From an uncultured Winogradskyella sp. (lineage in GTDB: Bacteria > Bacteroidota > Bacteroidia > Flavobacteriales > Flavobacteriaceae): a stretch of DNA of 64,000 nucleotides. Under the pieces are notes generated by a model. The model made no database searches, was not told the origin of the DNA, and saw nothing but the letters and a program-made list of their open reading frames with translations. Below are positions 1 through 64,000 of this stretch, piece by piece. Where the stretch lies: NCBI RefSeq assembly GCF_947496485.1, contig NZ_CANMCZ010000001.1, positions 1,111,596-1,175,595 of the forward strand, written 5' to 3'. Each line of letters starts with the position of its first letter. The first letter of the stretch is position 1. Position numbers and translations under genes: made by a program.

Positions 1-1147
1 GAAAATAATGCATTGCTGCTAGAGACTTTTCTGGCGTATAAGGAATTGAACTTATCGCTGCTGTAGGTGAAATAACACCTATATCATTTTCTGGGTCGTG
101 CGCAGAATAACCTGTAGAACCATCCGCATTTCTGCTATAACTTGCGGTTAAACCCCAACAATCTTCACCATAATCTGCATAGTTGTTTGGATTATTGATA
201 CAATATTGATAGTTAATATTGGTATGATTTACATTTAAGTCCCAATAGTTTGCATATTGATCCGATAGGTTCGTTGGATTTAAACCTAAGAAAGAGTAAT
301 GTGCCCAGAATAGAGGTCCTGTTCCAGAACCTGCATGATCTAAAATTAGTGGAATACCATATTGACTTGAAGATGTTACAATATTTCCATTATTAGCATA
401 TCCTTGGTGATAAGCTTCAGCTGGAATTGCAAAATCCGGTGATGCTGCTCCTAAAACAAAGGCAATCATTGTTTCGTTATGACCTCTCAATTCAAGATTA
501 ATCGAAAATCCATTATTAGGACTCCAATGCCAATACAATGAATTTTGACCTTGTGTGTACCAATCCCATTCTACACCTTTCCATAATTCATCAGCTTTAT
601 TTGCTAATGCCATTTCTTCGGTAGAACCATTTTTGAAATATTCTTTAACACAGATTAAGCCTTGTACGAGAAAGGCCGTTTCTACCAAATCACCTCCATT
701 ATCTTCGGGACTAAAAGGAATAACGCTTCCGTTGGTTCCGTTAATCCAATGTGGCCAAGCACCATGAAAACGATCTGCGTTTTCAAAAAAGGTTAAAATT
801 TGACTTAATCTGTCAAAACCTTCTGTTCTAGAAATATACCCTCTTTCTATACCGACTAAAATAGCCATCAATCCAAATCCACTTCCCCCTGTAGTCACTA
901 CATTCTGACTATTAGAAGGATCATTAGGATGATACCTCTCTCTTGCAGCACCAGAATTTGAGTCGGCAAAACCCCAAAAGTATTTAAAAGTTAGTTCTTG
1001 GGTTAAATCCATCAATTCAGAATCGGTTATGGGCACAACAGGATCATCATCACCATTGGGATCATAAGGTTCTTGCCAACCTGGACCATCGTCTGAACCA
1101 CAACTAATAAAAAATAACGTCACTAATAATAGTTTAAAAACTCTCAT
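1..1147 (-). CDS. GH144/glucoamylase-family lipoprotein, 3' end outside the window
   Basis: The gene is missing from the ORF track because it runs off the left edge. Its ATG (reverse complement of 1145-1147) sits 1 base after the stop of the upstream paralogue. The N-terminus is an SPII lipoprotein signal (hydrophobic stretch ending in FISC) followed by an acidic, Gly/Asp/Pro-rich linker. The body contains TGGSGFGLMAILVGIERGYI, ADRFHGAWPHWI and DNGGDLVETAFLVQGL, which are shared with the next gene and typical of the COG5368/Pfam glycoamylase (GH144-type) alpha6/alpha6 barrel. Characterised GH144 enzymes act on beta-1,2-glucan, so the substrate is inferred. It is probably exported to the outer membrane or periplasm and is the last visible gene of the SusC/D operon. 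Confidence 0.88.
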   Translation of the reverse strand, partial: MRVFKLLLVTLFFISCGSDDGPGWQEPYDPNGDDDPVVPITDSELMDLTQELTFKYFWGFADSNSGAARERYHPNDPSNSQNVVTTGGSGFGLMAILVGIERGYISRTEGFDRLSQILTFFENADRFHGAWPHWINGTNGSVIPFSPEDNGGDLVETAFLVQGLICVKEYFKNGSTEEMALANKADELWKGVEWDWYTQGQNSLYWHWSPNNGFSINLELRGHNETMIAFVLGAASPDFAIPAEAYHQGYANNGNIVTSSSQYGIPLILDHAGSGTGPLFWAHYSFLGLNPTNLSDQYANYWDLNVNHTNINYQYCINNPNNYADYGEDCWGLTASYSRNADGSTGYSAHDPENDIGVISPTAAISSIPYTPEKSLAAMHYF

Positions 1148-1148
1148 A

Positions 1149-2522
1149 TTAATTAATCTTCTCATATTTAAAACCAAGTTTATCTAAACCTGATTGAACA
1201 TCTTTATTTTTCATGAATAAACTCCACAATAAACCTGTTCTGTAATTTTCTATCATTACAGGAATTGGACCTTGATCTATTGCTAAATAGCGTGGTGTAG
1301 ACCAGTTATGTTCAAAACTAAATGCATCGTAAGGACCATATTTTCCTACTAAGCTATCATAATTATTATAAAGATTTGCTAAAACACTCATACTTTCTTT
1401 TGGAGTATATGGAAAAGATGACAGCGCAGCTGTAGGTGACACCACTCCTATATCCTTTTCTGGTCTATGACCATAATACCCTTTCATGGAATAACTAGAC
1501 GTTAATCCCCAAAGACTATCACCATAGCCTTTAAAATTCTTTGGATTATCTACTGCGTATTTATAGTGAATTTTAGCATGATTCTGAGTTAATTTCCAAT
1601 AATCTGCGTATTGGTCTGATAAGCCTTTTGGGTTTAGTCCTAAATAAGAATAGTGCGCCCAGAATAATGGGCCAATTAAGTCATCGTCGTGTTCATAATA
1701 ATCTAAGATTAAATCTTCATCATAGAATTTTTTATCTGAAACAATAGCTCCATTTCTTGCCCAACCTTTTTCATAAACAGATTTACTTATTGGATGTGTT
1801 GGTGATGCTGCTGCAAGAACATACATAATTAAGCATTCGTTATAACCACCAACTGGGAAGTTCATTTCCCAACCAAATTCTGGAGACCAATGCCAATACA
1901 ATACATCTTCACCATTTTTTGTATACCAGTCCCATTCTACTTCTCTCCACAATTTATTTATTTTATCGCGAAGTAGTTTTTCCTTGTCATTCTCACCATC
2001 AAAATATTCAGCAACAGTTAACAATCCTTGAACTAGAAAAGCTGTCTCCACTAAATCCCCTCCATTGTCTTTTTTGCTAAATGGGTATACTTTTCCTGTT
2101 TCACCATCTATCCAATGTGACCAAGCACCATGAAAACGATCCGCTTTTTCAAGAAAATCTACAATTTTATGATATCTATCTAAGGCATCTTCTTTAGAAA
2201 TGTACCCTCTTTCTATTCCAACCAAAATTGCCATCAGCCCAAATCCACTACCTCCAATGGTAACTGTATTTTTTGGCGACGTCGGATAAATGTCATCCAT
2301 GTGGAGTCTTTCTCTAGCCAAACCAGAATTAGGTTCTGCACCTTCCCAGAAAAAGTTTATAGTTTGCTTTTGAATAGTATCTAATAGTGTATCACTACTA
2401 GGTATGCTTTCTTGAGTAACAACCTCACTTTTATCTCTTTCTTTACCAGAATCCTTACAGCTCACAAATAGCAATAAGAATCCTGTCAAAACGAGAAATA
2501 TTATATGTTTTGATTTTTTCAT
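1149..2522 (-). CDS. GH144/glucoamylase-family lipoprotein
   Basis: This 457-residue protein has an SPII signal (LLLFVSC) and a glycoamylase-family (COG5368) catalytic body from about residue 45. The paired motifs TIGGSGFGLMAILVGIERGY, RFHGAWSHWIDGETG and GGDLVETAFLVQGLL match its downstream neighbour, so the two are tandem paralogues. Family members of known function (GH144) are endo- or exo-beta-1,2-glucanases; older annotation calls them glucoamylases. The acidic residues in GGDLVE and DLIGPLFWAHYSYLGLNP are candidate active-site positions, not verified. It lies about 100 bases downstream of the LamG lipoprotein, separated by a strong hairpin, and 1 base before the next paralogue, implying cotranscription and probable division of labour (endo versus exo). 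Confidence 0.88.
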   Translation of the reverse strand: MKKSKHIIFLVLTGFLLLFVSCKDSGKERDKSEVVTQESIPSSDTLLDTIQKQTINFFWEGAEPNSGLARERLHMDDIYPTSPKNTVTIGGSGFGLMAILVGIERGYISKEDALDRYHKIVDFLEKADRFHGAWSHWIDGETGKVYPFSKKDNGGDLVETAFLVQGLLTVAEYFDGENDKEKLLRDKINKLWREVEWDWYTKNGEDVLYWHWSPEFGWEMNFPVGGYNECLIMYVLAAASPTHPISKSVYEKGWARNGAIVSDKKFYDEDLILDYYEHDDDLIGPLFWAHYSYLGLNPKGLSDQYADYWKLTQNHAKIHYKYAVDNPKNFKGYGDSLWGLTSSYSMKGYYGHRPEKDIGVVSPTAALSSFPYTPKESMSVLANLYNNYDSLVGKYGPYDAFSFEHNWSTPRYLAIDQGPIPVMIENYRTGLLWSLFMKNKDVQSGLDKLGFKYEKIN

Positions 2523-2540
2523 TTGAAAGTTTTAGATAAA

Positions 2541-2578
2541 CTTTAGCTGCACTTATGTTTTCATAAATGCAGCTAAAG
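2541..2578 (-). terminator. Intercistronic hairpin in the PUL operon
   Basis: CTTTAGCTGCA is mirrored by TGCAGCTAAAG around a partly paired TTATG/CATAA core. The hairpin lies between the LamG lipoprotein and the first glucanase gene. No long T-run follows on the minus strand, so it looks like an mRNA-stabilising or partial-termination hairpin that could lower expression of the enzymes relative to SusC/D. Confidence 0.55.
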
Positions 2579-2620
2579 CATTGAAGACTAATTCAAAAAA
2601 ATATAAGTTACTTTAATCAA

Positions 2621-4363
2621 TTAAAGCATTGCTTGAATTTCAGCTTGAGACAGTGCCTTTTTATAGATTCGTAATTCATCCATTGCACTATGATCTGATT
2701 TGTGATTCCATCCAGTAAATCTAGGTGCTCCTGACATTATAGACATTATATCACAATCGGTCCAATCAATACCAGCAAAAGGACCTTGTGCCACAACTTG
2801 CCCATCTATATAAACTACACACTCTGTTCCTGAAATTGTGAAAGCCATTTGTAACCATTGTGGATTGGTAGGATCTAAATCTGCTGCTGCCCCACCATCG
2901 AACCAACTATCGCCTGCTCCATGACCAGCATTTAATTTAAAACGTTGCATTCCACCTGCATTTTCACGGAAAAATCTAAAGCCGCTAGTTCTATTATTTT
3001 GAGCATCTGGATTTGCCGTATCAGGTGGACCAATCACTAAAACACCTGCACGATCTGGTTCAGCATTAACATTGTATCTAAACACTGCCGAAAATTCATC
3101 TGATAATAAACCTTCTGTAGGGAATGTTAAATAAGAATCTTCTGCACCTAAGTATGCATTGCTTCCTTCAAAAGCACCTCCACTTCCTGTAAAACTAGGA
3201 TTACCAACTTCTGTACAATCTTCATCACTGTAACTATCTGTATAACTACCATTAAACCCGAGTTTAAATATTTCATCACTCTGAGCAATCATAGCTAGAA
3301 TTTCATCTTGAGATAAAGCTGTATTGAATAATCTTAAATCATCCATAAAACCACTGTCAGATTTGTGATTCCAACCCGTAAATCTTGGTGCACCAGACAT
3401 TATTGAAAGTATGTCGCAACCTGTCCAATCAACACCTCCGTCTAATGCCCCTTGTGCTACTATTTCTCCATTTTTATAAACTATAGCTTCAGTCTCAGCG
3501 ATTGTGAAAGCAAAATGCACCCATTCATCGGCACTAGGATCTACATCTGCTGCAGCTCCTCCATCAAACCAAGAATCTCCAGCCCCTCGACCAACATTTA
3601 ATTTAAAACGTTGCATTCCACCTGCATTTTCACGGAAAAATCTAAAGCCACTAGTTCTATTATTTTGAGCATCTGGATTTCCGGTGTCTGGTGGTCCGAT
3701 AACTAAAACTCCTGCTCTGTCAGGATTAGCATTAACTTTAGTCCAAAAAGAGGCACTAAATTGAGTTCCTAACAATCCATCTGTAGGAAATGTTAGATAA
3801 GAGTCATCTGCTCCTGCATAGGCCCCTGTACCTACTCTTGATTCTGGTGCAAAACCAGGATTACCTTCTTCTGTAGCATCAGTTACCGAGATTAATTCAC
3901 TGTAACTTCCATCAAAATTCATATAAAATGTTTCACCACTAAAAAGAGGTGTATAAGGTGGTTCCTTACTAAAATTCGATGTTGCTATTGTGATATTACC
4001 GACTAAATCTGTAGCCGTAACTTGAAGCATATGCTCACCAGTAGTAATATTATCGTAAACAAATTCCTCATTGAAAATTCTGTAATCCAAGAACGAATCG
4101 AAAGACGCAATCACCTGTCCGTCTAAACTTACAGATACTGAACCTATCTCTATATCATCTTCCACTCTAAACTCTATTGGAGTGGATGTTACTGGTTCTG
4201 CTACTTGTATTTCAAAACCATTCGATGGTTTCATAATCGTAACAATAGGCGCTCCAGCATCTGGTCCTGGATCAACCTGTGTAATTGGGTCTATACCTTC
4301 ATAACACGAAGCCAACATTAGCAATGTTGCAAAGGCTAGTATATATTTTTTAATGTTTTTCAT
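2621..4363 (-). CDS. Surface glycan-binding-type lipoprotein with two LamG domains
   Basis: This 580-residue lipoprotein (signal ending LMLASC) has an N-terminal Ig-like region (about 40-130, with a VEDDIEIGSVSVSLDG segment) followed by two concanavalin/LamG-type domains of about 222 residues each (roughly 135-355 and 357-580). The repeats share runs such as RTSGFRFFRENAGGMQRFKL and SIMSGAPRFTGWNHKSD, and the DNA period is exactly 666 bp. Its place directly after SusC and SusD is the usual slot of a SusE/SusF-like surface glycan-binding protein, so I infer it captures the PUL glycan at the cell surface. The ligand is unknown. There is no catalytic signature, although LamG domains also occur in some hydrolases. 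Confidence 0.8.
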   Translation of the reverse strand: MKNIKKYILAFATLLMLASCYEGIDPITQVDPGPDAGAPIVTIMKPSNGFEIQVAEPVTSTPIEFRVEDDIEIGSVSVSLDGQVIASFDSFLDYRIFNEEFVYDNITTGEHMLQVTATDLVGNITIATSNFSKEPPYTPLFSGETFYMNFDGSYSELISVTDATEEGNPGFAPESRVGTGAYAGADDSYLTFPTDGLLGTQFSASFWTKVNANPDRAGVLVIGPPDTGNPDAQNNRTSGFRFFRENAGGMQRFKLNVGRGAGDSWFDGGAAADVDPSADEWVHFAFTIAETEAIVYKNGEIVAQGALDGGVDWTGCDILSIMSGAPRFTGWNHKSDSGFMDDLRLFNTALSQDEILAMIAQSDEIFKLGFNGSYTDSYSDEDCTEVGNPSFTGSGGAFEGSNAYLGAEDSYLTFPTEGLLSDEFSAVFRYNVNAEPDRAGVLVIGPPDTANPDAQNNRTSGFRFFRENAGGMQRFKLNAGHGAGDSWFDGGAAADLDPTNPQWLQMAFTISGTECVVYIDGQVVAQGPFAGIDWTDCDIMSIMSGAPRFTGWNHKSDHSAMDELRIYKKALSQAEIQAML

Positions 4364-4377
4364 TTTCTATAATTTTT

Positions 4378-5922
4378 TTAGTTGTTTCCAAGTGGTAATA
4401 AATCCAATTGATTTTGCGGATATGGTAAAAGTTCGTCTTCAGCAGTGAACGTTCTGCCTTCATAACTTAATTCATCATACTTGTTTAATCGTATCATATC
4501 AAAATAACGCACTCCCCATTCCATGGCTAATTCTGCAAATTTTTCGTCCATAACATCATCTGTAATTACTCCAGAAAGTGATGTCATACCAACTCTTCCC
4601 CTCACCATGTTAACAGCTTGATCAGCAGTCATAGAAGAACCACTAGCTCCCTGAGTTAATGCTTCAGCATACATTAATAATATTTCTGCATATCGAATAA
4701 CAATAAAGTTTTTACTCGATCCATATCTTGTTCTTCCTGGTGTTAACTGTATAGATGGTAAATAATGCTTACCACTCCCAAACATAGCTCTTGGGTAATC
4801 ATTAAAAATATCACCATCTGGAGTTACATTAGATACTAAACTTGGTAAGGTTGCATAAGCAGGGTCCATCATAATTTCTGCGATTCCTCTTGGTGTAAAA
4901 TTGACACTTGTTCTCAATCTTGTTGTTTCTCCTCTATCTAGCATAAATTTGATAAACTTTAGACTTGGCTCATAGAAACCCCAACCTCCTGAAGCTCCTT
5001 CAACAACTGGTGTCCAGTTTGAAGGACCAAACGGTGCATATAAATGATCGTTAGTTGCGCCTGAGGCCGTATTATAGTCTGAAAACTGCAGTTCAAATAA
5101 GTTTTCGTTGCTACGCTCACCTGGTTTTTTAAATAATTGATAGAAATCTGGGTAAAGTGAAAATTTATTCGATCCAATAATTTCACCTGTTACATTTGCA
5201 ACTTCTTGATAATTTTCTAGTTCTAGATTTGCTAAAGCTTTTATGGCCATAGCCGTATATTTTGTTACACCTGCTGGCACATCTTCTCTTTCATTTGGTC
5301 GAGCATCAGGAAGAAAAGGAATCGCTTCATCCATTAAATCAGATATATATTGCATTACCTCAGCTTTGGTTTTTACACCATTATCTAATTCCGTAGAAAT
5401 ATCGGAAGAAGCAATGATGAAGATATCTCCCCATAATCTTGACATTTGAAAATGAGTAAAACCACTTAAAACCTTACATTCTGCGATATATTGATCTGCT
5501 CTATCAATGTATTCTCCTGTGGCAAAGTCTTTATAGCTTTGAATTGTTTCGCCCGAACTTATTATCCTGACAATATCGCCATAGAAGTTTTCCCAAATTT
5601 GGTTGTACATCCAATAGCCGTTATCATAATTAAATAAATCAGTATCAGCAAACGGTTGTTGGTCACCTAAACCACCTGCATTAACATCATCTCCTCTAAC
5701 GCCAATAAGCAATGGATCTTCCCATCCTCTGGAATAAACAGCAGCATATGCACCAACAAGTGGTAATACCATATCCTCTGAGATTGTAAAATCGAGATCA
5801 TCTGCTGCCAGTTGACCATCGTTTTCTTCTAATTTTTCTGTACAGGAAAAAATTACCATACAGCAAGCTAACAGCAAGGCTAGCTTTTTGGTTACTTGAA
5901 TTGAATTTTTCATATTTTGCAC
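4378..5922 (-). CDS. susD-like: SusD/RagB-family nutrient-binding outer membrane lipoprotein
   Basis: This 514-residue protein has an SPII signal (AC..VIFSC) and the SusD-like N-terminal TPR region followed by the C-terminal RagB/SusD domain. Typical segments are NYDNGYWMYNQIWENFYGDI, YRFAEILLMYAEAL-like (YAEILLMYAEALTQG) and the closing LLPYPQNQLDLLPLGNN. It forms the lid of the SusC transporter and binds oligosaccharide at the outer face of the outer membrane. The stop of susC and this start are only 7 bases apart, so the pair is co-translated. The second Met (MKNSIQ, 5913) is an equally good start and places the signal peptide closer to the N-terminus. Confidence 0.95.
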   Translation of the reverse strand: MQNMKNSIQVTKKLALLLACCMVIFSCTEKLEENDGQLAADDLDFTISEDMVLPLVGAYAAVYSRGWEDPLLIGVRGDDVNAGGLGDQQPFADTDLFNYDNGYWMYNQIWENFYGDIVRIISSGETIQSYKDFATGEYIDRADQYIAECKVLSGFTHFQMSRLWGDIFIIASSDISTELDNGVKTKAEVMQYISDLMDEAIPFLPDARPNEREDVPAGVTKYTAMAIKALANLELENYQEVANVTGEIIGSNKFSLYPDFYQLFKKPGERSNENLFELQFSDYNTASGATNDHLYAPFGPSNWTPVVEGASGGWGFYEPSLKFIKFMLDRGETTRLRTSVNFTPRGIAEIMMDPAYATLPSLVSNVTPDGDIFNDYPRAMFGSGKHYLPSIQLTPGRTRYGSSKNFIVIRYAEILLMYAEALTQGASGSSMTADQAVNMVRGRVGMTSLSGVITDDVMDEKFAELAMEWGVRYFDMIRLNKYDELSYEGRTFTAEDELLPYPQNQLDLLPLGNN

Positions 5923-5929
5923 TTTTTTT

Positions 5930-8900
5930 TTAAATTTTAATATTCACACCAAATGTATAAATTGCAGGAACTGGATACGTCTGACGATCCACTCCATTAG
6001 CTACTTCTGGATTAAATCCATTGTAGCTGAAAAGCGTTATAGGGCGCTCAGCAGTACAAGTTAGCTTAATTTCCGGAATACTTTTTCCGGCTGGAATAGT
6101 ATAAGCTAACTGAATGTTTTGAACACGGAAATAAGATCCATCCTCAACAAAGAAACTACTCATTTTTTGGTTCCATGCCTTTCTTCGTCCTTCTGATGAT
6201 GGAAAAGAATTTGAAGTACCTTCTCCACGCCATCTGTTTATAGCAAATTCTGCATCAATATTAGTATCATTAGTAAATATCACTTCACCTCTTTTACGGT
6301 TAAGGATATCATTTCCTGTTTGCCCAGAAAAAGCTATTCCTAAGTCAAATTGCTTATAGGAAATACTTATATTTCCTCCATATGTAAGTGTTGGTAAATA
6401 AGAACCTAAGACAACTCTGTCTTCTGCATCAATTCTGCCATCATTATTCTGATCTTTGTAAATGAAATCACCCGGAACCAATTGATTATTATTTTCTGAT
6501 AGCTCATATTGTGCTGTTGGATCTGCCGATACTTGAGCATCGTTCTGATATACACCTTCTATTTCCCATCCGAAAAACGCATTTACAGGTTCGCCAACTA
6601 TAAGTCTTTGGCGGAATTCTGCACTTCCGGTATCGAAAAAGCCTTGTTCACTATTAATTTGAGTAACTTTATTGTTAAGTGTTGCAATATTTGCACCAAC
6701 GGAAAAACTCCAATTATCATTTACAGTCTGATTCCAATTCGCAGCAATTTCTAATCCTTGGTTTCTCATTTCCCCAATATTATCAAAAACAACTTCGGCT
6801 GTAATAGGAACTTCTCTTGGAAGTACTAAATTTTTTGTATCTCTAATATAATAATCCACCTCTAAACTCAATCTATTATCGAAAAGACGAGAACTGATAC
6901 CGAAATTTATTTCCTCTAAAATTTCTCTTTTTAAATCCTGAAATGTATTGGTTGTTAAAATACCATTAGTAGGAACATCACCAATATCTGTAACCACTTG
7001 TGAAACTGTTCTAGTACCTGAACTACCACCTAGCGATCCATTAGCCAATTGTCCCCAACTAGCACGCAACTTTAAGAAATTGAAGATACCATTATCTTCC
7101 ATAAAGTCTTCATTAGATATTACCCATCCCAAACCTACTGAAGGTGTTGTTTCCCAAATTCTACTAGGAAATCTACCATCCCCTTCATGTCTTACAGTAG
7201 CATTCAATAAATATTTATCCATGAAACTATATTCTACTCTACCAAAAAATGCTAAAGAATAAAAACGGTCACCTATCTCATTGACTTGATTAGTAAAAGT
7301 TGTTGGATCTGCAAAGTTTAAGTACCATGAACTCTCCAATGCAATTCCCTGTACATCATTACCTGTAGCAGCGAAAGTATTAAATTGCTCATCTCTGTAA
7401 GACGAACCTGCTAATACTGTTAGGTTATGATCTCCAAATCCTTGGTTGAAAGTTAAGGTGTTATCCCATATTTGGTTAGAAGAACTAAATTCAGCGCGTC
7501 TTATCGATGATCTTTCTCTCTGAGAATTTTCTGAAATAAAATATGGTAGTCTTACGTTGCGCTCGGACGCCGTAGAATAATCATGGCTATATGTCGTTTT
7601 GAACTTCAATTTTTCTGGTATGATTGAAAACTCCACAAACATACTCGCTAAAACCCTTTTCAGTTTAACTTGGTTATCATTAAATGTCATTACTGGGAAT
7701 GGATTCTGTGAACCACGATATCCTAATACAGTAGCGTCTGAAAAAGGAATCGGTGTAGCTTCGGTGTTGGCCAAATCGAAAACTGGTAAAATTGGAACAG
7801 CAAAATAAGCTTGAAACCATGCGCCAGTCTCTGGACTATACCTTGTAGCATTACTAAAAATTGCATTTGTCCCTATTTTTAATCTGTCTGACAATTTAAT
7901 TTCTAGATTAGATTGAATGTTAAAACGTTCGTAATCATTCTTCATATCCAATATACCGTCTTGAGAAAAATAACTTGCATTAACACCATATACAGTATTT
8001 GTACTTCCTCCAGAAACACCTATGCTATGGTTAGTTATTGGTGCAACTCGTAAAATTTCTTTGTACCAATCTGTATTTACATCAGGAATATTAGGATTCA
8101 CTCTACTTCTACCAAAACGCTGTATTGCATTCTCAATAAATTGAATATCAGCTACAGAACCCGATTCAAAAGCCATTGTAGTGAACTGTTCAGCATTTGC
8201 CATTTTTACAACATTTTGAGCATTCTGATAACCAGTATAACCACTATACGTAAAAACAGGCTTTTGCTCTATTTTACCATTCTTGGTTTCAATAATGATA
8301 ACACCATTAACACCTCTTTGTCCAAAAATTGAAATTGAAGATGCATCTTTTAAAACCGAAATAGTTTCAATTTGGCTACTATCTAAGAAATCGATATTAT
8401 CGTAAAACATACCATCTACAACGTATAGAGGGTTATTACCCGCAAGAAAAGAGTTAACACCACGAACTCGAACAGTTGGCGAACCACCAGGTTCCCCGCT
8501 ACTTACAATTTGTACACCTGCCACTTTACCCTGTAAAGACTGCATTACATTGCTGTTAGGTGTTTTTTCGATATCCTCTGCTTTAACTGTAGATATTGCA
8601 CCTGTTAAATCTGCTTTTTTCTGCGTACCATAACCAATAACAACAACTTCACTGAGGGATTCTGAATCTTCTTCCATTGAAACGTTAATAACGTTTTGGT
8701 CTGTAACAGTCATGATAACTGGTTTAAAACCCAAATAAGTAAACTCCAATTGATCACCCGAGTTTACGGTAATTGAGTATTTTCCATCAAAATCTGTTGA
8801 TGTTCCTTTGGTTGTGCCTTTAACAACAATACTTACTCCAAGTAAAGGCATTCCATCGTTTGCACTTGTCACGACACCATTGACTTCCATTTGCTGCGCG

Positions 8901-8953
8901 AAGACATTAAATGAGAAAAACAGCATCAACAATAGACTAATTTTTGTTTTCAT
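5930..8953 (-). CDS. susC-like: SusC/RagA-family TonB-dependent outer membrane transporter
   Basis: This 1007-residue protein has a Sec signal peptide (ending FNVFAQ), a carboxypeptidase-regulatory-like domain (about 24-100, GVVTSANDGMPLLGVSIVVKG), a TonB box/plug region (about 105-225, with VVVIGYGTQKKADLTGAIS and LYVVDGMFYDNIDFLD) and a 22-strand beta-barrel of the SusC length class. It imports oligosaccharide across the outer membrane using TonB energy together with the SusD partner next door. It is the first gene of the PUL operon; the 242-base upstream gap separates it from the regulator gene on the same strand and carries three TGACGTA repeats. Confidence 0.97.
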   Translation of the reverse strand: MKTKISLLLMLFFSFNVFAQQMEVNGVVTSANDGMPLLGVSIVVKGTTKGTSTDFDGKYSITVNSGDQLEFTYLGFKPVIMTVTDQNVINVSMEEDSESLSEVVVIGYGTQKKADLTGAISTVKAEDIEKTPNSNVMQSLQGKVAGVQIVSSGEPGGSPTVRVRGVNSFLAGNNPLYVVDGMFYDNIDFLDSSQIETISVLKDASSISIFGQRGVNGVIIIETKNGKIEQKPVFTYSGYTGYQNAQNVVKMANAEQFTTMAFESGSVADIQFIENAIQRFGRSRVNPNIPDVNTDWYKEILRVAPITNHSIGVSGGSTNTVYGVNASYFSQDGILDMKNDYERFNIQSNLEIKLSDRLKIGTNAIFSNATRYSPETGAWFQAYFAVPILPVFDLANTEATPIPFSDATVLGYRGSQNPFPVMTFNDNQVKLKRVLASMFVEFSIIPEKLKFKTTYSHDYSTASERNVRLPYFISENSQRERSSIRRAEFSSSNQIWDNTLTFNQGFGDHNLTVLAGSSYRDEQFNTFAATGNDVQGIALESSWYLNFADPTTFTNQVNEIGDRFYSLAFFGRVEYSFMDKYLLNATVRHEGDGRFPSRIWETTPSVGLGWVISNEDFMEDNGIFNFLKLRASWGQLANGSLGGSSGTRTVSQVVTDIGDVPTNGILTTNTFQDLKREILEEINFGISSRLFDNRLSLEVDYYIRDTKNLVLPREVPITAEVVFDNIGEMRNQGLEIAANWNQTVNDNWSFSVGANIATLNNKVTQINSEQGFFDTGSAEFRQRLIVGEPVNAFFGWEIEGVYQNDAQVSADPTAQYELSENNNQLVPGDFIYKDQNNDGRIDAEDRVVLGSYLPTLTYGGNISISYKQFDLGIAFSGQTGNDILNRKRGEVIFTNDTNIDAEFAINRWRGEGTSNSFPSSEGRRKAWNQKMSSFFVEDGSYFRVQNIQLAYTIPAGKSIPEIKLTCTAERPITLFSYNGFNPEVANGVDRQTYPVPAIYTFGVNIKI

Positions 8954-9088
8954 ATAGATTGATTAATTTGAGTTAGTTTATTTTGAAAGTCTAAGTTAAA
9001 TCTAAATACAAAACATTATTAAAATGAGTTTACATTTTAAATACGCCATTAGATTTGCAGAAGACAAAAAATGCAAAAAAATATTACC

Positions 9089-9161
9089 TGACGTATTATA
9101 AAGCTATGAAAAAAACGTTGTTATTTAAAGAAAATTAACTAAGTGACGTAGTAATGACGTA
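9089..9161. promoter_or_regulatory. Candidate operator: three TGACGTA direct repeats upstream of susC
   Basis: TGACGTA occurs at 9089-9095, 9144-9150 and 9155-9161; the last two are 11 bases apart, one helical turn. They lie in the short gap between the LuxR-type regulator gene and susC. I infer a binding site for that regulator, acting on the PUL promoter. No convincing TAnnTTTG promoter could be fixed in the same gap. Confidence 0.4.
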
Positions 9162-9195
9162 TAAAAAATTATTGATTTAGCAAAATTAAACTAGA

Positions 9196-11994
9196 TTACT
9201 TGACATTCAATAAATAATTAACAATAGAAATATCATTTTCTAAATTTAACTTCTTTTTTAATCGGTATCTATGCGTTTCTACTCCTCTAACTGAGATATT
9301 CATAAGTGGTGCAATTTCTTTTGATGAAAGATTCATTTTGATGTATGCACAAATCTTTAAATCTTTTGGTGTAAGTTTAGAATGTCTTGATTTTAATCTT
9401 TCGAAAAACTCATCGTGTACTTGACTAAAATTATTTTCAAAAATCTCCCATTCATCTTTTAAAACAATTGAATTATCCAATTTTTTTACAAGTTTCTTAT
9501 AAGAATAATAGTTACTGAAACCTTCTTTATTAATCATTAATTCTTTTTTAATGTCTTGTAGAGTTTCATTCTTCTTAACTAAAGCCATGGCATTATTTGC
9601 TAATTGTTTGCTTTTGAGCTTAATTTCGTTCTGAAGAGATTCATTTTTGAGCTGTACTATATGCTTTTCATTTTCCAGAGTCTTCTCTCTTAATAGTTTT
9701 TCTTGTTCTTTTTGAAATTTAATTTGCAATACTTTTTGCTCTTTAAGAATTTTTCTCTCATGTAATATATATATCAAAATAACACTTGAAATAATTAAAA
9801 ATCCATAAAGGATAAATCCGACCCAATCCTTATACCATGGAGGTAATACATTAATATTTAATTTAGTTACAGTTGAAATCCCACCTAAATCATTACCTGT
9901 TCTAAAAGCTAGAGTATATGTATCGCTAGGTAGATTAGATAATTCAAGTCTATAATCGTCGATTTTGTGCCAACTTACAGAATCTTTATTGAAAAATGAA
10001 TATTCAAAAAAGTGGTTTTTAGAGTTTGGAGAAGATAATGAAATACCAATATTTTCATTAAATTTAAAATCAACTACTTCTCCACGATTTAATTCTACAG
10101 CTTCATTGTTTATCTCAATTTTTTCAATTTCAGGTTCAAACAAATCCGAATTAGTATAAAACTTGTCGTTTATGAGCATAAATCCATCGTTCAAGTTTAA
10201 AGCATAAGTGATGTCATTTATTTTAGAAATATTCTCATAACCAATAATTAATCTATTTTCGAAAAAGTTATTAGTTAAGAATAAGTTTGCTTTGTTGTTT
10301 CCAATAGATTTAAAATTAATTATATCGTTACCTTGTTTTAAAACTATTTGATCTACATCTTCTTCTGAAATAATATAAGAATCTTTACCAAAATTTTTAT
10401 TTAAAAAACTATATGGAACAATACTGTCTATTAAAGGTTCATATTTTTGCCAGCCGCTATTCGTCTTAAAACAAATATCATTTTTTAGTTTATAAACTCT
10501 AGTATTATAATTAAGATCAATCCCCTTTTTCTCATAGTTTTCTATATTTAAAATGGAATCATAACTATCACTAAATTTTATTCTGTACAACCCTTTATAT
10601 GCATGAGATGCCCAAGCAGTTGTTTCATCTTCAAAAACCAGAAATCTAATAGGAATAGTGGTTTCGCCTATATGTTTTACATCCCAATTATCATTAGTCT
10701 TTACAAATCTTACTAACCCAGCATAAGTACCTTGAATAAAGATGTTTGACTTTTCTGGAACTTTTTTTATAGTCCAACCGCCTGTGAATGTAGAAATTAA
10801 TTTTAATTTATTATTTCTTACTAGAAACGTACCATCATTATGTCCGCAAAAAAGCTCACCATTAATCTCCTTTAAATTCCAAACTTGACCTTGGGACCCT
10901 TCTATAAATTTTAATGCGTTATTCTCATCTAAGAAAAAAAGCCCTGTATTACTACCTATATAAATAACGCCATTATATTTAATTACATCGTAAACTGCCC
11001 CAAGCTTACCTGAAACATCATTAAAAAAATAATTTTGACTATTTAGATCAACGGAAGTCAAACCATTATCGAGGCCTAACCAAAGTTTTTGTTCAGAGTC
11101 AAGATATTGACACAAAACTGTATTATTTTGAAGTCCATTGCTCTTATTTATGTGAAAAAGAACTTTTCCTAGCTGATCTGTGAGGTAAATTCCGTTCTTA
11201 ATGGTCCCAAACACCATTCTGCCATTACTCTGAATAGAGAAATTATTAAGCTGATGTTGTTTTATATCATCATTTATTTTAAACTGTACGGGTCTAAGAT
11301 TTTTGTTGTCATATAAAAAGCATCCTTTCAACGAAGTCGTTATCAGTAATTCATCTTGATATTTCGATATTGAAATAACTTTGGTATCCTCAAGTAAACT
11401 ATGAGTTATTTTTGGTGTTAGAATATCATTATCTAAACCAAATATTCCATTTTTGAGTGTGGATATATATAGTTCTTCATCAACAATATTGCAAGAGATA
11501 ACAGCTGAAATCGGTTCAATTTTCTTTATAGCGCCATCAGAATGATAAACATATATATTTAAAAATGACCTGAAAATTATTGTGCCCTTATATGGTAAAA
11601 TCTGCCAGAACTCCTCGTTTGAAGAAATTAAAGATTTAATTGAATTGCTCAAAGATGTATAAAACAGTTCTCCTTTTGAATTTTTTTTCCAATAGCCAAA
11701 CTCTTCAAAAGAACCTGTAAATACTAAATCATTGTGCGCGAGTACAGATCGTATAGTCGTTTTATTAGGTAATTCAAAAAAAAGCCATTTTAAGCCATCA
11801 TATTCCAATAACCCGTTATTATTAGCTACATATAATTTGCCATCTTTCGCTTTAGATACGCCCCAATTTTGGTTACCTGCTTTATACTCTGATAATGAAT
11901 AGTTTTCAAAATAAGGTGAATATTGAGCAGTTAAATCATTGGATGTAAATACCAAAAACAAGATTATATAATACCCACAATACTTTAGTTTCAT
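9196..11994 (-). CDS. Membrane-spanning sensor-regulator: beta-propeller, Y_Y_Y domain, TM helix, LuxR HTH
   Basis: This 932-residue protein has a signal peptide, a long extracytoplasmic beta-propeller (Reg_prop-like, about 25-620), a Y_Y_Y-type Ig domain (about 630-735), one TM helix (GFILYGFLIISSVILIYILH, near 745-765), a coiled coil rich in K/E/Q/L, and a C-terminal LuxR/GerE HTH (LTPKDLKICAYIKMNLSSKE to the end). It has no histidine kinase or receiver domain, so it is a one-component transmembrane regulator, like those next to many Bacteroidota glycan loci. The extracytoplasmic half probably senses an oligosaccharide; the HTH probably activates the adjacent susC operon. Hybrid two-component systems have the same sensor half but end in AraC-type HTH and contain kinase domains. 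Confidence 0.9.
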   Translation of the reverse strand: MKLKYCGYYIILFLVFTSNDLTAQYSPYFENYSLSEYKAGNQNWGVSKAKDGKLYVANNNGLLEYDGLKWLFFELPNKTTIRSVLAHNDLVFTGSFEEFGYWKKNSKGELFYTSLSNSIKSLISSNEEFWQILPYKGTIIFRSFLNIYVYHSDGAIKKIEPISAVISCNIVDEELYISTLKNGIFGLDNDILTPKITHSLLEDTKVISISKYQDELLITTSLKGCFLYDNKNLRPVQFKINDDIKQHQLNNFSIQSNGRMVFGTIKNGIYLTDQLGKVLFHINKSNGLQNNTVLCQYLDSEQKLWLGLDNGLTSVDLNSQNYFFNDVSGKLGAVYDVIKYNGVIYIGSNTGLFFLDENNALKFIEGSQGQVWNLKEINGELFCGHNDGTFLVRNNKLKLISTFTGGWTIKKVPEKSNIFIQGTYAGLVRFVKTNDNWDVKHIGETTIPIRFLVFEDETTAWASHAYKGLYRIKFSDSYDSILNIENYEKKGIDLNYNTRVYKLKNDICFKTNSGWQKYEPLIDSIVPYSFLNKNFGKDSYIISEEDVDQIVLKQGNDIINFKSIGNNKANLFLTNNFFENRLIIGYENISKINDITYALNLNDGFMLINDKFYTNSDLFEPEIEKIEINNEAVELNRGEVVDFKFNENIGISLSSPNSKNHFFEYSFFNKDSVSWHKIDDYRLELSNLPSDTYTLAFRTGNDLGGISTVTKLNINVLPPWYKDWVGFILYGFLIISSVILIYILHERKILKEQKVLQIKFQKEQEKLLREKTLENEKHIVQLKNESLQNEIKLKSKQLANNAMALVKKNETLQDIKKELMINKEGFSNYYSYKKLVKKLDNSIVLKDEWEIFENNFSQVHDEFFERLKSRHSKLTPKDLKICAYIKMNLSSKEIAPLMNISVRGVETHRYRLKKKLNLENDISIVNYLLNVK

Positions 11995-12146
11995 TCTTCT
12001 TACTGTTATAACAAAATCCCGAAATCATAATGATTACATTTTCTTAACATGACTAAATATACTTATCTTTTTTAAACATAGAGAAAAATCTAAAAACACT
12101 AGGCATTACAAATTAGTGTAAAACTAATAAAGATGAAATGCAAAGT

Positions 12147-12175
12147 AAAAGAGCAACCAAATTGGTTGCTCTTTT
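12147..12175. terminator. Bidirectional rho-independent terminator
   Basis: AAAGAGCAACCAA and TTGGTTGCTCTTT form a perfect stem with a three-base loop and A/T tracts on both sides. It lies just after the stop of the minus-strand metallopeptidase gene and so ends that transcript. Confidence 0.8.
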
Positions 12176-12196
12176 ATGTTATAAAATCATTGTAAT

Positions 12197-13504
12197 CTAA
12201 TTCTTTATTATTTTCTTAACAATACTCGTCCCTGTGGTTTCATTTGTAACCTTAAGAAAATATATTGCATCTTCAAGCTGATTTAAATTGGAAATTGAAA
12301 TCGCACCATTTTCAACTGTTTCTCTACTATCAATAATTCTACGACCATTAATATCCCATAAACTTATGTTGTACTCATCATTAAAACCATTAGATAGTTT
12401 TATAGTGATGGCTGATTTAAAAGGATTAGGACCTACTGATACATTATAAACTCTAATGTCATCAACAGATAATGCGCCTGGGCAAATAGACCATCCCATA
12501 TCTTGAAATAATCCTAAAGTTATTGGCCCAGGATTATGATTAGCTGAACCAGGACCGACTTCATGTCTCATTAATGAATTAATATTCTCTATTGGAAAAG
12601 AAGGTGTATTCCAGTGATATATGCTCGATCCACCATTAAAAGATGCTGGAGCATAAATTTGCGGTAATGCACCACCTTGACCAAATTGTGCAACTGACGT
12701 TGGTGCATTAATAAACAAGTCGTTACTTACAAGTTCTGTACCTAATGCCGCTGAAGGGTCAGGGAAACTTAAAATCGCTGCACCAGTACCATTTTCAACG
12801 AATGCATCATATACAGCCGGAATGTTATTATTTGGTTCTCGGACTGCACCTATATCATCAGGGAAACTTGTTGTTACATCTGAAAAGCCAATAAAACCAA
12901 GACCATGACCAAGTTCATGTAACACAACGGTAACAAAATCAATTTGGTTTCCTGGAGGATTAGCGTCTGTGCCATAATACCAATTTGCCTCACTACTAAA
13001 ATTTGCAGTAATATCATTAGATCCACCAAATGTACTTCGATCTGCACCTTCAAGTTTTTCCCATATTGCAGCCGGATAAAAGATATTGGGTTGTGAACCA
13101 GGTGCTGATGATGTTAAAAAAGTTGCAGGTCCTGCACTACCCAAAACGTTTGGCCCTAGAGCGGTAAATGAGGCATTTACATTAATTGGCACAGAAGAAT
13201 CGATTGAATTTGCCCAGATATCTACAGCGTATTGAAAAGCCGCCTGCGCTTCTGGCGTAAATCCATTATAACTTACTACAAATGTTGCACACGGATTTCC
13301 ACCACCTTTCATCTTCGCGGCAGTTTCAGGAGCTCTTGGAACTGAAACAAGCCCTGCAAATTCACCTAAAGGTAGAACACAACCAGGTTCAGTCGGAGTA
13401 TATTTTTGCGGTACAAAAGTGGTTTCTTGAGCACTTAAAAAAAGTGATGAAACCAAAAACAGATATGCAAATAAGGATTTAAAATTGAAAGTAATTTTTC
13501 TCAT
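12197..13504 (-). CDS. T9SS-exported zinc metallopeptidase-like protein
   Basis: This 435-residue protein has a Sec signal (LFLSAQ), a zinc-protease helix VVLHELGHGLGF near residue 195, and a type A T9SS C-terminal sorting domain (about 360-435, starting VSVGPNPF and ending in SIVKKIIKN). The HExxH motif gives two zinc ligands and the catalytic Glu. The metzincin third ligand (HExxHxxGxxH/D) is not at the expected position, where the sequence reads GFIGF, so the third ligand must come from elsewhere or the fold is not a classical metzincin. It is probably secreted or surface-attached and degrades protein. It stands alone with its own terminator. Confidence 0.75.
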   Translation of the reverse strand: MRKITFNFKSLFAYLFLVSSLFLSAQETTFVPQKYTPTEPGCVLPLGEFAGLVSVPRAPETAAKMKGGGNPCATFVVSYNGFTPEAQAAFQYAVDIWANSIDSSVPINVNASFTALGPNVLGSAGPATFLTSSAPGSQPNIFYPAAIWEKLEGADRSTFGGSNDITANFSSEANWYYGTDANPPGNQIDFVTVVLHELGHGLGFIGFSDVTTSFPDDIGAVREPNNNIPAVYDAFVENGTGAAILSFPDPSAALGTELVSNDLFINAPTSVAQFGQGGALPQIYAPASFNGGSSIYHWNTPSFPIENINSLMRHEVGPGSANHNPGPITLGLFQDMGWSICPGALSVDDIRVYNVSVGPNPFKSAITIKLSNGFNDEYNISLWDINGRRIIDSRETVENGAISISNLNQLEDAIYFLKVTNETTGTSIVKKIIKN

Positions 13505-13734
13505 AGTTTAATCTTTTTTGGTGATTAAAAATAATGTAAAATTCCATAATTCAAGGAATTCTTTCAAATTAATTGATAAGATAGTCCTTAAAACACTCGT
13601 TTTAATTGATAGATGGAATAAGTGCGTATAATATATAAAGTAAAATAAGTTCTGTCTTAGAAATTAAATTTGTACTACTTTTTTAAGTATTGAGTGATTA
13701 TAATAGCTAGACTATAAACTTTATAGGCATAAAA

Positions 13735-13767
13735 TTTGGATATTAAACTGATATTATAGCATATTTG
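13735..13767 (+). promoter_or_regulatory. Bacteroidota-type promoter for the small ORF
   Basis: TTTG (13735-13738) and CATATTTG (13760-13767, one mismatch to TAnnTTTG) are 21 bases apart, slightly longer than the usual 19-20. Initiation would fall about 13773, a few bases before ATGATG. Confidence 0.45.
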
Positions 13768-13775
13768 TACCACAA

Positions 13776-13892
13776 ATGATGACTACAATAGTACATAGAG
13801 CACCTAAATCACTGATGTGTCAGTGGGATTATCGTGGAAATAATGAATTATTTCAACGACAAGGACGTTATGTATCTATTTTTAATCATTAA
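13776..13892 (+). CDS. Unrecognised 38-residue ORF, near-leaderless
   Basis: The ORF starts ATGATGACTACA and encodes 38 residues including TIVHRAPKSLMCQWDYRGNN, ending in FNH. It is below the length cutoff of the ORF track. It sits between a promoter-like motif, which would leave almost no 5' leader, and a strong terminator 39 bases after the stop, so the unit looks like a discrete transcript of about 190 nt. I do not recognise the product. It could be a small basic protein, a leader peptide, or an RNA whose ORF is incidental. The first residues resemble the start of pirins, but nothing else does. Confidence 0.4.
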   Translation: MMTTIVHRAPKSLMCQWDYRGNNELFQRQGRYVSIFNH

Positions 13893-13930
13893 TTATATAT
13901 GATTTAAATACAAAAACTATAAATAGTACA

Positions 13931-13958
13931 AGCGTTCAAGAAATTGGACGCTTTTTTT
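13931..13958 (+). terminator. Rho-independent terminator with GAAA loop
   Basis: AGCGTTCAA pairs with TTGGACGCT (one U-G) around a GAAA loop, followed by seven T. It ends the small-ORF transcript. Confidence 0.85.
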
Positions 13959-14013
13959 ATGAAAAAAATTAGAAGAATTTGAAATTAGACTTTAAAAAAT
14001 AAAATAACACGTA

Positions 14014-14099
14014 TTGAAGACTAAGCAATTGGGAGACAGACGCTTGCCACAAACCTTCAAGGATCTGCGTAATGCGGACAGGAATTTCTTTGTCTTCAA
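14014..14099 (+). ncRNA. 6S-like RNA candidate (possible 6S-Flavo)
   Basis: The closing helix is TTGAAGAC-T-AAG-C-AATT at the 5' end against AATT-T-CTT-T-GTCTTCAA at the 3' end (15 pairs, two mismatches). It encloses a large unpaired region with a small CCT/AGG hairpin followed by CTGCGTAATGCGG. A long closing stem, a central bubble and a 3' bubble-side hairpin are the architecture of 6S RNA, which binds sigma-A holoenzyme; Rfam has a 6S-Flavo family. The plus strand is chosen because the hairpin-then-TGCGG order resembles other 6S RNAs. The family assignment comes from folding by eye, and I saw no clear promoter. Confidence 0.45.
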
Positions 14100-14144
14100 A
14101 TTAATATAACTAATTGATAATCAATAAATTAAATAAACTTTTTA

Positions 14145-14175
14145 TTTGTTTTTTTAAAAATAGTTTTCATCTTTG
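14145..14175 (+). promoter_or_regulatory. Promoter of the attenuator/TPR/tRNA island
   Basis: TTTG at 14145-14148 and CATCTTTG at 14168-14175 (one mismatch to TAnnTTTG) are exactly 19 bases apart, the flavobacterial consensus spacing. Initiation would be near 14180, giving a leader of about 280 nt before the TPR start codon. Confidence 0.6.
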
Positions 14176-14230
14176 CAGCGCAGAATTGAATAATTCGCAA
14201 TAACATTAAATAATAACAAAACAAGAAGCC

Positions 14231-14308
14231 ATGCTAAAACATAAAGTAGCATTTCAAAATTTAAGTTATGACCTCGAGTCATTTACACGGCTTCGGTATT
14301 TTCTGTAG
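14231..14308 (+). CDS. 25-codon leader peptide ORF of a putative attenuator
   Basis: The ORF begins ATGCTAAAACAT and its second half reads SYDLESFTRLRYFL before TAG. It includes Tyr, Asp, Glu, Lys, Leu, Arg, Gln, Phe and Thr codons, that is, every amino acid I could assign to a tRNA in the array downstream. It also uses codons that should be rare in such AT-rich DNA (CTC, GAG, CGG twice, CTG). The 5' strand of an antiterminator (GCTTCGG, 14290-14296) lies inside its last codons, so a ribosome reaching the stop would cover it. I infer a translational attenuator; no expression evidence is available. Confidence 0.5.
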   Translation: MLKHKVAFQNLSYDLESFTRLRYFL

Positions 14309-14362
14309 ATAATTTATTTCCCAGAGAAGAATCCGAAGCAAACAAACTGTTTCGGATTTTTT
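14290..14362 (+). promoter_or_regulatory. Mutually exclusive antiterminator/terminator (attenuator)
   Basis: GCTTCGG (14290-14296) pairs with CCGAAGC (14333-14339), forming an antiterminator extended by TTTTCT/AGAA pairs. The same downstream strand, AATCCGAA (14330-14337), can instead pair with TTCGGATT (14351-14358) followed by a run of six T, a rho-independent terminator. The two structures exclude each other and the 5' strand is within the leader ORF, as in classical amino-acid operon attenuators. Confidence 0.6.
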
Positions 14363-14461
14363 ATTTCAAAAAATTTAAGAGTACATAAATCTGAACAGTT
14401 TTAAGAGCATCACAACATGTGTTGCATTTAAAACAGTAACAAACTATTGAATAAAATTATC

Positions 14462-15043
14462 ATGGAAAATAATTTACATAACAGCTATTTGTTCAAAGCG
14501 ATGGAAGCTTATCCCTGGGAATTAGAAAAAGCAGTAGAGGCATTAAATTATGCTTTGTCTTATGACCCAGAAAATGTGAAAGCCTTGCATTTAATGGCAA
14601 AAGTGCACTATGAGCAATTAGGTGATAATGAAACGGCTAAAAGCTATTTTGAAAGGGCTTTAGCAAGTAGATTGGATATGCCAGATATATATCCAGACTA
14701 CATCAGATTATTAATTAATAATCACGATTTCAAAGAAGCCCAAAGATTAATTGACTTTGCTAAAACTGTAAAAGGAATTGACAGAGCAGGTATCGCTTTA
14801 GCTCAAGGTCAACTTTATGAAAGCATGACATTGTTTGTCGAAGCAGAAAAGGCTTTAAAAGATGCAAAGCAATTAGCATTGAACAATGATTTTATCAGTT
14901 ACGTTGATGACATTTTAACTCGAGTTAAGAAGAAAAAAAAGATTCAGGCTAACGAAAATAGAATCATAGAGAATCAGGCTAAAAAAGAAGTGGAGGCCGA
15001 ACCTAAAAAGTGGTTTCAAAATCGATTAAATAATTTATTGTAA
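14462..15043 (+). CDS. Tetratricopeptide-repeat protein
   Basis: I place the start at the ATG 15 bases inside the ORF-track entry, which begins with a TTG; the protein is then about 193 residues (MENNLHNSYLF). It contains three or more TPR-like helical pairs (EKAVEALNYALSYDPENVKA, NETAKSYFERALASRLDMPD, FVEAEKALKDAKQLALNND) and a basic, charged C-terminal tail. It has no signal peptide or TM segment, so it is a cytoplasmic scaffold. It is the first full gene after the attenuator and ends 55 bases before the first tRNA, so it is probably cotranscribed with the tRNA array. TPR proteins give protein-protein contacts; the partner is unknown, but the slipin gene at the other end of the array is a candidate. 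Confidence 0.75.
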   Translation: MENNLHNSYLFKAMEAYPWELEKAVEALNYALSYDPENVKALHLMAKVHYEQLGDNETAKSYFERALASRLDMPDIYPDYIRLLINNHDFKEAQRLIDFAKTVKGIDRAGIALAQGQLYESMTLFVEAEKALKDAKQLALNNDFISYVDDILTRVKKKKKIQANENRIIENQAKKEVEAEPKKWFQNRLNNLL

Positions 15044-15067
15044 TTAAAAAAAGAAAGGAGAAATAAC

Positions 15068-15095
15068 AAATCGGCAAATTTCGGTTTGCCGATTT
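15068..15095 (+). terminator. Hairpin between the TPR gene and the tRNA array
   Basis: AAATCGGCAAA and TTTGCCGATTT form a perfect 11-bp stem around TTTCGG, ending three bases before tRNA-Tyr. Only three T follow, so it may be a leaky terminator or a processing site that separates the mRNA from the tRNA part of the transcript. Confidence 0.6.
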
Positions 15096-15098
15096 ACT

Positions 15099-15180
15099 GG
15101 GAATGCGTCCAAGTAGGAGAGTGGAGTCAGTCTGTAAAACTGATGCTTAAGCTTAATAGGTTCGAATCCTATGATTCCCA
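15099..15180 (+). tRNA. tRNA-Tyr (GTA)
   Basis: Acceptor GGGAATG/GATTCCC (the seventh pair is G-G), anticodon stem TCAGT/ACTGA around CTGTAAA, a long class II variable region (TGCTTAAGCTTA) and T-arm ATAGG-TTCGAAT-CCTAT with discriminator A. The anticodon is GTA. No CCA is encoded. This is the only array tRNA with a class II variable arm. Confidence 0.9.
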
Positions 15181-15185
15181 CAACT

Positions 15186-15258
15186 AGTATCGTAGCTCAA
15201 TGGTTAGAGTGCTCGGTTGTCTCCCGAGAAGTTGCGAGTTCGAATCTCGTCGGTACTG
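15186..15258 (+). tRNA. tRNA-Asp (GTC)
   Basis: Acceptor AGTATCG/CGGTACT (one G-U), anticodon stem CTCGG/CCGAG around TTGTCTC, T-arm GCGAG-TTCGAAT-CTCGT and discriminator G, as expected for Asp. It starts with A1, unusual for bacterial tRNA-Asp. Confidence 0.9.
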
Positions 15259-15263
15259 CTAAT

Positions 15264-15336
15264 GCTCTATTAGCATAGTGGTTTAGTGCATCCGACTTTC
15301 TATCGGAAGACAAGGGTTCGATTCCCTTATAGAGTA
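15264..15336 (+). tRNA. tRNA-Glu (TTC)
   Basis: Acceptor GCTCTAT/ATAGAGT, anticodon stem TCCGA/TCGGA around CTTTCTA, T-arm AAGGG-TTCGATT-CCCTT, discriminator A. The anticodon is TTC. Confidence 0.9.
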
Positions 15337-15341
15337 CATAA

Positions 15342-15414
15342 TGAGGTGTAGCTTAATTGTTAAAGCACCGAGCTTTTAACTCGGGTGATTTAGGTTCAAG
15401 TCCTAATACCTCAA
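15342..15414 (+). tRNA. tRNA-Lys (TTT)
   Basis: Acceptor TGAGGTG/TACCTCA (last pair G-U), anticodon stem CCGAG/CTCGG around CTTTTAA, T-arm TTAGG-TTCAAGT-CCTAA, discriminator A. The U1-A72 end pair is atypical. Confidence 0.9.
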
Positions 15415-15419
15415 CAATT

Positions 15420-15493
15420 GCAGGAATGGCGGAATAGGCATACGCTCTTGTCTTAGAAACAAGATTTTGAGAGTTCGAATCTCTCTTCCTGTA
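15420..15493 (+). tRNA. tRNA-Leu (TAG) with short variable loop
   Basis: Acceptor GCAGGAA/TTCCTGT, a Leu-like D-arm (GGCGGAATAGGC), anticodon stem CTTGT/ACAAG around CTTAGAA, T-arm GAGAG-TTCGAAT-CTCTC. Only about five bases (ATTTT) lie between the anticodon and T stems, whereas bacterial tRNA-Leu normally has a long class II arm there. Confidence 0.88.
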
Positions 15494-15498
15494 CTAAT

Positions 15499-15572
15499 GC
15501 TTCGCTGGCCAAACTGGAAAAGGCAACACGTTTAAGCCGTGTGATTTCTTGGTTCGAATCCAAGGCGAAGTA
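15499..15572 (+). tRNA. tRNA-Leu (TAA) with short variable loop
   Basis: Acceptor GCTTCGC/GCGAAGT, anticodon stem ACACG/CGTGT around TTTAAGC, T-arm CTTGG-TTCGAATC-CAAG, discriminator A. It too lacks the class II variable arm; only GATTT separates the two stems. Confidence 0.88.
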
Positions 15573-15577
15573 CAAAT

Positions 15578-15649
15578 AAGCTCATGGTGTAGCGGATAGC
15601 ATTCAAAGCTACGGACTTTGAGGTATGGGTTCGAATCCTATTGGGCTTA
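15578..15649 (+). tRNA. tRNA-Arg (ACG)
   Basis: Acceptor AAGCTCA/TGGGCTT (one U-G), anticodon stem CAAAG/CTTTG around CTACGGA, T-arm ATGGG-TTCGAAT-CCTAT. The anticodon ACG would be edited to ICG by TadA as in the ordinary tRNA-Arg. Confidence 0.88.
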
Positions 15650-15655
15650 CAATAA

Positions 15656-15726
15656 TAACCTGTGGTGTAATGGTAACACTCAAGATTTTGATTCTTGTAT
15701 TATAGGTTCGAATCCTATCAGGTTAT
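15656..15726 (+). tRNA. tRNA-Gln (TTG)
   Basis: Acceptor TAACCTG/CAGGTTA, D-arm GTGTAATGGTAACAC, anticodon stem CAAGA/TCTTG around TTTTGAT, T-arm ATAGG-TTCGAAT-CCTAT, discriminator T. The U1-A72 end pair fits Gln. Confidence 0.88.
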
Positions 15727-15729
15727 CTG

Positions 15730-15799
15730 GTGTCTATAGTGTAATGGCTCGCACAGGAGGTATATCCATCTAGATCAAGTTCGAATCTTGATAGACACT
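15730..15799 (+). tRNA. tRNA of uncertain identity (best-fit anticodon ATA)
   Basis: Acceptor GTGTCTA/TAGACAC, D-stem GTGT/GCAC and T-arm TCAAG-TTCGAAT-CTTGA are sound. The anticodon arm AGGAG-GTATATC-CATCT has one A-A mismatch and one G-U; with T at position 33 the anticodon reads ATA, which would decode Tyr and is not normal in bacteria. The variable loop is three bases and the discriminator is T. It may be degenerate or rely on base modification. Confidence 0.7.
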
Positions 15800-15805
15800 A
15801 AAACC

Positions 15806-15878
15806 GGAACAGTAGCAAAGTTGGTCAATGCACTAGACTGAAGCTCTAGCGATACAGGTTCGAATCCTGTCTGTTCCA
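15806..15878 (+). tRNA. tRNA-Phe (GAA)
   Basis: Acceptor GGAACAG/CTGTTCC, anticodon stem CTAGA/TCTAG around CTGAAGC, T-arm ACAGG-TTCGAAT-CCTGT, discriminator A. All arms are intact. Confidence 0.92.
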
Positions 15879-15964
15879 CTAACGTTCATTGAAATCTTAT
15901 GAAATTCAATTATTGAGTTTCATAACTAAAAAATCATCAGTCTTTAATTTTGATTATTGAATGA

Positions 15965-16391
15965 TGGGGTAGCTTATTGTCCTAAGATAAACTTGGTAAC
16001 AAGGATAAATCTGTTTGCAGACACTGCAGATGGAGACTGTTTTCTTTTGAAAATAGTACGTGTAAGCAAGCAACAAACGTAAGTTATTATTTGCAAGGGG
16101 CAACCGCTGACACAAGTAAGAATTTACAGCCGATAGTAGTTAGGCTTGAGATGGAGACATCAACAGGAAAAGTTGTAGTTATTGGTTACGTATAGGTCAT
16201 CCAACCTAACGGAGCTGATTGCAGTATTAAAGTTACCCGACAGGAAATGGTTCGGTAGTTTAACATACTGTGTGTTGGGAAACACACAAGGAGAAGGTTG
16301 GTATTTTGTAGGCCAAAATCTACGGAGCCATTTTCGAAGCCCTTCTCCTAGGTCAAAGTTTAATGTCTAGGTTCGATTCCTAGTATCCAAA
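15965..16391 (+). tRNA. Interrupted tRNA (5' and 3' halves split in the anticodon loop)
   Basis: The 5' half is TGGGGTA, D-stem CTTA/TAAG and anticodon 5' stem TAAAC with TTGGTAA after it (15965-15999). The 3' half is GTTTA, variable ATGT, T-arm CTAGG-TTCGATT-CCTAG, acceptor TATCCAA and discriminator A (16358-16391). TAAAC/GTTTA pair fully; the acceptor pairs 6 of 7 with one G-U and one G-A mismatch. If the splice is after GGT the tRNA is Thr(GGT). If it follows group I rules (exon ends in T, intron ends in G at 16352) the loop becomes TTTCAAA with anticodon TCA, which would read UGA. The two readings cannot be separated by eye. Confidence 0.6.
15998..16355 (+). ncRNA. Group I intron-like insert in the tRNA anticodon loop
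   Basis: Boundaries are approximate. The insert has a P4-Q-like segment GGGGCAACCGCTGACACAAG comparable to GGGCAAUCCUGAGCCAA of the cyanobacterial tRNA-Leu intron, an R-like segment GATGGAGACATCAACAGG, and TATAGGTCATCC, which can pair with GGAGAC as a bulged P7. Several local hairpins (CTTG-GTAA-CAAG at the 5' end, ATCTG/CAGAT) are present. Insertion in an anticodon loop is the usual site for bacterial group I introns. It has no homing endonuclease ORF. A canonical P1 U-G pair could not be found, so the exact splice sites and self-splicing ability are unknown. Confidence 0.55.
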
Positions 16392-16397
16392 CCGATA

Positions 16398-16440
16398 AGG
16401 GATATAGCTCAAAGGTTAGAGCACTGTATTTTTCATACAG
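16398..16440 (+). pseudogene. Orphan tRNA 5' half
   Basis: AGGGATA, TA, D-arm GCTC-AAAGGTTA-GAGC, then a hairpin CTGTA-TTTTTCA-TACAG in the anticodon-arm position form a clear tRNA 5' half. No T-arm or TATCCCT acceptor strand follows before the next tRNA. The hairpin could be a real anticodon arm (TTT, but with an unusual C37) or a P1-like exon/guide duplex. The closest partner is the 3' half ending TATCCAA immediately upstream, which pairs only 5 of 7 and fits the interrupted tRNA better. Confidence 0.5.
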
Positions 16441-16762
16441 CGAAAAGCACAAGACTTCGGACATTATAGCAGCTAGTAGTTGCCTAAACCCATTGAAAGA
16501 TATGGGACAGTAGAGGTTGCAAGCCTATACTGTGCGGTGAACATTCTAATAGGCCGCCTCAAAGGAGGACGTCTATGAATGGTGAGGGAGCCAACCCTTG
16601 TAATTGCAAAGCGTGGTTTTATACCACTATGCAAGCCAAGTCTAAGTCGCTGAACGGCTATAATGTATTAGGCATCGGATAAGTACACAATTCTCAAGCG
16701 ATGAGAAGCGTGTGGAAAATTAGGGAAGGGCTACTGCTATAATCCTAAGAAAGCTTATCTAC
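16441..16762 (+). ncRNA. Structured insert RNA, possibly a group I intron remnant
   Basis: About 320 nt with many local helices and no plausible ORF follow the orphan 5' half. ATGCAAGCCAAGTCTAAGTC strongly recalls the Q segment of IC-type group I introns (GCAGCCAAGUCCUAAGUC in Tetrahymena), and GAGGGAGCCAACCC could be the preceding P4/P5 part. I could not place the R and S segments or a 3' exon, so this may be a truncated or divergent intron, or another RNA class. Confidence 0.4.
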
Positions 16763-16791
16763 AAGCGGAGGTATTCTCAGAACGCTTTTTT
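16763..16791 (+). terminator. Rho-independent terminator inside the tRNA island
   Basis: AAGCG pairs with CGCTT with an inner GAG/CTC, followed by a run of six T. It would end a transcript from the first part of the array, so the downstream tRNA units and slipin may depend on read-through or another promoter. Confidence 0.6.
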
Positions 16792-16803
16792 AAAAAATTA
16801 AAC

Positions 16804-17008
16804 GCCTCTTTAGCTCAAAGGGAAGAGCTATGGTAAAAGATCCTTATCGTCGCCATGGAGTGATTGGATGATGTTGTTAGCGACGCGCTTGCTAATGAAT
16901 AGAATTTGCAGAAGCACCGAAATTAACAGGATTAAAAGTAGGGAAGCGCATTTATAGCCAATCTGTCCACTTTTAGTGGAAGTACCAGTTCGAATCTGGT
17001 AAGAGGTG
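16804..17008 (+). tRNA. Interrupted tRNA-Lys-like gene, insert between D and anticodon arms
   Basis: Acceptor GCCTCTT/AAGAGGT (first pair G-U), D-arm GCTC-AAAGGGAA-GAGC (ending 16828), then about 135 nt of insert, then a 4-bp anticodon arm TCCA-CTTTTAG-TGGA (16966-16980), variable AGT and T-arm ACCAG-TTCGAAT-CTGGT. The loop gives anticodon TTT. Discriminator G does not fit Lys. An alternative reading uses CCA pairing with ATGG of the 5' part and treats ACTT/AAGT as a class II variable arm (Ser-like). The insert TATGGTAAAAG...CTTTTAG can pair across its ends. Confidence 0.5.
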
Positions 17009-17149
17009 CAAAATATTAAAGTATCAAGCTGGTCTTGTTGGGTGTTTCGGTATAGCACTATTGTGTAAAACGTTGCAGAGATGTATTATGTTTTTATATA
17101 CAACTAGACTTGAAGGTTACGGTTTTTTACCAAAATAAAAACCACCAGT
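17009..17149 (+). other. Spacer with possible intron-core fragments
   Basis: About 140 nt between the interrupted tRNA and the upstream 3' half of the permuted candidate. It contains GTTGCAGAGATG, similar to the group I R segment, and a GGTTTTTTACC hairpin. No tRNA 5' half with GGGGAAG is present here, which matters for the permuted reading of the next unit. Confidence 0.3.
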
Positions 17150-17231
17150 TCTATGTACGTGAGTTCGAATCTCACCTTCCCCTCAAAAGAGAATAAAACA
17201 AGGGGAAGTAGCTTAGTGGTGAAGCAATAGA
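17150..17231 (+). tRNA. Candidate circularly permuted tRNA (3' half upstream of 5' half)
   Basis: In genomic order: TCTAT, GTAC, T-arm GTGAG-TTCGAAT-CTCAC, acceptor 3' strand CTTCCCC, discriminator T (17150-17183), an 18-nt linker, then acceptor 5' strand GGGGAAG, TA, D-arm GCTT-AGTGGTG-AAGC, A, ATAGA (17202-17231). Joined 5' half to 3' half, every helix is perfect: acceptor 7/7 Watson-Crick, D 4/4, anticodon ATAGA/TCTAT 5/5, T 5/5. In normal order the 5' half has no partner downstream (next acceptor strand is CAGTAGC). The anticodon cannot be fixed because the loop junction is unknown. Permuted tRNA genes are known from algae and archaea; I know of no established bacterial case. Confidence 0.5.
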
Positions 17232-17267
17232 TCGTAGCTGTCGTCGGTTCGAATCCGATCAGTAGCT
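17232..17267 (+). other. tRNA 3' half (T-arm and acceptor strand)
   Basis: GTAG, T-arm GTCGG-TTCGAAT-CCGAT, acceptor strand CAGTAGC and T. The acceptor does not pair with GGGGAAG just upstream, but pairs 7/7 (one G-U) with GCTATTG, which begins the tRNA 15 bases downstream, and GTAG can pair with CTAC of that tRNA. It is thus a second candidate 3'-before-5' unit. Confidence 0.45.
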
Positions 17268-17281
17268 TGGATAAATCCTTG

Positions 17282-17354
17282 GCTATTGTAGCTCAGTTTG
17301 GTTAGAGCACTACTCTTTTAAAGTAGGTTATGGACTCAAAATCCATCAACACCA
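17282..17354 (+). tRNA. tRNA-Lys (TTT)-like, imperfect acceptor in normal order
   Basis: GCTATTG, TA, D-arm GCTC/GAGC, anticodon arm CTACT-CTTTTAA-AGTAG (a textbook Lys loop), then ATGGA-CTCAAAA-TCCAT in the T-arm place, CAACACC and A. Length is normal (73). The acceptor pairs only 5 of 7 with CAACACC and the T-loop lacks TTCRANY. The upstream 3' half pairs 7 of 7 with the same 5' strand and has a proper T-loop, so this gene may use either 3' half. Confidence 0.5.
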
Positions 17355-17800
17355 AAGCTTATCATCTTGTAAAACTGATAGAAAAGCAGTCCGTCACACT
17401 GCTCAATAAAAATGGCGGAATAGTAGATTGTAAATTGGCTTTAATAGTAACTATTAGTGTTCAATAAAAAGCAATCTTAGACATACTTTGAATTACTGAT
17501 TTGTAATCTCAAAAGTGGTTACTACTTTGATTAAAAGTAAAAAGATAAAATAGAGATGTTTTCTTTTTTTGACTGACTTTCATTGTACTGATTATGACTG
17601 ATATTACTATGAGTAATTCCGTTTGGAAGAGATGATTTGCAATCTGCTATTTTCTTAAAAATAGGAATAAAAATAATAATAAACTTCAAATAGTGCTGAA
17701 CTCGTCAGACCTATTTTGAAGCTGGTAATCCGTCCGTTACAAGTATTACCAAATCGCCTTAGTTGGCAAACACTAATGTTTAATTTTAAAAACAAAAACA
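17355..17800 (+). other. Non-coding tail of the tRNA island and slipin leader
   Basis: No credible ORF or complete tRNA was found. There is a Leu-type D-arm-like string (ATGGCGGAATAGTAGATT near 17411), an AGATTG/CAATCT long-range pairing with CTTAGAC beside it that looks like a decayed or split tRNA-Leu, and a GGTAAT/ATTACC hairpin at 17724-17750 upstream of the slipin gene. No Bacteroidota promoter is convincing. Confidence 0.35.
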
Positions 17801-18898
17801 ATGTTACGAGTAAGAGTTAATGTAGGAAAAGTAGGTTTAGTATTCAAAAGAGGTGATTACGTTAAGGTAATTACTCAAGGAGTACACTGGTTAGGTTTAA
17901 ATCAACGTGTATTAACGTATGATTTAAGTACTATTTTCATAGCACCACTAGCATTAGAAATCTTATTAAAAGATGAGGTTTTGGCTAACATGCTAGACGT
18001 TATCGAGGTAAAGGACGGAGAATTGGTTTTACTTTACGAAAAAGGCAACTTTAAATCTGTTTTAACTTCTGGTCGCTATGCATACTGGAAAGGTTTGATT
18101 GAGCGTGAGTACGTACGTGTAGATTTAAGCAAAATCTACATTACAGAAAGCTTAGACAAATCATTATTTAGCAAATTAGAAGTTAGTAAATACATTAGAA
18201 CGTTTGAAGTAGCAGCTTACGAGAAAGCGGTGCTTTTAGTAGATGATGTATATACAAAAACTCTAGAAGGTGGTACTTATCGTTTCTGGAGAAATGATAC
18301 TACTGTTAAAATTGCTAAAGTGGATTTACGTCAGCTCCAATTAGAAATTGCAGGACAAGAATTGTTAACTAAAGATAAGGCAGCTATCAGAATTAACTTT
18401 TACACACAGTACAAAGTTACAGATGTAGAAAAAGCACTTTTAGATAACAAAGATTACGAAAAGCAATTATACATTACTATGCAATTAGTTTTGCGTGCTT
18501 ATGTTGGCGCCTACACTTTAGATGAATTGCTAGAACGTAAAGAAAATATTGCAGAAGCTGTATTTGAAGACGTAAAAGCAGGTGCTACTAAATTAGGTGT
18601 AACCGTTTTAAACTGCGGTATTAGAGATGTAATTTTAACCGGTGAAATGAAGGATATTATGAACCAAGTTTTAGTTGCACAAAAGAAAGCACAAGCTAAT
18701 GTTATTATGAGACGTGAAGAAACAGCTTCTACACGTAGCTTGCTAAATACGGCAAAGTTGATGGAAGAGAATGACATGCTGTACAAGCTAAAGGAGATGG
18801 AATATGTGGAAAAAATCGCTGAGAAAATTGGCGAGATCACAGTCTCAGGTAATGGAAATATGGTAACACAATTAAAGGAGATTTTCTCTGGAAAATAA
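17801..18898 (+). CDS. Slipin/SPFH (band 7) family protein
   Basis: This 365-residue protein has a central SPFH domain (about 110-300, with FEVAAYEKAVLLVDD, YKVTDVEKALLDNKDYEKQL and LGVTVLNCGIRDVILTGEMK) followed by a coiled-coil-like tail. The tail starts MNQVLVAQKKAQANVIMRRE, typical of slipins/stomatins that oligomerise into membrane-associated rings. The usual N-terminal membrane hairpin is missing; instead the protein begins with a soluble duplicated segment. It follows the tRNA island on the same strand and ends in a strong terminator. Slipin-like genes recur in bacterial RNA-repair neighbourhoods with RtcB and TROVE/Ro60 proteins (my recollection of comparative surveys); neither gene is in this window, so a role in RNA repair is inference from context only. 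Confidence 0.85.
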   Translation: MLRVRVNVGKVGLVFKRGDYVKVITQGVHWLGLNQRVLTYDLSTIFIAPLALEILLKDEVLANMLDVIEVKDGELVLLYEKGNFKSVLTSGRYAYWKGLIEREYVRVDLSKIYITESLDKSLFSKLEVSKYIRTFEVAAYEKAVLLVDDVYTKTLEGGTYRFWRNDTTVKIAKVDLRQLQLEIAGQELLTKDKAAIRINFYTQYKVTDVEKALLDNKDYEKQLYITMQLVLRAYVGAYTLDELLERKENIAEAVFEDVKAGATKLGVTVLNCGIRDVILTGEMKDIMNQVLVAQKKAQANVIMRREETASTRSLLNTAKLMEENDMLYKLKEMEYVEKIAEKIGEITVSGNGNMVTQLKEIFSGK

Positions 18899-18909
18899 GT
18901 GGGTGTTTT

Positions 18910-18944
18910 AGCACAATCTTTTATTAAAAAGGTTGTGCTTTTTT
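18910..18944 (+). terminator. Rho-independent terminator after slipin
   Basis: AGCACAATCTTTT pairs with AAAAAGGTTGTGCT (one U-G), followed by a run of six T. It closes the tRNA-island transcription unit. Confidence 0.85.
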
Positions 18945-19082
18945 AGTAGAATTTAAAATCAATTTCTATTGATAATATTTTGAGAAATAATACTAGTTTA
19001 TATACTAATAAAACATAAAGTTTATCAAAAAAAGAGCTATTAATTTGCTTTAATAACCTCAATTAAAAATAAAAATATAGAA

Positions 19083-19120
19083 TGTCGGTTTATTGCTAAT
19101 AAGTGTCGGTTTTATGCTAA
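19083..19120. promoter_or_regulatory. Pair of 17-bp direct repeats upstream of the glycan cluster
   Basis: TGTCGGTTTATTGCTAA (19083-19099) and TGTCGGTTTTATGCTAA (19104-19120) are spaced 21 bases start to start, two helical turns. They lie in the 330-base gap upstream of the first cluster gene, in otherwise AT-only sequence, and look like an operator for a dimeric or tandem regulator. No regulator gene is adjacent. Confidence 0.45.
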
Positions 19121-19228
19121 CCTTATATAATAATATATAGTATTTTTAATTTTATATCAGTAATTTGTAGAACTGAGTTGTTATATACGAAAGAACCATA
19201 ACAATTTTGGTGAAATAGCAGAATAAAT

Positions 19229-20134
19229 ATGAATGCCCTAAAAGTCATAATTTACTTTTCAATTTTCAAATACCCTTTAACTTTGGAGGAAATATTCTCA
19301 TTTTCTTCTGCTGCAAGTATAGAAGAAACTAGAGTACAGATTCAAAAGCTAATCGAAAAAAAAATAGTCTATAAGTTTGGGCATTTCTACTCAGATATTA
19401 ATGATTATACTTTAGTAGAAAGGCGACTTAGTGGTAATAAAATGGCAGATGATATAATGCCAAAAGCCTTAAAAAGAGCAAAACTTATTATGTCTTTTCC
19501 TTTTGTTGAATCGGTCTCTATCTCTGGTTCTTTATCTAAAAATTATTACGATGATACTGGTGATATAGATTTTTTTCTCATTACAAAACCTAGATACTTA
19601 TGGTTAGCGAGAACCTTCTTAATTGCTTATAAAAAATTGTTTTTGCTTAATTCTAAAAAATACTTTTGCGTTAATTATTTTATCAGTTCAGATCGACTAA
19701 AAATAGCTGAGCAAAATAAATTTACTGCTACAGAATTAATAACTCTTAAGCCTATTTATGGTAAAGCAGTCTTTCATGCTTTTATTGCAGAAAATCAATG
19801 GGCTCTAGATTTTTATCCCAATAGACCTTTACATTCGGATTTATTGAATGACAATTTCAGTAAACCTTTGTGGAGTAAATTTTTAGAAGGCTTATTTAAG
19901 AATAAAGTAGGGCATAATTTAAATCATTATTTTAAGAGACTTACTCTAAAAAAATGGAAATCTAAGTTTAAACATCTTAAGAAAAAGGAATTTGAGATTG
20001 CAATGAAATCTACCAACGATGTTTCTAAACATCATCCACAAGATTTTCAATCAAAAGTAATTGTATCACTTAACGAGCGTTATGATGTAAAAAATAAAGC
20101 ATATAACCTTAACTTAACTATGGAAAATGCTTGA
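19229..20134 (+). CDS. Nucleotidyltransferase-fold protein with N-terminal wHTH-like region
   Basis: This 301-residue protein has an N-terminal helical segment (1-75) resembling a winged helix (PLTLEEIFSF..IEETRVQIQKLIEKKIVYK). A pol-beta-type nucleotidyltransferase core follows, with SGSLSKNYYDDTGDIDFFL near 98-117, that is, the GS motif followed by DxD metal ligands. The C-terminal part is basic. The family is seen at the start of flavobacterial glycan clusters; the substrate is unknown. Its 3' end overlaps the next gene by 8 bases, so it is translationally coupled to the radical SAM gene and heads the operon. Confidence 0.7.
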   Translation: MNALKVIIYFSIFKYPLTLEEIFSFSSAASIEETRVQIQKLIEKKIVYKFGHFYSDINDYTLVERRLSGNKMADDIMPKALKRAKLIMSFPFVESVSISGSLSKNYYDDTGDIDFFLITKPRYLWLARTFLIAYKKLFLLNSKKYFCVNYFISSDRLKIAEQNKFTATELITLKPIYGKAVFHAFIAENQWALDFYPNRPLHSDLLNDNFSKPLWSKFLEGLFKNKVGHNLNHYFKRLTLKKWKSKFKHLKKKEFEIAMKSTNDVSKHHPQDFQSKVIVSLNERYDVKNKAYNLNLTMENA

Positions 20135-21590
20135 TGTTGTATTCTCACATTCATATTATTACAAATTTGACTCTAAGCAATGGAGCAATAAAACACCTTA
20201 TCCTCCATTAGGCACTTTATATGCAGCATCATATCTAAGAGAAAATAACTATAGCGTTGGTGTTTTTGATGCTAATCTTATAGATAATCCTGCCGAAGTA
20301 AAACCCTATCTAGAAACGCATCAACCAAAAACATTTGTGCTTTATGATGATGGTTTTAATTACCTAACAAAAATGTGTTTAACCACCATGCGTGAGGCTG
20401 CTTTTAAAATGATTAAAATCGCAAAAGCACTTAATTGCAAAGTAATAGTTTGTAGTTCTGACTCTACAGATCATTATGAAAAATACTTAGATGCTGGTGC
20501 AGATTTTATTATACAAGGTGAAGGTGAAATTTCTTTAAAAGAATTAGTTGATGCATTGGCAAATAATGAAGACCCAACGTCTGTCAAGGGGTTAGTTTTT
20601 AAGAATGGATATGAAATTGTTAAGAATCCTAAACATCCTGTTTTACGTGATTTAGATACTTTACCAATGCCAGCTTGGGACTTAATAGATATTCAGCCTT
20701 ATAAAGCCATTTGGGAGAGCGGAGGTAATGAGTTTACGCTAAATATTGCAACGACTCGTGGTTGCCCTTTTAAATGTAATTGGTGTGCAAAACCCATTTA
20801 TGGGAATCGTTACAATTCGCATTCGCCAGAGTACATAACTAAACATATTAAACACCTATCAGAAACATACAACGTCAACCGATTTTGGATGTGTGATGAT
20901 ATTTTTGGATTGAAACCAAATTGGGTTCAAAATTTTAATATGGAACTTAAAAAAGAAAAGCTTTCAATTTCGTACTATATACAAAGCCGTGTTGATTTAT
21001 TATTAAAAGAAGATACTATTGATGCTTTAGCAGAGAGTGGATTAGAAGAGGTTTGGGTTGGCGCAGAAAGCGGTTCTCAAGTCATATTAGATGCTATGGA
21101 TAAGGACACAACTGTTGAGGAAATCTATGAAGCTACGCGATTATTAAAAGAAAAAAATGTTCGTGTTGCTTTCTTTATACAGTTTGGATACCTAGGAGAA
21201 ACTAAAGAAGATATTGCCAAAACAGTAGCTATGATTAAAGAATTAGTGCCAGATAATTTAGGTGTTTCTGTTTCATATCCATTACCTGGAACTAAGTTTT
21301 ATGATAAAGTAAAAGACGACTTAAAGCTAAAAGCAAACTGGACAGACTCTGATGATTTAGCTATGCTTTTTAAAGGAACTTACAGCTCTGCATTTTACAG
21401 AAAATTACAACGTTACGTACATAAAGAATATAGAAAAAGTCAAGCTTTTAAAAATATAAAATCACTTTTTAAAAATCCTTTGAAATTATCCAAACAACAA
21501 TGGAGGTCAATGCTTTTATTAGGTTATTATTTACCATCTGCTTTATTAGACAAAATTCAACTTAAATCCATGGAGCCAAAAAATGCCTAA
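20127..21590 (+). CDS. Cobalamin-binding radical SAM protein
   Basis: This 487-residue protein has an N-terminal B12-binding-like domain (about 1-150, PPLGTLYAASYLRENNYSVG, FIIQGEGEISLKELVDAL) and a radical SAM core with GCPFKCNWC (the CxxxCxxC cluster motif) near 212. SPASM-type clusters are absent. B12-binding radical SAM enzymes methylate or rearrange unactivated carbons in lipids, antibiotics and cell-wall compounds. It overlaps the genes on either side by 8 bases each. A second member lies two genes downstream, so two successive C-methylations or a methylation plus another radical step are possible. Confidence 0.88.
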   Translation: MLDVVFSHSYYYKFDSKQWSNKTPYPPLGTLYAASYLRENNYSVGVFDANLIDNPAEVKPYLETHQPKTFVLYDDGFNYLTKMCLTTMREAAFKMIKIAKALNCKVIVCSSDSTDHYEKYLDAGADFIIQGEGEISLKELVDALANNEDPTSVKGLVFKNGYEIVKNPKHPVLRDLDTLPMPAWDLIDIQPYKAIWESGGNEFTLNIATTRGCPFKCNWCAKPIYGNRYNSHSPEYITKHIKHLSETYNVNRFWMCDDIFGLKPNWVQNFNMELKKEKLSISYYIQSRVDLLLKEDTIDALAESGLEEVWVGAESGSQVILDAMDKDTTVEEIYEATRLLKEKNVRVAFFIQFGYLGETKEDIAKTVAMIKELVPDNLGVSVSYPLPGTKFYDKVKDDLKLKANWTDSDDLAMLFKGTYSSAFYRKLQRYVHKEYRKSQAFKNIKSLFKNPLKLSKQQWRSMLLLGYYLPSALLDKIQLKSMEPKNA

Positions 21591-22365
21591 CGATTTTGAT
21601 ATTGCTTCTACTAAATATGATACTACCTTTACATTTTCTAATATTGGTAAAGCACAACGCCATATGGTTTTTAAATATCTAAATCCAATATTAAATCAAG
21701 GAAAAAAGCTTTCCATTTTAGAATTAAATTGTGGTACAGGAGAAGATGCCATTCATTTTGCAAAATTAAATCATAATGTTTTAGCTACAGATATTTCAGA
21801 AGGTATGATTAAAGTTGCCAGAGCAAAAACTAATTCAAAGAATTTAATCTTTAAAACCCAAGATATTAATACTATTACTACAAACACATTCAAAACAAAG
21901 TTTGATTTCATTTTTTCAAATTTTGGAGGTCTTAATTGTTTATCTAAAGCTGAGCTAGATCTTTTCTTTAAAAAAGCTCATAAACTATTAAACCCTGAAG
22001 GTAAAATAGTTTTAGTCATTATGCCTAAACATTGTCTTTGGGAAAGATTATACTTTATTTTAAAAGGGAGTTTTAAAAAAGCTAATAGGCGTAAAACAAA
22101 TGAAAAGGTAATCGCTAATGTTGATGGAGTTGCGGTTAAAACTTGGTATTACAATCCTGAAGAAATCGTATCTTTAAATGCATCTCAATATGCCACAAAC
22201 AATATTAAACCAATAGGATTAGCAATACCTCCATCATATCTTGAAAATTCATTTTTAGCCAAAAAGCCATTCTTGTCAATTTTCAAAAGTATTGATGCTG
22301 TGATTACGGGTTCTTATTGGGCAAAATATGCAGACCATTTTTTAATTGAACTCAAGAAAAACTAA
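21583..22365 (+). CDS. SAM-dependent methyltransferase
   Basis: This 260-residue class I methyltransferase has motif I ILELNCGTGEDAIHFA (about 48-63), motif II (LATDISEGMI) and an SNFGGLNC segment in the motif IV place. It is soluble. It overlaps the upstream radical SAM gene by 8 bases and the downstream one by 1 base (TAATG), showing tight coupling. It probably O- or N-methylates the product of the glycan cluster. Confidence 0.88.
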   Translation: MPNDFDIASTKYDTTFTFSNIGKAQRHMVFKYLNPILNQGKKLSILELNCGTGEDAIHFAKLNHNVLATDISEGMIKVARAKTNSKNLIFKTQDINTITTNTFKTKFDFIFSNFGGLNCLSKAELDLFFKKAHKLLNPEGKIVLVIMPKHCLWERLYFILKGSFKKANRRKTNEKVIANVDGVAVKTWYYNPEEIVSLNASQYATNNIKPIGLAIPPSYLENSFLAKKPFLSIFKSIDAVITGSYWAKYADHFLIELKKN

Positions 22366-23750
22366 TGAGCATTGTACTTACGCACACCTATTATCTATAC
22401 GAAGATGCCAAAGAGCAAGCTATTATGAAGCCCTATCCTCCATTGGGTTTATTATACATTTCTGGGTATTTAAATGAACATAATATTGAAAATCACCTTT
22501 ATGATTCTACGTTTTATTCAAAAGAAGAACAACTTCAGTTTATAAAAGAAACACAACCAAAAGCTGTTGCTATTTATACCAATTTAATGACAAAAATTAA
22601 TGTTATTAAATTGATTAAAATTCTAAAAAGTGACTCTACATACGGCTTCCCAAAACTCATATTAGGTGGTCCTGATATCACCTATAATTGTCAAAATTAT
22701 CTCAGGTCTGGAGTTGATTTTCTAATAATTGGCGAAGGAGAGCAAACGACTCTAGAGCTTTATAATGCTATAGTAAATAATTCAGAATACAACGAAATTA
22801 CAGGTATTGCTTATTTAGAAAACGGAAGCGTAACAAAAACACCACCTAGGTTGAAGATGAAAGATCTTTCTGAATTGCCATTACCAAATAGAGCGGCTAT
22901 TCCTATTGAGAAATATTTAGAAACTTGGAAAACTAATCATGGCATGAGCTCTATGACTGTGAGCACACAACGTGGTTGTCCTTATACCTGTAAATGGTGT
23001 AGCACAGCAGTCTATGGGTTGAGTTACAGGAGACGACCAACGAACTTAGTTGCAGCGGAATTAAAAATGCTTAAAAACGATTATAATCCTGATAGTATTT
23101 GGTTTGTTGACGATGTGTTTACAGTAAGTCATAAATGGATTAAAAGTTTTCATGAAGAAGTGATAAAGCAAGATGCTATTATTCCTTTTGAATGTATTAC
23201 CAGAGCAGAACGTTTAAATGACGAAATTTTGCAACTATTAAAAGAAGCAGGTTGTTATAGAATATGGATAGGTGCAGAAAGTGGTTCTCAAAAAATTATT
23301 GATGCTATGGATAGACGTGTTGATGTCGATGTAGTGAAAACAGCCATTCAAAAAACAAATGCGTTAGGTATGGAAACTGGCACCTTTATTATGGTAGGTT
23401 ATCCTGGTGAAGACGAAAAAGATATTAGCGACACAATTACTTATCTAAAAGCAGCTAATCCAACACATTTTACAATTACTGTTGCCTATCCAATCAAAGG
23501 CACATCGCTATATAATGAAATTGAAGATAAAATAACTAATCAACCCAATTGGGAAACTTCAACAGATAGAGATATTGATTTTACAAGAACCTATTCTCGT
23601 AAATTTTATGATTATGCAGTAAGACGAATTGTTAATGAAGTCACAGCCGCAAGAACCCAAAACTTAACAGAGCGGCTAAAACTGAAGATTAAAAGTACTG
23701 CGGCGCTTTTGTTGATGAAAATATATAAATTAAATTTATTCAGCTTATAA
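22365..23750 (+). CDS. Cobalamin-binding radical SAM protein
   Basis: This 461-residue paralogue of the enzyme two genes upstream has a B12-binding-like N-terminus (PPLGLLYISGYLNEHNI, GGPDITYN, IIGEGEQTTLELYNAI) and radical SAM motif GCPYTCKWC near 203. Motifs such as RIWIGAESGSQKIIDAMDR are shared with the first enzyme. Start overlaps the methyltransferase stop. The cell must make or import cobalamin for both. Confidence 0.88.
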   Translation: MSIVLTHTYYLYEDAKEQAIMKPYPPLGLLYISGYLNEHNIENHLYDSTFYSKEEQLQFIKETQPKAVAIYTNLMTKINVIKLIKILKSDSTYGFPKLILGGPDITYNCQNYLRSGVDFLIIGEGEQTTLELYNAIVNNSEYNEITGIAYLENGSVTKTPPRLKMKDLSELPLPNRAAIPIEKYLETWKTNHGMSSMTVSTQRGCPYTCKWCSTAVYGLSYRRRPTNLVAAELKMLKNDYNPDSIWFVDDVFTVSHKWIKSFHEEVIKQDAIIPFECITRAERLNDEILQLLKEAGCYRIWIGAESGSQKIIDAMDRRVDVDVVKTAIQKTNALGMETGTFIMVGYPGEDEKDISDTITYLKAANPTHFTITVAYPIKGTSLYNEIEDKITNQPNWETSTDRDIDFTRTYSRKFYDYAVRRIVNEVTAARTQNLTERLKLKIKSTAALLLMKIYKLNLFSL

Positions 23751-23751
23751 C

Positions 23752-24714
23752 ATGGTTACTGTAGTCATCCCCACATATAAGCGTTTAGATTCATTAAAAC
23801 GTACTTTACAAAGTATTGAAAAACAATCTCTTTTACCTGAAAAGGTTCTTATTGTTATTGCAGGAATTAGTGAAACTGAGATAGCAAAGGTTATCCAAAA
23901 TTTTACTTTACCAATAGAGGTTATCATTTCAGAACCTTCAGTATGTAAACAACGTAATATAGGAATAAAAAAAGCAGTAACTCGTTATATTTTATTGTGT
24001 GATGACGACATAGTGCTACCTGAAAACTATATAAAGACGCTCATAACTTATTACTATTCAAACCCTGAAACTCGCATAGTAACAGGTGAAGAATTAAGAC
24101 TTCAGCCTGATATGAACTGGAGACCTTTTACAGACAAGACTAGTTTTCTCAGACTTTATTATCATTACATTTTTAGTCTACCTGTATGGGATGATTTAAA
24201 CTACCGAAAACCAACGAAGAGTTTCTTGAAAAAATACATTCTCGACATATATAAAAAAAAAGGAAATAGAATAACAAATGCAGGCTGGCCCTTGTTAACG
24301 AACAGATCTTCTTTAGTTTTTAAAACAAGTATATATAGTTTACAAGCGGCTTTAATTCCTAAAGCCTTTCTCCAAAAGAATTTGTTCGATGAAAATTTAG
24401 AGCAATATGGAATAGGTGACAATTATGATGTAGGATTACGAATTAATACAAACAAATACCAAACACATGTTCTTACAACAATTCCTTATAAACATTACAA
24501 GGCGCCATCAAATAGGCTAGAACCATCACAGGCCTACTATTATAGAACCAAAACATTATATCAGTGTTTAAAGAAACTTTCTGGATTTAGTTCAAAAAAT
24601 ATATGGTATTTTCGATGGTCTTTGTTTGGAAATGGTATAGCTTTTTTGATAAAAGGACGATTCAATTACCTAAAATCAAATTATAAGGTTTTTTGGAATA
24701 CACTAACTTCTTAA
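23752..24714 (+). CDS. Family 2 glycosyltransferase
   Basis: This 320-residue GT-A fold enzyme has an N-terminal VTVVIPTYKRLDSLKRTL, the DDD motif LLCDDDIVLPENY near 83 and a later GDNYDVG segment. It starts 1 base after the preceding stop. It would transfer a sugar from a nucleotide donor on the cytoplasmic face of the membrane, building the glycan exported by the next gene. Confidence 0.88.
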   Translation: MVTVVIPTYKRLDSLKRTLQSIEKQSLLPEKVLIVIAGISETEIAKVIQNFTLPIEVIISEPSVCKQRNIGIKKAVTRYILLCDDDIVLPENYIKTLITYYYSNPETRIVTGEELRLQPDMNWRPFTDKTSFLRLYYHYIFSLPVWDDLNYRKPTKSFLKKYILDIYKKKGNRITNAGWPLLTNRSSLVFKTSIYSLQAALIPKAFLQKNLFDENLEQYGIGDNYDVGLRINTNKYQTHVLTTIPYKHYKAPSNRLEPSQAYYYRTKTLYQCLKKLSGFSSKNIWYFRWSLFGNGIAFLIKGRFNYLKSNYKVFWNTLTS

Positions 24715-24724
24715 TATCTGTTTT

Positions 24725-26404
24725 TTGATCAGCCTCCTTAAAAAAATAATCTCTATCATTCCAGATACTTATCAAAAGAAACTTCCGTTTTTTTTAGGCT
24801 GGTCATTCTTAAACACATTACTAGAGTTTATATCAATAGGGGCTTTAGTTCCGTTTATTCTCGCACTATTAAATAAAGAAAAGGCTAATGAGTTTTTTCA
24901 AGAATACTTCAGTATTATATTAAACGAAAGTACTTTAATATATGCTGTTGGATTTTTATTTTTATTTTATATTTTAAAAAATGTTATTCAGACACTTATT
25001 ATTAAAAAGCAATCCTCTTTTATCTATAGAATTGCTGTTAGTATTTCAAAGCAACTGGTAAAAGATTATTTAAACGATACGCAAAAGCATTTTACTGTAA
25101 ATAAAGGAGCCTTTTTAAGAGACTTACAACAAATACCTACTGTTTTTGCGACACAATTACTAACATCCTTATATATATTAAGTACAGAATTATGTATTCT
25201 TTTAGGAATTATTGTAGTTAGCTTATTTATTAATTTTAAACTAGCTCTTATCGCTTCTATAAGCCTTATCACTATTACTGTTATGTTTCTTTTTGTAAAG
25301 AAGAAAAAAGTAAAGAAATTAAACGACGATGTAGCTTCCGGATATCAATTAAACACCAATCATTTGATTAATGTACTAAATGGTTTTACTGCTATTAAAA
25401 GTGCACTGGCAGAAGAAGTATTTACACATCATTTTCACCAAACAAATAAGCATTACAATGAACAGTTAGCAAAATTAAGGGTGCATAAGTTGACTAGTAT
25501 TCGTTTCTTTGAATTTTTTATTATAATTGGTATTGCGTTATTGCTTTTGTTTATGCAGTTAAAAGGAAGCACTAATATTTTATTACTAGCCTTCTTTACA
25601 AGTGCATTAATTAAGCTCATTCCTTCTTTTAATAAAATATCAAATGCTATTATAGACTTAAGAGCAAATCGTTATGCCGTAGATATTCTTGATAAGAAAT
25701 TGAAAATCAGCGCTGATAAAAAATTATCATATCAAAGCTTTAAGAAAACTATTGAATTAAAAGAGGTAAGCTTTTCTTATCAAAATAGCTCAACTCTATT
25801 TTCAAATATCGATATAACCATTAATAAAGGTAGTTTTACCCTAATAACCGGAGCTTCAGGAGAGGGGAAAACAACCTTGTTACGTATACTATCAGGTATG
25901 GTATTACCCTCATCTGGTAACCTAAAGATTGATGGATATAAACAAGAAACCCCTTCATTTTATCCTTTTATTGCTTACCTCGAACAGCAACCCTACTTAT
26001 TTCATGGAACTTTACTAGAAAACATTACCATGTTTAAAATTAAAGATATTGATAAAGAATATATAGAATATCTTTTAACAGAAATGGAATTAACAACTTG
26101 GTATAATTCACTCTCTTGTGGGCTTGAAACTGTTATCCATGCAGATAGTAAATCTATTTCTGGTGGACAAAAGCAACGTATTGCGCTAGTAAGAGCATTG
26201 TACATTAAATCTCCTGTGCTTTTGCTAGATGAAGCAACCAACCAATTGAACAAGGAACTAACCAATGTTGTCATGCAATTCCTAGCCAAAGAAGTAGAAA
26301 CAAAAGGACTAACAATTGTGCTTGCCTCTCATAATGAATCCTTAAAACAATATGCAACACAGCATTTACACTTAGATAAAAAAAATAAGCTTCATAATGT
26401 ATAA
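24725..26404 (+). CDS. ABC transporter, fused permease and ATPase (flippase type)
   Basis: This 559-residue half-transporter has an N-terminal six-TM domain (about 20-300) and a C-terminal ATPase with Walker A GASGEGKTT, signature SISGGQKQR and Walker B VLLLDEAT. MsbA/PglK-like proteins of this layout flip lipid-linked glycans or lipids. The start is TTG, 10 bases after the GT2 stop; no better ATG lies near the N-terminus, so a rare start is accepted. It overlaps the next gene by 8 bases. Position in the cluster implies export of the locally made glycan. Confidence 0.88.
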   Translation: MISLLKKIISIIPDTYQKKLPFFLGWSFLNTLLEFISIGALVPFILALLNKEKANEFFQEYFSIILNESTLIYAVGFLFLFYILKNVIQTLIIKKQSSFIYRIAVSISKQLVKDYLNDTQKHFTVNKGAFLRDLQQIPTVFATQLLTSLYILSTELCILLGIIVVSLFINFKLALIASISLITITVMFLFVKKKKVKKLNDDVASGYQLNTNHLINVLNGFTAIKSALAEEVFTHHFHQTNKHYNEQLAKLRVHKLTSIRFFEFFIIIGIALLLLFMQLKGSTNILLLAFFTSALIKLIPSFNKISNAIIDLRANRYAVDILDKKLKISADKKLSYQSFKKTIELKEVSFSYQNSSTLFSNIDITINKGSFTLITGASGEGKTTLLRILSGMVLPSSGNLKIDGYKQETPSFYPFIAYLEQQPYLFHGTLLENITMFKIKDIDKEYIEYLLTEMELTTWYNSLSCGLETVIHADSKSISGGQKQRIALVRALYIKSPVLLLDEATNQLNKELTNVVMQFLAKEVETKGLTIVLASHNESLKQYATQHLHLDKKNKLHNV

Positions 26405-27455
26405 GCGTCTATTGATTATTACTCCGATATACGCACGTAATCAGAAGGATGATACTGCTGTACCGTTTATTAAGCAATTTTTAGATTTTTTCAGCCAGAC
26501 CTATCCGGAAGTACATCTAGAAATAATCTCAATGCGCTACCCCTTTGATAAGGATCAATATCATTTTAAAAATATAACAGTTCATTATCTAGGTGGAGGA
26601 TTCAAAAAACGAATAAACACAATAAAGCTATTATTCAAAACTTTTTTTATGGCAAAGAAATTACATAAAAATAATGCTTTTGATGGTGTGCTATCTTTTT
26701 GGTATGGTGAAACCATGTTAATCGGTAGATTGCTTAAATTTTTCTTCAATTTATCTCATTTCACCTGGTTACAAGGTCAGGATGTAAAGGCTACTAATAA
26801 ATTTATGCGATGGTTTAAGCCCAATCCAAATCATATCATTGCTTCTGGTCATTTACACAATGTTATTTTGTACAAAGAACATAAATTTAAAGCAGCGCAT
26901 GTTGCGCCAATAGCTCTAAATACAAAAGATTTTCCACCTTTAAATACGTTTGAAAGAGAAATAGATATACTCGGAGTTGGGAATCTAGGACCAGTAAAAA
27001 ATTATACTCGATTTATAAAGTTGATCTATGATATAAAATATCTTTTCCCAAAAATCAAAGTAGTTATCCACGGAGAAGGGGAATTAAGAACTACGTTAGA
27101 AAAACAAATTACGCAATTAGAATTAGCAAATAATATTACACTTACAGGAATGTGCAGTAATTCGGTGGTAAGGAATTCAATGAATAATACCAAAGTCTTT
27201 TTACATACTTCAACGTTTGAATCTGGTCCACTTGTTACTCACGAAGCATTATATTCAGGATGCAAGGTTATTAGTACAATTGATCTTGCGCCTGAGAAAC
27301 CAAGGAATTTTTATTTTAGTCAAAATGATGAGCAGTTGGTTCAATTTTTAATTGAAGAATTACCTAAAGCTAATGCTACAGAACGTGTTTTGGTTAATCA
27401 GATCTCCGAAACTGCAAAAACTATTTATAACTGCTTTTTTTCTAATATATCTTGA
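26397..27455 (+). CDS. Family 4-like glycosyltransferase
   Basis: This 352-residue GT-B fold enzyme has an N-terminal LLIITPIYARNQKDDTAVPF, a second Rossmann half with ILGVGNLGPVKNYTRFIKLI, and the donor-site region STFESGPLVTHEALYSGC (E-x7-E type) near 277-294. It is cytoplasmic. Its 3' end overlaps the opposite-strand glycosyltransferase by 31 bases, so it is the last gene of the plus-strand operon. Confidence 0.85.
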   Translation: MYKRLLIITPIYARNQKDDTAVPFIKQFLDFFSQTYPEVHLEIISMRYPFDKDQYHFKNITVHYLGGGFKKRINTIKLLFKTFFMAKKLHKNNAFDGVLSFWYGETMLIGRLLKFFFNLSHFTWLQGQDVKATNKFMRWFKPNPNHIIASGHLHNVILYKEHKFKAAHVAPIALNTKDFPPLNTFEREIDILGVGNLGPVKNYTRFIKLIYDIKYLFPKIKVVIHGEGELRTTLEKQITQLELANNITLTGMCSNSVVRNSMNNTKVFLHTSTFESGPLVTHEALYSGCKVISTIDLAPEKPRNFYFSQNDEQLVQFLIEELPKANATERVLVNQISETAKTIYNCFFSNIS

Positions 27456-28534
27456 AACGTAGCTAAGATATCGCTTGCAATTGCACTGGGTGAAAGTTTA
27501 CTTTCCACATAATTTAAAACCCTTTTTCGATATGTAGAAATAGTAATATCCTTAGTTCTTTTTAATGCTTTAAAACAAGAGTTAACGTCAGAAGGTTTAA
27601 AGAGTAATCCGCAATGTCCATCGTTGGTCATAAACCTAAATGGAGCAATATGTGTTACAACAGGAATACAACCACAAGCCATAGCTTCGTGCAAGGCGTA
27701 ACCACTTCCTTCTGCATGAGAACCAAGAATAAAAAATTCATTTAATCTATAAATCCCTTCCATGTCTTGGTGTGCAACTTTTCCTTTAAGAGTTAATGCC
27801 GTTTTTAATTGCTCATCATTATTTATTAACGCTTTTATTGAAGTTAGCAATTCCTCTGTATGGTAAATCATCGTTAGCTTAGCCTTAGGTTCAATTTGCA
27901 AAAACTGGCTAAACGCATGCACTACAGTAATAGGGTCTTTATTTTTGTTAAGTCTTCCTACCCATAGAAACGATTTTGGGTTTCTAGATATATTATAGTC
28001 ATTTGTAAAAGTTGTCGCACCTTCCATTACCTCATATATTTTTTCGGTATCAAATATACCTTTGTCCACCCATAATTTAGCATTGTCTTTTCCCGTAAAT
28101 AGAAAGGCATCAATATGTTTTTCAGTCCATGTATAAATAAGTCTTTTTAAGCCTTTAGGTGCAGGTGCATAACCATGTGCTTGGAGAATTATTATGACTT
28201 TATCAGGTAATATGTATCTTAAAAAAACAGCATTTAAACTGTAGCCTAATCCATGAATTAGTATATAATCTGGTTGAAGTTTTTTGATTTTTTGATGAAA
28301 AGAAAAAGCAGGAAATAATTTATACGATATGCTGGTTTTAAAAAATGTGAAATCAATTTTACCTTTATCACTTTTTTTATTGAATGTGGCTCTATAAATA
28401 ACTTTAGATACAATATGGTCTGGCAAAAAATTAAGAAATGTCCATGCACTTTGAGTTTTTTTTAGAATTTGTGAAACACTACTTAACTTAAAGTGAAAAT
28501 AATTTACATCTACTAATACTTTCTTCATTCTCAT
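27425..28534 (-). CDS. Family 4 glycosyltransferase
   Basis: This 369-residue GT-B enzyme has VGRLNKNKDPITVVHAF and GSHAEGSGYALHEAMACGCI, the typical GT4 acceptor/donor motifs. It is convergent with, and overlaps, the preceding GT by 31 bases, so the two transcripts would form antisense ends. It belongs to the cluster by function but is controlled separately, divergently from the sulfotransferase gene. Confidence 0.87.
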   Translation of the reverse strand: MRMKKVLVDVNYFHFKLSSVSQILKKTQSAWTFLNFLPDHIVSKVIYRATFNKKSDKGKIDFTFFKTSISYKLFPAFSFHQKIKKLQPDYILIHGLGYSLNAVFLRYILPDKVIIILQAHGYAPAPKGLKRLIYTWTEKHIDAFLFTGKDNAKLWVDKGIFDTEKIYEVMEGATTFTNDYNISRNPKSFLWVGRLNKNKDPITVVHAFSQFLQIEPKAKLTMIYHTEELLTSIKALINNDEQLKTALTLKGKVAHQDMEGIYRLNEFFILGSHAEGSGYALHEAMACGCIPVVTHIAPFRFMTNDGHCGLLFKPSDVNSCFKALKRTKDITISTYRKRVLNYVESKLSPSAIASDILATFQDILEKKQL

Positions 28535-28566
28535 TTAACCGCATTTAAGCTAAAATTATAAATAAT

Positions 28567-28574
28567 ATCTTTGG
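28567..28574 (+). promoter_or_regulatory. Promoter -7 element TATCTTTG
   Basis: A perfect TAnnTTTG lies just upstream of the sulfotransferase ATG, with TTTA about 18 bases before it as the -33 element. Initiation would be at or next to the ATG, so the mRNA may be leaderless. Confidence 0.45.
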
Positions 28575-28577
28575 TAG

Positions 28578-29327
28578 ATGAGGAAAATCATAAAACAACT
28601 TCTTTTTTTTCTATGGAAGAAAATTGTGTCTTATAAAAATCAACAGTATGTTTTTTTAATGGCACATGTTCGAAGCGGAAGCTCTTTAATGACGCACATT
28701 CTTTGTACAAATGATGATATTTTAGGTTTTGGCGAATATTCATACGAAATCTCAGATGAAGATGATTTAGAAACATTCAATTTTGACGTACGAAGAAAAT
28801 CGCGTGAGTTTTTCTCTAAACCAACCTATATTACTAATCAAATCAATGATTCTTATTGTTTTCCTGATAAACGTCTCTTGAAATTAAAAAGGTTAAAATT
28901 CATCTTTTTAATTAGACAACCACAAGAGGCTATTTCAAGTATGTATCAATTAACAAAGCGTTTCGATCAGACCCATTTAACACTAGAAAAATTGGTAGAT
29001 CAGTATTGCAAACAAGTGAATTATCTTTTGAAGTTAAAAGACGCTATTTCTGAGGATCAATATGTTTTTTTAACCTATGAATCTTTAATAAGAAATCCCG
29101 AAAATCAACTTAATCGTTTAAGTTCTTTCTTAAAATTAAATCAACCTCTGTCTCCTGAATATAATCTTCAAAAATTCACTCATCATTCTGGGGATCCTTC
29201 AGAACACATATGTTCTCAAAAAATAAAAACAACAAAATCTCCACAAATTAAACTAGATAAGGTATTACTTGAAAGAGCACAAACAGTTTATAATAAGGCT
29301 CTGGTAAGTTTCAAAAAAGAGAACTAA
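28578..29327 (+). CDS. Sulfotransferase family protein
   Basis: This 249-residue protein has the PAPS 5'-phosphosulfate loop HVRSGSSLMTHIL at about 30-42 and a 3'-phosphate-binding segment FLIRQPQEAISSM near 113. It transfers sulfate from PAPS to a hydroxyl, probably of the cluster's glycan; sulfated glycans are common in marine flavobacteria. The promoter sits so close that translation may start at this ATG without a leader; otherwise the next Met (MAHVRSG) would still keep the PAPS loop. Confidence 0.82.
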   Translation: MRKIIKQLLFFLWKKIVSYKNQQYVFLMAHVRSGSSLMTHILCTNDDILGFGEYSYEISDEDDLETFNFDVRRKSREFFSKPTYITNQINDSYCFPDKRLLKLKRLKFIFLIRQPQEAISSMYQLTKRFDQTHLTLEKLVDQYCKQVNYLLKLKDAISEDQYVFLTYESLIRNPENQLNRLSSFLKLNQPLSPEYNLQKFTHHSGDPSEHICSQKIKTTKSPQIKLDKVLLERAQTVYNKALVSFKKEN

Positions 29328-29374
29328 AAACTTAATAAAAAACCGTGCTAATTATCTAAGCCATGTTAAGAAAA

Positions 29375-29923
29375 TTACTTTTTTACGAGTTCAAAATTAA
29401 AATCGACTGAAACCTCATCAGAGAGTTTATTTGCTACAATTTTTGGGATTTCAATTTCGAAATCTGAAACCATGACTTTAAAATTACCTGATAAAATAAT
29501 TTTATCATCTAGCATTTTTACTGTTAGTGGGATTCCTTTGAGATCCTTGGTAACTCCATGAAAGGTTAATGAACCATCAATATGAGAATAACTATCCTTT
29601 TCACTTAAAGAATCAAAGCTGAAATTCCCTACTTTGCCCTTAAATATAGCTTTAGGGTAAGTGTCAGATTCTACATAGTTTTCATTAAAATGCTCTTCCA
29701 TCAATGCATTTTTAAAACGAAAAGCTTTTACTAATGCCAATGCCGCAAATTCACCATTATCTGTATTTATTATAGCAGTAACGGAGCTATTTTTTGCCGC
29801 TACTTCTTCAAACGAAGGTACTGATGCTTCAAAATCTAATGAACCTGTTTTAGTTAAATATTTACTTTGCCCGATGGCATTTAAACTTATTAATAGTAAT
29901 GCTACAAATGTGATTTTCTTCAT
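29375..29923 (-). CDS. YceI family periplasmic lipid-binding-type protein
   Basis: This 182-residue protein has a Sec signal (SLNAIGQ) and a lipocalin-like YceI barrel (DGSLTFHGVTKDLKGIPLTV, SGNFKVMVSDFEIEIP). YceI proteins bind isoprenoid or fatty chains in the periplasm. It is the last gene of a minus-strand group with a cytochrome-like lipoprotein, a DUF5777 barrel and an OB-fold protein, a combination suggesting a respiratory or membrane-stress module. Confidence 0.9.
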   Translation of the reverse strand: MKKITFVALLLISLNAIGQSKYLTKTGSLDFEASVPSFEEVAAKNSSVTAIINTDNGEFAALALVKAFRFKNALMEEHFNENYVESDTYPKAIFKGKVGNFSFDSLSEKDSYSHIDGSLTFHGVTKDLKGIPLTVKMLDDKIILSGNFKVMVSDFEIEIPKIVANKLSDEVSVDFNFELVKK

Positions 29924-29932
29924 AATAATTTG

Positions 29933-30289
29933 TTAATTTTCAATAAGTCCTTCTGCTTGCCATTGGATTACAAGGTCTATTATACTCTGCGGTAATCTTT
30001 GTCCTCCTGCTGGCATAACTGATGCATCTGTGGCTGATATACGACCAATTAAATTTCTATTTTCTACAGCGTCTTTAACATCAAGATATGTTGTAAGTGA
30101 CATAGGCGCTCCATTTGTAGGTGGATTACTGTGACAAAAGATACAATTGTTGTCAATAATAGTTTTGATGTTATCTTCATAAGTAACGACATTAACAATG
30201 ATATCATCTGTTAAATCATCTTCACTATTGTAAGAACAACTGTAAGAAGCACTAAAGATTAGAATGTATATTAAATATTTACGTTTCAT
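29933..30289 (-). CDS. Small lipoprotein with c-type cytochrome motif
   Basis: This 118-residue SPII lipoprotein (FSASYSCS) has one heme c motif CIFCH near 50 and a downstream MPAGG Met as likely sixth ligand, followed by LPQSIIDLVIQWQAEGLIEN as in cytochrome c-like (planctomycete-type) domains. It is probably anchored to the periplasmic face of a membrane and carries electrons. It lies 9 bases upstream of yceI and 11 bases after the DUF5777 gene. Confidence 0.8.
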   Translation of the reverse strand: MKRKYLIYILIFSASYSCSYNSEDDLTDDIIVNVVTYEDNIKTIIDNNCIFCHSNPPTNGAPMSLTTYLDVKDAVENRNLIGRISATDASVMPAGGQRLPQSIIDLVIQWQAEGLIEN

Positions 30290-30300
30290 AGGTTATTTTT

Positions 30301-31149
30301 TTAAAAAACACGACTTAAGTTAAATCCAAAATAGATATCACCATCACTCCAATCTCCTGTGGCTTGTCCTAAAAACCCATTGGTATTCATAGCCTGAGCA
30401 TTAGAGAAATGCATTTGGAATACATGACCACCAGTTTCTAAATCAAAACCAATAGATAATGGATTTCTAAATGGTGAGTTGTCAGCTCTATTTAGATGCC
30501 AGCCATAATCCATATTTACAGACCATCGTTTACTAAGTTTGTGCCTGCCACCTAAACCAATTGCATATTGAGAATTATGTTGTTCATCTACAAAAACAAA
30601 ATTATCATGGAAAAACGTAGGCGCAATCTCTAAAGAAAATTTTGAATTCACTTTTTTAGATATCAAAAGTTGGACCGCATATGAAAGACGATCACTAAAC
30701 TCTAATTTTGGCAAATTATCTTTTTCGAGTGAGGTATTTATCATTATAGAATTGTAACCCACTATTGTAAATGGGAATCCGTTTTCTTTTTGCCTTACCA
30801 ATCTATATTTCGCAGAAGCTTCATATATTTTTTGAAAAGAACTACGTGATACACCAACGTCAATAGCATCAGTTATTCCATAAATAAAACTCAATCTTGT
30901 AACAGCGTCATCTAAACCAAAGAAGGTATCAAAACCATTTTCTATACTACCAAATCTGTGTGATACCATAAACACTAGTTCGTCTTTCGCTACAAGCTTT
31001 GTAGATTCAAAATTTACAATCTTTAGACCTTTAAAAGCTGCTGTAGCGTATTGGTCACCTACTGAATCTGTATCTATTTCACTAAATAAATCATCTTGAG
31101 CGTTAATTGAAACACTTAATAGCAGTATGAGTAAAAAATAAAATTTCAT
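30301..31149 (-). CDS. DUF5777 outer membrane beta-barrel protein
   Basis: I start at MKFYFLLILLL (ATG at 31149), which begins directly with the signal peptide; the ORF-track start adds seven residues and overlaps the next gene. The mature 265 residues are mostly amphipathic beta strands with a closing GDIYFGFNLSRVF, matching DUF5777. Function unknown. Frequently found beside cytochrome-like lipoproteins and YceI, as here. Confidence 0.82.
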   Translation of the reverse strand: MKFYFLLILLLSVSINAQDDLFSEIDTDSVGDQYATAAFKGLKIVNFESTKLVAKDELVFMVSHRFGSIENGFDTFFGLDDAVTRLSFIYGITDAIDVGVSRSSFQKIYEASAKYRLVRQKENGFPFTIVGYNSIMINTSLEKDNLPKLEFSDRLSYAVQLLISKKVNSKFSLEIAPTFFHDNFVFVDEQHNSQYAIGLGGRHKLSKRWSVNMDYGWHLNRADNSPFRNPLSIGFDLETGGHVFQMHFSNAQAMNTNGFLGQATGDWSDGDIYFGFNLSRVF

Positions 31150-31151
31150 TG

Positions 31152-31538
31152 TTATTTGATTATTGCACATTGATCTAATTTAACTTGCTCTAATAAATCG
31201 TCATATCCTATGACACGACCTTTTACTTTTACTTTGGAGTTAACCTCAATAGTTTCTTTCATATCATTTAAAAATTGACAAAAGACCTTATCATCTATTG
31301 TAAGGTCATTAGAATTTATCTCTGAAATAGTGCCAGAAATTTCAATTGTTTTATTTAAAAACAATTTTTCGGCTTCAGTTGAATTTTCCAAAAACTTCGT
31401 TGCTATTTCAGAGCTCTTCAAAGAAAACTCTGCTTTTTCATTCTCAATATTTCTATGATCTTGATATACATAATTGTAGCCAACAATTACCAAAATAATT
31501 ATAACACCAAAAATGATAATTTTTTTAAGCATGAGCAT
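31152..31538 (-). CDS. OB-fold (tRNA_anti-like) membrane-anchored protein
   Basis: This 128-residue protein has one N-terminal TM helix (IIIFGVIIILVIVGYNYVY) and an OB-fold domain with EISGTISEINSNDLTIDD and VKVKGRVIGYDDLLEQVKL, as in the tRNA_anti-like family. The name reflects fold similarity and does not imply tRNA binding. It is upstream gene of the DUF5777/cytochrome/YceI operon; MLKKII (31532) is an alternative start. Confidence 0.78.
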   Translation of the reverse strand: MLMLKKIIIFGVIIILVIVGYNYVYQDHRNIENEKAEFSLKSSEIATKFLENSTEAEKLFLNKTIEISGTISEINSNDLTIDDKVFCQFLNDMKETIEVNSKVKVKGRVIGYDDLLEQVKLDQCAIIK

Positions 31539-31563
31539 TTATATTTAAAGTTTTTCAAACAAA

Positions 31564-31597
31564 AATGGCTTCAAGCTTCAAAACAAGAAGCCATTTT
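31564..31597. terminator. Bidirectional terminator-like hairpin
   Basis: AAATGGCTTC pairs with GAAGCCATTT, with T tracts on both sides. It lies between the OB-fold gene and the upstream minus-strand lipoprotein and ends the lipoprotein transcript. Confidence 0.75.
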
Positions 31598-31625
31598 TTA
31601 CTATTAATCAAATTTTCTTTCTGAT

Positions 31626-32111
31626 TTAATTCTTTTCAAATACTAAAGTATCGGTTCCACCATTTCCTCCGCTTACATCAATTAGGCTAAGAACAGTATC
31701 ACTATGAGAAACAATATCCCAATCGTCATTTAAATCTTCAAAAACATTACTTTCTGGAACAGGAAATGAAATATTAAAATCAATATCATCATTACTGTTG
31801 CTATCATCACTACTGCTACTATCATCAGTTACAGACCACGTCCCAGAGTAAGTGGTCGTTCCGTTAGTAGCAGTTAAAGTACCATTAGCTTCAAAAGTGA
31901 AGCTATAACCAGTAAAATCATTAGTTTCATTATCACCAGAGTCTATATAACTCGTAATTATCCAAGAACCTAATTCTACAGCATTTTCAATTTCAGCAAT
32001 TTCTTGAGAATTATCGTTAAAACTACCTCCATCGTCATCTGAGGAACACGTAGTTGACATTAATGAAAAGCTTAACATCATAATGAAACCATAAAAAAAT
32101 TCTTTTTTCAT
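31626..32111 (-). CDS. Lipocalin-like surface lipoprotein
   Basis: This 161-residue SPII lipoprotein (STTCSS, then DDDGG, a surface-export-type acidic tag) has the pattern GSWIITSYID..TNDFTGYSFTFEANGTL..YSGTWSV typical of small flavobacterial lipocalin-like proteins. An insert of repeated Ser/Asp/Asn lies in the middle. Function unknown. It is 22 bases downstream of the larger acidic lipoprotein and divergent from the ECF sigma gene. Confidence 0.7.
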   Translation of the reverse strand: MKKEFFYGFIMMLSFSLMSTTCSSDDDGGSFNDNSQEIAEIENAVELGSWIITSYIDSGDNETNDFTGYSFTFEANGTLTATNGTTTYSGTWSVTDDSSSSDDSNSNDDIDFNISFPVPESNVFEDLNDDWDIVSHSDTVLSLIDVSGGNGGTDTLVFEKN

Positions 32112-32133
32112 AATACAATATATAAATTAAACA

Positions 32134-33204
32134 TTAGTTACAATTATTTTCGTAGCGTAAGCGGTCATCATCGCCTACTCTCAAATCAATTTTTGTTTCG
32201 TCTGTACAATTTTCAATTTCATGGACTATCCAATTATTATTACATAAAGGTAGACTTGGGACATCAATTAAAACCTCTAAATTATTTCCAGAACCACTAG
32301 TGGTCCATGTACCATAAACAGTTGTGGAATTCCAATACACTGACATTGTACCATCAGTAAAGAAATTGAAATCATACCCATTATAAACATCATCGTAATC
32401 AGCACCATTTCGTTTTAGTTTATCAACTTCCCAATTATTACAGTTTGTGAGTATCTCTTCTACTTGTGTAGGTGTACAATTATCGCAATCGTCGTCATCA
32501 TAATCATAATCATCATCTTCATCACATGTGTTTTCTGCATTTTCTATTGTAGTTTCTAATTCATTGAGATTGTTAATGATAATTTCAGAATTGTCTGAAA
32601 GAATTACAGTAATAGGAAATTCAATAGTTATAATATCATTTTCATCTATATCTTCAACAAAGTCATAAAGTTGGTTATCGCTATTTATATTTATGGTGTC
32701 TAGTAACTCATTATTAGAATTAAAAATTGAGGCTTCTATGGGATATTGAAAGTCTACACATTCAATGTCCTCATCAAATACATTTTCACCATTACAATTA
32801 TTTGAATAACTATTAAATTCTGTGAGGTTGGTTACTATAACTTCAGAAAAGTCTGCTAATATTATAGTTACAGGAAATATAATTTCTAAAGAATCCGTGT
32901 CATCATCAGATTGGTCAAAAATACATTCTATAGTGGCTAAGTCTTCATAAGAATTGAGTGTTAGTTCTTGATTATTAGCATTAACCGTATACGGAAAAGT
33001 GATATCAAAACAGTTAGCTCTATCCACAATATTGTCATTAGAGCCATCATTAGATGCTGTTCGTTGTATTAGCAGTGCAATATTGGAATTAGCAACCAAA
33101 GTTTCATCTTCGGGAGCTTGAATAAATTCTGTTTCTTCCGTTCTACATGATGTAAAAATTAGACCTATTAAAAAAAGTATTATTATTGACGCTCTAAAAA
33201 CCAT
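32134..33204 (-). CDS. Repetitive acidic lipoprotein with lipocalin-like C-terminus
   Basis: This 356-residue SPII lipoprotein (IFTSCR) has three repeats of a pattern like IDITFPxTVxxxNxExxxxNxxEL (FPYTVNANNQELTLNSYEDL, FPVTIILADFSEVIVTNLTE, FPITVILSDNSEIIINNLNE), an extreme Asp-rich stretch (DEDDDYDYDDDDCD) and a C-terminal lipocalin-like segment like its neighbour. The repeats may bind metal or glycans; unknown. Divergent from the sigma/FecR/receptor operon and a plausible regulon member. Confidence 0.7.
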   Translation of the reverse strand: MVFRASIIILFLIGLIFTSCRTEETEFIQAPEDETLVANSNIALLIQRTASNDGSNDNIVDRANCFDITFPYTVNANNQELTLNSYEDLATIECIFDQSDDDTDSLEIIFPVTIILADFSEVIVTNLTEFNSYSNNCNGENVFDEDIECVDFQYPIEASIFNSNNELLDTININSDNQLYDFVEDIDENDIITIEFPITVILSDNSEIIINNLNELETTIENAENTCDEDDDYDYDDDDCDNCTPTQVEEILTNCNNWEVDKLKRNGADYDDVYNGYDFNFFTDGTMSVYWNSTTVYGTWTTSGSGNNLEVLIDVPSLPLCNNNWIVHEIENCTDETKIDLRVGDDDRLRYENNCN

Positions 33205-33311
33205 ATAAGCTATAATTTATTTATTGCCATTTAATATATAACAACTGAGTTTTAAAAACTACTGAAACATTGTAAAAATTATTTCAATATCTTTATCAAA
33301 AACATAAAATA

Positions 33312-33836
33312 TTGCCGAAGGACTTAAGTGAAAATATCTGCGAACCAACAACTTTTGAACGTATATATAACAAGTACATAGATGATGTACACGATTTTTT
33401 ATATTACAAATATGGGGCTCAATTTAACCCCAGAGATAAAGCACAAGATGCATTTATAAAATTATGGGATAATTGTAAAAAAGTAACATTTGCCAAAGCA
33501 AAATCTTTTCTGTTTACTGTTGCAAATAATATGACGCTCAATGAAATAAAACATCAAAAAGTTGTTTTAAATCATACAAAAACAAAACCCAAGCATTACA
33601 CCAATGAGACTCCAGAGTTTGTTTTAGAAGAACAAGAATATTTAAATGCATATAACAAGGCACTCTCTGGTTTAAAAGAAGAACAACGTGTCGCCTTTTT
33701 ATTGAACAAAGTTGAGGGGAAAAAGCACAGTGAAATCGCTGAATTTTTAGGAGTAACTCAAAAAGTAGTTGAGTATCGAATATACACTGCCTTTAATACC
33801 TTAAAAAAAGAACTTGAAGGCTTTAAAATAAAATAA
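33312..33836 (+). CDS. ECF RNA polymerase sigma factor
   Basis: This 174-residue sigma-70-family protein has region 2 (FERIYNKYIDDVHDFLYYKYG, AQDAFIKLWDN) and region 4 (LSGLKEEQRVAFLLNKVEGKKHSEIAEFLGVTQKVVEYRI). The ORF-track start is TTG; no upstream ATG is available. It is followed by a FecR-type anti-sigma and an STN-containing TonB receptor: a cell-surface signalling triad in which substrate import frees the sigma factor to transcribe its operon and perhaps the divergent lipoproteins. Confidence 0.9.
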   Translation: MPKDLSENICEPTTFERIYNKYIDDVHDFLYYKYGAQFNPRDKAQDAFIKLWDNCKKVTFAKAKSFLFTVANNMTLNEIKHQKVVLNHTKTKPKHYTNETPEFVLEEQEYLNAYNKALSGLKEEQRVAFLLNKVEGKKHSEIAEFLGVTQKVVEYRIYTAFNTLKKELEGFKIK

Positions 33837-33884
33837 TAAGGAGAAATTAAACTTAAGTTGTTATATAACTGGAGGATATAATTT

Positions 33885-34793
33885 ATGATTGAAGACGATT
33901 TATTAAAAAAATGGTTAAATGATGAGCTTACAGATACCGAAAAAGAGGTATTTAGTAAGCAACCTGACTATGCAATAAATCAAAATATTATAGACAAAGC
34001 TCAGCATTTTAAAGCTTCTGAGTTTTCTAAAGCTGTCGATTTTGAAACATTTAAAGCGACATACAATAATAAATCCTCAATGAATCAATTCACTTGGATA
34101 AAGCCTTTATTGGGGATAGCCGCAATATTGCTGGTATCTTTTGGTCTTTATTTTACAGTATTTAACAAAAATCTAGTAGAAGAGCGCGCTTTAGTAAGTG
34201 AAAAAACGACTTTTAGTTTACCTGATTTATCGCAAGTAACTTTAAATGCAGACTCTAAAATAAACTATGATTCTAATAATTGGAGCACTAAAAGACGTGT
34301 AAACTTAGATGGCGAAGCGTACTTCAAAGTAGCAAAAGGAAAAACATTTGATGTTGTCACAAAAAATGGAACAGTTACTGTGGTTGGTACAGAATTTAAT
34401 GTAAAAACACGTAACGATTATTTTGAAGTCACTTGTTTTGAAGGTATAGTAAAAGTAAGTTCAGATACGATTGTGAGGCAATTATTAGCTGGCGAAATTT
34501 ATCGTATCTTGAACAAAAAGTTTATTCAATATAAAACGGTTGAATTAGAGCCACAATGGACTAACAACAAAAGCAGTTTTAAGTCCATTCCACTAAAAGA
34601 TGTTTTCGAAGAACTGCAGCGTCAATATAATATTGAAATTGCATTTCAAAACGCTGATACATCTCGACTATTTTCAGGTGTATTTGTAAATGATAATATT
34701 GAAAATGCCTTAACATCTATAACAAAACCAATGAATTTAACTTTTGAAATTAGTTCACCCAACCAAGTACTAATTCATGGCCAAACAGATTAA
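33885..34793 (+). CDS. FecR-family anti-sigma/signal transducer
   Basis: This 302-residue protein has a cytoplasmic N-terminal sigma-binding part, one TM helix (PLLGIAAILLVSFGLYFTVF, about 70-90), a FecR domain (LPDLSQVTLNADSKINYD, FDVVTKNGTVTVVGTEFNVK) and a C-terminal DUF4974/secretin-like segment (LKDVFEELQRQYNIEIAF). It receives the signal from the receptor's periplasmic STN domain. It overlaps the receptor gene by 17 bases. Confidence 0.92.
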   Translation: MIEDDLLKKWLNDELTDTEKEVFSKQPDYAINQNIIDKAQHFKASEFSKAVDFETFKATYNNKSSMNQFTWIKPLLGIAAILLVSFGLYFTVFNKNLVEERALVSEKTTFSLPDLSQVTLNADSKINYDSNNWSTKRRVNLDGEAYFKVAKGKTFDVVTKNGTVTVVGTEFNVKTRNDYFEVTCFEGIVKVSSDTIVRQLLAGEIYRILNKKFIQYKTVELEPQWTNNKSSFKSIPLKDVFEELQRQYNIEIAFQNADTSRLFSGVFVNDNIENALTSITKPMNLTFEISSPNQVLIHGQTD

Positions 34794-37059
34794 GCGGTAC
34801 ATTTTTATACTACTTTTAAGCTTTATGTTTTCTCTTGAATCTTCCGGACAAGAGATTCAAAAAAAAATACCTCTCTCTGAAATTTTAAGTGCATTAGAAA
34901 CACAATTTAGTATCAGGTTTAATTATGCTGAAGATGCCATTTCTGAAACAGAAATTATACCTCCTTCTAAGGATTTTTCTTTAGAAAACACATTAACATA
35001 TCTAGAAAGTCAAACAGATTTTGAATTTATCTTAGCCAATGATAATGTGGTTTTAATAGTTTCTAAAGCCACTAATTTAAAACTTCAAAAACTATCTGAG
35101 GTTTTGGTTTCTGGATACATCGTAAAAGGAATTAATAAATTGAGCAATGGTTCTTTTGAGATAGATATTTCAGATTTCGATATATTACCAGGATTAATTG
35201 ATACAGATGTTTTACAAGCCGTTCAAGCATTTCCTGGTATTCAAAGTATTGACGAAACAGTTTCTAATATTAATATAAGAGGTGGGTCTCACGACCAAAA
35301 CCTCATCCTGTGGGATAATATCAAAATGTATCAATCTGGTCATTTTTTTGGTCTTATTTCTATGTTCAATCCTCAGATTACTCAACGCGTTGCTTTAACA
35401 AAAAATGGCTCTAGCACAGAATTTACAGACGGAGTTTCTGGCACTATTTCAATGGAAACTGAGAAAGAGATTAATGATGAATTTAAAGGTAGTTTAGGCA
35501 TAAATTTTATTGATGCAAACGGTTTTGTAGATGTACCGTTGAGCGACAAATCATCGTTACAAGTAGCTGCCCGAAAGTCTATTAGTGATTTTACTGAGAC
35601 ACCAACTTACAATAATTATTTTGAGCGTATCTCACAAGACTCAGAAGTTGAAAACAATACAATGAATATTGCCAATTCAGATAAGAAATTCGATTTTTAT
35701 GATGCGTCCTTACGTTGGATTTATAAAATTAATGATAAGGAAGAATTAAGGATTAATTTTATAAACACTGCAAACGAATTGGTCTTTACAGAAAACACTG
35801 TTGAGGAATCTAGAAAGAGTAGTTTACAACAAAATAGTATAGCAGGTGCAATTTATTATTCTAAAATTTGGAATGGTAAATGGCAAACCATTTTTGAAGG
35901 TTATGAAACCGATTATAAATTAAGATCTAATAATGCCAATATTTTAGATGCCCAACGTTTTCTCCAAGAGAATAAAGTCTCTGAAACCAGTTTAAAACTA
36001 AAAGCCAAGCTTAATATTAATGATAAAATACAACTACTGAGCGGCTATCATTTTGTAGAAACGAAAGTTTCAAATTTAGACGATGTAGATAATCCACTTT
36101 TTAGGTTATTAGTATCTGAAGTGGTTAGAACTCACGGTGTATTTTCTCAAGTTAATTTTAAATCTAAGGATAGAAATACAAATCTTAGTTCTGGCTTAAG
36201 ATACAATTATATAGGAAAGTTTGAGAAACACATTCTGGAACCAAGATTAAGTCTTACTCATAAATTCCTACAGCATTTTTCTGTTGAATTATTAGGCGAG
36301 TTTAAACATCAAAATACGTCTCAGGTTATAAATTTTCAAAATGATTTTTTAGGTATAGAAAAACGAAGATGGCAATTGTCTAATGATGGTGACATTCCTG
36401 TAATACTAAGTCGTCAAGGTTCCCTTGGTTTATCTTTTAACAAAAGTGGGTGGCTTCTAAGTGCAGAGGGCTATTATAAAAAAATTAAAGGCATTACAAC
36501 TCAAAGTCAAGGATTTCAAAACCAATACGAGTTTATTAAAACTGATGGAGCCTATGAAATTAAAGGTATTGACTTTATCGTTAGAAAGCAGTTAAGGAAT
36601 TTTAATACATGGTTAAGCTATTCTTATATGAGTAATAATTATAGTTTTGAATCATTACCAGAACAGATCTTTCCGAGTAATTTTGATATAACGCATGCTT
36701 TAACTTTTGGAACAAATTACACTTCAGAACATTTAAAACTTTCTCTTGGGCTTAATTGGAATTCTGGCAGACCTCAAACCAGTCCGCAATCTGGCAATGA
36801 AATTATTAATGGTAACATTAATTATAACGCTACCAATGCTGAGCAACTACAAGATTATTTTAGAGTTGATGTGTCTGCCTTATATGACTTTAAATTAAGT
36901 AAAACAACTAAGGCTAATTTTGGTGTATCAGTTTGGAATCTTTTAGATAAAGAAAATATTATTAATAATTTCTATAGATTAAGTGACAACTCTGTTAACG
37001 AAATTAATCAGAGATCTTTACGTATAACACCCAATGTAATATTTAGGGTGAATTTTTAA
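34777..37059 (+). CDS. TonB-dependent receptor with N-terminal STN signalling domain
   Basis: This 760-residue outer membrane receptor has a signal peptide (LESSGQ), an STN/secretin-like domain (about 25-95, IPLSEILSALETQFSIRFNY), a short linker instead of the carboxypeptidase-like domain, a plug (LQAVQAFPGIQSIDETVSNI, INIRGGSHDQNLILWDN) and a 22-strand barrel. No SusD partner is adjacent, so it belongs to the non-Sus type and imports perhaps an iron complex or peptide. Its STN domain talks to the FecR protein encoded upstream. Confidence 0.92.
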   Translation: MAKQIKRYIFILLLSFMFSLESSGQEIQKKIPLSEILSALETQFSIRFNYAEDAISETEIIPPSKDFSLENTLTYLESQTDFEFILANDNVVLIVSKATNLKLQKLSEVLVSGYIVKGINKLSNGSFEIDISDFDILPGLIDTDVLQAVQAFPGIQSIDETVSNINIRGGSHDQNLILWDNIKMYQSGHFFGLISMFNPQITQRVALTKNGSSTEFTDGVSGTISMETEKEINDEFKGSLGINFIDANGFVDVPLSDKSSLQVAARKSISDFTETPTYNNYFERISQDSEVENNTMNIANSDKKFDFYDASLRWIYKINDKEELRINFINTANELVFTENTVEESRKSSLQQNSIAGAIYYSKIWNGKWQTIFEGYETDYKLRSNNANILDAQRFLQENKVSETSLKLKAKLNINDKIQLLSGYHFVETKVSNLDDVDNPLFRLLVSEVVRTHGVFSQVNFKSKDRNTNLSSGLRYNYIGKFEKHILEPRLSLTHKFLQHFSVELLGEFKHQNTSQVINFQNDFLGIEKRRWQLSNDGDIPVILSRQGSLGLSFNKSGWLLSAEGYYKKIKGITTQSQGFQNQYEFIKTDGAYEIKGIDFIVRKQLRNFNTWLSYSYMSNNYSFESLPEQIFPSNFDITHALTFGTNYTSEHLKLSLGLNWNSGRPQTSPQSGNEIINGNINYNATNAEQLQDYFRVDVSALYDFKLSKTTKANFGVSVWNLLDKENIINNFYRLSDNSVNEINQRSLRITPNVIFRVNF

Positions 37060-37061
37060 AA

Positions 37062-37964
37062 TTAAAAGAAAATTTCTTGTGCTAATCTAAAGGTATTAGC
37101 GTGCGCGTCTACGATGGTTTTTATATCTGGCGAATAACCTCCACCCATACTGCACATTACAGGGATTTTGTACTTTTTGCATTGCTCTAACACAAAACGG
37201 TCTCTAGCTTTACAACCCTCAACTGTCATGCCTAGTTTACCTAATTTGTCCGAGGCAATAACATCTACTCCACTTAGATAATAGATAAAATCTGGTTGTT
37301 CAGTTTTAATAAGCTTAGGTAAGTTATTATAAAGTAGATTTAAATAAGTTGCATCATCCGCATCATTTTCTAAGGCGATATCTAAATCACTCTTTTCTTT
37401 TTTAAATGGGTAGTTGCTTTTTCCGTGCATAGAAAAAGTAAATACTGAATGGTCATTTTGAAAAATCTCTGCAGTGCCATTACCTTGATGTACATCTAAG
37501 TCTACAATCAAAACTTTTTTAATCAAACCTTTGTTCTGAAGATATCGAGCACCTATAGCTTGATCATTTAGCAAGCAAAAAGCCTCTCCTCGATTGGTAT
37601 AAGCATGGTGAGTACCACCAGCAATATTCATAGCAACACCATATTTTAGTGCAAATTCACTAGCTCTTATGGTGCCATTAGCTATAATGACTTCACGCTG
37701 AACCAAAACTTCACTGAGCGGAAAACCAATTTTACGAGCTGCTCTTTGATCTAAAGTAATATTTACTAAGTCATAATAATAATTAGGCTCATGAACTGCT
37801 AATATATACTTGTCGTTTGGCTTAGTGGGTTCAAAAAAACTACTATCTGTACATGTGCCTTCATAGAGCAATTGCTGAGGCAACAAATCGTATTTTTCCA
37901 TTGGAAAACGATGTCCCTCAGGAAGTGGGTGTTTGTAAATAGGGTGAAATGCTATTTTTAGCAT
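37062..37964 (-). CDS. Histone deacetylase (AcuC/HDAC) family protein
   Basis: This 300-residue protein has the arginase/deacetylase fold motifs GGTHHA near 118, DLDVHQGNGT near 155 (zinc ligands Asp and His) and SGVDVIASDKLG near 229 (third ligand Asp), plus MGGGYSPD. It removes acyl groups from lysine, polyamine or small amide substrates; the bacterial substrate is unknown. Cytoplasmic. It converges with the receptor gene with 2 bases between stops. Confidence 0.92.
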   Translation of the reverse strand: MLKIAFHPIYKHPLPEGHRFPMEKYDLLPQQLLYEGTCTDSSFFEPTKPNDKYILAVHEPNYYYDLVNITLDQRAARKIGFPLSEVLVQREVIIANGTIRASEFALKYGVAMNIAGGTHHAYTNRGEAFCLLNDQAIGARYLQNKGLIKKVLIVDLDVHQGNGTAEIFQNDHSVFTFSMHGKSNYPFKKEKSDLDIALENDADDATYLNLLYNNLPKLIKTEQPDFIYYLSGVDVIASDKLGKLGMTVEGCKARDRFVLEQCKKYKIPVMCSMGGGYSPDIKTIVDAHANTFRLAQEIFF

Positions 37965-37988
37965 AAATAATTATAGGCTCTTAAACCT

Positions 37989-40388
37989 CTAATTTAGTGA
38001 TATCGTTTTCTCTTCAAAAATAAACGAGCCATCATTTGCTACACCTTCAATGAATAAAGTTATTGGTACTTGCGGTTTTAAAATTTTAAAAGTTACATTG
38101 CCCTGACTATCAACGGCTAATTCTGGCTTCCAATCTATGGTGCCATAACCTTTAAAGAAATCATCGTTATAATATTGATATTTTGGTGCATAAAACCTTT
38201 TATTCTTACTAAAGGTTAAAGGTATCTTATAACTTTGAGCCGTAGCCTTGTTAACTGAGCTAAACATACTCTTTGTTGTAGAATATATCCTCAATATGCC
38301 ATTTGCGCCTCTAGCTCCTCCTCCAAAACCAACTCTATCAATTTCAACATAATCTATATTTGCTAAAGGAAATTTATCAAGAAAGCTCGTACCAGCAAGA
38401 AGTGCCCCATCAAAATAGACTAACATTGGCCCTCCACCAAGAACACTACCGCCAGGGCCACGACCATTTGAGAAAATAACATCTCCAGACTCGGAATCTA
38501 AAGCTACACCTATTCTATTGGCCCTTAAGTAATCTTCTAAATACAAAAAAGTTAACTTATCGTTTTCAGAAGGTACCTTCATAGTACTAGATGTATGATT
38601 ACTTAATTTTCTAGCTCTCACCATTTCTTTATCTACACTAGATTCTACAACAACTTCATCTAAAGCTTGTACTTTATTTATTGCAAAATTGGAAGGTTGG
38701 CTTACACGAAGGTTTTCACTAATGTTATATTCAGGTTTAGGAAGCAATGGATTATTTTTAGTTTCTAGTCTAGGAATTGTGTTAGGGAAGGTGCGCAAAT
38801 ACAGTTGTGCAGGTTTTAGATTATCATCAGCATTTATTCTAGAGATGTAGATTTCAGTGTTATCAACCGGAAATGTACTATCAAAAATTATGCTTTTATT
38901 ACCGTCTGAAGTCTGTTTATATTGTGGTGGGTTACTACCAGAATGATGCAGTAAATAAATGTCATTTAAATATTTTTGATTATTCACATTAGCTTTTAAT
39001 TCAATGCCTTGTTCAAACGAATAAGGAAATTCATCTGGGAGAAACATATTGTTCCAGTCGTAACTACTCCAACCTTGAGTTACGAGTAAATTATCTAAAT
39101 CAAAACGTTTTTTGTCATCAATATTATCAAAATAATAGCTTCCATTTTCAATCCTACCTTTAATATAAGGTTGTAGCATTGTTTGAGATAATAGATTGTG
39201 ATGTCTATTATATGATACTGTTTCCTGTGGTAAAACAGAAATACTAATATTGTTGAAAGCCTCAGGGTTTATTGCTTTAAAACGTAACTTAACCCTTAGC
39301 GAGTCCACATAATCAGAAGCTGAAACTCCGTTAGTCTTAATGATATCAATGCCTTCATAATTAAAGAATAGACGTTCAGCAACTGGTATTTCATTCTCAT
39401 TGAATAAGGTTAAAATATTAATACCACTAGGTATACTATTATCTTCAATTACTTTGGTAACAACTGTATTATCGGTAAAATAAATATCTAATACATCATA
39501 ATTACTACCATTGTGTATCATTAATGTGTAACGTTTATTTTTTATAACATCTAAGGTTTCAGGATTAGTAGTAACTGAGGCAAATAGTTTTGTCTTAAGT
39601 CGTTTTACAGAGAGGATAACACCATTTTTTTTGATATTGTGACCAATTGAAAAATTAAAATCTTCGTTAGCATGATTTATTTTAACCTTATAATTATCAC
39701 TTACATCAGCCATTAAAGAAAATGAACCAATACCTAATTCATTGGTTATAAATGTGGTTAATATGTCGTTGTCTTTACCTATAACTTCTCCTTTGGTGTT
39801 TGGTAGACCAAAACCTTGGCTATCTTTTATTACTACACCAACTTTATTTAAAACACCATGAAGTAGATGACCACTCTCTGGAAGAAATTGAGCGTCAATG
39901 GTGTTATCTACTATAGGTTTTTCTATATACTTTTCAGCCTCAGGATCAATGACGCGTATAGATTCAGAATAATAATTGTGCTCATCAAAATTTCGCATCC
40001 AATTGGTGAAGGCTTTGATATTGTAAAAACCTGAATTAAAGAGAGAATCAACTGTAAATATATTTGAAGCTACTCCGTTAATAACACGGATCAGTTTTTT
40101 CTTAATAATATTTTTATTTTCATCTTCAATACTAACGTAAAGATTAGTCGTTAGTAAGGATAGTCTTTTATCTTTTTTATCCAAGACATAAGCTGTGAAA
40201 CCAATAGATTCACCTTTAATATAGGTAGATTTATTGAGGTGTAAATAGACCGTTTCTCTCGGCGAAGTGGTATAATCTTCATACTTATCAATGACATCTA
40301 TGGATTCCTCTTGTGCTCCAAGAAAACCAAAGCACATAAACAATAACAGATACCGATAACGCATGGATATTTTGTAGGGTAGTTTCAT
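37989..40388 (-). CDS. MG2-like/TonB-plug surface protein, paralogue 1
   Basis: This 799-residue protein has a signal peptide (MRYRYLLLFMCFGFLGAQ; this Met at 40364 is a better start than the ORF-track one), an MG2/macroglobulin-like region (RETVYLHLNKSTYIKGESIG, DKKDKRLSLLTTNLYVSIED), several beta-sandwich domains and a C-terminal plug-like segment (VQALDEVVVESSVDKE, ANIDYVEIDRVGFGGGARGA), ending FIEGVANDGSFIFEEKTISL. There is no barrel. Such proteins occur in Bacteroidetes outer membranes with unknown function. It follows its paralogue by about 50 bases. Confidence 0.75.
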   Translation of the reverse strand: MKLPYKISMRYRYLLLFMCFGFLGAQEESIDVIDKYEDYTTSPRETVYLHLNKSTYIKGESIGFTAYVLDKKDKRLSLLTTNLYVSIEDENKNIIKKKLIRVINGVASNIFTVDSLFNSGFYNIKAFTNWMRNFDEHNYYSESIRVIDPEAEKYIEKPIVDNTIDAQFLPESGHLLHGVLNKVGVVIKDSQGFGLPNTKGEVIGKDNDILTTFITNELGIGSFSLMADVSDNYKVKINHANEDFNFSIGHNIKKNGVILSVKRLKTKLFASVTTNPETLDVIKNKRYTLMIHNGSNYDVLDIYFTDNTVVTKVIEDNSIPSGINILTLFNENEIPVAERLFFNYEGIDIIKTNGVSASDYVDSLRVKLRFKAINPEAFNNISISVLPQETVSYNRHHNLLSQTMLQPYIKGRIENGSYYFDNIDDKKRFDLDNLLVTQGWSSYDWNNMFLPDEFPYSFEQGIELKANVNNQKYLNDIYLLHHSGSNPPQYKQTSDGNKSIIFDSTFPVDNTEIYISRINADDNLKPAQLYLRTFPNTIPRLETKNNPLLPKPEYNISENLRVSQPSNFAINKVQALDEVVVESSVDKEMVRARKLSNHTSSTMKVPSENDKLTFLYLEDYLRANRIGVALDSESGDVIFSNGRGPGGSVLGGGPMLVYFDGALLAGTSFLDKFPLANIDYVEIDRVGFGGGARGANGILRIYSTTKSMFSSVNKATAQSYKIPLTFSKNKRFYAPKYQYYNDDFFKGYGTIDWKPELAVDSQGNVTFKILKPQVPITLFIEGVANDGSFIFEEKTISLN

Positions 40389-40438
40389 AAATTTTTTTTG
40401 TTTAAGATACCAAAAATTAAGATAATTAGTCTAAAATA

Positions 40439-42802
40439 TTAATTCAATGTAATAGGCTTTTCTTCAAAAATAAACGATCCATCATTTGCAATACCTTCTA
40501 TAAATAAGGTGACAGGTACTTCTTGCTGTTCTATATTAAAGTAAATACTATTTTGATTATCTATTGATAATTCTGGTTTCCAATCTACAGTTCCAAAACC
40601 TATATAGAAGTCATCATCGTAATATTGATACTTAGGTACATAGAACTTTTTTTTAGTAGAAAACGTTAATGGAAAAATAAACTCTTGTTTTTTAGTTCTG
40701 TCATCCTCTGTTCTCGATCCAGGGTATAATTGAATTCTAATGATACCCAAATAGCGATTTGGCATATTACTCATTCTATCTATAGAGATATAATCAATAT
40801 ATTTTAAGTTAAGTCTATATAGATCACGACTATCAGCAAGGAACCCGTCTAAATATAATAGTGGTGGTGGATTTCTTGCAAATTTATTTGTAACAATCAT
40901 TATGCTTTCTTTCTCTAGCTCAAAAGCTTTAAAACCATTCACTGATAAAAAATTAGAGAGATACATATGGTGTTTAATTTCCTTATCGTCAATAATGGTA
41001 ATATCTCCTCTAACTTTTTTCTTTAATTCTGCAATTCTTAGTTCTTTCTCTGAAAATTCAGCATTCACAACTACCTCATCTAATTGCTGCACATCTCTTA
41101 GTTTTTTAAATGAAGATATATCTGTACTTAAGTGGGTTTGTAAACTGTAATACATTTTTGGCTTCAATATATTATGAGATGTATTTAAGTAAGGAATTCT
41201 ATTTGGCATCGCCTGTATGTATAATTTGGTGGGAAAAATATTTTCTTTCTCAAATTTTGATAGATATATACCATCAGATTCAAGTGGGAAAAAATTATCT
41301 ATATAAAAATAATCTAGGTCTGTCTTTTCAATTTCAAAGAAAAAAGGTTCTTTCTTATCTTTTGAATATATCATATAGGTAGTTTCTAAGGTAGCGTTAT
41401 CTTCATTAGTATTTACTTTGAGCTTAATGCCTTGTTCAAATTCGAATGGTAAATTTGTCTTTGATTTAAAAATATTGTCCCACTCATAACTACTCCACCC
41501 TTGGGTAAGGAGTAAATTATCTAGTTCTAATTTTTTTCTATCGGTGATATCTGTAAAATAATATCTGGCTTGCTCAATGTTGCCATTAAGGTAGGGTTGA
41601 AGAAAAGTGTACGACAGGATATTATGATGCCTTTTGTGAGATTGTGTCCCTTTAGGCAATATAGAAATACTTAAGTTGTTGAAGGTCTCTTTATCAATTT
41701 TATTGAAATTTAGCTTAAAGCTTAGTGAGTCTTTTATTTTGCTGACTGAAATCTCTTCAGATTTAATTATATCTAATCCATTAAAGTTAAAAAACAAGCG
41801 CTCTGCGATAGGTTTGTTGTTTTCATTAAACAGAGTTATAACATTAATACCTGCAGGAAGAGTCGCTAGGTCAAACGATTTTATGAGCTCTGGATTATTC
41901 TTAAAAGATACATCAAAAGTCTTAATCTCAGCACCATTATGTAAACTTAAAGTATATTTTTTATCATTAATAAGCGCTATGCTTTCTAGATTTGTTTTTA
42001 ATGCTACAACGGCTCTGTTTTTATGGTTTGCTACAGAAATTGAAACTCCAATCTCTTCAATTTTATGGTTAATTGGAAAAAGATAGTCTTTGTTTAGGTG
42101 GCTAATTTTCACCTTATACTGTTTACCTAACTCTGCCAAAAGCGGGAAATTGCCGATACCCAATTTATTCACCTTAAAGGTTGTAATAAGATCATTGTTC
42201 TGGTCAGTTACAGTACCATCGGCAGATGGTAAACCATAGCCCTTTACATCTTTAATTACTACACCTATTTTATTAATAACACCGTGGATTAGGTGCCCAC
42301 CTTCAGGAAGAAACTGTGCATCTATGTTATTTTTTGCAATTTCATTGACTATAACCCTTTCTTTTTCTGGGTCAATGACCCTAATGGATTCAATAAAATA
42401 GTTCTGTTCCTCAAAATTCCGCATCCAATTTGTGTAAGCCTTAATGTTATAATAACCAGAACTAAAGAGAGAATCAATAGTAAATATGTTTGAAGCGACT
42501 CCATTATCAATACGGATGAGTTTTTTCTTAATAATGTTTTTGTTTTCGTCTTCAACACTCACGTATAGATTTGTAGTCAATAAAGATGTTTTTTTAGTTT
42601 TCTTATCTAAAACATAGGCTGTAAAACCAATTGATTCACCTTTAATGTAAGTTGACTTATTAAGATGTAGATAAACTAATTCTCTTGGTGCATCAATATA
42701 ATCATCAAAAATGTTAATTAAATCTGATTCTTCTTGAGCATTAAGAAAACTAAAAGAAATACATAAAATGAAATACAGGGATAAGGTAGAATAGTGTGAT
42801 TT
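40439..42802 (-). CDS. MG2-like/TonB-plug surface protein, paralogue 2
   Basis: I use MKSHYSTLSLYF (42802) as start since it begins the signal peptide (SFLNAQ); the ORF-track start adds 11 residues. About 788 residues share domains and long identical runs with the downstream paralogue (YLHLNKSTYIKGESIGFTAY, TPVTLFIEG-like ends). The plug-like segment is degenerate (LIRIQLYPG in place of GGARGANGILRIYS). Tandem duplication with divergence of the C-terminal part suggests different partner proteins. Confidence 0.75.
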   Translation of the reverse strand, partial: KSHYSTLSLYFILCISFSFLNAQEESDLINIFDDYIDAPRELVYLHLNKSTYIKGESIGFTAYVLDKKTKKTSLLTTNLYVSVEDENKNIIKKKLIRIDNGVASNIFTIDSLFSSGYYNIKAYTNWMRNFEEQNYFIESIRVIDPEKERVIVNEIAKNNIDAQFLPEGGHLIHGVINKIGVVIKDVKGYGLPSADGTVTDQNNDLITTFKVNKLGIGNFPLLAELGKQYKVKISHLNKDYLFPINHKIEEIGVSISVANHKNRAVVALKTNLESIALINDKKYTLSLHNGAEIKTFDVSFKNNPELIKSFDLATLPAGINVITLFNENNKPIAERLFFNFNGLDIIKSEEISVSKIKDSLSFKLNFNKIDKETFNNLSISILPKGTQSHKRHHNILSYTFLQPYLNGNIEQARYYFTDITDRKKLELDNLLLTQGWSSYEWDNIFKSKTNLPFEFEQGIKLKVNTNEDNATLETTYMIYSKDKKEPFFFEIEKTDLDYFYIDNFFPLESDGIYLSKFEKENIFPTKLYIQAMPNRIPYLNTSHNILKPKMYYSLQTHLSTDISSFKKLRDVQQLDEVVVNAEFSEKELRIAELKKKVRGDITIIDDKEIKHHMYLSNFLSVNGFKAFELEKESIMIVTNKFARNPPPLLYLDGFLADSRDLYRLNLKYIDYISIDRMSNMPNRYLGIIRIQLYPGSRTEDDRTKKQEFIFPLTFSTKKKFYVPKYQYYDDDFYIGFGTVDWKPELSIDNQNSIYFNIEQQEVPVTLFIEGIANDGSFIFEEKPITLN

Positions 42803-42889
42803 CATAATAGCTGATTTTGTACATGAATATATCAAAAATCACTCCAAAGTAAAACGACTTTAATGCATTATTAAGTATTGTTTCAGCCT

Positions 42890-44950
42890 TTAACTGATGG
42901 TTAAACCATTAGAAACTTCATCCTTGTCAGGATTAACAAACACCAAATTACCTGCTTCATCCTCGGTCATTAAAATCATCCCTTGGCTTTCTACACCACG
43001 AAGTTTTCTAGGTGCTAAATTCACTAAAACTGTAACACGTTTACCAATAACGTCTTCTGGCTTAAAGCTTTCTGCAATACCAGAAACGATAGTCCTAGTG
43101 TCAATACCAGTATCTACTTTTAAAACCAATAGCTTTTTTGTTTTTGGCATTTTTTCTGCTTCTAAAATAGTACCAACTCTAATATCTAGTTTTGTGAAAT
43201 CATCAAAAGTGATTTCTTCTTTTTGAGGTTCAACAACTTTATTTGCAACTTCGTTAGCTTTTTTACTGGCTTCAAGCTTTGCTAATTGTGCTTCGATTTG
43301 AGAATCCTCAATTTTAGAGAATAGTAGTTCCCCTTTTCCTATTTTATGTTCTGCAAGAAGTAGAATTTCTTTCGTTGATATATCTTCCCAATTAGATTCT
43401 GAATCAAGTTCAGAATGACAAAGAATTGCCTTTAGTTTATGAGATGTAAACGGTAAAAAAGGCTCGGATAAAACAGCTAGTGCAGAAGCAATTTGTAATG
43501 CCACAAACATTACTGTTTTAGTGCGTTCTTCATCTGTTTTAATAGTTTTCCATGGCTCTTCGTCAGCTAAGTATTTATTACCTAGTCGCGCCAAATTTAT
43601 AAGCTCTTGGCTTGCTTCTCTAAAACGGTAACGCTCTATAGAACTAGAAATAACAGCTGGATAGGCTTTTACAGTGGCTAAGGTTTCTTCATCTATAGGT
43701 TTATAGTTTGATGGAGTTGGCACAATACCATTATAATATTTGTTGGTTAGCACCACAACACGATTAATAAAGTTTCCAAAAATGGCAACGAGTTCATTAT
43801 TGTTTCTCGCTTGGAAATCTTTCCATGTAAAATCGTTATCCTTAGTTTCTGGTGCATTTGCCGTTAACGCATAACGCAATACATCTTGTTGGTTAGGGAA
43901 ATCCATTAAATAGTCTGGTAACCAAACTGCCCAATTTTTTGAGGTTGAGAGTTTATTATTTTCTAAGTTTAAAAACTCGTTTGCAGGTACATTTTCTGGT
44001 AAAATATAAGAACCTTCAGCCTTTAACATCGATGGAAAAATAATACAGTGAAATACAATATTATCCTTACCTATAAAGTGAACTAGTTTTGTGTTTTCAT
44101 CCTTCCAATAATCTTCCCAATTTTTGCCTTCTCTTGCAGCCCATTCTTTGGTTGAAGAAATGTAACCAATTGGAGCATCAAACCAAACATAAAGCACTTT
44201 ACCTTCACCTCCTTCTGCAGGTACCGGAATTCCCCAATCTAAATCTCTAGTTACTGCTCTTGGTCGCAGACCATCATCTATCCAAGATTTTACTTGACCG
44301 TAAACATTGGGTTTCCAGTCTTTTTTATGCCCCTTTAAAATCCATTCTCTGAGAAAATCCTCATGCTTGTTTAAAGGTAAAAACCAATGTTTGGTTTCTT
44401 TTAAAGTTGGTACATTTCCTGTTATAGCCGATTTCGGGTTTATTAAATCTGTAGCGTTAAGGCTGCTTCCACAGTTTTCGCACTGATCACCATAAGCTTC
44501 TTCATTTCCACATTTAGGGCAAGTTCCTATTACAAAACGATCAGCTAAAAACTGATTGGCTTCAGCGTCGTAAAGCTGCTCTGTAACTTCTTCTACAAAC
44601 TCATTTTTGTTGTAGAGTGTCTTAAAAAACTCTTGAGCTGTATCATGATGGATTTTAGCCGAAGTACGCGAGTAATTATCAAAAGAAATACCAAACTCTT
44701 CAAAAGATTTTTTGATAATTGCATGGTATTTATCGACGATGTCTTGTGGTGTAACTCCTTCTTTCTTTGCCTTTATTGTAATTGGCACTCCATGTTCATC
44801 ACTTCCGCAAATAAAAGCAACATCATTACCTGTTAATCTTAAATAACGAGAATAAATATCTGCAGGCACATATACACCAGCCAAATGACCAATATGTATT
44901 GGACCGTTGGTATAAGGTAATGCTGCAGTTATAGTATATCTTTTCGACAT
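42890..44950 (-). CDS. metG: Methionyl-tRNA synthetase
   Basis: About 686 residues from [11 protein letters not shown]. The class I HIGH motif is PIHIGHLAG, the KMSKS motif is KLSTSKN, the zinc knuckle is [18 protein letters not shown], and the C-terminal EMAP/Trbp111-type tRNA-binding domain is [20 protein letters not shown]. It charges tRNA-Met and initiator tRNA. Between the anticodon-binding and C-terminal domains a segment reading [11 protein letters not shown] (about residue 510-520) is encoded by a palindromic dispersed-repeat-like sequence and is not part of normal MetG. The start MSKR is preferred to MNIM three codons upstream. Confidence 0.97.
43394..43420. repeat. REP-like palindrome inserted in frame in metG
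   Basis: GATTCTGAATCAAGTTCAGAATGACA contains TTCTGAA and TTCAGAA around a short loop and resembles dispersed palindromes of flavobacterial genomes that translate to HSELDSES. It lies in a flexible linker of MetG and keeps the reading frame. Confidence 0.5.
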
Positions 44951-45058
44951 GATGTTCATTTTAATTGAAGCGCAAAATTAGCGATTTTACTTGTAGTAAT
45001 AAAACCAAAAGACCTCTAGTGAAACTAAAGGCCTTATTCTCAATATTCTTTATAATTA

Positions 45059-46666
45059 TTATCTTATTATCAACGACTTACTAAAATTTTGGTTTCCTAC
45101 TGAAATTCTGTAGATGTACTGACCCACATTTAGTTTTGTGGATACCGCATTTTTTATATTAATACTATGCTCACCTGCAAATAGCATTTCATTTTTAAGT
45201 GTCGCAATATCTCTACCCATAATATCATATAGTTTTATGACTGTATGTTGAGTATATGGATTTTTTATTTTTAATACAGAATCATTGTCTGTATAAAGCA
45301 CATAATGCTTAAATCTATTTTTGTTAAAGTCTTCAACACCGAGTGTACTACAATTAAAACCAAGATCAATTCTGGCATGGGTTGTATTAAGTAAGGCTTC
45401 ATCTACTAAATCACTATCTATACAAAGCCATTCTTGCATTATACTAGCGTAGATTTCTCTAAAATCTTGCGTGTAATCTAAATTTCCTTCACCATCGTTA
45501 TTTGTAAGGTCTGGATGTTGACTTATAAAGCCGTTGCCCTGTATTGCTGGGCCAAATAGCATTAATGGAGCGGCTTTCCCATGGTCTGTTCCATTAGAAC
45601 CATTTTCGTAAATACGACGACCAAATTCACTAATGGTCATTGATAATACCTTATCGTCAAAACCTGCTTGTGCCAAATCTTCGTAAAATGTTTTTATAGA
45701 GTTAGATAAATCTATCATCAAATCTCTATGGTCGTCCACTTGGTTAGCATGTGTATCAAAACCATCTAAGCTTACCATGTATACTTTAGTACCTAAATTT
45801 CCTTTAATCAATTTTGCTACAATAGATAATTGCTGACCCAAATCTGAATCCATATAGCTGAAACTATTAGTGCCTTGTGTGTAAGCATCATGTATGGTTC
45901 CTGCATATTGATAGGTGGTATTTGTTGTGCCTCGCATAAACTCTAACTGCTCGCCATAAATACATTCAGGAAAACTAGACATATCATGTACAGTTCCGTT
46001 TTGGGCAATAGATACAAGTTGGTCTGGATTAGCAACAGAAAACGCATAATTATTTGATGCACCATCAAAAATTAAATTTCCAATACTGCCTATTTGAACA
46101 GCAGCAGGAATAACTGGCGGATTTAGTAAATATTCAGGATATAATTCTTCAAAATGACGACCTAACCAACCAGATTGTGTTGTGTTCGTTGGATCTGTTG
46201 ACGCCCAAACATCTGAACCTGCAAAATGTGATTGACTAGGGTTTTCATAACCTACTCCATGTACCACTTTCATAGCACCATTATCCCAGAGATTAAGTAA
46301 ATCATTCATATAATTTGGAATACCAAAATCTGGAGTTAAAGGGGTAATTTCATTCAAATTATGCTTAATCGATGGTCGCTGTATGGCGTAGGTATCATAA
46401 TCGTAAATAGGTACAATTGTATTAAGTCCATCATTACCTCCTTTTAATCTAATTATTACAAGAACACGATCGCTTTCAGAATTACTAATAGCAGCTGCTA
46501 ATTTAGAATTGCTTGATGCTGATAGTGGCATTCCTCCAAGCATCATCGTACCTGCTCCAGATAAACCTAAAGCTTGTAAGAAGGATCGTCGGTTCCATTT
46601 TTTGTGCTCTTGGTCGTGAGCACTAGTGCCAAATTTTTTATCTTCATTTGAATTATGATCACACAT
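45059..46666 (-). CDS. DUF1501 protein with Tat-like signal and T9SS sorting domain
   Basis: This 535-residue protein has an N-terminal twin-arginine motif (RRSFLQALGLSGAG) and the DUF1501 sulfatase-like fold (RLKGGNDGLNTIVPIYD, SLDGFDTHANQ, ISEFGRRIYENGSNGTDHG). A type A T9SS C-terminal domain (about 455-535, ending YIYRISVGNQNFSKSLIIR) follows. DUF1501 proteins are paired with DUF1800 across Bacteroidota and Planctomycetes; function unknown, possibly surface hydrolase activity. Tat and T9SS signals in one protein imply cytoplasmic folding or cofactor loading before secretion. Confidence 0.85.
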   Translation of the reverse strand: MCDHNSNEDKKFGTSAHDQEHKKWNRRSFLQALGLSGAGTMMLGGMPLSASSNSKLAAAISNSESDRVLVIIRLKGGNDGLNTIVPIYDYDTYAIQRPSIKHNLNEITPLTPDFGIPNYMNDLLNLWDNGAMKVVHGVGYENPSQSHFAGSDVWASTDPTNTTQSGWLGRHFEELYPEYLLNPPVIPAAVQIGSIGNLIFDGASNNYAFSVANPDQLVSIAQNGTVHDMSSFPECIYGEQLEFMRGTTNTTYQYAGTIHDAYTQGTNSFSYMDSDLGQQLSIVAKLIKGNLGTKVYMVSLDGFDTHANQVDDHRDLMIDLSNSIKTFYEDLAQAGFDDKVLSMTISEFGRRIYENGSNGTDHGKAAPLMLFGPAIQGNGFISQHPDLTNNDGEGNLDYTQDFREIYASIMQEWLCIDSDLVDEALLNTTHARIDLGFNCSTLGVEDFNKNRFKHYVLYTDNDSVLKIKNPYTQHTVIKLYDIMGRDIATLKNEMLFAGEHSINIKNAVSTKLNVGQYIYRISVGNQNFSKSLIIR

Positions 46667-46675
46667 AGCAGTAGG

Positions 46676-48139
46676 TTATTTAAGTTGAAATTCTGGAATT
46701 TTTATAAGATGGAGTAAAAGTAAAACCATTTGGTAAGGAACGGAATCCCATTGCAAATTCCATATTTGGTTTTCATAGTAGTTTTCTGGTAAATTGTGCT
46801 TAAAAACATCTGTTGCAATTTGGTATTCTTCAACAGAAAATAATTCCTTTGGCACAAATCTATCTATAACGCTCTTAGCGACAACGTAAGGATCGTTACT
46901 ATTCCCTGAGCTTTCTATAGCGAAGGTTCTTAACTCTTCGTTATAGTAGTCCCAAGTCTGCCAAACTGCCCATTGTAAAATCTCCCAACGACCTGTTAAG
47001 GTACTAGAGTTAATCCAATCTCTGTCTCCTTGCCATCCAGCAACATCAACAGGTTCAAACATAGATTGTCCCATAAGACCATTTATCCACGGCATAGCTT
47101 CATAAAAATCTTGATGTATACTAAAATTTGTGGCTTTTATATATGATACGGTCATATCATAAGGGCTTTTAATCTGAATGCCTATTGTTTTTGAGTCGAA
47201 GAAATGTTCACTCTTAAAAAGGGCTCGCAATACATTAGCAATATTAAAATCTTGTACGAAGATTGCCGCCATATCTGTAACAACATCTTCATTAACCGTA
47301 GCACTTACAAAATAAGTATATAATTTTCTGCAGATATACTCTGCAATTAGAGGTGATTTTTCCTGAAATAAAATATTAATAACGTCGTCATAACCCCAAT
47401 TTCCAGTTTGCTCAAAAATGGTTTTATCAGAATCGTCAAAGGTACTAGCATCAAAGTAAATAGGATAGGTCCAGTTCCAATTAAGTCTATGGTTATAACC
47501 AGTTAAGGCTTTAGAGGTTTCAACAATGTCTTGTTGTATATAGCCATTATCTACACCAAGTGTGAATAATTCGTATAACTCTCTGGCGTAATTTTCATTT
47601 GGACTGAAATTAGTATTTTCTAAGCCATTCAAATAAATTAGCATGGCACTTGTAATACCAATGTCTCTTACAAATTCTTGAAAATTACCAAGCATATAAG
47701 TTTCTAAAACACTGTAATATTCATAAAGATGATTACTCAAATAATAATCTTCTAAACGCGTCACAAAATGATTGCTCCAAAACATAATTAAACGTCCTTT
47801 TAAGCCTGTGGTTTGCATTTGGTTCATTACCTCAAACATTACTTCAGTGTGATTGAGCTGTGTTTGTTCATCAAAATCGAGACCAAGATTGGCATAATCA
47901 TCACTTGTGTAATTTGCCCAAACGGGTTCTGGCCAATTGGGAGCATTTAAAGATTCGTCAATTAATTGGTCAATGAGATCGTTTGGTGATAATGCAAGCC
48001 CGTTATTGATTGTCGCTTTATTTGCGTCGTAACCAAGGCGTCTGTAAGCGTGCCTAACTCTTAATTCGTTCCAAGGATTTTGGGTAGAAGGAACGTAAGG
48101 TTGCAAACTTGTTGTAATACAGGAAGTAAAAACAGTCAT
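46676..48139 (-). CDS. DUF1800 protein
   Basis: This 487-residue protein has DUF1800 motifs (RVRHAYRRLGYDA, MFWSNHFVTR, NENYARELYELFTLGVDNGY, VAGWQGDRDWINSSTLTGRW). It is 9 bases upstream of the DUF1501 gene, the standard pair. No clear signal peptide; MTVFTSCITTS could be a short lipoprotein signal. The pair is thought to be secreted or surface-located; no activity is established. Confidence 0.88.
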   Translation of the reverse strand: MTVFTSCITTSLQPYVPSTQNPWNELRVRHAYRRLGYDANKATINNGLALSPNDLIDQLIDESLNAPNWPEPVWANYTSDDYANLGLDFDEQTQLNHTEVMFEVMNQMQTTGLKGRLIMFWSNHFVTRLEDYYLSNHLYEYYSVLETYMLGNFQEFVRDIGITSAMLIYLNGLENTNFSPNENYARELYELFTLGVDNGYIQQDIVETSKALTGYNHRLNWNWTYPIYFDASTFDDSDKTIFEQTGNWGYDDVINILFQEKSPLIAEYICRKLYTYFVSATVNEDVVTDMAAIFVQDFNIANVLRALFKSEHFFDSKTIGIQIKSPYDMTVSYIKATNFSIHQDFYEAMPWINGLMGQSMFEPVDVAGWQGDRDWINSSTLTGRWEILQWAVWQTWDYYNEELRTFAIESSGNSNDPYVVAKSVIDRFVPKELFSVEEYQIATDVFKHNLPENYYENQIWNLQWDSVPYQMVLLLLHLIKIPEFQLK

Positions 48140-48299
48140 ACAGTAGGATTTTATTTCAAAATAGTAAATTTATTGCGAAAGCAATAAGGTATATACGTTA
48201 AAGTTGCTGATTTCAGATGTTTTTTGTTAAAAATTTATTAAAAAATGATTGCTGCGTGATTTCCTATTTTACTTTTTATATTTACAAAAAGCAAATTTT

Positions 48300-49325
48300 A
48301 TGATTTTGAGACATTCCATTTTACTTTTATTTTTTGCTATCAACCTAGCTTTAAGTACTGCTTTTTATGCTCAGAACGAAACAGATAATTCATTCGAAAT
48401 GACATCTAAATTAATCCAACCACCATATTTAAAAGCTGGTGACACAGTAGCTATTGTTGCACCTTCGGGAATTTTAAAAAATCGTGAACGCGAAGTGCAA
48501 CAAGCCGTAGATTTATTAAAAAAATGGGGTTTGCACGCTGTTGTTGGTAATCACGTATTTAGTAAGGACGAGCATTTTGCTGGTACTGACGAAGAACGTT
48601 GTGAAGATTTACAAAAAGCGATGGATGATCCTAAAATAAGTGCTATTTGGTGTGCTAGAGGTGGTTACGGAACGGTTAGAATTTTAGACAAAATAGATTA
48701 CACAGAATTCAAGAAAAAGCCGAAATGGATTATTGGTTATAGCGATATTACAGCATTACACAACCAAGTACATAATGAAGGATTTCAATCACTTCATGCT
48801 TTAATGTGTGTGAGTTTAACAAAAGATTTAAGCGAAGTACAAAATTCGATTGATACTTTTAAATCTGCTTTATTTGGTAACCCTGAAAATTATACTTTAG
48901 AAGGTTCAAAATATAATAGAGAAGGTGATGCGTCAGGTGAATTAGTTGGTGGAAATCTTACCATGTTGCATACCATGTTAGGCTCTAAAGAAAGTATTAA
49001 TACGTCAGGAAAAATATTATTTATTGAAGAAATAGGCGAATACAAATATCATATTGATCGCATGTTACAAAGCATGAAAAGGGCTGGTTATTTTGACAAC
49101 TTAAAAGGGCTGATTGTTGGTGACATGTCTAAACTGAGAAAAAATACTACGCTTTGGGGAACTTCTGTTGAGCAATTGGTACTTGATGCTCTAAAGGATT
49201 ATGATTTCCCAATAGCGTTCAATATGCCTGCAGGTCACGAAAAAGATAATAGAGCTTTGGTTTTAGGTAGAACTGTTGATTTGAATGTTAGAAAGAACAA
49301 ATCTTTTGTAGAATTTAAAAATTAA
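48300..49325 (+). CDS. LD-carboxypeptidase (peptidase S66), exported
   Basis: I start at MILRHSILLLFF (48300), which gives a Sec signal peptide; the ORF-track start is a TTG 17 codons earlier. About 341 residues carry S66 motifs (VAIVAPSGILKNRER, WCARGGYGTVRI, IGYSDITALH with the nucleophile Ser, GGNLTMLHTMLGS). It trims D-Ala from muropeptide tetrapeptides by LD-cleavage during murein recycling. The E. coli homologue is cytoplasmic, so a signal peptide suggests a periplasmic or lipoprotein-like variant. Confidence 0.85.
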   Translation: MILRHSILLLFFAINLALSTAFYAQNETDNSFEMTSKLIQPPYLKAGDTVAIVAPSGILKNREREVQQAVDLLKKWGLHAVVGNHVFSKDEHFAGTDEERCEDLQKAMDDPKISAIWCARGGYGTVRILDKIDYTEFKKKPKWIIGYSDITALHNQVHNEGFQSLHALMCVSLTKDLSEVQNSIDTFKSALFGNPENYTLEGSKYNREGDASGELVGGNLTMLHTMLGSKESINTSGKILFIEEIGEYKYHIDRMLQSMKRAGYFDNLKGLIVGDMSKLRKNTTLWGTSVEQLVLDALKDYDFPIAFNMPAGHEKDNRALVLGRTVDLNVRKNKSFVEFKN

Positions 49326-49464
49326 AATATTGTGATACTAAAACTTTTTTAGAATATTTATTTGTAAGAAAAAATTCTAAATTTATATTTTAAAGGTTGT
49401 AAATCAAAAATTTATGATTAAATTTAAGTGATATTATTACTCCTAATTTTAATCAATCTACTCT

Positions 49465-52389
49465 ATGAAATTTTTGCTCAAGTCTTCGCTACTCCTACTT
49501 TTACTAAGTTTGTTTTTTCCTCAAAATGCTAAAGGCCAGACACCTCCAATAGAACCTTCCGAACTGTCTCGATCTGATATTCCTTTTTCTGTAAGATGGT
49601 GGAAGCCTAGATTACCTGACGACCAATCAATTACCGATCCTACTAGTTATTGGTTTTATAACCCTAATGCAGTGCTACCTAATGGCTTAAATGGTAAAGC
49701 AGATCAATTTTATGCTAACAGATTTCTTTGGACTTACGATGATTTAGATAATGATGATACGACAACAATAAAGTTTCCTCTTAATGCGTCCAATTATGCT
49801 ACGGTTAGAAGCACTCAGTATGCTATACCACTATATATTGATACTGATAATTTTACTGGCACACCAGAAGAAATAGATTTAGAATTAGGAAACATGATTG
49901 CTACAAACCTGTGCGATAGACCTTTACGTAGTATATGGGAAATACAACAAAATTGGTTTGTAAATAGACCGGATTATAATTCATCTGAGTATTTAGACTA
50001 TCAAATAATACAGGTTAAAAAATTAGTTAATCATGGTAATATTTCATTTCAACAAGATGATTCTGGTGGAAATGTATCCTCAGTTGACTATGGAGGTTCT
50101 TTTAGTGCGTCATCTATGACTAAATTTAATACATGGGTGTTAAATAATAATAATGTGCCTACAGAATTACAAAATGAATTATCAAATTATGATGACCTAA
50201 AAGACTATCTAAGAACTAAATTATCTTTACCAATTCCTAGTGAAGACCCTGCAAACCCTGACTTAACATTACCTAATCGAGATGATTATCCAGTAGGTGA
50301 AGTAGGGGATGATCAATATCAAGCTGCTCTGGATAATTATCAAGCAGCATACTCTCTGTATGACACAACTTGTAATTGTCATTTTGCCGATATCTATGAA
50401 GCAACAGAAGATGAAATCAATGATACCAACGTACTGCCTGTTTCGAAATTGAAATATTTTTTTAGAGAATTTCAAAAAGATATGATGATTGATTATTATA
50501 CCCAATTACATAATAGTATAGATTCATACATATTTACAGAATTTGAAACTCAAGGAACCTATTCAGCAAATAATACAGAACGAAATGAATGGTTAGCACC
50601 AGCTTTTGATTTTTGGATTTCAGAGTTGTACCCAAAAGATAATGAGATTGGCTTGGTCTACGATGTTTTTGAAATATCTCGTTTCCTTAGATCTGCATTT
50701 TTTGAAGATGACGATTCAAAAAAAGATGTTGTAAGCAGTATTACAGTTGCTAGAACTCAAAAAAAGACCAATAGAACAAGTATAGCTTTGTCATATGCTT
50801 CTGGTTTAACTATGATTGCTCCATGGGATGTCTATATTGCTCCATTTGATGGCCCTCAACCCCGTTTTTATGGTGATTCAAATGATTATGATGATCTTTT
50901 GTCATTTATAAATTCTAATAATAGTTTATTTGACAATTTTAATATTGTTGAAGAACATAACTATTCGTTTTTAAATTATTATGATGAGGTTCAAAGTGTT
51001 TCTGACGTTTATATTATTGATGGTTCAGGTAATTCCGTTGTAGACAATACACGAGACAGAGTAGGCCTTTTGAGAAATAAAAAACTACTAAATATTAGTA
51101 ATGAATCTAGGGTTAAAATAGGGAATACAGAGTACACAGTTACGCAAACAACAGATGGAAGTATATATGTACCTAAAGGTAGTGTGCAAATTGGAGAACC
51201 AGTATATTATGTGAAATTGTATCATGCGAATACTGATAAATATTCCATGTATTTTGACGATTCTTATCGAGTTGAGCGTTCAGCAAATATGCCAGATGTA
51301 GATATCACAACAGGTTTTGTGACAAGTGTTCAACCAAGAGTATCACCAGTTGGTAAGACAATCTATTGGACAGATCAGGGTTCATTAGATATACCTGTAG
51401 GTAGTATTGTAGGAATTAACGGATCTGAATATACTACAAATGTTGAAACTGGTGTTGGTAACATTTATTTACCATCATCAGCTAATATTAATGTTGGAGA
51501 TACCGTATGGTATATAATTAATCCTCATGACCCTAATGATCCATATGATGATATTCAAATTTATCCCACAGAAGATAAACCATTTGCTGTAACGTATAGA
51601 AATCAGGATAATTATGTAGCTCCTGGAACGGTTAATTGGACAAACACAACCTTATATCCTGATAGGACATTTGTCGTTTGGACAGGCATGGCTCAGCAAC
51701 CAGATACCTTTAATATTCCTAAAGGAAGCAAGGTGCTCATTAATGATAATTTGTATACAACTGTTGAAAATACTACTAATGGGAGTTTATATTTAGCTTC
51801 TGAAGAATATATTCCTAAGAGCACATTTAAAAATGGTGATTCAGTTTGGTATATCAAAGATGATAAAGGAAGTATTATTTATCCCAATAATAAGATCTAT
51901 AATGATGGAGTTATGCATATAGTGAATTTAGATGATTCACCAACTAAGGTTGCTGTAAAAGTAAAAAAGAACCTATTTCCTGATCACTTTGGTAAAGTCT
52001 ATTCTCCAGATATAACTACCTTTCAGAACACAGAATACATAGATGCAGGTTTATACCATATTAATATTCTTAATAATAATTTGGATAAATGGGCAATTTT
52101 AAAACAAGGCAATGGATTTGGTGGAATTACAGTCCAGAATCTAACAACTAGTAGTGATGAGGTTTTGGTTTATCCTAATCCAAATGACGGAACATTTACA
52201 ATCAAGCTTCCAGACCAATATACAAATAGCAACATTAATATTTATAATAGTGTTGGATTATTAGTCTATAAAAACTCAGAAGCTACTGCATTAACCAATG
52301 TTAGTATGTCAGGACTGTCAAGTGGGATTTATATTGTTCAAATAAAGATGGATGGTGAATACATGACAAAGAAAATAATAATGAAGTAA
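49465..52389 (+). CDS. Large T9SS-exported protein with three internal repeats
   Basis: This 974-residue protein has a Sec signal (PQNAKGQ) and a type A T9SS C-terminal domain (about 900-974, VYPNPNDGTF ending YMTKKIIMK). The central half has three divergent modules of the form VxIxxxxYTTxxxxTxGxIYLPxxxxxxxGDxVWYI near residues 545, 640 and 745, probably small beta-domains. I do not recognise the N-terminal 400 residues. It is presumably surface or secreted. The HEAT gene starts 3 bases after its stop, an unexpected partner for a secreted protein. Confidence 0.8.
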   Translation: MKFLLKSSLLLLLLSLFFPQNAKGQTPPIEPSELSRSDIPFSVRWWKPRLPDDQSITDPTSYWFYNPNAVLPNGLNGKADQFYANRFLWTYDDLDNDDTTTIKFPLNASNYATVRSTQYAIPLYIDTDNFTGTPEEIDLELGNMIATNLCDRPLRSIWEIQQNWFVNRPDYNSSEYLDYQIIQVKKLVNHGNISFQQDDSGGNVSSVDYGGSFSASSMTKFNTWVLNNNNVPTELQNELSNYDDLKDYLRTKLSLPIPSEDPANPDLTLPNRDDYPVGEVGDDQYQAALDNYQAAYSLYDTTCNCHFADIYEATEDEINDTNVLPVSKLKYFFREFQKDMMIDYYTQLHNSIDSYIFTEFETQGTYSANNTERNEWLAPAFDFWISELYPKDNEIGLVYDVFEISRFLRSAFFEDDDSKKDVVSSITVARTQKKTNRTSIALSYASGLTMIAPWDVYIAPFDGPQPRFYGDSNDYDDLLSFINSNNSLFDNFNIVEEHNYSFLNYYDEVQSVSDVYIIDGSGNSVVDNTRDRVGLLRNKKLLNISNESRVKIGNTEYTVTQTTDGSIYVPKGSVQIGEPVYYVKLYHANTDKYSMYFDDSYRVERSANMPDVDITTGFVTSVQPRVSPVGKTIYWTDQGSLDIPVGSIVGINGSEYTTNVETGVGNIYLPSSANINVGDTVWYIINPHDPNDPYDDIQIYPTEDKPFAVTYRNQDNYVAPGTVNWTNTTLYPDRTFVVWTGMAQQPDTFNIPKGSKVLINDNLYTTVENTTNGSLYLASEEYIPKSTFKNGDSVWYIKDDKGSIIYPNNKIYNDGVMHIVNLDDSPTKVAVKVKKNLFPDHFGKVYSPDITTFQNTEYIDAGLYHINILNNNLDKWAILKQGNGFGGITVQNLTTSSDEVLVYPNPNDGTFTIKLPDQYTNSNINIYNSVGLLVYKNSEATALTNVSMSGLSSGIYIVQIKMDGEYMTKKIIMK

Positions 52390-52391
52390 GA

Positions 52392-53156
52392 GTGGCATTT
52401 TACGATTTATCAAAAGCAGAGAGAAACCTACTAGTTGAAAAAATTAATCAAGAGATTGAAGGTGATTTAGAACAAAGTAGATTAGAAAAGATTACCATGT
52501 ACTTTTCTGATGAAGACACTTACATTAGGAAAGCAGGTTACTTAACCATTGGTGAAATCTTCTATGCGCAACCTCATTTACAAACTAAAATTCTTTTTAC
52601 TTTAAAACAGCTGCTAAAATCTGATGACGAATTAATTAGGCAAACTGTAATTAATGCTGCTGGTGAAATCGGAAAATTTCATTTTGATAAAATTCAACAT
52701 TTTATGGATGCAGGTTTGTTTGATAGACACCACCGTGTAAGAAATGCTGTGATTGGTTCTATCAAAAAAATGAGCGAGCGAAACCCAGTACCAGTTTTGG
52801 CTTGGGCTAAAACTTATCTTAAGCATGAGGATAAAGAAATTCGTCGTGAAATTTGCCATGGTATTGAGTTAAGAGGACGCACGCATCCTCAAGATGTTTT
52901 ACCGCTATTAAAAGAATTAGAATTTGATGAAACTAAGCGTGTTTCTGATACATTAATTCATGTGATTGGTCAAATAGCATACAAAAGAGGTTGTTTGCAA
53001 ATGGTCGTTAAACATCTCAATACATGGAAAAACAAAAAATTAGTTCAAAGTGCCTTGGATGAAATCGTTGACGTACATAATCGTTATAAAAAATTTGCGA
53101 TTTTCACACAACAAGAAGCAATTAATTATATTGATGCTAATTATAATCCTTTGTAA
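52392..53156 (+). CDS. HEAT-repeat protein
   Basis: This 254-residue protein starts at GTG, 3 bases after the preceding stop. It is built of about six HEAT-like helical pairs (DTYIRKAGYLTIGEIFYAQP, DELIRQTVINAAGEIGKF, RVRNAVIGSIKKMSERNP, RREICHGIELRGRTHP). It resembles DNA-glycosylase-like or PBS-lyase HEAT scaffolds, but no catalytic residues could be placed. Cytoplasmic. Its 3' end overlaps the convergent hydrolase gene by 20 bases. Confidence 0.72.
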   Translation: MAFYDLSKAERNLLVEKINQEIEGDLEQSRLEKITMYFSDEDTYIRKAGYLTIGEIFYAQPHLQTKILFTLKQLLKSDDELIRQTVINAAGEIGKFHFDKIQHFMDAGLFDRHHRVRNAVIGSIKKMSERNPVPVLAWAKTYLKHEDKEIRREICHGIELRGRTHPQDVLPLLKELEFDETKRVSDTLIHVIGQIAYKRGCLQMVVKHLNTWKNKKLVQSALDEIVDVHNRYKKFAIFTQQEAINYIDANYNPL

Positions 53157-55260
53157 TTTCTTCCAAAACTTTGTTAAATAATTCTTTTCCATTTTTATCA
53201 ATAGAAACAAACCAAACATTAGTTTTACAAGTTCTATTAAATACATCTGAATTAGACGAACATTTCTGAATAGTCCCTTTAATTATATAACCTGAATCTA
53301 CTTTTTCGGCTGAATATCCATATTCGTTGTAAAAATCACCATATGAATTTTGCCAGATTTTCTTTCCTTTTTTATCAGTTTTAATGACAAACATATCATA
53401 GTTGCCTTTTCCATAAGAGCTTGTAGAACCTATAATAAGGTAACCATCTTCCGTGGCTAAAATAGAACTTGCCTTATCATAGCTTTTCCCGCCAAATTGT
53501 TGTGACCAAATTTCATTACCATTTGTATAATTTTTGGTCAACAGAATTTGTGAAGATAGCCCATCTCTAGAACCGATTGTCGTGACATTGATTGAACCAT
53601 TTTCGGTTTGGATTTTTGGTTGAAATTTTAAGTTCGTTTTTTTGATGAATTTATTATTTAGTACACGATTTGTTGTGAGAAGAATATCTGTAACTCTATT
53701 GAATTGATCGCGTTGAACTTTAAGAATATAATCAAAAACGAGTAGTTCACTTTTATTTAAGACTTCAACCTCTTGATCTTCATCCCAACCATCTAGTGAA
53801 ACCCATAATTTATTGTCTACCAATTTCAGCGTAAAATCAATCTCTAATTCCTCACTATAATAATCACCTTCGTAGCTTTCTAAGTCAGCAAGTGAAGCTT
53901 TTTCTTCAAGTATTTTGCTGTATAAGCTTGCTTTACCTGAAGGATAGAACAATATTAATTCATCGTTAAAGAAACCAACCTTCAATTTAGGGTTATAAGA
54001 AATGCTATAAACATTTGGCTTCTCTTTAGTAAGCTCAATCGGATTGTTATTTCCGTTTCTCCATGTCAGTTTACCATTATTAGATTCAATGCGTATGAGG
54101 TAATCATTAGGTGATAAATATTGTCCAATTAATTTGCTTTGCCCTAAACTATTTGAAACAGTTTTTAGACGATTGTCATAAGTATCTTTAACCTCTTTTT
54201 TTGGTAATAACACTTTAGCAATTTCGTCTGCAATACTGCCACTCCAAAGCTTACTATTATTACTCATTACAAAGATGCTGAGCTTTTCTTCAGGGTAACG
54301 TACCGTTTGAGAGTGATATGAACCTGTTCCCCCAGAATGATGAACAGATCTATAATTGAGTCTATCTTCTAACTCTAGTCCAAAACCATAAGTGGTTATT
54401 TCACTATTTGGGATAGGCTTCTGGCTATCAATGAGTAATACATCGTTGTTAAATTTTGCATTCTGTATGGCTCGTTCAAAAATCAATTGGTCTTTTAATG
54501 TCGTAAACAAAAACCCATCACCATAAAGATTAGTAATCATAGGATATTGCTGCCATACTCCATCTCCCCAATCTGAATAAGGTAAAGCTTGATTAGGTAT
54601 CACATGCATGTAATTTTTAAGAAATGTAGTATTGTTCATTCCTAAATTCTGGAAGAATTTTTCTGAGTAATCATGAAAGTTTTCTCCAGTTGCAACTTCT
54701 ATGATTTTTGTTAATAAGGTGTAACCAGAATTACTATACATATACCTTGAGCCTGGTTTAAAGGCTAAATCTTGTTGTTTTTCTAACAACTTTATAGCGT
54801 CGTCATTATCTAAGCCTTCTCTTCGCCACCAAGGGTCTTGCTGTATACTCATTAAGTCGTAAAAATCTCTAATACCACTCGTATGATTAATCAAGTGTCT
54901 TATTTTAATTATCTCTTTTACGCTTGGGTAAAGTTTAGGCAGATGTTTTCTAATGTCATCTTCTAGACTTAGCTTTTCTTCCAATGCTAAATTTAGGATC
55001 ATTAAAGCAGTAAATTGTTTGGCCGTTGAAGCAATGTTAGAACACGAGTTGGTATCAATCTTTACATTGTGTTGTAGACTGGCTAAACCCTTATAATTTT
55101 CATAAATGATTTTTCCATCTTTAACGATACCTACAAATAATCCAGGTTCATCAGACGTTAGTTTTGAATCGACTATTGAAATAATTTCTTTTAACTTCTC
55201 TTGTTGAGCAACGCTAAAAAAGGATGCAAGTAAAAATGATAAGGCAATGATTTTTTTCAT
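53137..55260 (-). CDS. Beta-lactamase-fold serine hydrolase with extra C-terminal domains
   Basis: I start at MKKIIALSFLLASF (55260), which begins the signal peptide (FFSVAQ). About 707 residues: a class C beta-lactamase/DD-peptidase domain (about 25-340) with SxxK (ASTAKQF) and YxN (YSN) motifs, a lipocalin-like domain (about 370-480) as in many serine hydrolases, then about 200 C-terminal residues with repeats of the SQQFGGKSYDKASSILATED type (GNEIWSQQFGGKSYD, GKKIWQNSYGDFYNE), a beta-propeller-like pattern. The fusion with propeller-like repeats is unusual. Likely periplasmic or outer membrane; substrate unknown. Confidence 0.82.
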   Translation of the reverse strand: MKKIIALSFLLASFFSVAQQEKLKEIISIVDSKLTSDEPGLFVGIVKDGKIIYENYKGLASLQHNVKIDTNSCSNIASTAKQFTALMILNLALEEKLSLEDDIRKHLPKLYPSVKEIIKIRHLINHTSGIRDFYDLMSIQQDPWWRREGLDNDDAIKLLEKQQDLAFKPGSRYMYSNSGYTLLTKIIEVATGENFHDYSEKFFQNLGMNNTTFLKNYMHVIPNQALPYSDWGDGVWQQYPMITNLYGDGFLFTTLKDQLIFERAIQNAKFNNDVLLIDSQKPIPNSEITTYGFGLELEDRLNYRSVHHSGGTGSYHSQTVRYPEEKLSIFVMSNNSKLWSGSIADEIAKVLLPKKEVKDTYDNRLKTVSNSLGQSKLIGQYLSPNDYLIRIESNNGKLTWRNGNNNPIELTKEKPNVYSISYNPKLKVGFFNDELILFYPSGKASLYSKILEEKASLADLESYEGDYYSEELEIDFTLKLVDNKLWVSLDGWDEDQEVEVLNKSELLVFDYILKVQRDQFNRVTDILLTTNRVLNNKFIKKTNLKFQPKIQTENGSINVTTIGSRDGLSSQILLTKNYTNGNEIWSQQFGGKSYDKASSILATEDGYLIIGSTSSYGKGNYDMFVIKTDKKGKKIWQNSYGDFYNEYGYSAEKVDSGYIIKGTIQKCSSNSDVFNRTCKTNVWFVSIDKNGKELFNKVLEEITKDYN

Positions 55261-55338
55261 GACTATATTTAATAATTCGATACAAATGTGGTGCATTATT
55301 GTATGCCAGACGCTTCAAATCTTGATTTGAGACCTCTT

Positions 55339-56505
55339 TTAAGATAATTTTTCGATATAATCTTTTGGAGAAAGTGATGTGCTCTTTTTAAAAGCTCTAT
55401 TAAAGGTGGCTTTACTGTTAAAGCCTGAGTCTAAGGCAATGCCTAAAAGTGTTGTGGTATTGTGCTCGCCAGCTTCCAATTTATGCTTTACGGCTTCAAT
55501 TCTGTAGTGATTTATAAAATCATTAAAGTTCATTTGAAAACCTGAGTTTACTGTAGAAGAAATAACTTTGGTATTTGTATTGAGTGCTAAAGCGACATCA
55601 GATAAGTTTAATTTCGGATTTTCATATACTCTATCTTTGGTAAGTAATGCTGATAGTTTTTGTTTCCATTGCTCAATATCATTTTCTTCAGAGATTTCTT
55701 GTATTATCTCTTCTTCTTTTTCTTCAAAAATAGTCGCGTCTTTAGAATTAATATCATTAAAAACAGATGCTTTTACAGCATTAGAATATCCATTTAAAGA
55801 TATATAATAAAAGACAAAAGAGAAAGCAATATAGTGCCAGAACTGACTGCCGAATTCTCCCCAATCTGGGTTAGTGATAAAGAAAACAACACGCAGTATT
55901 AGAATTGCAAGAAAGGCAATCATAAAATTTCGAATCCACTGAAATAAGATGCTGTCAGCATAACTCACTTTTTGAAATATTAAGGTCTTATAGCTGTTGT
56001 AATAACGTAGACTTAAGATAAGGTAAAATGTCATGGAAATTAGTCCAGTTACCTGATACCAATTAGCTAAGTCCTTGTCTCTACCATCGGCATAGAAATA
56101 GTAATCATCCAATACCAACTTATCGGTTACAAAAATAATCAGGCTGTAAATCATATACAGAAAGGCAGGAATAAAATGTTGCCAATCCCTTTTTGAAAGA
56201 CGAAATGATTTGTTAAGTAAGCTTTGCGTGTAAAAATAAACAATAGGACCAATTAAAAGCACTTGCATAAAAGGAACAAAAAACAAAATCTCTCTGGTGA
56301 GCTTTTCTGAATACCAATTAGCATAGCCTAACATATACGGTGTAATGTACATAGCGTACAAAAACAATAAAAGACTAAGCCATTTACTGGATTTATTTTG
56401 ATTTATAATTCCATTTCTCAATAATAAGAATGAAAAAACAATCCCATGAAAAAAAAAGATAAGAAGTAGTGAGCTTTTTTGTCCAAAACCAAATGGGAAG
56501 TTCAT
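55339..56505 (-). CDS. AraC-family regulator with 7-TM-type N-terminal domain
   Basis: This 388-residue protein has seven or so hydrophobic helices in its first 250 residues (SSLLLIFFFHGIVFSFLLL, MQVLLIGPIVYFYTQSLL and others) and a C-terminal AraC DNA-binding domain (LSDVALALNTNTKVISSTVN, GIALDSGFNSKATFNRAFKK, SPKDYIEKLS). It is a membrane-embedded one-component regulator. Its minus-strand neighbour, the serine hydrolase, lies 78 bases downstream and may be its target. Confidence 0.88.
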   Translation of the reverse strand: MNFPFGFGQKSSLLLIFFFHGIVFSFLLLRNGIINQNKSSKWLSLLLFLYAMYITPYMLGYANWYSEKLTREILFFVPFMQVLLIGPIVYFYTQSLLNKSFRLSKRDWQHFIPAFLYMIYSLIIFVTDKLVLDDYYFYADGRDKDLANWYQVTGLISMTFYLILSLRYYNSYKTLIFQKVSYADSILFQWIRNFMIAFLAILILRVVFFITNPDWGEFGSQFWHYIAFSFVFYYISLNGYSNAVKASVFNDINSKDATIFEEKEEEIIQEISEENDIEQWKQKLSALLTKDRVYENPKLNLSDVALALNTNTKVISSTVNSGFQMNFNDFINHYRIEAVKHKLEAGEHNTTTLLGIALDSGFNSKATFNRAFKKSTSLSPKDYIEKLS

Positions 56506-56586
56506 TAAAGAGTCAATTTAATTTATAAATTAAGCTATTCTGAATACCAGAATTTAAAAGTAATACTATTTTTCTACTTTAGCGAT

Positions 56587-56946
56587 ATGGCACAACACAA
56601 CGAACTTGGTAAAAAAGGAGAACAATTAGCTGTAGATTTTCTTCTAAAGAATAATTATGAAATTATTGAGCGAAATTACCGCTTTGACAAAGCCGAGGTT
56701 GATATTATAGCCTTAAAAGACAATATTCTTGCCATAATTGAAGTAAAAACACGATCTACTACAGATTTTGGGAATCCTCAAGATTTTGTAAAACCAAAAC
56801 AAATAAAAAATCTTGTAAAGGCTGTTGACGAATACGTTAATGAGAATGATTTAGATATCGAAGTTCGGTTTGATATTATAGCAATTGTAAAAGAAGGGAA
56901 AGGATTTATGATTGAGCATCTAGAAAATGCCTTTTATCATTTTTAA
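56587..56946 (+). CDS. yraN: YraN/UPF0102 family nuclease-like protein
   Basis: This 119-residue protein has the Holliday-junction-resolvase-like PD-(D/E)xK core (LGKKGEQLAVDFL, AEVDIIALKDNILAIIEVKT). The conserved acidic and Lys residues are present. The UPF0102 family is widespread; its role is not established. It stands alone between the AraC gene and an unknown lipoprotein. Confidence 0.92.
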   Translation: MAQHNELGKKGEQLAVDFLLKNNYEIIERNYRFDKAEVDIIALKDNILAIIEVKTRSTTDFGNPQDFVKPKQIKNLVKAVDEYVNENDLDIEVRFDIIAIVKEGKGFMIEHLENAFYHF

Positions 56947-57059
56947 TGTTCTAGAGTAAGAAAATACTTTCGTAATCAATCCGTTTAATCGAAAAAATTG
57001 TCTGATTAATGCTTTTATAAGTAAATTTGATGTACTAATAACCCCAAATTCACACAATT

Positions 57060-57713
57060 ATGAAATTAAGACTACAACACCTACTAAGTCTCCTAATTAT
57101 CAGTATCATATTTAGCTGCAGTGACAAAGAACCTATAGAAGATGCTGCTTATCAAAATTATTTTGCCGTTACAGAATATTCCATTCCTGAAAATTTATCA
57201 AGCAGACCCTCCACATCTGCTGATTATTGTTTTACTGTTGATTTAATTGCAGGTCAGAACATGTATGCAGGAACAGTTACGATATCTAAAACAGAAACGG
57301 ATTTAATTCTCACTTACAATACTTATGGTGCTTGGACCATCGGAACAACTCACGTTAGTATCGGAGATTGTAATGAAGAATGGGTGCCTTTAACTGGGTC
57401 TGGTAATCCTAAGATCGGAAAGTTTGGCCATACAGAACCTCATAGTGAAAACATTAATAGAGTGGTTTATGAGATTAGCTTAGATGTATTACCTGATTAT
57501 ACAGATTTATACTGTTTTGCTGCTCATGCTGAAGTAGAAGGTCCAAACGGAGAAGAAACAGCTTGGGCTGGTGGCGACAATGGTGGTATTGGCGGTATTG
57601 GTAGAAGCGCAACAAGTACTAATTCTCAATATGGTTATACGGTAAAAGAATTTGAAGGAAGGAGTTGGGCAACTTATATTGAAGCCTACCAGTGGGCATG
57701 TGGAATATGGTAA
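57060..57713 (+). CDS. Unrecognised lipoprotein with an Asp/Gly-rich motif
   Basis: This 217-residue SPII lipoprotein (IIFSCS) has a mature part with two Cys-containing segments and the string GGDNGGIGGIGRS followed by GYTVKEFEGRSWATYIEAYQ near the end. Composition and length suggest an all-beta surface protein. I do not recognise a family. It is monocistronic and ends in a shared bidirectional terminator. Confidence 0.7.
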   Translation: MKLRLQHLLSLLIISIIFSCSDKEPIEDAAYQNYFAVTEYSIPENLSSRPSTSADYCFTVDLIAGQNMYAGTVTISKTETDLILTYNTYGAWTIGTTHVSIGDCNEEWVPLTGSGNPKIGKFGHTEPHSENINRVVYEISLDVLPDYTDLYCFAAHAEVEGPNGEETAWAGGDNGGIGGIGRSATSTNSQYGYTVKEFEGRSWATYIEAYQWACGIW

Positions 57714-57741
57714 TCTCTATTTTACTTAACAATAATTGAAT

Positions 57742-57769
57742 AAAAGAGTAACAGTGATGTTGCTCTTTT
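57742..57769. terminator. Bidirectional terminator
   Basis: AAAAGAGTAACA and TGTTGCTCTTTT pair (one U-G) around GTGA. It lies between two convergent genes and overlaps the last codon of nadD. Confidence 0.8.
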
Positions 57770-58346
57770 ATCTATAAAAATTCATCTCATCCAAATATTC
57801 CCAAACATTCTCTGGCAGCATTGGTCGAATATTTTTACCATCTTTTATAGATTTTCTAATAAATGTTGATGACAATTCCATTATTGGTGCATCAACATGA
57901 TGGATTTTAGGATGCTTATCAAATTGTGTTTCAATTTTACCATCTGAAAGCCTAGGGTAAACGTAAATATGATGATTTTCTAAAATGAGTTCGTAGTTTT
58001 TCCACTTATGAAAACTTTTTAAATTGTCTTCACCCATTATGAGAGCAAATTCATAATCTGGAAATTTCTCGAATAAATACGTCAACGTATCTATGGTATA
58101 ATTGGGCTGTTTTAAGCTAAACTCAATATCACTAGGTCTTAATTTCGTATAGTCTTTTGTAGCGCGGTATACCATTTCTAATCGTTGGTGATTATCTAAT
58201 AAACTACTTTTCTTTTTAAAAGGACTTAGCGGAGTTACTACAAACCAAACCTGGTCTAAATCACTATACTCAACTAAATGATTGGCTATAGTGAGATGCC
58301 CGACATGTATTGGGTTAAAGGTGCCGAAGTACAGACCGATTTTCAT
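57768..58346 (-). CDS. nadD: Nicotinate-nucleotide adenylyltransferase
   Basis: About 192 residues from MKIGLYFGTF (58346; the ORF-track start is four codons earlier, inside gmk). Motifs GTFNPIHVGH and SSTFIRKSI (ISxTxIR) mark the nucleotidyltransferase active site. It forms deamido-NAD from nicotinate mononucleotide and ATP. It follows gmk with stop/start overlap, in the conserved yicC-gmk-nadD order of Bacteroidota. Confidence 0.97.
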   Translation of the reverse strand: MKIGLYFGTFNPIHVGHLTIANHLVEYSDLDQVWFVVTPLSPFKKKSSLLDNHQRLEMVYRATKDYTKLRPSDIEFSLKQPNYTIDTLTYLFEKFPDYEFALIMGEDNLKSFHKWKNYELILENHHIYVYPRLSDGKIETQFDKHPKIHHVDAPIMELSSTFIRKSIKDGKNIRPMLPENVWEYLDEMNFYR

Positions 58347-58347
58347 T

Positions 58348-58938
58348 TTATTCCTCAATAAACTTTGAAACTAACTCATATGCATTATCTAAAGCGTCTT
58401 CTAAATTAGCATTTACCACAATTTCATCAAAAAGTGGCGCTGTTGCCAATTCGGCAGGTGCTTTTGCTACACGCATGCTTATCTTTTCTTCGCTTTCCTC
58501 ACCTCTATCTTTAAGACGTCTTACGAGTTCATTTAAATCTGGTGGTTTTACAAAAATAGCAATCGTTTGTTCAGGAAATTTTCTTTTAATACGTAAACCG
58601 CCAGAAACATCAATATCGAAAATAACATGTTTGCCTTTTGCCCAAATGCGCTCAATTTCTGATTTTAAAGTGCCATAAAAATTATCTCTATACACTTCTT
58701 CCCATTCTAAGAATTCGTCATTTTTAATCTTGTTCTTAAATTCTTTTAGAGATAAGAAATAATAATCCTTAGCATCGACTTCATTGCCTCGTTTTTCTCG
58801 TGACGTTGCAGAAATTGAAAACTCTAAATTGAGTTCGGGTTGTTTTAGCAAATGACGAACAATAGTCGTTTTTCCAGAACCAGATGGTGCTGAGAATACG
58901 ATGAGTTTGCCTTGTTTTTTAGTTTTAATTTCTGACAC
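58348..58938 (-). CDS. gmk: Guanylate kinase
   Basis: This 196-residue protein has a P-loop SAPSGSGKTT and the GMP-binding segment SATSREKRGNEVDAKDYYF. It converts GMP or dGMP to GDP or dGDP with ATP. It is between yicC and nadD; the yicC stop is 24 bases upstream. Confidence 0.98.
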   Translation of the reverse strand: MSEIKTKKQGKLIVFSAPSGSGKTTIVRHLLKQPELNLEFSISATSREKRGNEVDAKDYYFLSLKEFKNKIKNDEFLEWEEVYRDNFYGTLKSEIERIWAKGKHVIFDIDVSGGLRIKRKFPEQTIAIFVKPPDLNELVRRLKDRGEESEEKISMRVAKAPAELATAPLFDEIVVNANLEDALDNAYELVSKFIEE

Positions 58939-58962
58939 TGGTAAGATTTTTTAATTTCACAC

Positions 58963-59820
58963 TTAAAGAACATTCAATAATTGTTCCTTAATTTTTTCGA
59001 GCTCATCTTTCATTTGTACAACAAGCTTTTGCATTGGTGCATAATTAGATTTTGAACCTATTGTATTAATTTCTCGTCCAATCTCTTGAGAAATAAAACC
59101 AAGTTTTTTTCCGTTAGAATCATCAGAGTTTAGTGCTTTTTCAAAATAATCTAAGTGATTGTCTAGCCTTACTTTTTCTTCCGTGATATCAAATTTTTCG
59201 ATGTAGTAAACGAGTTCTTGTTCAAATCGATTTTCATCTACTTTTTCTTTAATATCTGCAACACCCTTTTCTAAACGTGCTCTTACTCCATCGATACGAT
59301 CTGGATCCATTGTAATCACTTCTTGCAATAGTCGTCTTAGTGTTTTAATTCTATCTAAAAAATCTTGTTTTAGGATGGCACCTTCGTCTTTTCGGTAAAC
59401 CACAATTTTGCCAATTGCTTCATTGATACCGTTTGCAATTAAAGCCCATTCTTCTTCATCAATATCATCACGCTCTGTAGTTACAGCATCTGGTAAACGA
59501 ATTGCCATTTTTAAGAGTTCTGTTGCATCGCCATCAACAACGCCCTTAAGCTGCTTTATATATTCATTAACTACAGTTTTGTTGATTTTAGAGCTAGTGT
59601 CTTCACCAGTAATTTCAACATAAAGCGAAAAATCTACCTTTCCTCTTCCAAGATGTTTTGCAATAAGCTTTCTTATGTCTAGCTCTTTTGCACGATACAT
59701 GGATGGCATGCGAGCATTGAGATCTAAGCTTTTACTATTGAGTGATTTTAATTCTATAGATATTTTTTTAGTTGGGAGCTGAAGTACAGATTTCCCATAA
59801 CCTGTCATGGATTGTATCAT
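58963..59820 (-). CDS. yicC: YicC/YloC-family endoribonuclease
   Basis: About 285 residues from MIQSMTGYG (59820), the family's typical N-terminus; the ORF-track start adds nine residues. Conserved segments are SLNSKSLDLNARMP, YIEKFDITEEKVRLDNHLDY and GKKLGFISQEIGREINTIGSKS. YicC-type proteins are ring-forming RNases implicated in sRNA turnover. First gene of the yicC-gmk-nadD group. Confidence 0.95.
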   Translation of the reverse strand: MIQSMTGYGKSVLQLPTKKISIELKSLNSKSLDLNARMPSMYRAKELDIRKLIAKHLGRGKVDFSLYVEITGEDTSSKINKTVVNEYIKQLKGVVDGDATELLKMAIRLPDAVTTERDDIDEEEWALIANGINEAIGKIVVYRKDEGAILKQDFLDRIKTLRRLLQEVITMDPDRIDGVRARLEKGVADIKEKVDENRFEQELVYYIEKFDITEEKVRLDNHLDYFEKALNSDDSNGKKLGFISQEIGREINTIGSKSNYAPMQKLVVQMKDELEKIKEQLLNVL

Positions 59821-59953
59821 TAAGACATTACTATTTAAGTTGCGCAAAGGTACAAAAAGGAATGGTTTTATGGTTTTAATAAATAGTTTGAAAAGGGTAA
59901 AGTAGAGACTTGAGACTTTTATAACTTTGCAATTCTAATTTGAAATGCAATAG

Positions 59954-60433
59954 ATGTATAAAAAACAGTTTGAAATCCGCTGGAGCGATATAGATGCTAA
60001 TGGTCATTTAGCCAATTCTGCCTATACTAATTTTATGAGTCATGCAAGAATGTCCTTTTTTGGTCAGCAAGGCTTTTCTATGCCAGAAATTAGAAAACAT
60101 AATGTAGGACCAGTGGTGTTTTATGAGCATATGTACTATTTTAAAGAATCGTTCATTGGAGCACCAATTACTGTTACTATTGAAGTTTCTGGTTTAAGCG
60201 AAGATGGAATGTTATTTATGTTTGAACATAATTTTTACAATCACAAAGGTCAAAATTTGGCGTATTGCGAAATGCAAGGTGGTTGGATAGATTTAAAGTT
60301 GAGGAAGTTGACAGGCTTGCCAGAAAATTTAATGGAGTTGGCTAATGAGTTTCCAAAATCAGAAAGCTTTAGAATTTTGACAAAAGCTGATACTCGTAAG
60401 CATGGTGTACGACCAGAATCTATAAAAGTTTAG
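59954..60433 (+). CDS. Acyl-CoA thioesterase (hotdog fold)
   Basis: This 159-residue 4HBT-type protein has RWSDIDANGHLANSAYTNFM, the helix start typical of the family with catalytic Asp, and later FEHNFYNHKGQNLAYCEMQG. It hydrolyses acyl-CoA thioesters; chain specificity is unknown. Divergent from yicC and convergent with the GNAT gene. Confidence 0.9.
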   Translation: MYKKQFEIRWSDIDANGHLANSAYTNFMSHARMSFFGQQGFSMPEIRKHNVGPVVFYEHMYYFKESFIGAPITVTIEVSGLSEDGMLFMFEHNFYNHKGQNLAYCEMQGGWIDLKLRKLTGLPENLMELANEFPKSESFRILTKADTRKHGVRPESIKV

Positions 60434-60438
60434 AGCGC

Positions 60439-61572
60439 TTATTTAAAAACTGAATGCTGTTTAAAAGATTTAATTTGAACATTTTTTATAAAAGGCTTCA
60501 GAATTTGATTAGGAATATAGCGTTTGTGTTTACAGTAACAGGTCAACGCTTTTGGCTCTGCTCCAAGTGTACTTTTAATTTCAGAGGCTGTTCTACCTAA
60601 ATTTATTTGGTTTGATTTTGTTTCGATACCTATCCTTACATAATCGTTTAAAATCCTAGGGTAAATGGCAAATTCTTTGTTATTGGAATAATCAATACCT
60701 ATAAAGTGTGCATCGAGATGAGTTTCGTTTTGCATAGCTGAGAGGAATCCAACTAATTTACCATTCAGGAAATAGCCTTTTACTATAAATTTGTCTTTAA
60801 ATGTTTTTTTGAGATGAATGTATGTATCGAGATTTAAAATTTGAGCGTTAAAATCAGCATTATCAATAGTATTTTGATATAATTCTTGAAGTTCTTCTTT
60901 ATGCTTCTCTATGTCTTTCTCAGAAAAGAATTTAGCCTCAAGACACTCACTCTTAGAATCTGCTTTATTCGCTTTTACTCTGTATTTTGATTTTAATGCT
61001 TTTTTATAATCCTCAAAAGACTGCCATTCTGGTTTCAAAGTAATAATCATATTAGGCTCTACTTGCATTGCCGCATAATCGTAGGGTTTTAAATGATCTG
61101 TGATGTAAAGTGATTCATTTTCAAAATCTTTGATGAATATGGCACTTAATTTTCTTGTGTTCTTTGAGAGTTGCCCAACTGCTTTAGCAATAGCATTAAA
61201 CGTATCAATTTTATCTTCACCATCTTTTAAAAATGTACCATATTCACCACTCAAAAATACATTTCCACAAAACAATACACCAATGTGATTTCTACAAAAC
61301 ATATTGTTAACCATACGTCTAATTTTATCAGACATTCTAATATTTTTAGTAATGGTTTCTATACCAATCGTAACAATTTGTGTGTTAGCAAAAGCAACAG
61401 CTTCTTCGCCTTTTAAAATGAAAATATAATTGAATTCAATATCTGTATTTGCAAGTTCGAAAGCGCTTAAGAATTCTGGTGAATAATAAATATTGGTACA
61501 ACAATTTACACTATCCCAATAAGTTTGAGGAATAGCATCAACTGTTTTAAAAACTTCTGATTTTAATTGCAA
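60439..61572 (-). CDS. GNAT-like (BioF2-type) acyltransferase
   Basis: This 377-residue protein has duplicated GNAT-type halves; the C-terminal half carries KGYFLNGKLVGFLSAMQNET, HFIGIDYSNNKEFAIYPRIL and INLGRTASEIKSTLGAEP. It resembles the FemAB/BioF2-like group that transfers acyl or aminoacyl groups. Substrate unknown. It lies 2 bases downstream of the EamA transporter gene. Confidence 0.75.
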   Translation of the reverse strand: MQLKSEVFKTVDAIPQTYWDSVNCCTNIYYSPEFLSAFELANTDIEFNYIFILKGEEAVAFANTQIVTIGIETITKNIRMSDKIRRMVNNMFCRNHIGVLFCGNVFLSGEYGTFLKDGEDKIDTFNAIAKAVGQLSKNTRKLSAIFIKDFENESLYITDHLKPYDYAAMQVEPNMIITLKPEWQSFEDYKKALKSKYRVKANKADSKSECLEAKFFSEKDIEKHKEELQELYQNTIDNADFNAQILNLDTYIHLKKTFKDKFIVKGYFLNGKLVGFLSAMQNETHLDAHFIGIDYSNNKEFAIYPRILNDYVRIGIETKSNQINLGRTASEIKSTLGAEPKALTCYCKHKRYIPNQILKPFIKNVQIKSFKQHSVFK

Positions 61573-61574
61573 TA

Positions 61575-62468
61575 CTAATTAGTTTGTTTAATTTTTACAG
61601 TCACAAGGTATACACCTAAAAATATTATAAGCATAGCACCAATTTTTATAGAATCAATAAAATCTACTCCCATTGCAAGTGCAAAAAGTCCGGCAATAAC
61701 TGGTTGAAGATAAATAAATGTGCCTACAGTAGATGCTTTTAGTTTATTTAACGCTAAAGGGTTAAATAAATAGGTGCCAAAGGTTGCTCCAATAATTACA
61801 AACAACACAGAGAATGTAGTATATGGTGTAAAAGTTTGCCATTGTACGGCTTCTAATTCATTATATCCAAACGGAATCAAGATAATTAAACCAAACAAAA
61901 ACAACCATTTAATAAAAGTGAATGGGTGGTATTTCGCTGTTAATTGCTTTATTAATATGACGTAAATACTGTATGAAATAGCATTTAAGAAAATGAGTAA
62001 ATTACCCAAAGGTACATTATCGCCAGCTCTTGCAGACTTGCCATAAATGGTTAAAATTAACGCTCCGACTATACCTAATACGACTCCGAATATTTTGAGC
62101 TTAGTGACACTCTCTTTTAAAATAATGGAAGATAGTATCAAGATAATAATCGGTACAATTATCATTATAGATGAGGCGTGGATTGGTGAAGTATACTCTA
62201 ATCCTTTAAAAAAGAAAAGCATATTAACAACAACACCAAAAATGGCAGCTACAAAGAATTTAATGAAATCTTTTTTTTCAATCTTTTGTTTAGGTACAAA
62301 AAAACTCAATAACCAAAATAATACTGTAGCACCTGCGACTCTTAACAACACAAAACCAAACGGCTTAATATAATTTTCATTCATTACAGTTTTTGCAATG
62401 GTATAGTTAAGTCCATATAATAGCTGCACCATAAAAAGTGCAAAAATGGCAAAGCCTCTACTGTTCAT
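61575..62468 (-). CDS. EamA/DMT-family transporter
   Basis: About 297 residues from MNSRGFAIFALFM (62468), the start that begins the first of ten TM helices; the longer ORF-track start overlaps the upstream gene further. Two EamA repeats are visible (VVNMLFFFKGLEYTSPIHAS; GTYLFNPLALNKLKASTVGT). It exports or imports small metabolites, unknown. Confidence 0.9.
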   Translation of the reverse strand: MNSRGFAIFALFMVQLLYGLNYTIAKTVMNENYIKPFGFVLLRVAGATVLFWLLSFFVPKQKIEKKDFIKFFVAAIFGVVVNMLFFFKGLEYTSPIHASSIMIIVPIIILILSSIILKESVTKLKIFGVVLGIVGALILTIYGKSARAGDNVPLGNLLIFLNAISYSIYVILIKQLTAKYHPFTFIKWLFLFGLIILIPFGYNELEAVQWQTFTPYTTFSVLFVIIGATFGTYLFNPLALNKLKASTVGTFIYLQPVIAGLFALAMGVDFIDSIKIGAMLIIFLGVYLVTVKIKQTN

Positions 62469-62814
62469 GTATAGCTTGTTTTGCAGCTTCAACCGTTTTT
62501 TTAGAATTACCTATAAAAATCTGATTATTGTAAATTATAACTGGTCTTTTTAAGAATGTATAATGTTCTAAAATGTAGCTTTTGAAATCTTCCTCTGATA
62601 ATGATTTATCTTTTAAACCTAATTCTTTATATAGTCTAGCACGTTTACTAAATAAACTTTCGTAACTGTCTGCTAAGCCTCTCATCTCTTCAATTTGAGC
62701 TTTTGTAATCGATTCCGTTTTTATGTCTTGAAGTAGGAATCCTTTAGGTAAATTAAGCTCATTAATGATACGAGTACAGGTATTACAAGTGCTTAGGTAG
62801 TATATTTTGTTCAT
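62458..62814 (-). CDS. ArsC/Spx-family thioredoxin-fold protein
   Basis: About 118 residues from MNKIYYLSTCNTC (62814). The CNTC motif near 10-13 and RPVIIYNNQIFIGNSKKTVE match the ArsC/YffB/Spx group. In Bacteroidota these are rarely true arsenate reductases and no ars operon is adjacent. It overlaps the EamA gene by 11 bases. Confidence 0.85.
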   Translation of the reverse strand: MNKIYYLSTCNTCTRIINELNLPKGFLLQDIKTESITKAQIEEMRGLADSYESLFSKRARLYKELGLKDKSLSEEDFKSYILEHYTFLKRPVIIYNNQIFIGNSKKTVEAAKQAIHEQ

Positions 62815-62971
62815 CTTAAAAAGCAATCTATATGTTATGAGATTACAAAGAAACCGTATTTAAAATGAATTTTAAATACATTTATGAAAAATATGAGTAA
62901 CACAACTCTAAGTGTTACAAAAGGTTTATAATCGATATAATTATTATATTGTAAACACTTAAACTATAGGT

Positions 62972-63322
62972 ATGCAAAGACAATGTCCAGAGTGTGGAGA
63001 TAAAATTAGAGGAAGAATTGACAAGAAGTTCTGTAGCGATGGTTGTAGAAATGCACACAATAACCGTGTAAACAAGGATTCTAAAAATCTTATTAGAAAC
63101 ACAAATAATAGATTGCGAAAAAATTACAGAATCTTAGAAGGCCTTAACCCAATTAAAAAGACGAAATGCTCTAGAGCCAAACTCATAGAAAAAGGATTTG
63201 ACTTTAACTATTTTACAAGTATTTATACTACCAAAGCTGGCGCCATTTATTACTTTGTATACGACCAAGGCTATTTACCATTAGAGGGAGACTACTATGC
63301 TTTGGTAAAACGTGACGACTAG
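62972..63322 (+). CDS. Zn-ribbon protein (DUF2116-like)
   Basis: This 116-residue protein has an N-terminal CPECG...CSDGCRNAHN zinc-binding pattern like DUF2116 and a basic C-terminal half. Likely binds nucleic acid. Convergent with the CBS gene, overlapping it by 4 bases. Confidence 0.8.
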   Translation: MQRQCPECGDKIRGRIDKKFCSDGCRNAHNNRVNKDSKNLIRNTNNRLRKNYRILEGLNPIKKTKCSRAKLIEKGFDFNYFTSIYTTKAGAIYYFVYDQGYLPLEGDYYALVKRDD

Positions 63323-63804
63323 GACCCTCTTTTAGTTGTACTATTCCAATTTTCGCCTTTAAGCTCTAGTGCTGCTTTTAAAATATCCTTCTGGCTAATT
63401 TGCCCAACAAGCTTACCGTTTTCTATGATAGGGAAACGACGTCTTTTGGATTGTAGAAACTTGTTTGCTGCATCAAAAACATCCAAATTACCATCAATAG
63501 TTTCTACATTTATGGCCATTCGCTTTTCAACATTATCATGCTCTAAAGGCATATTATAATAACGGCTTTCACTCAATTGCTTTAAACAATCACCTTCAGA
63601 AATAATACCTACGAGTTCTTGCTTCTCATTAACTACAGGTCCACCAGAAATTTTGTGTTTAATTAAAGATTCAACAACCTCTTGTACAGATTGATCTGGT
63701 CTAAACGTTATAAGATTTGTAGTCATATAATCTTTCACTTTTAATGACGTTGGTGTTGAAGCATTTTGCTGCTTTCGAGCACCTTGAAAACTCTTTATTC
63801 CCAT
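63319..63804 (-). CDS. CBS-domain protein
   Basis: This 161-residue protein has a tandem CBS pair (VKDYMTTNLITFRPDQSVQE, VVNEKQELVGIISEGDCLKQ; MAINVETIDGNLDVFDAANK, FPIIENGKLVGQISQKDILK). It binds adenine nucleotides and senses energy state; partner unknown. Confidence 0.92.
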   Translation of the reverse strand: MGIKSFQGARKQQNASTPTSLKVKDYMTTNLITFRPDQSVQEVVESLIKHKISGGPVVNEKQELVGIISEGDCLKQLSESRYYNMPLEHDNVEKRMAINVETIDGNLDVFDAANKFLQSKRRRFPIIENGKLVGQISQKDILKAALELKGENWNSTTKRGS

Positions 63805-63919
63805 AGCGTTAAAAATTTTGTGTTAATCTTAAAGTTACTCAAAATTAATTATCTAGCAAAATCAAAAACCATAAGCTTATATATTGCGTACTTTTATCGC
63901 TCATATTTAACCTTTTAAC

Positions 63920-64000
63920 TTGAAAAAACAAATTAGTGTCATTGGTTGTGGTTGGCTTGGGCTTCCTTTAGCTACATTTCTAATTGATGAAGGATTTAAG
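63920..64000 (+). CDS. Rossmann-fold NAD(P)-binding protein, 5' end only
   Basis: A TTG start at 63920 gives KKQISVIGCGWLGLPLATFL, a GxGxxG dinucleotide-binding motif (GCGWLG) as in SDR-type epimerases and related proteins. The rest is outside the window. No ATG is available in frame. Confidence 0.65.
   Translation, partial: MKKQISVIGCGWLGLPLATFLIDEGFK

Follow-up and report, generated by a model that had tools for sequence, protein, structure and literature searches.

A Probable Y-RNA-Type RNA with Tandem Circularly Permuted tRNA-Like Modules in a Slipin-Linked RNA-Repair Island of Flavobacteriaceae

The bacterial Y RNA YrlA (RF02553; PDB 6CU1) has been described as a tRNA in circularly permuted form (PMC11472068). 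YrlA binds Rsr via its end stem and PNPase via its tRNA-like domain (PMC8394870). Permuted tRNA genes give functional tRNAs by way of a BHB motif, a splicing endonuclease and a circular intermediate (PMC3978253). Descriptions of the large RNAs GOLLD and ROOL place them in phages and prophages (PMC12286853). A single repressor that reacts to translational stress governs a slipin gene, rtcB and an array of 26 tRNAs in Anabaena (PMC10272220), which independently links slipin, rtcB and tRNA array; RtcB-PrfH and RlaP have been described as answers to toxin RNases (PMC6514570, PMC7824862). Here, we report an RNA from an uncultured Winogradskyella sp. that is very probably a Y-RNA-type permuted tRNA mimic in an RNA-repair island.

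The window is the whole 64,000-nucleotide stretch analysed (contig NZ_CANMCZ010000001.1, positions 1,111,596 to 1,175,595); its features are collected in Table 1. Transcription, ends and fold of the RNA were inferred from sequence. A sequence-only reading of the window had placed a tRNA 3' half ahead of a 5' half, and the letters were found where it put them. The linear order of this module 1 is TCTAT, variable loop GTAC, T arm GTGAG-TTCGAAT-CTCAC, CTTCCCC, a 19-nt A-rich linker, GGGGAAG, UA, D arm GCTT-AGTGGTG-AAGC, A and ATAGA. All cloverleaf stems pair (acceptor, 7/7; D, 4/4; anticodon, 5/5; T, 5/5), and ARAGORN reported nothing in genomic order and a tRNA after the halves were rotated and a 7-nt loop was added. 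The 3'-before-5' order is real, being conserved in homologs and maintained by compensatory changes: across 49 homologs, the permuted acceptor covaries at 7/7 positions and the anticodon stem at 5/5, and module 1 is therefore not a chance pairing. A pattern search of the same genome found no normal-order tRNA with the 3' half of module 1; the nearest sequence was tRNA-Ala(GGC), with 3 mismatches in 20 bases. Module 1 has no conserved anticodon loop, its outer strands leading straight to a 5' domain and a second module. Beyond the two halves first noticed lie this second permuted module downstream, the conserved 5' domain and an island of RNA-repair genes around them.

Table 1. Positions of the RNA, its parts and the neighbouring features in the window.
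Feature	Position	Strand	Remarks
TPR-repeat protein	14447-15043	+	Pfam TPR families; upstream of tRNA array
tRNA array	15099-15879	+	10 ordinary-order genes (ARAGORN)
GOLLD RNA	16289-16786	+	RF02032, 129.9 bits, E 2.5e-35; below gathering score 150
Second conserved RNA	16804-17011	+	Directly upstream; normal-order tRNA-like acceptor, D arm and T arm
Structured RNA carrying both modules	about 17022-17665	+	~640 nt; ends predicted from sequence
5' domain	17022-17149	+	P1, P2, P3 and small pseudoknot
P1	17025-17033 with 17103-17112	+	One bulged A
Hairpin P2	17041-17059	+	
P3	17064-17098	+	
Pseudoknot	17115-17117 with 17129-17131	+	Across hairpin 17121-17143
tRNA-like module 1	17150-17231	+	Circularly permuted cloverleaf, opened in anticodon loop
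Module 1 anticodon-stem strands	TCTAT 17150-17154; ATAGA 17227-17231	+	Closing anticodon-type helix
Module 1 T arm	17159-17175	+	
Module 1 acceptor strands	CTTCCCC 17176-17182; GGGGAAG 17202-17208	+	
Module 1 D arm	17211-17225	+	
tRNA-like module 2	17243-17326	+	Circularly permuted cloverleaf, opened in variable loop
Module 2 T arm	17243-17259	+	
Module 2 acceptor strands	CAGTAGC 17260-17266; GCTATTG 17282-17288	+	
Module 2 anticodon arm	17310-17326	+	CTACT-CTTTTAA-AGTAG, complete; loop CTTTTAA, triplet TTT
Free anticodon-type hairpin	17330-17346	+	ATGGA-CTCAAAA-TCCAT, triplet CAA
3' region of RNA	17347-17665	+	Alignment of 13 relatives
3'-region hairpin	17360-17380	+	TATCA-TCTTGTAAAAC-TGATA
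3'-region hairpin	17386-17402	+	GCAGT-CCGTCAC-ACTGC
Slipin-type protein (SPFH/Band_7)	17801-18898	+	PF01145, E 5.5e-30

A DNA search of 60 relatives found 17023-17400 conserved as one unit in congeners. The core of the 5' domain is invariant (GTTTC.GTAT..CAC.ATTG), the pseudoknot pairs as GGC/GCC, GGU/ACC or ACC/GGU among homologs, and the 5'-domain helices covary in alignments of 19 and of 49 homologs. A covariance model, R1, was made from the 19 aligned homologs and comprises the 5' domain and module 1 (modelled part, 17022-17231). In the 49 homologs, 95.1% of cells were paired and 45 of 53 pairs had changed on both sides; the covariation score was 0.490 versus 0.205 for shuffles (0/500 shuffles reached 0.490), and every slid version scored only 0.07-0.125. 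Since the 49 sequences had been aligned by fitting to the model, the MAFFT alignment of 19 sequences gives the more independent figures, with 96.8% paired, 34/56 pairs changed on both sides and again 0/500 shuffles reaching its score. All helices of the modelled part covary, the permuted acceptor and anticodon stems included.

Full-length R1 matches of at least 100 bits were present in 26 of 251 family genomes. Searched for in genome records, the 5'-domain core pattern turned up in at least 116 stretches, nearly all of them from Flavobacteriia, with Flavobacterium, Aquimarina, Tenacibaculum, Kordia and Chryseobacterium among the genera. Later counts use 117 distinct homologous copies, a lower bound and nearly all from Flavobacteriaceae; module-only R1 matches below about 40 bits, which include ordinary tandem tRNAs, were not counted as homologs. 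Two modules were detected in 91 of the 117 copies and three in 9. One homolog (L052, genome G092) retains the 5' domain and has lost the tRNA-like modules. The core pattern was found in 0 of the viral contigs searched, and phage records held no match to the RNA; the neighbour genes are chromosomal, and a phage or prophage origin was rejected. Neither Rfam 15 nor the papers searched contained the RNA family, its slipin-linked context free of Ro60, the tandem arrangement of its modules or its anticodon arms.

Module 2 has its D arm between acceptor strand and anticodon arm, and its rotated piece was called tRNA-Lys(ttt) by ARAGORN. In normal order, 17282-17354 scores 45 bits as a tRNA (Rfam). 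As an ordinary tRNA-Lys this prediction is likely false: an anticodon-type hairpin stands in for the T arm, with CTCAAAA as the supposed T loop, and the acceptor is mispaired, its true partner lying upstream. When module 2 arms were chosen by stem alone, the loops had U33 in 95, R37 in 96 and Y32 in 96 of 97 arms; positions 34-36 were the most variable, with 21 different triplets. The free hairpin, ATGGA-CTNNNAA-TCCAT, gave a like result in 50 homologs also chosen by stem alone (U33 in 49, A37 in 46, position 34 most variable), and hairpins of 5 bp with a 7-nt loop other than T arms numbered 2.4 per RNA against 0.68 in shuffles. Module 2 and one or two further hairpins display complete anticodon loops (Y32, U33, R37) whose triplets differ between relatives. 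The triplets include UUA and UCA, which would match stop codons, and a decoding role therefore appears unlikely. In the 3' region, a third conserved hairpin (17360-17380) has an 11-nt loop with an anticodon-loop-like CTTNTAA, mostly CTTGTAA or CTTTTAA in 39 homologs. A conserved TTCCGT..AGATGATTTGCAATCTGCTATTTT stretch lies near the end of this region (13 relatives aligned).

The slipin is the next gene downstream on the same strand in 57/57 named loci with enough sequence, its start lying 484-1205 nt (median, 710) from the RNA start, and it is also downstream in all 20 contexts with full-length RNA, window included. Homologs of the TPR-repeat protein are found upstream in many relatives, and TPR protein and tRNA array often precede the RNA. 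The array tRNAs mostly duplicate isoacceptors found elsewhere in the genome. One of them (15729-15800) was called tRNA-Tyr(ata) by ARAGORN and missed by the Rfam tRNA model; it has an odd anticodon arm, may be decayed or specialised, and recurs in two relatives (L005 and L009). In Winogradskyella and relatives, GOLLD here sits in an RNA-repair island on the chromosome, and the flanking proteins checked included no phage genes. The GOLLD linker (about 16366-16423; genome positions 1127962-1128018) holds a further permuted tRNA-like module (R1, 31.4 bits). In the RNA directly upstream, a ~150-nt structured insert replaces the anticodon arm. This RNA is present at more than 30 loci (76-88% identity), with 24 of 49 predicted pairs changed on both sides and invariant motifs such as TTTGCAGAAGCACCGAAA and AGTAGGGAAGCGCATTT; it has no Rfam match and is apparently undescribed. 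RtcB is adjacent in nine of the 20 full-length contexts and lies about 285 kb away in the Winogradskyella genome itself. In others the neighbours are a PrfH-type RF-1 domain, a pair of RlaP genes together with an RNase T exonuclease, or PNKP and an RNA ligase of the Rnl1 type; WYL regulators stand upstream in eight of the 20.

In one relative (L009), both modules aligned to YrlA model positions 23-88 and 20-89 (41.5 and 36.5 bits; cmscan) with the same helix order as the tRNA-mimic part of YrlA. The best flavobacterial homolog scored 41.5 bits and the window 26.9 bits, both below the YrlA gathering score of 69. Single modules matched only the inner YrlA positions 20-89; no end-to-end Ro-binding stem was found with the RNA ends as predicted from sequence. 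A Ro60/TROVE gene was found in 0/60 relatives and 0/251 family genomes. As the strongest, blind control, nine Bacteroidota genomes outside the slipin group were taken from the top R1 matches, and Ro60 lay within 1.6 kb of the module match in 9/9. At one of these nine, from another Bacteroidota lineage (L063, genome G526; about 1318-2075), four to five tandem YrlA-type RNAs stand beside a Ro60 gene and an RtcB homolog; two of them exceed the YrlA gathering score, the best at 73.2 bits. RtcB was near several of these Ro60-linked loci. The sequence-only reading knew of no established bacterial case; the tRNA-mimic domain of YrlA is such a fold, bacterial, circularly permuted and already known (PMC11472068). 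The module fold is hence known from Y RNA; what appears new, against Rfam 15 and the papers searched, is the RNA family with its slipin in place of Ro60, the tandem layout and the anticodon arms.

Of the earlier proposal of a permuted bacterial tRNA, the permuted order stood and maturation of a gene by splicing endonuclease and ligase was not supported, given the short capped acceptors and the Y-RNA match. A true permuted tRNA gene would be cut and ligated at the anticodon (for example, by RtcB) and freed of its linker by RNase P and RNase Z to give a functional tRNA. The complete cloverleaf obtained on rotation fits such a gene, as do the RtcB ligase in the genome (adjoining the RNA in many relatives), the 7-bp acceptor and the A-rich linker of the window, whose 19 nt could on length alone permit end processing. 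A short linker would not by itself exclude maturation, because one permuted tRNA of the archaeon Thermofilum has a 1-nt linker (PMC3978253). Even so, a 7-bp acceptor that could be freed from its linker is a feature of the window and not of the family. Acceptor stems of 4, 5, 6, 7 and 8 bp occur in 4, 38, 36, 23 and 14 RNAs (4-6 bp in 78/115 homologs), with a median loop of 4 nt and the GNRA tetraloops GAAA, GTAA and GCAA among the commonest; the module 1 loop in relatives is usually 3-7 nt, and the RNA of the window, with its 7-bp stem and long A-rich loop, is in the minority. An acceptor hairpin of at least 5 bp starts precisely where the T arm ends in 95% of RNAs for module 1 and 86% for module 2, compared with 16% and 15% in shuffled sequences. 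For acceptor pairing, the analysis relies on the covariation in 49 homologs and on these T-arm-anchored hairpins; a loose D-arm motif understated it. The outer helix of module 1 is held between the 5' domain and the following module, and the genome, surveyed by search, already has a broad set of ordinary tRNAs. Because of the short acceptors, the stable caps, the missing anticodon loop and the match to YrlA, a matured tRNA is very unlikely, and module 1 is a built-in part of a long noncoding RNA, not a tRNA gene to be cut and rejoined. A permuted group I or II intron flanking the halves was considered, as it would explain a permuted tRNA, and was rejected: no Rfam intron family matched at E values up to 5, and the 5' domain folds alone with covariation. 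A graveyard of broken tRNA genes shuffled by recombination would suit the nearby array and the tRNA-derived sequence on both sides, but it is refuted by the strong covariation and by an order kept across many genera, and we give it almost no credence.

Taken as a whole, the RNA is probably best explained as a ~640-nt, Ro60-free Y-RNA relative that serves as a multi-tRNA mimic of a chromosomal RNA-repair island; on the predicted fold, two or more circularly permuted modules follow one another in it, every one an L-type cloverleaf with a loop-closed acceptor stem. It would be transcribed along with the island under translational or RNA-damage stress and would fold as is, neither spliced nor aminoacylated, its capped acceptors keeping it from being charged. 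It would then present tRNA elbows and several anticodon loops to tRNA-binding proteins, occupying anticodon nucleases and perhaps tethering repair or decay enzymes; meanwhile, RtcB or Rnl1-type enzymes would mend cut tRNAs, and the spare array would replace lost ones. This decoy or scaffold mechanism, the function we consider most likely, is put forward tentatively; it fits the repair genes nearby, the surplus tRNAs and an anticodon-loop frame that stays fixed while its triplets vary. Decoy action stays a proposal, since the nuclease that switches on the operon of Salmonella YrlA does not cut this RNA, for which Hughes and colleagues nevertheless suggested competitive inhibition (PMC7790460). 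More speculatively, a multi-anticodon bait is possible, in which several elbows and diversified-triplet loops on one RNA would absorb or report anticodon-cleaving toxins, in concert with the slipin and with enzymes of tRNA repair, as part of an island for immunity or repair. It is doubtful that the RNA acts like the Y RNA of Deinococcus, where a tether between a ring protein and PNPase (or a different exonuclease) redirects RNA decay: the permuted module is the same as in YrlA, whose binding of Rsr and PNPase was noted above (PMC8394870), but Ro60/TROVE is missing from the relatives and family genomes searched, single modules match only the inner part of YrlA, no end-to-end Ro-binding stem was found, and the constant neighbour is a slipin, not Ro60. 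A cis-acting leader of the slipin operon, whose modules would sense or bind a tRNA-related factor or be cut by a toxin and so control slipin expression, is unlikely. The order and spacing fixed at 57/57 loci speak for it, and no strong terminator was found between RNA and slipin in the window; however, at ~640 nt and with several closed domains the RNA is long to be a leader, the conserved sequence stops before a separate leader-like stretch that precedes slipin, and related modules beside Ro60 genes are known free RNAs.

Read as a multi-tRNA mimic, the RNA adds a large family absent from Rfam 15, extends tRNA mimicry of the Y-RNA type to bacteria that lack Ro60, and joins tRNA mimics and spare tRNA arrays with slipins and enzymes of RNA repair in a single conserved island. 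Because its triplets vary on a conserved anticodon-loop frame, the use of tRNA decoys by cells against anticodon nucleases becomes directly testable. In Bacteroidota genomes, the family also accounts for tRNA genes that look permuted or split and for tRNA predictions like that at 17282-17354.

Among known systems, the permuted tRNA genes of Cyanidioschyzon and Thermofilum share the order of 3' half, linker and 5' half; unlike them, the flavobacterial RNA has a closed acceptor, often shorter than 7 bp, inside a larger RNA. tmRNA, including permuted forms (RF00023, RF04321), likewise attaches a tRNA-like domain to a larger RNA, but its acceptor end can be charged and its D loop lacks a stem, whereas the acceptor here is capped and the D stem intact; tmRNA models gave only weak, T-arm-dominated matches, none above cut-off. 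GOLLD and ROOL are also large RNAs beside tRNA arrays, GOLLD in this same island, and 17022-17665 had no sequence match to either family (Rfam). Compared with YrlA (90-150 nt), the flavobacterial RNA is much longer (~640 nt), has its own 5' domain with a pseudoknot and at least two tandem modules with complete, variable anticodon arms, and has a slipin as constant neighbour, with neither a Ro60 gene nor a Ro-binding end stem found. The two RNAs are alike in their succession of closing helix, T arm, capped acceptor hairpin, D arm and closing helix, and both stand near RNA-repair genes such as RtcB.
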